Source of the DNA: Thioalkalivibrio nitratireducens
GTDB lineage: Bacteria; Pseudomonadota; Gammaproteobacteria; Ectothiorhodospirales; Ectothiorhodospiraceae
NCBI GenBank assembly: GCA_011390385.1
Contig: JAABSN010000114.1
Span: 1 to 10,555, forward strand
Length of the DNA stretch: 10,555 bases
Reading direction: 5' to 3'
The notes under the pieces were generated by a model that saw only the letters and a list, made by a program, of their open reading frames with translations, searched no databases and was not told the origin of the DNA. The translations under genes and the position numbers were made by a program. Numbering within the stretch: position 1 is the first letter of the stretch; each line of letters begins with the position of its first letter. This document shows positions 1 through 10,555 of the stretch, one piece after another.

Positions 1-39
1 ATCCAGGGGCGCACCATGGATGTGGATTACGCCCTGTAA
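1..39 (+). CDS. AlkB-like membrane monooxygenase, copy 1 (3' end only)
   Basis: Only the last 12 residues (IQGRTMDVDYAL) and the TAA stop fall in the window. They match, base for base, the end of the complete AlkB-like gene at 8759-10045, and the identity continues through the terminator behind it. This is therefore the tail of a second copy of the same integral-membrane di-iron monooxygenase, in the same orientation. How much of the rest is identical cannot be seen. Here the neighbours downstream are a truncated globin and a XylA-type reductase, which makes this copy the better candidate for the catalytic partner of those proteins. The assignment rests entirely on identity to the other copy. 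Confidence 0.85.
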   Translation: MQGRTMDVDYAL

Positions 40-51
40 TTCAGCAAACCA

Positions 52-77
52 GCGGACGGCGGTCGCACGCCGTCCGC
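52..77 (+). terminator. Hairpin terminator after AlkB copy 1
   Basis: A perfect 10-bp stem, GCGGACGGCG at 52-61 with CGCCGTCCGC at 68-77, closes a 6-nt loop, 12 bp after the stop codon. The downstream T-run is short (TTTT at 84-87), so termination may be partial and allow readthrough into the globin gene. The same hairpin follows the second AlkB copy at 10058-10083, and identity between the two regions stops at the last stem base. Confidence 0.75.
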
Positions 78-120
78 TCGGACTTTTCAGTAGCGTAAAT
101 AACACACGGAGAGAGAATTC

Positions 121-522
121 ATGAGCGCGAGCGAGCAATCAGTTCAGAGCGACATCGAAGCAGTGGAAGCCAGCCTTTACGAGCGCTTGGGAAGACGCCC
201 GGGTATCGAGGCGATCGTTGAGGATATATGGACAAACCATATCACCAACCCACTGGTCAAGAATCGTTATGCAGCCAGCGATCCCGCCGAGGTCAAGCGT
301 CTGGTGACCGAAATGTGCTGCGCCGGTTTCGGCGGGCCGGAATCCTATACAGGCCGCGACATGATCACGGCGCATACAGGGATGAATATCAATGACACCG
401 AGTTCGTCGCCGTATGTGACGATGTCTTGAAGGCATTGGATAAAAATAAAGTGGGCAAGCGCGAACGGGACGAAGTCTTGTGCATTCTGTACTCGCTCAA
501 GCCTGAGGTCGTATATCTCTAG
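121..522 (+). CDS. Group 1 truncated haemoglobin (trHb1/TrHbN-like)
   Basis: A 133-residue single-domain 2-on-2 globin. The N-terminal YERLGRRPGIEAIVEDI and the GFGGPESYTGRDM stretch are typical of bacterial group 1 truncated haemoglobins, and His85 in MITAHTGM is the expected proximal (F8) haem ligand. About 17 residues precede the globin fold. The ATG has a good ribosome site, GGAGAGAG at 108-115. By alignment from memory, the position usually held by Tyr B10 (family pattern FY) reads IW here, and two adjacent cysteines (MCCAG) lie in helix E; both would alter ligand chemistry. Members bind O2 and NO, and some act as NO dioxygenases. It sits 81 bp after AlkB copy 1 and 69 bp before an NAD(P)H reductase, so it may supply O2, remove NO, or take electrons from that reductase. 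The family is clear; the role is inferred. Confidence 0.9.
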   Translation: MSASEQSVQSDIEAVEASLYERLGRRPGIEAIVEDIWTNHITNPLVKNRYAASDPAEVKRLVTEMCCAGFGGPESYTGRDMITAHTGMNINDTEFVAVCDDVLKALDKNKVGKRERDEVLCILYSLKPEVVYL

Positions 523-591
523 AAAAAGAAGTAAAGACCTGAGCGGTTCTTGTCAACGTTTTTCCGGTCGTCAGTGTCAAGGATAAATATC

Positions 592-1665
592 ATGTTTGGA
601 TTATTTGCCCGCAAAGGACCATTCGATGCACACATCAAGTCTGCTGGAAAAGTGGTGACCGTTCAGGCTGGCGACAACCTGCTCAAGGCCGCATTGGCCG
701 CTGGTATCGCCTGGCCACACAGCTGCCGCGTAGGCAGCTGTGGCACTTGTCGCGCCCGATTGGTTGGAGGCAAGATCAAACCGCTGGTCGATTTCAGTTA
801 CACGCTGGACGATGCGGATCTGGATGCCGGGATGATTCTGGCGTGTCAGACCTGCCTGCGTAGCGACATCGAAGTGGACGTCGAGTTGGACGCGGATGCT
901 TTGGTAACCGCGGCAGCCGCCGAGGTATCCGGTGTGATTACGGGTTATCGCCATCTTACCCACGATATCGTCGAGTTGCAGTTGCAGCTTGACGAGCCGA
1001 TTCCCGGTTATCTCGCCGGGCAGTATGCCGAATTGATGGTATCCGGTGTTACGAAAGAGCCGCGTAACTACTCGTTTGCATGTGCGCCCGGGAACGACAG
1101 TCCCGGATCGGTCACGTTCTTTATTCGGCAAGTGCCGGGGGGGGTGCTGACCACCTGGCTGCATGAGCAGGACCGCAGCGGAACGCACGTCTCCCTGAAT
1201 GGACCTTTCGGTTCGTTTTATTTGCGCGAGTCAGAGGCACCTGTGCTATGTGTGGCCGGCGGTAGTGGCCTTGCCCCAATCAAGGCACTTCTCGAGCAAA
1301 TGGCCTCGACCATGTTTCAGCGCGAGGTGATATTCCTTTTCGGGGCCCGGACACAGGCGGATCTGTACTGCCTGGAAGAAATGAAGAACTACGAACGCCA
1401 GAGTGGAGGTCGTTTCCGCTTTCTGCCGGTACTGTCGGCGGAACCGGAGGACAGTGACTGGACCGGTGCCCGTGGCAATGTGACGGATCTGATTGCCAAG
1501 GAGGTCCCTGAGGTCGAACGTCATCACGCCTATCTCTGTGGTCCGCCACCGATGGTCGACGCGGCGATCATGGTTCTGAACAACGCCGGTGTGGATAGCC
1601 ACCATATTCACTACGACAAATTCCTTGATGCTTCCCATATGCCAGGTGGAAGAGATCAAGCCTAG
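592..1665 (+). CDS. 2Fe-2S/FAD/NAD(P)H oxidoreductase, XylA- or phenol-hydroxylase-reductase-like
   Basis: A 357-residue three-domain electron-transfer protein. Residues 1-95 are a plant-type 2Fe-2S ferredoxin with ligands Cys45, Cys50, Cys53 and Cys85 (CRVGSCGTC, then LACQTC). Residues about 105-210 are an FAD-binding barrel with the RNYS motif (158-161). Residues about 215-350 bind NAD(P)H, with GGSGLAP at 223-229 and CGPPPM from 316. The family moves electrons from NAD(P)H via FAD and 2Fe-2S to an oxygenase; XylA serves the AlkB-family enzyme XylM this way. The ATG at 592 is preferred over an upstream in-frame TTG at 550 because AAGGA lies 8 nt before it and the ferredoxin fold starts directly after. 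No rubredoxin is seen in this window, so this is the obvious candidate electron donor for the AlkB-like monooxygenase. The globin upstream is an alternative acceptor. Confidence 0.92.
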   Translation: MFGLFARKGPFDAHIKSAGKVVTVQAGDNLLKAALAAGIAWPHSCRVGSCGTCRARLVGGKIKPLVDFSYTLDDADLDAGMILACQTCLRSDIEVDVELDADALVTAAAAEVSGVITGYRHLTHDIVELQLQLDEPIPGYLAGQYAELMVSGVTKEPRNYSFACAPGNDSPGSVTFFIRQVPGGVLTTWLHEQDRSGTHVSLNGPFGSFYLRESEAPVLCVAGGSGLAPIKALLEQMASTMFQREVIFLFGARTQADLYCLEEMKNYERQSGGRFRFLPVLSAEPEDSDWTGARGNVTDLIAKEVPEVERHHAYLCGPPPMVDAAIMVLNNAGVDSHHIHYDKFLDASHMPGGRDQA

Positions 1666-1923
1666 ACTCCTGACCAACCCGTGGCAGCGAAGAAGTAAGG
1701 GCCGTTGCGATGGTTTCAGCTACGGATCTTCCGCAATGGTGGCTGTGTGCATCTTTTTCGCAGGAATTTTACGCCTCAACGCGGTTCACGCAGAAGCATT
1801 TTTTCACTCGGAATGAAATGTCGATGGACCGGTGTTTCTCGAGTACATTCTGCCGCCCGCCTGGGGTTCAACGACGATCGGGCGTCCATTGGGGATTCCG
1901 ATTCCACGACAGAGGAAAATGCA
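1666..1923 (+). other. Intergenic region, reductase to ferredoxin
   Basis: These 258 bp separate the reductase from the small ferredoxin. Overlapping short open frames run through it (one enters the ferredoxin frame, another crosses its start), but none has a convincing start site or recognisable protein motif. I see no strong hairpin terminator. It is long enough to hold a separate promoter for the ferredoxin gene, but no clear -35/-10 pair was identified. Confidence 0.5.
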
Positions 1924-2106
1924 ATGAAAGTAACTTGGGATAGTGAGAAATGCTGCCACAGCGGCAACTGTGTGAAGACGCTCCCAGAGGCGTTTTATAT
2001 CGAGAACGAGACGTTGGTAGTCAAGCCTGAGCGGGCCAGCGACGAGGCGGTTATGGGGGTTGTATCCGCTTGTCCGGGAAAGGCCTTCAGTGTAGTACGT
2101 GACTGA
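1924..2106 (+). CDS. Small divergent 4Fe-4S ferredoxin (Fer4_19-like)
   Basis: A 60-residue protein with the layout of the divergent mono-cluster 4Fe-4S family (Fer4_19): KCCHSGNCVKTLPEAF near the N-terminus and ACPGKAF near the C-terminus. Cysteines are at 10, 11, 16 and 50. Family members usually have CxHSxxC followed by CPSGAL; here the second residue is an additional Cys11, which could be a fourth cluster ligand. A longer open frame begins at 1705, but the ATG at 1924 is chosen because AGAGGA (1911-1916) lies 7 nt upstream and the domain starts at residue 1. The protein probably carries electrons in the cytoplasm. Its place after the reductase suggests, without proving, a link to the oxygenase system. 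Confidence 0.85.
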   Translation: MKVTWDSEKCCHSGNCVKTLPEAFYIENETLVVKPERASDEAVMGVVSACPGKAFSVVRD

Positions 2107-2537
2107 GCGTTTTTTCGACCGATTCCAATCCCGTCGGCGGGGCGTCACCGGTGCCCCGTCGTCCGATAACACCGTCCGATAACCGGGATCCTCTTGCGAT
2201 TCGTTCACTGAGCGATTACGAACCCTGCCTTTCCGGTATTTCGGGGTTGAGGCTGGCGGCGATGTGTCCCTGAATTCTGCTTGCGTGCCTCGGTGGGTGC
2301 CTGCAAATGCATTGGACCGACCTTTACACACTGACAGAGCTCGCGACCAGCAATGGAATCCCACATTTGGAGTGTGTTATCAATGGTTTTGATGCGGGTG
2401 ACAGAGTGCGACGCAAGTGATGCAGCGTGTGAAGCGGGCGCGTCTCGAGGCGGCTTTCACGGTGCTTGGGCGTCCCTGGCATGTCAGTTGCTTCGGCATT
2501 GGATATGAACGAGATATACGCGACAAGCAGGTCATGG
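2107..2537 (+). other. Long intergenic region upstream of the H4MPT genes
   Basis: About 430 bp between the ferredoxin stop and the preferred mptG start. A T6 run (2110-2115) follows the ferredoxin stop without an obvious hairpin before it. A GC-rich imperfect hairpin lies at 2138-2158 (CGGGGC paired with GCCCCG), without a T-tract. An 11-bp direct repeat follows at 2160-2183. One 37-codon open frame (2307-2420) resembles no family I know. The stretch probably holds the promoter of the mptG-mtdB group, but I cannot place it. Confidence 0.5.
2160..2183. repeat. 11-bp direct repeat pair, 13-bp spacing
   Basis: CGTCCGATAAC occurs at 2160-2170 and again at 2173-2183, separated by 2 bp, so the repeat starts are 13 bp apart. 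It lies just downstream of a GC-rich hairpin and upstream of mptG. It could be a pair of regulator half-sites or a small local duplication; nothing distinguishes these. Confidence 0.6.
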
Positions 2538-3536
2538 ATGGGGGTAACGGTGACTGCGCCGGCCCGGCTGCATCTCGGATTTCTTGACCTGAACGGCGGC
2601 CTCGGGCGGCGGTTCGGTAGTCTGGGCATCGCGATCGACACATTCCAGACTCGGGTCACTCTGACGCGCGGACCTTCACGGACCGTTGCAGAGAGGATGC
2701 ATCTGGCTTCAGCGGGTGCACAAAAGCGAGCGTGGGGCTACTTGTCACGTTTTACCGACGACATGGGGCTTTCGGGGGATTGGAATGTCCTGGTGGAGGA
2801 GGCGATTCCCGAACATTCCGGGATGGGTTCGGGAACGCAGATGTCGCTCGCGGTAGGTACTGCGCTGGCCCTTCTGGCCGGTCTTGCGCCTGATACACGA
2901 GAGTTGGCGGAAATATTTGACCGTGGAGCACGTTCAGGAGTCGGTATCGGCGCCTTCGACCATGGTGGATTTCTGATGGACAGTGGTCGGACGGAGGACA
3001 GCGGACCGCCCCCCTTGACGACCCGCCTCGATTTCCCGAGAGATTGGCGCGTGCTCCTGGTACTGGATCGGCACACTCGGGGTCTCCACGGTTCCCCGGA
3101 GGTCGAAGCTTTTCGACGGCTTCCGGTATTTCCCGAGGAGAAAGCGGCTCACTTGTGTCGCATCGCGTTGATGCAGGTGCTGCCCGCTCTGGTGGAACAG
3201 GACTTGCCTTCGTTCGGAAAAGGCATCGGTGAGATACAGCGTACGGTTGGCGACCATTTTGCGCCGGCGCAGGGAGGGCGTTTCACCAGTCCGGCCGTCG
3301 CACAAGCACTGAGTTGGGCGGAGTCCCTGGGTTTCGAAGGGGTTGGACAGAGCTCCTGGGGCCCCACCGGATTCATCCTGCTTCCCGATGAGGAATCTGC
3401 GGAACAGGTTCGTGTTCGTGCGGAGCGCCGGTTTGCCGATCACGCGTCGTTGCAATTCCGGACGGTGGCCGCCTGCAACCATGGCCATGAAGTATCGGAT
3501 GCCCCCATTCACGCCTCACTACGCACAGCCCACTGA
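2538..3536 (+). CDS. mptG: Beta-ribofuranosylaminobenzene 5'-phosphate synthase (beta-RFAP synthase)
   Basis: This GHMP-kinase-fold enzyme condenses PRPP with 4-aminobenzoate (4-hydroxybenzoate in some family members), releasing CO2 and pyrophosphate, the first committed step of methanopterin biosynthesis. With the ATG at 2538 the protein has 332 residues. It begins with the family's N-terminal strand APARLHLGFLDLNGG (residues 7-21). PEHSGMGSGTQ (91-101) matches the GHMP phosphate-binding loop, GVGIGAFDHGGF starts at 134, and the C-terminal GVGQSSWGPTGF starts at 268. The start is uncertain: in-frame ATGs also exist at 2481 and 2505 and a TTG at 2466. 2538 is preferred because homologues begin close to APARLHLGF and AGCAGG-like bases precede it. 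In bacteria the gene indicates the H4MPT-linked C1 pathway. mtdB follows 35 bp downstream. Confidence 0.93.
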   Translation: MGVTVTAPARLHLGFLDLNGGLGRRFGSLGIAIDTFQTRVTLTRGPSRTVAERMHLASAGAQKRAWGYLSRFTDDMGLSGDWNVLVEEAIPEHSGMGSGTQMSLAVGTALALLAGLAPDTRELAEIFDRGARSGVGIGAFDHGGFLMDSGRTEDSGPPPLTTRLDFPRDWRVLLVLDRHTRGLHGSPEVEAFRRLPVFPEEKAAHLCRIALMQVLPALVEQDLPSFGKGIGEIQRTVGDHFAPAQGGRFTSPAVAQALSWAESLGFEGVGQSSWGPTGFILLPDEESAEQVRVRAERRFADHASLQFRTVAACNHGHEVSDAPIHASLRTAH

Positions 3537-3571
3537 GCTCCTCATTTCCTTAACCTAGGCGACTTGATCAG

Positions 3572-4477
3572 ATGACCCGACCGACGATATTGCACATGGT
3601 GACCCCGGAAGCCAACCTGAGTCCCTTCGACGCAAACATGGCGATCGACGCAGGTTGGCAGCACTGCCTTTCCTACACCGGTCTGGAACGCAGCGCGATC
3701 GCCGGATTGACCCAGGACGCCATCTTTTCGCGCGGTCCCAAGGGAGTCCGTCGCACGGGTCTGTTCGTTGGTGGGCGCGATCAGAACACGGCCATGGACA
3801 TGCTGGAGGCGGCCCGTGCGGCGATGGTTCCCCCCTTTGAGATTTCAGTCTTTGCCGACCCCAGCGGCGCCTTTACGACTGCTGCCGGTATGATTGCCTG
3901 CGTCGAACGCGTTCTCAGGCGCAATCAGGACGATGGGCTGGCCGGCCGGCGGGTTCTGGTGTTTGGGGGGACCGGGCCGGTCGGAACGGTCTGCGCCACC
4001 CTTGCTGCTCAGGCTGGTGCAATGGTGAGCATTGTCAGCCATGAGGGGCTTGCGAAGGCGACGGCAGCTGCCGAGCAATGCAATGACCGGTTCGGCGTGC
4101 AGCTGCAGGGTGCGGACGGTTCCGACGATGCGCGGGTCAGTTCCCTGCTCGAGGGGGCAGAGATCGTTTTCAGTGCGGCCAAGGCGGGCGTCCAGGTCTT
4201 GAGGGCGGATCATCTGCGCGGAGCGCATCGGCTTCTTGTGGCCTGTGATGTGAACGCGGTGCCACCCGAAGGGATCGAGGGGGTCGGGGTGATGGCGGAC
4301 GGTGAGCCGCTGAGTGCGGGATCGGGCAAGGCACGCGGAATTGGCGCGCTGGCGGTTGGCAACGTCAAATACAAGGCGCAACAGGCGCTCCTGACACAAA
4401 TGCTCGAGACCGAGAAACCGGTTTACCTCGATTTCCAACACGCGCTGGAAGCTGCGCGTGCGCATACCAGATCATAA
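3572..4477 (+). CDS. mtdB: Methylene-tetrahydromethanopterin dehydrogenase
   Basis: A 301-residue cytoplasmic NAD(P)-dependent dehydrogenase that oxidises methylene-H4MPT to methenyl-H4MPT in formaldehyde oxidation. The N-terminal part (ILHMVTPEANLSPFDANMAIDAG) carries the family's substrate-domain signature. A Rossmann nucleotide loop, FGGTGPVG, lies at 131-138 after LAGRRVLV. The C-terminal KARGIGALAVGNVKYKAQ is also typical. It is slightly longer than the Methylobacterium enzyme of about 288 residues as I recall it. The ribosome site is weak (AGGCGA at 3557-3562), which suggests co-transcription with mptG. Its last 20 bases overlap the next gene. The mch and fae genes that often accompany mtdB are absent from this window. 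The alternative MtdA, which also uses tetrahydrofolate, is less likely in this context. Confidence 0.93.
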   Translation: MTRPTILHMVTPEANLSPFDANMAIDAGWQHCLSYTGLERSAIAGLTQDAIFSRGPKGVRRTGLFVGGRDQNTAMDMLEAARAAMVPPFEISVFADPSGAFTTAAGMIACVERVLRRNQDDGLAGRRVLVFGGTGPVGTVCATLAAQAGAMVSIVSHEGLAKATAAAEQCNDRFGVQLQGADGSDDARVSSLLEGAEIVFSAAKAGVQVLRADHLRGAHRLLVACDVNAVPPEGIEGVGVMADGEPLSAGSGKARGIGALAVGNVKYKAQQALLTQMLETEKPVYLDFQHALEAARAHTRS

Positions 4478-5579
4478 ACCGGCGCTGGTTCTGGCCGGGC
4501 ACAGCGTACGTTCCCTGGCACAGTCGGCGGCTGCAAGTGGGGTCCGCGCGATTGCGCTGGACCACTACGGCGATCTGGACACTCGCGCGGCCGCCCGGAA
4601 GGTGATCCAGGTCCGCGAATCCTGCGGGGAGACTCTGGAGCAGGTGTTGCTGGGCTCACGCGGAGAGCCGTTCGCGTCGGCAATGCTCGTGGCGGGTGCC
4701 GGGTTCGAGGGCAAGGGGGATGCTCTCCTGGCTCTGGCGAAACGGTTCCAACTGATGGGGAATACACCTGCTGTGTGGGAGCTGGTCGATGCGCCGGAGG
4801 CGTTCGCGGCACTATTGGACGGAATGGCCATCCCTCATCCTGAAACACAGATGAATCCTCCGGCGCGGTTGCAGGAATGGCTGTTCAAACGTCGTGCAAC
4901 CTGTGGCGGCATCGGAATCTACCCGGCAGCCGACGCCAGCGGAGCCGGCTCTTACCGGCGACGCGTCAGGGGCCGACCCGCGTCCGTGTTGTTTCTCGCC
5001 GACGGCCGCCGTGCCCGTATCCTGGGTTACCACTATCTGTTGACGCACCGACTACCAGGTCGGCCCTTTGCCTACGCGGGAGCGCTGGTGATGGATACCG
5101 TGCCGGCGTCCGTGGCAACGCGCGTTGAGCGGTGGGTCACCGGGCTTACCGCAACGTTGGGGCTGCGCGGTCTCAATGGCCTGGATTTCATGGAGCATGC
5201 AGGGCAGGCGTGTGTTCTGGAGTTGAATCCACGCCCCACCGCAACGGTGGAGCTGCACGAGCATCGACTCGTGGCAGGCGGTCTTCTCGCGCAGCACCTG
5301 CAGGCCTGCGGCGGCGAGATGCCGGAGGCCCTGCCACCCGTGACGCGCGTTCGGGGGCTTCTGATCCTGTTCTCCGACCGGGATTTGCGGATACCCCAAT
5401 TCGAGTGGCCGGACTGGAGTGCGGATCGGCCCGCCCCGGGCACGCTTGTTGGCGCGGGCGAGCCGGTCTGTTCCATACATGGGGAGGGTAGATCGATGCA
5501 GGACGTGCGGGTGTCGCTGGCACGTCGGTCGAGATGCCTCCGAGCACGACTGCTGTCGCGAGCACCGGCAGCAGCGTGA
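4458..5579 (+). CDS. ATP-grasp protein of the H4MPT gene cluster
   Basis: A 373-residue ATP-grasp-type ligase of unassigned substrate. After an N-terminal nucleotide-like domain (ALVLAGHSVRSLAQSAA), the central part has GGIGIYPA and the C-terminal core has GLNGLDFMEHAG followed by LELNPRPTATVELHE, where Glu255 and Asn257 fit the metal-binding ExN of ATP-grasp enzymes. Proteins of this type (I believe COG2232-like) recur beside H4MPT genes in methylotrophs and methanogens and are thought to act in cofactor synthesis, for example forming an amide with glutamate as MfnD does in methanofuran. That role is inference. The start is a GTG at 4458 inside the end of mtdB, with GGAAG at 4447-4451, so translation is probably coupled. 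The C-terminal 30 residues are Arg/Ala-rich with no recognised motif. Confidence 0.85.
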   Translation: MRIPDHKPALVLAGHSVRSLAQSAAASGVRAIALDHYGDLDTRAAARKVIQVRESCGETLEQVLLGSRGEPFASAMLVAGAGFEGKGDALLALAKRFQLMGNTPAVWELVDAPEAFAALLDGMAIPHPETQMNPPARLQEWLFKRRATCGGIGIYPAADASGAGSYRRRVRGRPASVLFLADGRRARILGYHYLLTHRLPGRPFAYAGALVMDTVPASVATRVERWVTGLTATLGLRGLNGLDFMEHAGQACVLELNPRPTATVELHEHRLVAGGLLAQHLQACGGEMPEALPPVTRVRGLLILFSDRDLRIPQFEWPDWSADRPAPGTLVGAGEPVCSIHGEGRSMQDVRVSLARRSRCLRARLLSRAPAAA

Positions 5580-5586
5580 GCTGACT

Positions 5587-6291
5587 TCAGCCCCGTTCCG
5601 CGAGGGCCGCCATTTCCGCACGGGTAATGCGCCCGTCGTGGAGAGATGTCGCCAGCAACACACCAGAAGCACCCTGCTCCTGCAAGGCAGCGAGATCCCG
5701 TGCGTCGCGTACCCCGCCCGCGACGAACCAGCGGATTGAAGGGCCGCGTCGAAGATGGTCGGCCAGCCGGGCCAGGTTCGGGCCTTGTGCACCGCCAACG
5801 CGGGAAATGTCCATCAATATCGTTTCCCGGGACCACAGCAAGGGTTGTCGCTGTAAAGCGATGGGCCCCACGAGTCCGTCCTTGGTGAAATCGAGCGAAA
5901 GTACGGTGCGGCCACGCAGGTCCGGATCGTTGGGCAGGGTCGGGTCGACAAGGCGCTCGCTGCCAATGATCGGCAGGACGCCCGGTATGGCCCACAGCGC
6001 AGCAAGGTCTTCGCGATGTTGAACACCCGCGTCGACCCATAAGGTCACGGTCGGCAGCGCTTCTGCCATCCGCTGAATCAGGTCCAGATGATGGCCGCGC
6101 TTCTCGATGCGGCCGAGGTCTGCGATATAAAGCCGATCAGCCCCGAACTCCTGCGTGTAGTACCTTGCGAGTGACAGCGCATCGCCATCCTTGCAACCTT
6201 TCGTCTGCAAGGGCCGATAGGCATGGCGTTGACCACCGCAGGCGTGTACCGCCTTTCCTGCCAGCAGATCGATGACCGGAATCGCTTTCAT
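5587..6291 (-). CDS. HisA-like protein of the H4MPT/methylotrophy set (COG1411-like)
   Basis: A 234-residue TIM-barrel protein related to HisA but probably not the histidine enzyme. MKAIPVIDLLAGKAVHACGG replaces the usual HisA start, with the Asp of the IDL motif retained. YIADLGRIE, LWVDAGV and FVAGGVRDARDL mark the barrel strands, the last being a phosphate-binding GG loop. Proteins of this group are restricted largely to organisms with methanopterin-type cofactors and are presumed to act in their biosynthesis; the reaction is not something I can state. It is convergent with the ATP-grasp gene, with only 7 bp between the stops, and lies 60 bp downstream of the DUF2182 gene on the same strand. 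A purine-rich AGGAGA lies about 13 nt before the ATG, somewhat far for a ribosome site. Confidence 0.85.
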   Translation of the reverse strand: MKAIPVIDLLAGKAVHACGGQRHAYRPLQTKGCKDGDALSLARYYTQEFGADRLYIADLGRIEKRGHHLDLIQRMAEALPTVTLWVDAGVQHREDLAALWAIPGVLPIIGSERLVDPTLPNDPDLRGRTVLSLDFTKDGLVGPIALQRQPLLWSRETILMDISRVGGAQGPNLARLADHLRRGPSIRWFVAGGVRDARDLAALQEQGASGVLLATSLHDGRITRAEMAALAERG

Positions 6292-6351
6292 TGCCCGAAC
6301 GATATCTCCTGGCGAACCGAGTTGTCACGGCTGCATACGGGAACCTGAGCC

Positions 6352-7164
6352 CTACGACAAGTGCAGTATCACGAAATATCCACCCCATGCCACCAATCCA
6401 AGCCCGCTAATGATCCGCAGCAGTGCTGGTGCGGGCATCAGTTTCTCGATGACCACGAAGGCAGCGATCAGGATCACCCACAGTATATTCATTACGCCGA
6501 CAGCAAATAATACAAGCATCAACGCCCAGCAGCATCCGACGCAATAGACACCATGCCGAATACCCATAACCAGCGCCCCACCTTTTCCTTCCCGCCACTC
6601 GGTGATGAGAAAGCCCAACGGACTGCGACACGTATGGAGGCATGCATTCTTCAGTGGCGTCCATTGGTAGATGCCGGCCACGATCAACACTCCGCCGCTC
6701 ATCAGGTAGTTGCGGCTTTCCATCATGGGGCTCAGCAGGCTGGTTGTGTGCAGCAACCACTGGGCAGCGGTCGCCGCAACACTGAACGCCGTCCATGCTA
6801 TCAGGTAGCCGGCCAAGAACACGAAAGTGCTGGTATAGGGTTGCTTGCGCAGGCGGCGTTTTCGGCTGAGGGTGGCAAACATTGACACCATCGGCAACGC
6901 GGACGGGGTCATCATCGCCACCATCATGGTAGCCCACATGGCGAATAGCATCGTGAAGTCCCAGGCGCCCCAGGCCATCGACCCCATGGGCGGCATCCAC
7001 ATGCTTACCGTGTCCATGTTCGACATCGCCCATGCCATGTAGGCCATGTATGCCCAGCCGACGAGAGCGATGCCAACCAGTCCTCCTGCTACCACCAGAT
7101 ACTCCCGAGTGGAAAGAGGGGGCATCGGTTCCAACGTTGCGGTGCTTGAATAACCGTGCGGCAT
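6352..7164 (-). CDS. DUF2182 integral membrane protein, methionine-rich
   Basis: A 270-residue polytopic membrane protein of the DUF2182 family (described as predicted metal-binding). Hydrophobic segments lie near residues 23-45, 70-95, 110-135, 150-165 and two or three more between 205 and 265. Conserved family cysteines are visible in KNACLHTCRSPLGF and GVYCVGCCWALMLVL. The stretch from about residue 40 to 100 is very rich in Met (for example MWATMMVAMMTPSALPMVSM), consistent with copper binding, though this is inference. Family members are often paired with DUF1326 proteins, as here, where the DUF1326 gene is divergent 280 bp away. A second ATG at codon 14 is possible. It may be co-transcribed with the HisA-like gene behind it. 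The molecular function is unknown. Confidence 0.88.
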   Translation of the reverse strand: MPHGYSSTATLEPMPPLSTREYLVVAGGLVGIALVGWAYMAYMAWAMSNMDTVSMWMPPMGSMAWGAWDFTMLFAMWATMMVAMMTPSALPMVSMFATLSRKRRLRKQPYTSTFVFLAGYLIAWTAFSVAATAAQWLLHTTSLLSPMMESRNYLMSGGVLIVAGIYQWTPLKNACLHTCRSPLGFLITEWREGKGGALVMGIRHGVYCVGCCWALMLVLFAVGVMNILWVILIAAFVVIEKLMPAPALLRIISGLGLVAWGGYFVILHLS

Positions 7165-7444
7165 ACTGGGGCTCGCCTTTCAGTAAGGATTCCATTGATC
7201 GCCGCTATAAGGTTTAGCAGAGAAAGTTCAGCCAGACGACGGGTAGAAATACGGAGCTGGAGAGCGTTCGTTCGTATTGCCCATCACTGGCTGAAGCGTA
7301 CCCTGAAGTCATTGGGCGACCCGAGCGCACGCCTGCACCGAACGGCGTTGCGTCACATTTTCAGTCTGGTGCGCGATCGGGCGAACGTCAGGACCATGTT
7401 CGATCGGTAGCGGCCCTGGCGACGAATGTAAGGAGGAGTAAACG
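7165..7444. other. Divergent intergenic region between DUF2182 and DUF1326
   Basis: These 280 bp must contain promoters for both divergent genes. TTCAGCCAG (7227-7235) and its exact inverse CTGGCTGAA (7287-7295) are 51 bp apart and could be operator arms or chance. TATAAG at 7206-7211 resembles a -10 element but has no matching -35. An 84-codon frame starting at 7156 crosses the region; it is Arg-rich and matches nothing I know, so I treat it as noncoding. Confidence 0.45.
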
Positions 7445-8200
7445 ATGGTCGGCAAGAGAGACAAGGATACCGAATCCTGGCAAGCCGAAACATCCGGGAG
7501 CCGCCGCCGGTTCCTGGGCATTGCTACGCTGGGCATGGGAGTCGGGGTAATCGGCTTCCCCAACATCTTCAAGGCGAGGGCAAATACCATGGCAACTGTA
7601 ACCGACTGGAAGCTCAAGGGTAACTATTTCGAGTCCTGTAACTGCGATCTGGTCTGTCCATGCATATTCCTGCGTCCACCCACCAAGGGATTCTGCGAGG
7701 CGTTCGTGGGCTGGCACGTGGACGAGGGACATATGGGCGACGTGAGTCTCGATAACCTCAATATCGCTGCCTGGCTGCATTCCCCGAGTAGTTTGACCGA
7801 TGGTGATTGGCGTCTGGCTCTGTATCTGGACGATCGCGCGGACGATGCACAGACCGCCGCTCTCTCAAAGATCTTTGGCGGAGAGGTGGGTGGTCATCCG
7901 GCTGTACTTGCGAGCCTGGTTGGCGAGTTGTTGGGGATCAAATCCGTGCCCATCGAGTACGAGGTGGAAGAGGGTGGTACACGCTACCTGAACATCCCCG
8001 GCATCGGCAGGAATGTGACGCATGCTCTGGAAGGCGAAGACGGCGGCAGGGTGATGGTGTCCAATCACCCGCTTGCGGTTTCCCCGAGTCATCCTTTGGA
8101 GATCTCGTATTCGGACAACGCCTATTACGACGACTATGGATTACAGTGGCGTCAGGATAACCGGGTCGGTCTGGCGGCAGCGTTCGAATACGCACCCTGA
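7445..8200 (+). CDS. DUF1326 protein with N-terminal Tat-type signal
   Basis: A 251-residue protein. The DUF1326 domain starts about residue 49 and carries the family's cysteine cluster, ESCNCDLVCPC (Cys65, 67, 71, 73), plus Cys84, possibly a metal site. Unusually, 48 residues precede it and form a convincing twin-arginine signal: SRRRFLG at 19-25, a hydrophobic stretch to residue 42, and ARA before Asn47 as a likely cleavage site. The ATG at 7445 has a near-ideal ribosome site, AGGAGG at 7431-7436. Most DUF1326 proteins I know begin at the equivalent of Met49 (7589), which here has a weaker GAGG upstream, so an additional cytosolic form is conceivable. The pairing with DUF2182 suggests a common, still unknown, membrane or metal-related role; export would place this protein in the periplasm. 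Function is unknown. Confidence 0.88.
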   Translation: MVGKRDKDTESWQAETSGSRRRFLGIATLGMGVGVIGFPNIFKARANTMATVTDWKLKGNYFESCNCDLVCPCIFLRPPTKGFCEAFVGWHVDEGHMGDVSLDNLNIAAWLHSPSSLTDGDWRLALYLDDRADDAQTAALSKIFGGEVGGHPAVLASLVGELLGIKSVPIEYEVEEGGTRYLNIPGIGRNVTHALEGEDGGRVMVSNHPLAVSPSHPLEISYSDNAYYDDYGLQWRQDNRVGLAAAFEYAP

Positions 8201-8266
8201 AATCCGATACCAACCTCTTCTTCTTTCGGCGAACCGGAGCATGGTTATCCCTGCGCACCATGAACA

Positions 8267-8290
8267 GCTCGCGAAAGTAATCTCGCGAGC
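8267..8290. repeat. Perfect 8-bp inverted repeat (hairpin)
   Basis: GCTCGCGA (8267-8274) and TCGCGAGC (8283-8290) flank an 8-nt AT-rich loop, 66 bp after the DUF1326 stop. There is no following T-run, so it is not a classical terminator. It could be a weak terminator, an mRNA-end stabiliser or a protein-binding palindrome. Confidence 0.6.
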
Positions 8291-8382
8291 ACAGTTGGCA
8301 AGCGCATCCATGTGCCCCACTTCCACGTATGTTCCTGTTTGGCACGGAATCTCCACAGCTGCGAAGAATGGAGATCAACGCC

Positions 8383-8532
8383 GTCATCGCGAGGAGCGCA
8401 GCGCGACGTAGCGGCCCATGCCATTGGGGCTTTCTCTGCCCCAATGGATTATTCGATTCGCTCAGCCTTCGGGCCAGCCTCCGAATGTTCAATGCGCTTC
8501 GCGCATTAGTGCCGCGCTACGCTCGCAATGAA
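8383..8532. repeat. Palindromic MITE/REP-like intergenic element
   Basis: The left end (GTCATCGCGAGGAGCGCAGC, from 8383) is an imperfect inverted match to the right end, whose reverse complement begins GTTCATTGCGAGCGTAGCGC (from 8532). This GTCATTGCGAG...GCG... style of sequence is a common dispersed repeat type in bacterial genomes. Inside are two perfect hairpins: CCATTGGGGC/GCCCCAATGG (8421-8430/8438-8447) and AATGCGC/GCGCATT (8491-8497/8501-8507). No coding capacity is seen. Boundaries are approximate, and no target-site duplication was identified with confidence. Confidence 0.55.
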
Positions 8533-8742
8533 CGAATTCCAATGGTTTACTCGCCGAGCTTCTATGCCAATCAGGTATATGGATGGGCGGCCCCTGGAAC
8601 TCGATTCCTTCGCATGGTTTTGCGTAGATTTACGTCTGGTGGGGTGGGTGCGTGGGTTTTATAAGTGTGTGCATGGCGAATGAGGTTCTGAAGCGGAAGC
8701 GGAGGGGCGGGATTCGCTGGGTCATTGTCTGACGGACATTTG

Positions 8743-8751
8743 AGAGAGGAG
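8743..8751 (+). promoter_or_regulatory. Ribosome binding site of AlkB copy 2
   Basis: AGAGAGGAG lies 7 nt before the ATG at 8759 and fixes the start. The first residues (MRRLILGHLVYLW) then lead straight into the first membrane segment. Confidence 0.7.
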
Positions 8752-8758
8752 CACACTG

Positions 8759-10045
8759 ATGCGCAGATTGATATTGGGTCACTTGGTTTATTTGTGGACG
8801 CCGCTGGGTTTGTTGGCGGCGCTGGCAGGGGTTCTGGCCGGGGGTCACTGGGTTTGGGTCGGGATGTCGGTCTTTACCCTGAACATCATTTTGGACACGG
8901 TGACGCGGAACATTCATACGCGGGGAGCGGCGACGACGAAGAAGGGCGAGGCAGCGGGGCTGGGTTTTTTGCATAACCTGGTGATGTATCTGATGTTGCC
9001 GGTGTTTGTTGGTTTGTTGGTGGCGCTGGCGTGGCGGGTGTTTCAGTACACGGCGGGGGTTCCGGTCGAGACGCAGACGTTTTCGGCGTTTGGCTGGAGT
9101 TTTCAGTACACCAACGGGATTACCGGCGCGGAGTTGATTGTGGCGACGATTTCCGTGGCTCTGCATCAGGGTCTTGGGATTATCTACGGGCATGAGTTGT
9201 CGCACACCAAGGGTCCGAGTTTCCTGATTTCGCGCTGGATGATGGCGCTTTCGGGGGCGGCGCATTTCTGTTTTGCGCATGTGTACAACCACCATCTGGA
9301 GCTGGGCCGTGCGTGGATGGGGCCGGAAGGCAACAAGATGGGTGATGACGTGGACCCGGCCACGGCGCCGCGGGGACGCAGCATTTACACGCACTTTCTG
9401 GTGTCGCATATCGGGCAGTCCTATTTCGGGATCATGACCGAGCGCAAGCGCCTGAAGCGCCAGGGCAAGTCGTTCTTTTCGCTGTCCAACCGCTGGATTC
9501 GCGGGTATCTGATGAGTGTGCCGGTGATCGTGCTGTTTGCCGGTGCGGGCTACCTGGGTGCGGGTATTGAAGGGATGTGGATCGGGCTGGCTGCGATGCT
9601 GGTGGTGTGGATCATTTCCAACTTCGAGCTGGAGGCGCTCAATTACATGGAGCACTACGGGCTGATTCGGGTGAAGGGTGAGCCGATCGAGTACCGCCAT
9701 TCCTGGGACAACGACGGTGCGTTCACCAGCTGGGCGTTCATTGAGATTGGGCGTCAGGCGGACCATCACGACCGGGGTGAGACGCACTACTGGGAGTTGT
9801 CGAGTGTGGGGGGTGCGCCCCAGGGAGCGCCGAACACTGGTTTCGGGTATTACACGGAGTTTGTGCTGGCCCTGGTGCCGCCGCTGTGGCATCGCATCAT
9901 GAAGCGGAAGCTGGCGATCTGGGACCGGGACTTTGCCAGCCCCGAGGAGCAGAAGATCGCGCGGGAGATCAACCGCAAGGTGGGGTATGACGTGGATCCC
10001 TCGGCGATCCAGGGGCGCACCATGGATGTGGATTACGCCCTGTAA
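8759..10045 (+). CDS. AlkB-family membrane di-iron monooxygenase (variant third histidine box)
   Basis: A 428-residue integral membrane hydroxylase of the AlkB/XylM/fatty-acid-desaturase superfamily. Hydrophobic segments include residues about 5-30, 32-48, 72-95, 125-145, 255-275 and 280-295. Metal-ligand motifs in order are HELSHT (145-150), HVYNHH (174-179), NYMEHYGL (295-302) and RQADHH (332-337). Compared with AlkB boxes HELxHK, EHNxGHH, NYxEHYGL and LQRHSDHH, eight of nine ligand histidines are kept, but the first His of the third box is Gln333. HSW (from 314) and the VPPLWHRIM near the C-terminus also fit AlkB. Such enzymes insert oxygen into alkane, methyl or ether C-H bonds using electrons from a rubredoxin or a XylA-type reductase. 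Here the reductase lies beside the other copy. Codons end in G much more often than in the neighbouring H4MPT genes. The substrate is unknown; a C1-releasing methyl or methoxy substrate is an inference from context. Confidence 0.9.
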   Translation: MRRLILGHLVYLWTPLGLLAALAGVLAGGHWVWVGMSVFTLNIILDTVTRNIHTRGAATTKKGEAAGLGFLHNLVMYLMLPVFVGLLVALAWRVFQYTAGVPVETQTFSAFGWSFQYTNGITGAELIVATISVALHQGLGIIYGHELSHTKGPSFLISRWMMALSGAAHFCFAHVYNHHLELGRAWMGPEGNKMGDDVDPATAPRGRSIYTHFLVSHIGQSYFGIMTERKRLKRQGKSFFSLSNRWIRGYLMSVPVIVLFAGAGYLGAGIEGMWIGLAAMLVVWIISNFELEALNYMEHYGLIRVKGEPIEYRHSWDNDGAFTSWAFIEIGRQADHHDRGETHYWELSSVGGAPQGAPNTGFGYYTEFVLALVPPLWHRIMKRKLAIWDRDFASPEEQKIAREINRKVGYDVDPSAIQGRTMDVDYAL

Positions 10046-10057
10046 TTCAGCAAACCA

Positions 10058-10083
10058 GCGGACGGCGGTCGCACGCCGTCCGC
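10058..10083 (+). terminator. Hairpin terminator after AlkB copy 2
   Basis: The same 10-bp perfect stem and GTCGCA loop as at 52-77, 12 bp after the stop. It is followed by CTCATTT, a poor T-tract. Identity with the first copy runs from 10007 to 10083 (77 of 77 bases visible) and ends exactly at the stem's last base. Confidence 0.75.
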
Positions 10084-10128
10084 CTCATTTCGGCGTGCCT
10101 ATTGGCTGGGCCCAACGAGCATTCATTC

Positions 10129-10555
10129 ATGTCTTGGGGAGTGCCACTACGAAAGACCCTGATTCTGCTTTCATTCCTGTTGGTTGCCGCAATCCTGTGG
10201 CCCATCCATGTGGGAATTAAGGTGGAAAAGCTCCTGCGCGAAGACAGGGTCCTTTCGGTTTCCGGGCTCGAGCTTCATCATTTCGTCCTCGACTATCAAC
10301 GCAATCACTATTGGGCTCGTGCTGTCAGCCGGGTTCGTGTGAGTCGTCAGAATATCGACGTCTGGGTAGACATCGAGCACGATATCCGGCACCGGCTGCT
10401 CGGGGTGTCCATCGAGAGTCGTTTGGCAGGAAAAGGTATCGATGCGGTCCGGGATAGACCGCTGCGCGCGGCGTTGCTTGGGGCGGAACCAAAAGGGGAA
10501 AGTTGGGTAGGATTGGGGGGCAAGGTCATGTCGCGCATCTCCAGTAAGCCTGTGC
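10129..10555 (+). CDS. DUF945-like membrane-anchored protein (5' part, runs off the window)
   Basis: An open frame from ATG 10129 continues through the window end with 142 codons visible and no stop. Residues 8-26 (RKTLILLSFLLVAAILWPI) form a single N-terminal membrane anchor or signal. The rest (KVEKLLRED, LDYQRNHYWARAVSRVRV, IEHDIRHRLLGV) is strand-like and resembles the start of DUF945/YdgA proteins, which have a Gly/Tyr-rich repeat of this type and a conserved I.H element. The resemblance is by eye. The ribosome site is weak (ACGAG). It starts 46 bp after the AlkB terminator. No functional link to its neighbours is evident. Confidence 0.6.
   Translation, partial: MSWGVPLRKTLILLSFLLVAAILWPIHVGIKVEKLLREDRVLSVSGLELHHFVLDYQRNHYWARAVSRVRVSRQNIDVWVDIEHDIRHRLLGVSIESRLAGKGIDAVRDRPLRAALLGAEPKGESWVGLGGKVMSRISSKPV

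Follow-up and report, generated by a model that had tools for sequence, protein, structure and literature searches.

Why should a gene for an AlkB-type membrane hydroxylase lie among genes of the H4MPT pathway in Thioalkalivibrio nitratireducens? We analysed a contig of this bacterium (JAABSN010000114.1 of assembly GCA_011390385.1) over its full 10,555 nt, here called the window (Table 1). A sequence-only reading of the first 5,579 bases had listed an AlkB-type hydroxylase, a globin, a XylA-type reductase and a ferredoxin running into mptG, mtdB and an ATP-grasp gene, and had proposed a hydroxylase whose formaldehyde, made from a methylated compound, would be oxidised through H4MPT. Our analysis suggests that the AlkB-type protein is a methylated-sulfide monooxygenase, which would most likely convert dimethyl sulfide (DMS) to formaldehyde and methanethiol, a step with no known gene in such bacteria.

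Table 1. Features of the window, with profile scores in bits.
Feature	Coordinates	Strand	Evidence
3' end of AlkB-type gene (12 codons and stop)	1..39	+	exact match to the 3' end of the full gene (8759-10045)
Exact 77-bp direct repeat, copy 1, at contig start	1..77	none	self-match to 10007-10083
Truncated (bacterial-like) globin	121..522	+	PF01152 40.8, cut-off 21
XylA/BenC-type [2Fe-2S]-FAD-NAD reductase, proposed electron donor	592..1665	+	PF00111, PF00970, PF00175
Small Fer4_19 ferredoxin	1924..2106	+	PF06902 42.5, cut-off 24
mptG (beta-RFAP synthase, H4MPT biosynthesis); start codon uncertain	2466..3536	+	TIGR00144 157.8, cut-off 113.5
mtdB, methylene-H4MPT dehydrogenase	3572..4477	+	PF09176 (Mpt_N) 117.9, cut-off 27
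ATP-grasp enzyme of H4MPT cluster	4458..5579	+	PF02655 (ATP-grasp_3) 53.6, cut-off 23.2
HisA/HisF-related protein beside H4MPT genes	5587..6291	-	PF00977 89.4; TIGR00734 102.3, below cut-off 179.85
Full-length gene of the AlkB-type membrane di-iron monooxygenase; one His-ligand position has Gln	8759..10045	+	
Exact 77-bp direct repeat, copy 2	10007..10083	none	self-match to 1-77

Profile matches bear out the globin, the reductase (Fer2 59.3, FAD_binding_6 40.4 and NAD_binding_1 84.1 bits, all above cut-off), the ferredoxin, mptG, mtdB and the ATP-grasp gene, all on the plus strand; the mptG product scores below the stricter equivalog NF040726 (186.0 vs cut-off 328). The hydroxylase was placed correctly only in part, since the first 5,579 bases hold its last 12 codons and the complete gene lies outside that range. 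Comparison of the window with itself shows that the shared sequence is an exact direct repeat whose identity ends at base 77, which looks like the trace of a de Bruijn assembler (k = 77) at a graph branch. Because the contig starts with this repeat, an AlkB gene ahead of the globin is presumed rather than read, and duplication, strain variation and an assembly branch cannot be told apart as the source of the second copy. With this correction the genes of the proposed C1-monooxygenase module are confirmed, but no sign of a single operon was found in the first 5,579 bases, where gaps of ~260 bases separate reductase and ferredoxin and ~360 bases separate ferredoxin and mptG. Sigma-70 promoter-like and terminator-like sites in the window are fewer than in shuffles (1 vs 4.6 and 4 vs 8.1, respectively). 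The block continues past base 5,579 with the HisA/HisF-like gene on the opposite strand. Rfam gave no match in the window at gathering thresholds, and PHROGs, searched with four window proteins, matched only the ferredoxin domain of the reductase.

Both halves of the block recur in relatives more than chance would allow. AlkB, globin and reductase follow one another in this order at all 17 nearest loci, with the globin directly after AlkB. The Fer4_19 ferredoxin is immediately downstream in one of these 17 and occupies other places in several islands. Among 50 distant AlkB-clade loci whose downstream sequence extends 4 kb or more, a globin is nearby in 7 and a reductase in 13, and many have neighbours of housekeeping type such as TatD, FabA and MerR genes. 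Therefore, the substrate claim is weaker for the distant branch. The order mptG-mtdB-ATP-grasp is kept in nine of the ten relatives' stretches that hold mtdB, and in the tenth the expected site is beyond the stretch end. Named relatives closest to the window mtdB belong to Thioalkalivibrio, and a HisA/HisF-like homologue is close to mtdB in four of the relatives' stretches mapped.

The window contains the bacterial H4MPT pathway genes mptG, mtdB and ATP-grasp together, whereas fae, mch and fhcABCD are in none of the ten window proteins scanned; Fae is present in the island of one relative. Mpt_N occurs in 35 of the 48 genomes with the AlkB clade, including 15 of the 17 nearest, and was not found in the other 13, two of the nearest among them. 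In one Thiobacillus, the gene for formaldehyde-activating enzyme sits between mtoX and AlkB. Gene content elsewhere thus partly supports a monooxygenase whose formaldehyde would feed H4MPT-dependent oxidation, with the 13 genomes lacking a detected Mpt_N, and the many distant loci that have no reductase nearby, counting against it. The sequence-only reading had suggested looking for co-occurrence of the AlkB clade with reductase and H4MPT genes; this holds among the nearest relatives (reductase 17/17, Mpt_N 15/17) and frays farther out. The junction of ferredoxin and mptG is a separate matter. In none of 20 mapped stretches of relatives is mptG directly 3' of the ferredoxin, so this arrangement may be local. 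Together with the 77-bp repeat that opens the contig and recurs near its end, it would also fit a misassembly of unrelated pieces that put AlkB-globin-reductase beside the H4MPT genes. We hold such an artefact to be extremely improbable, since the internal junctions of the window are not at the repeat and AlkB and Mpt_N share an island (25 kb or less apart) in 9 of the 35 relatives' genomes.

The oxygenase itself departs from the known members of its superfamily. An AlkB fold is found in the predicted structure of the window protein, and sequence comparison places it in a distinct clade, apart from the single XylM in the tree (27.5-29.7% identity for XylM-type matches). A match occurs in 52 plasmid records, every one below 60% identity. 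Eight of the nine His ligands are conserved. The ninth, the first His of the FtAlkB motif RHSDHH (His311 by spacing), is aligned with Gln (Q333) in 320/320 clade sequences and is His in 5/5 outgroups. The available part of a study on another AlkB reports this His as invariant and indispensable. Compared with AlkB of Fontimonas thermophila (8f6t, 8sbb; 21-26% identity), the window clade has Gln in place of the Fe2 ligand His311 and a XylA-type reductase in place of rubredoxin, which is in none of the ten window proteins scanned.

XylM/XylA of pWW0 stands as the precedent for the pairing of enzyme and reductase. It likewise joins an AlkB-superfamily oxygenase to a [2Fe-2S]-FAD reductase, and the adjacent window reductase shares 41% identity, across 344 columns, with the one beside xylM, although the window oxygenase is outside the XylM branch. 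XylM differs in keeping His where the clade has Gln and in acting on an aromatic substrate, and we know of no link of XylM/XylA to globin or H4MPT genes. A conventional hydroxylase of alkanes or xylenes, placed beside the H4MPT genes by chance, might explain the XylM/XylA-style pairing and the distant identity to AlkB and XylM. This is very improbable in our view, because the Gln is invariant, rubredoxin is lacking among the scanned proteins, and the few genomes of the host families that have the gene always have SBP56 as well. As a candidate, an ordinary alkane hydroxylase was rejected on account of the differing partner and ligand.

The link to methanethiol oxidase (MtoX) is stronger than that to H4MPT. 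SBP56 is present in 39 of the 48 genomes carrying the AlkB clade, and all 17 nearest have the MtoX score class. The MtoX equivalog has a cut-off of 650 bits; of ten selected SBP56 proteins scanned separately, eight exceed it (683-772 bits), one partial translation reaches 646.7 and that of locus L015 is a different SBP56 (117.5). Among 24 genomes of Methylophaga, the genus of M. sulfidovorans, AlkB occurs in only two and SBP56 in the same two (chance 1 in 276, a figure that kinship inflates). In the family of Thiobacillus thioparus (117 genomes), the nine genomes with AlkB all fall within the 12 with full-length SBP56, or the 16 with any match (overlap probability 2.7e-11 and 1.4e-9, respectively, again inflated by kinship). 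In the family of Hyphomicrobium zavarzinii (103 genomes), all four AlkB genomes have MtoX-type SBP56, a class found in 11 genomes, seven of them without AlkB, with any SBP56 in 30 (7.5e-5 and 0.006, subject to the same inflation). Where AlkB and SBP56 occur together (42 genomes), both are on one contig in 24 and within 25 kb in 21, compared with ~1.5 for random placement; the 21 include one genome, G015, whose neighbouring SBP56 is non-MtoX. The relatives' MtoX islands with AlkB also hold MauG-type maturation genes and fae. The association has exceptions. SBP56 was not found in 9 of the 48 wider-clade genomes, including SAR86, OCS116, Kangiella and MED-G09 loci, and G038 has SBP56 of the non-MtoX score class only. 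In Candidatus Thiothrix singaporensis (L022, titled a complete genome), globin and reductase adjoin AlkB and neither SBP56 nor Mpt_N was found. The window, only 10.5 kb long, lacks mtoX.

This link points to methylated sulfides, not methoxy compounds. The MTBE monooxygenase MdpA of Methylibium petroleiphilum PM1, which had been offered as a precedent for oxidation of a methoxy group, is of the AlkB family and attacks a methyl next to a heteroatom. It serves less well than XylM/XylA for the pairing: the PM1 plasmid protein presumed to be MdpA keeps the canonical His, has two rubredoxin genes no more than 3 kb away and occupies a separate tree branch. We therefore favour, as somewhat more probable than its alternatives together, an AlkB-type oxygenase of a membrane monooxygenase that attacks a methylated sulfide, most likely DMS. 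Electrons from NAD(P)H would pass through the XylA-like reductase, perhaps with help from the ferredoxin, to the membrane di-iron site. Hydroxylation of one sulfide methyl would give an unstable S-CH2OH compound that falls apart into formaldehyde and methanethiol. MtoX, encoded near AlkB in many relatives, would convert methanethiol to a second formaldehyde and sulfide or sulfane sulfur. Formaldehyde would then be oxidised by the H4MPT enzymes, some of them encoded farther along the window, and the host's sulfur-oxidising system would take over the sulfur. A probable role for the globin is to supply or buffer O2, or to shield the site. Observed here are the gene content, its conservation, co-occurrence and linkage, the fold prediction and the Gln substitution; substrate, products, path of the electrons and globin function are inferred from these.

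Alternatively, the same kind of enzyme might act on another small methylated substrate (dimethyl disulfide, DMSO, dimethyl sulfone, methylamines or methyl ethers), with MtoX nearby since methanethiol or sulfide arises later. Co-occurrence speaks for pathway membership and not for a substrate, host lifestyles are diverse, SBP56 was not found in the nine genomes noted above, and MdpA itself oxidises a methoxy group. We consider another substrate rather unlikely, because methanethiol and formaldehyde are the most economical pair feeding both MtoX and H4MPT, and because the transcriptome in PMC6548844, in the parts available, compared growth on DMS with growth on methanol.

That transcriptome concerns M. 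thiooxydans, which is our genome G071: its MtoX ORF (C25:256503-257906) has the coordinates given for MDMS009_211 in PMC6548844. The AlkB-clade gene, at 247669-248847, is 7.8 kb from mtoX, and the genome has two PF00487 genes only, this one and a desaturase on a different contig, C9. According to the same parts of PMC6548844, a 'fatty acid desaturase', MDMS009_226, is highly up on DMS. Reasoning from locus tag to scaffold, MDMS009_226 is probably the AlkB-clade gene; MDMS009_61 is ambiguous as the neighbouring reductase because the contig has another FAD_binding_6 gene. The authors read MDMS009_226 as a fatty acid desaturase or hydroxylase mending lipid damage from the H2O2 of MtoX, which agrees with the PF00487 family and with the concurrent rise of catalase on DMS (PMC6548844). 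As an account of the clade we find this improbable. A lipid desaturase was rejected as a candidate on account of the predicted fold. The available text of PMC6548844 treats the first DMS enzyme as missing in M. thiooxydans and allows for an unrecognised monooxygenase, and it cites work that detected no DMS monooxygenase activity in DMS-grown cells and suggested a methyltransferase. Excerpts on M. aminisulfidivorans report growth on DMS without mtoX. The negative assay and this report speak against the DMS reading, as do the scarcity of the clade in Methylophaga (2 of 24 genomes) and the loss of a His described as indispensable in another AlkB.

Two known enzymes frame the proposed DMS monooxygenase. 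DmoA of Hyphomicrobium sulfonivorans carries out the reaction proposed here, DMS to methanethiol, and is a soluble, flavin-dependent enzyme; no luciferase-like oxygenase domain of its type is in the ten window proteins scanned. MtoX clusters share their islands with the AlkB clade in relatives, but MtoX acts on methanethiol, the product of the proposed AlkB step. In the passages available, DmoA homologues are missing from six Methylophaga genomes compared (PMC6548844), DmoA is the enzyme given for methanethiol formation in a review of June 2026 (PMC13360808), and the DMS-initiating enzyme is described as not yet identified for M. thiooxydans and for the Thiobacillus and Methylophilaceae populations of a soil and lake study (PMC6548844, PMC4611497). 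The excerpts retrieved from the CC-licensed PMC literature, preprints excluded, name no AlkB-type DMS enzyme, and publication elsewhere is possible.

More tentatively, this widespread di-iron family, with Gln at the substrate-side iron site, may be the long-missing DMS monooxygenase of Thiobacillus, of Methylophaga, of relatives of Hyphomicrobium and of many uncultured marine Gammaproteobacteria. It would work with a globin and a XylA-type reductase dedicated to it, its genes packaged with those for methanethiol oxidase and for H4MPT-dependent oxidation of formaldehyde. A Gln at a ligand position reported as invariant in AlkB is a mechanistic puzzle by itself. Surveys of DMS oxidation use markers such as ddh, dmoA and mtoX, as the available part of PMC9563715 describes, and the AlkB-clade gene may be added as a marker for them. 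With a candidate gene in a cultured strain open to knock-out, the identity of the first DMS enzyme would become testable.

From position 121, the plus strand of the window encodes, as the sequence-only reading had proposed, a bacterial-like globin, a [2Fe-2S]-FAD-NAD reductase, a small Fer4_19 ferredoxin, mptG, mtdB (Mpt_N, PF09176) and an ATP-grasp enzyme. The AlkB gene placed at the head of this run, however, is present only as its final 12 codons and stop. Behind the ATP-grasp gene follow HisA/HisF-related and DUF2182 (PpoB2) genes on the minus strand, and the last genes, again on the plus strand, are DUF1326 and a complete AlkB-type gene. Bases 1-77 are repeated exactly at 10007-10083, the copies diverging from base 78. 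The contig probably opens at a branch point of an assembly graph with k = 77, where two or more sequence paths diverge from a single AlkB 3' end; this would mean either two copies of the gene in the same genome or variation between strains. The closest named relatives of mtdB are from Thioalkalivibrio (82 and 76% identity); other relatives reach up to 98%. On this basis the source is probably a sulfur-oxidising gammaproteobacterium that is uncultured. Neither mtoX nor fae was found in a scan of ten window proteins. The methanethiol oxidase MtoX is a copper enzyme, and a copper link to the DUF2182 and DUF1326 genes is conceivable; neither turned up in the 20 other stretches mapped.

Coordinates of two DUF genes in the window and of the AlkB-clade gene of Methylophaga thiooxydans
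Feature	Sequence	Coordinates	Strand	Setting
DUF2182 (PpoB2, 'copper chaperone')	window	6352-7164	-	between H4MPT genes and full AlkB
DUF1326	window	7445-8200	+	between H4MPT genes and full AlkB
AlkB-clade gene	G071 (M. thiooxydans), contig C25	247669-248847		

The AlkB clade comprises putative membrane di-iron monooxygenases with Gln (Q333) at one His iron-ligand position. Among the best 80 of 152 relatives in a genome-contig scan, the 17 nearest loci (L001-L016 and L073; at least 66% identity) all carry globin and reductase genes within 5 kb downstream of AlkB. A ferredoxin follows AlkB in one of the 17, with homologues elsewhere in several islands. Neighbours recurring anywhere within these 17 loci are an acyl-CoA-dehydrogenase-like flavoprotein and a PAS/GAF sensor kinase (16 each), a LuxR-type response regulator and a 100-aa protein with no Pfam match (15 each), and a Nif11-like protein (14). 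At L003:4827-6702, the Nif11-like, 100-aa and flavoprotein genes stand beside the kinase, regulator and AlkB, an arrangement seen in most nearest loci. The Parasulfuritortus cantonensis AlkB (L073:10001-11277) lies in two reading frames, through a split gene or a sequencing error. L013 (G013), titled 'Rhizobium sp.', has a genome within the Thiobacillus thioparus family and is probably a misnamed MAG. Three uncultured Gammaproteobacteria (G020, G027, G033) each hold three Gln-type AlkB paralogues. In Methylophaga (L061:3616-6514), genes for a CbbQ/NorQ-type AAA ATPase and a VWA protein, pairs of which are often metal-cofactor inserters, diverge from AlkB.

Fifty of the best 80 loci, in 48 genomes, were surveyed for SBP56 (PF05694), the family that includes MtoX. 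It occurs in 39 of the 48 (38 above the curated cut-off) and in one of 14 members of the control set. All 17 nearest genomes have it, each with at least one member in the lower score class, that of confirmed MtoX. Eight of ten chosen SBP56 exceed the NCBIfam MtoX equivalog cut-off, as does that of M. thiooxydans; one partial translation falls just below, and L015 has a clearly different SBP56. The latter, in a Granulosicoccaceae MAG (L015:3692-5101), directly follows the reductase and is not MtoX by NCBIfam (117.5 vs 650). In the M. sulfidovorans genus (24 genomes), the clade and SBP56 occur in the same two genomes. Nine of 117 genomes of the T. thioparus family have the clade, all among the 12 with full-length SBP56 (16 with any match, 13 above cut-off); in the H. 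zavarzinii family (103 genomes, 30 with any SBP56) it is four, all among the 11 with SBP56 of the MtoX score class, two fragments being excluded. Across these three taxa, none of the 15 genomes with the clade lacks SBP56, and MtoX-type SBP56 stands without it in three and seven genomes of the two families, respectively, the pattern expected if AlkB performs the upstream step. The two genes lie within 25 kb in 21 of 42 genomes with both, against ~1.5 expected by random placement; one of these pairs involves a non-MtoX SBP56, and kinship among genomes makes all the co-occurrence and linkage probabilities too small. In T. thioparus DSM 505 (L012, G012), the AlkB-clade gene is 23 kb from an SBP56 above the MtoX cut-off.

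The anticipated co-occurrence with reductase and H4MPT genes holds for the reductase in all 17 nearest loci and for Mpt_N only in part (35 of 48 genomes; 15 of the 17 nearest, it not being found in G008 and G015). Mpt_N and AlkB are no more than 25 kb apart in 9 of 35 genomes, Mpt_N and SBP56 in 10 of 33. In Thiobacillus sp. 65-1402, one island of ~29 kb runs mtoX, c146 (258 aa, no NCBIfam match), MauG, fae, ferredoxin, Nif11-like, unknown, flavoprotein, kinase, regulator, AlkB, globin, reductase, LbpA-like, Lpd, OsmC, second regulator and kinase, mptG, mtdB, ATP-grasp. 'LbpA-like' here denotes a protein with a GCV_H domain; a Hyphomicrobium denitrificans strain with lbpA deleted was unable to grow on dimethyl sulfide (DMS) (PMC6067878).

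The gene set, its conservation and linkages, the predicted fold and the Gln are established directly; a DMS monooxygenase role is what we infer. We consider it somewhat better than an even chance that the AlkB-clade protein is the oxygenase of a membrane monooxygenase for a methylated sulfide, most likely DMS. Electrons would pass from NAD(P)H through the reductase to the di-iron site, where O2 would be activated and one DMS methyl hydroxylated. The product would collapse to formaldehyde, destined for the H4MPT pathway, and methanethiol, for which MtoX would be the next step; the globin may buffer O2 or protect. A 1993 study of T. thioparus T5 reportedly described O2-dependent DMS degradation via methyl-group attack, blocked by methyl butyl ether, with formaldehyde appearing transiently.

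M. thiooxydans provides an expression lead. In a comparison of DMS with methanol, both MtoX, 'fatty acid desaturase' MDMS009_226, MDMS009_906 (a membrane protein termed a fatty acid transport porin) and NAD(P)H flavin reductase MDMS009_61 are higher on DMS; the authors suggest lipid maintenance for MDMS009_226, regard the first DMS enzyme as missing and allow for an unrecognised hydrolase or monooxygenase (PMC6548844). A figure legend there places the extended mtoX MDMS009_211 at 256503:257906 of scaffold 1104571000268, coordinates identical to those of the MtoX ORF on C25, and G071 is therefore taken as M. thiooxydans. Its AlkB gene is followed by globin, ferredoxin, GST, reductase and TodX-like porin genes; at the end of the run is a further globin-family gene, whose start is leader-like (L084:3098-3589). 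A search of the genome found only two PF00487 genes. We infer that MDMS009_226 is the AlkB-clade gene because its tag is near those of the nearby mto cluster (211, 140), an assignment limited by tags that do not follow strict gene order. MDMS009_906, whose tag is close to 768 and 894 from the other mto cluster, is for that reason not equated with the neighbouring porin, and the match of MDMS009_61 to the neighbouring reductase is ambiguous.

Against the DMS reading, work cited in the same paper failed to detect DMS monooxygenase activity in M. thiooxydans grown on DMS, and growth on DMS is reported for M. aminisulfidivorans, which lacks mtoX (PMC6548844). The failure to detect activity may mean that the membrane enzyme is labile or that the hypothesis is wrong. 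SBP56 was not found in 9 of the 48 genomes, including SAR86, OCS116, Kangiella and MED-G09, and the pairing of AlkB with SBP56 weakens in the wider clade. In these four distant members (L071, L074, L079, L080), Gly stands before the HYG motif where others have Glu, and they possibly have another function. Neither SBP56 nor Mpt_N was found in the genome of Candidatus Thiothrix singaporensis (L022, titled complete), another of the nine, where the lack of SBP56 slightly lowers our confidence. Its locus (L022:9989-14396) holds AlkB, globin and reductase, then a PLP enzyme of Cys/Met metabolism and an alpha/beta hydrolase, types that could take up methanethiol in methionine synthesis.

The AlkB fold is already known, as is the oxygenase-reductase pairing, in which the clade resembles XylM/XylA. 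In the passages covered from the CC-licensed PMC literature, no description was found of the Gln-ligand clade, its globin partner or the tie to MtoX and H4MPT. For the consumption of DMS, a 2026 review lists DmoA, DdhA, DsoB and Tmm (PMC13360808). Tentatively, and at slightly under even chances, the Gln-type AlkB family as a whole may be a DMS monooxygenase packaged with globin, reductase, MtoX and H4MPT genes.
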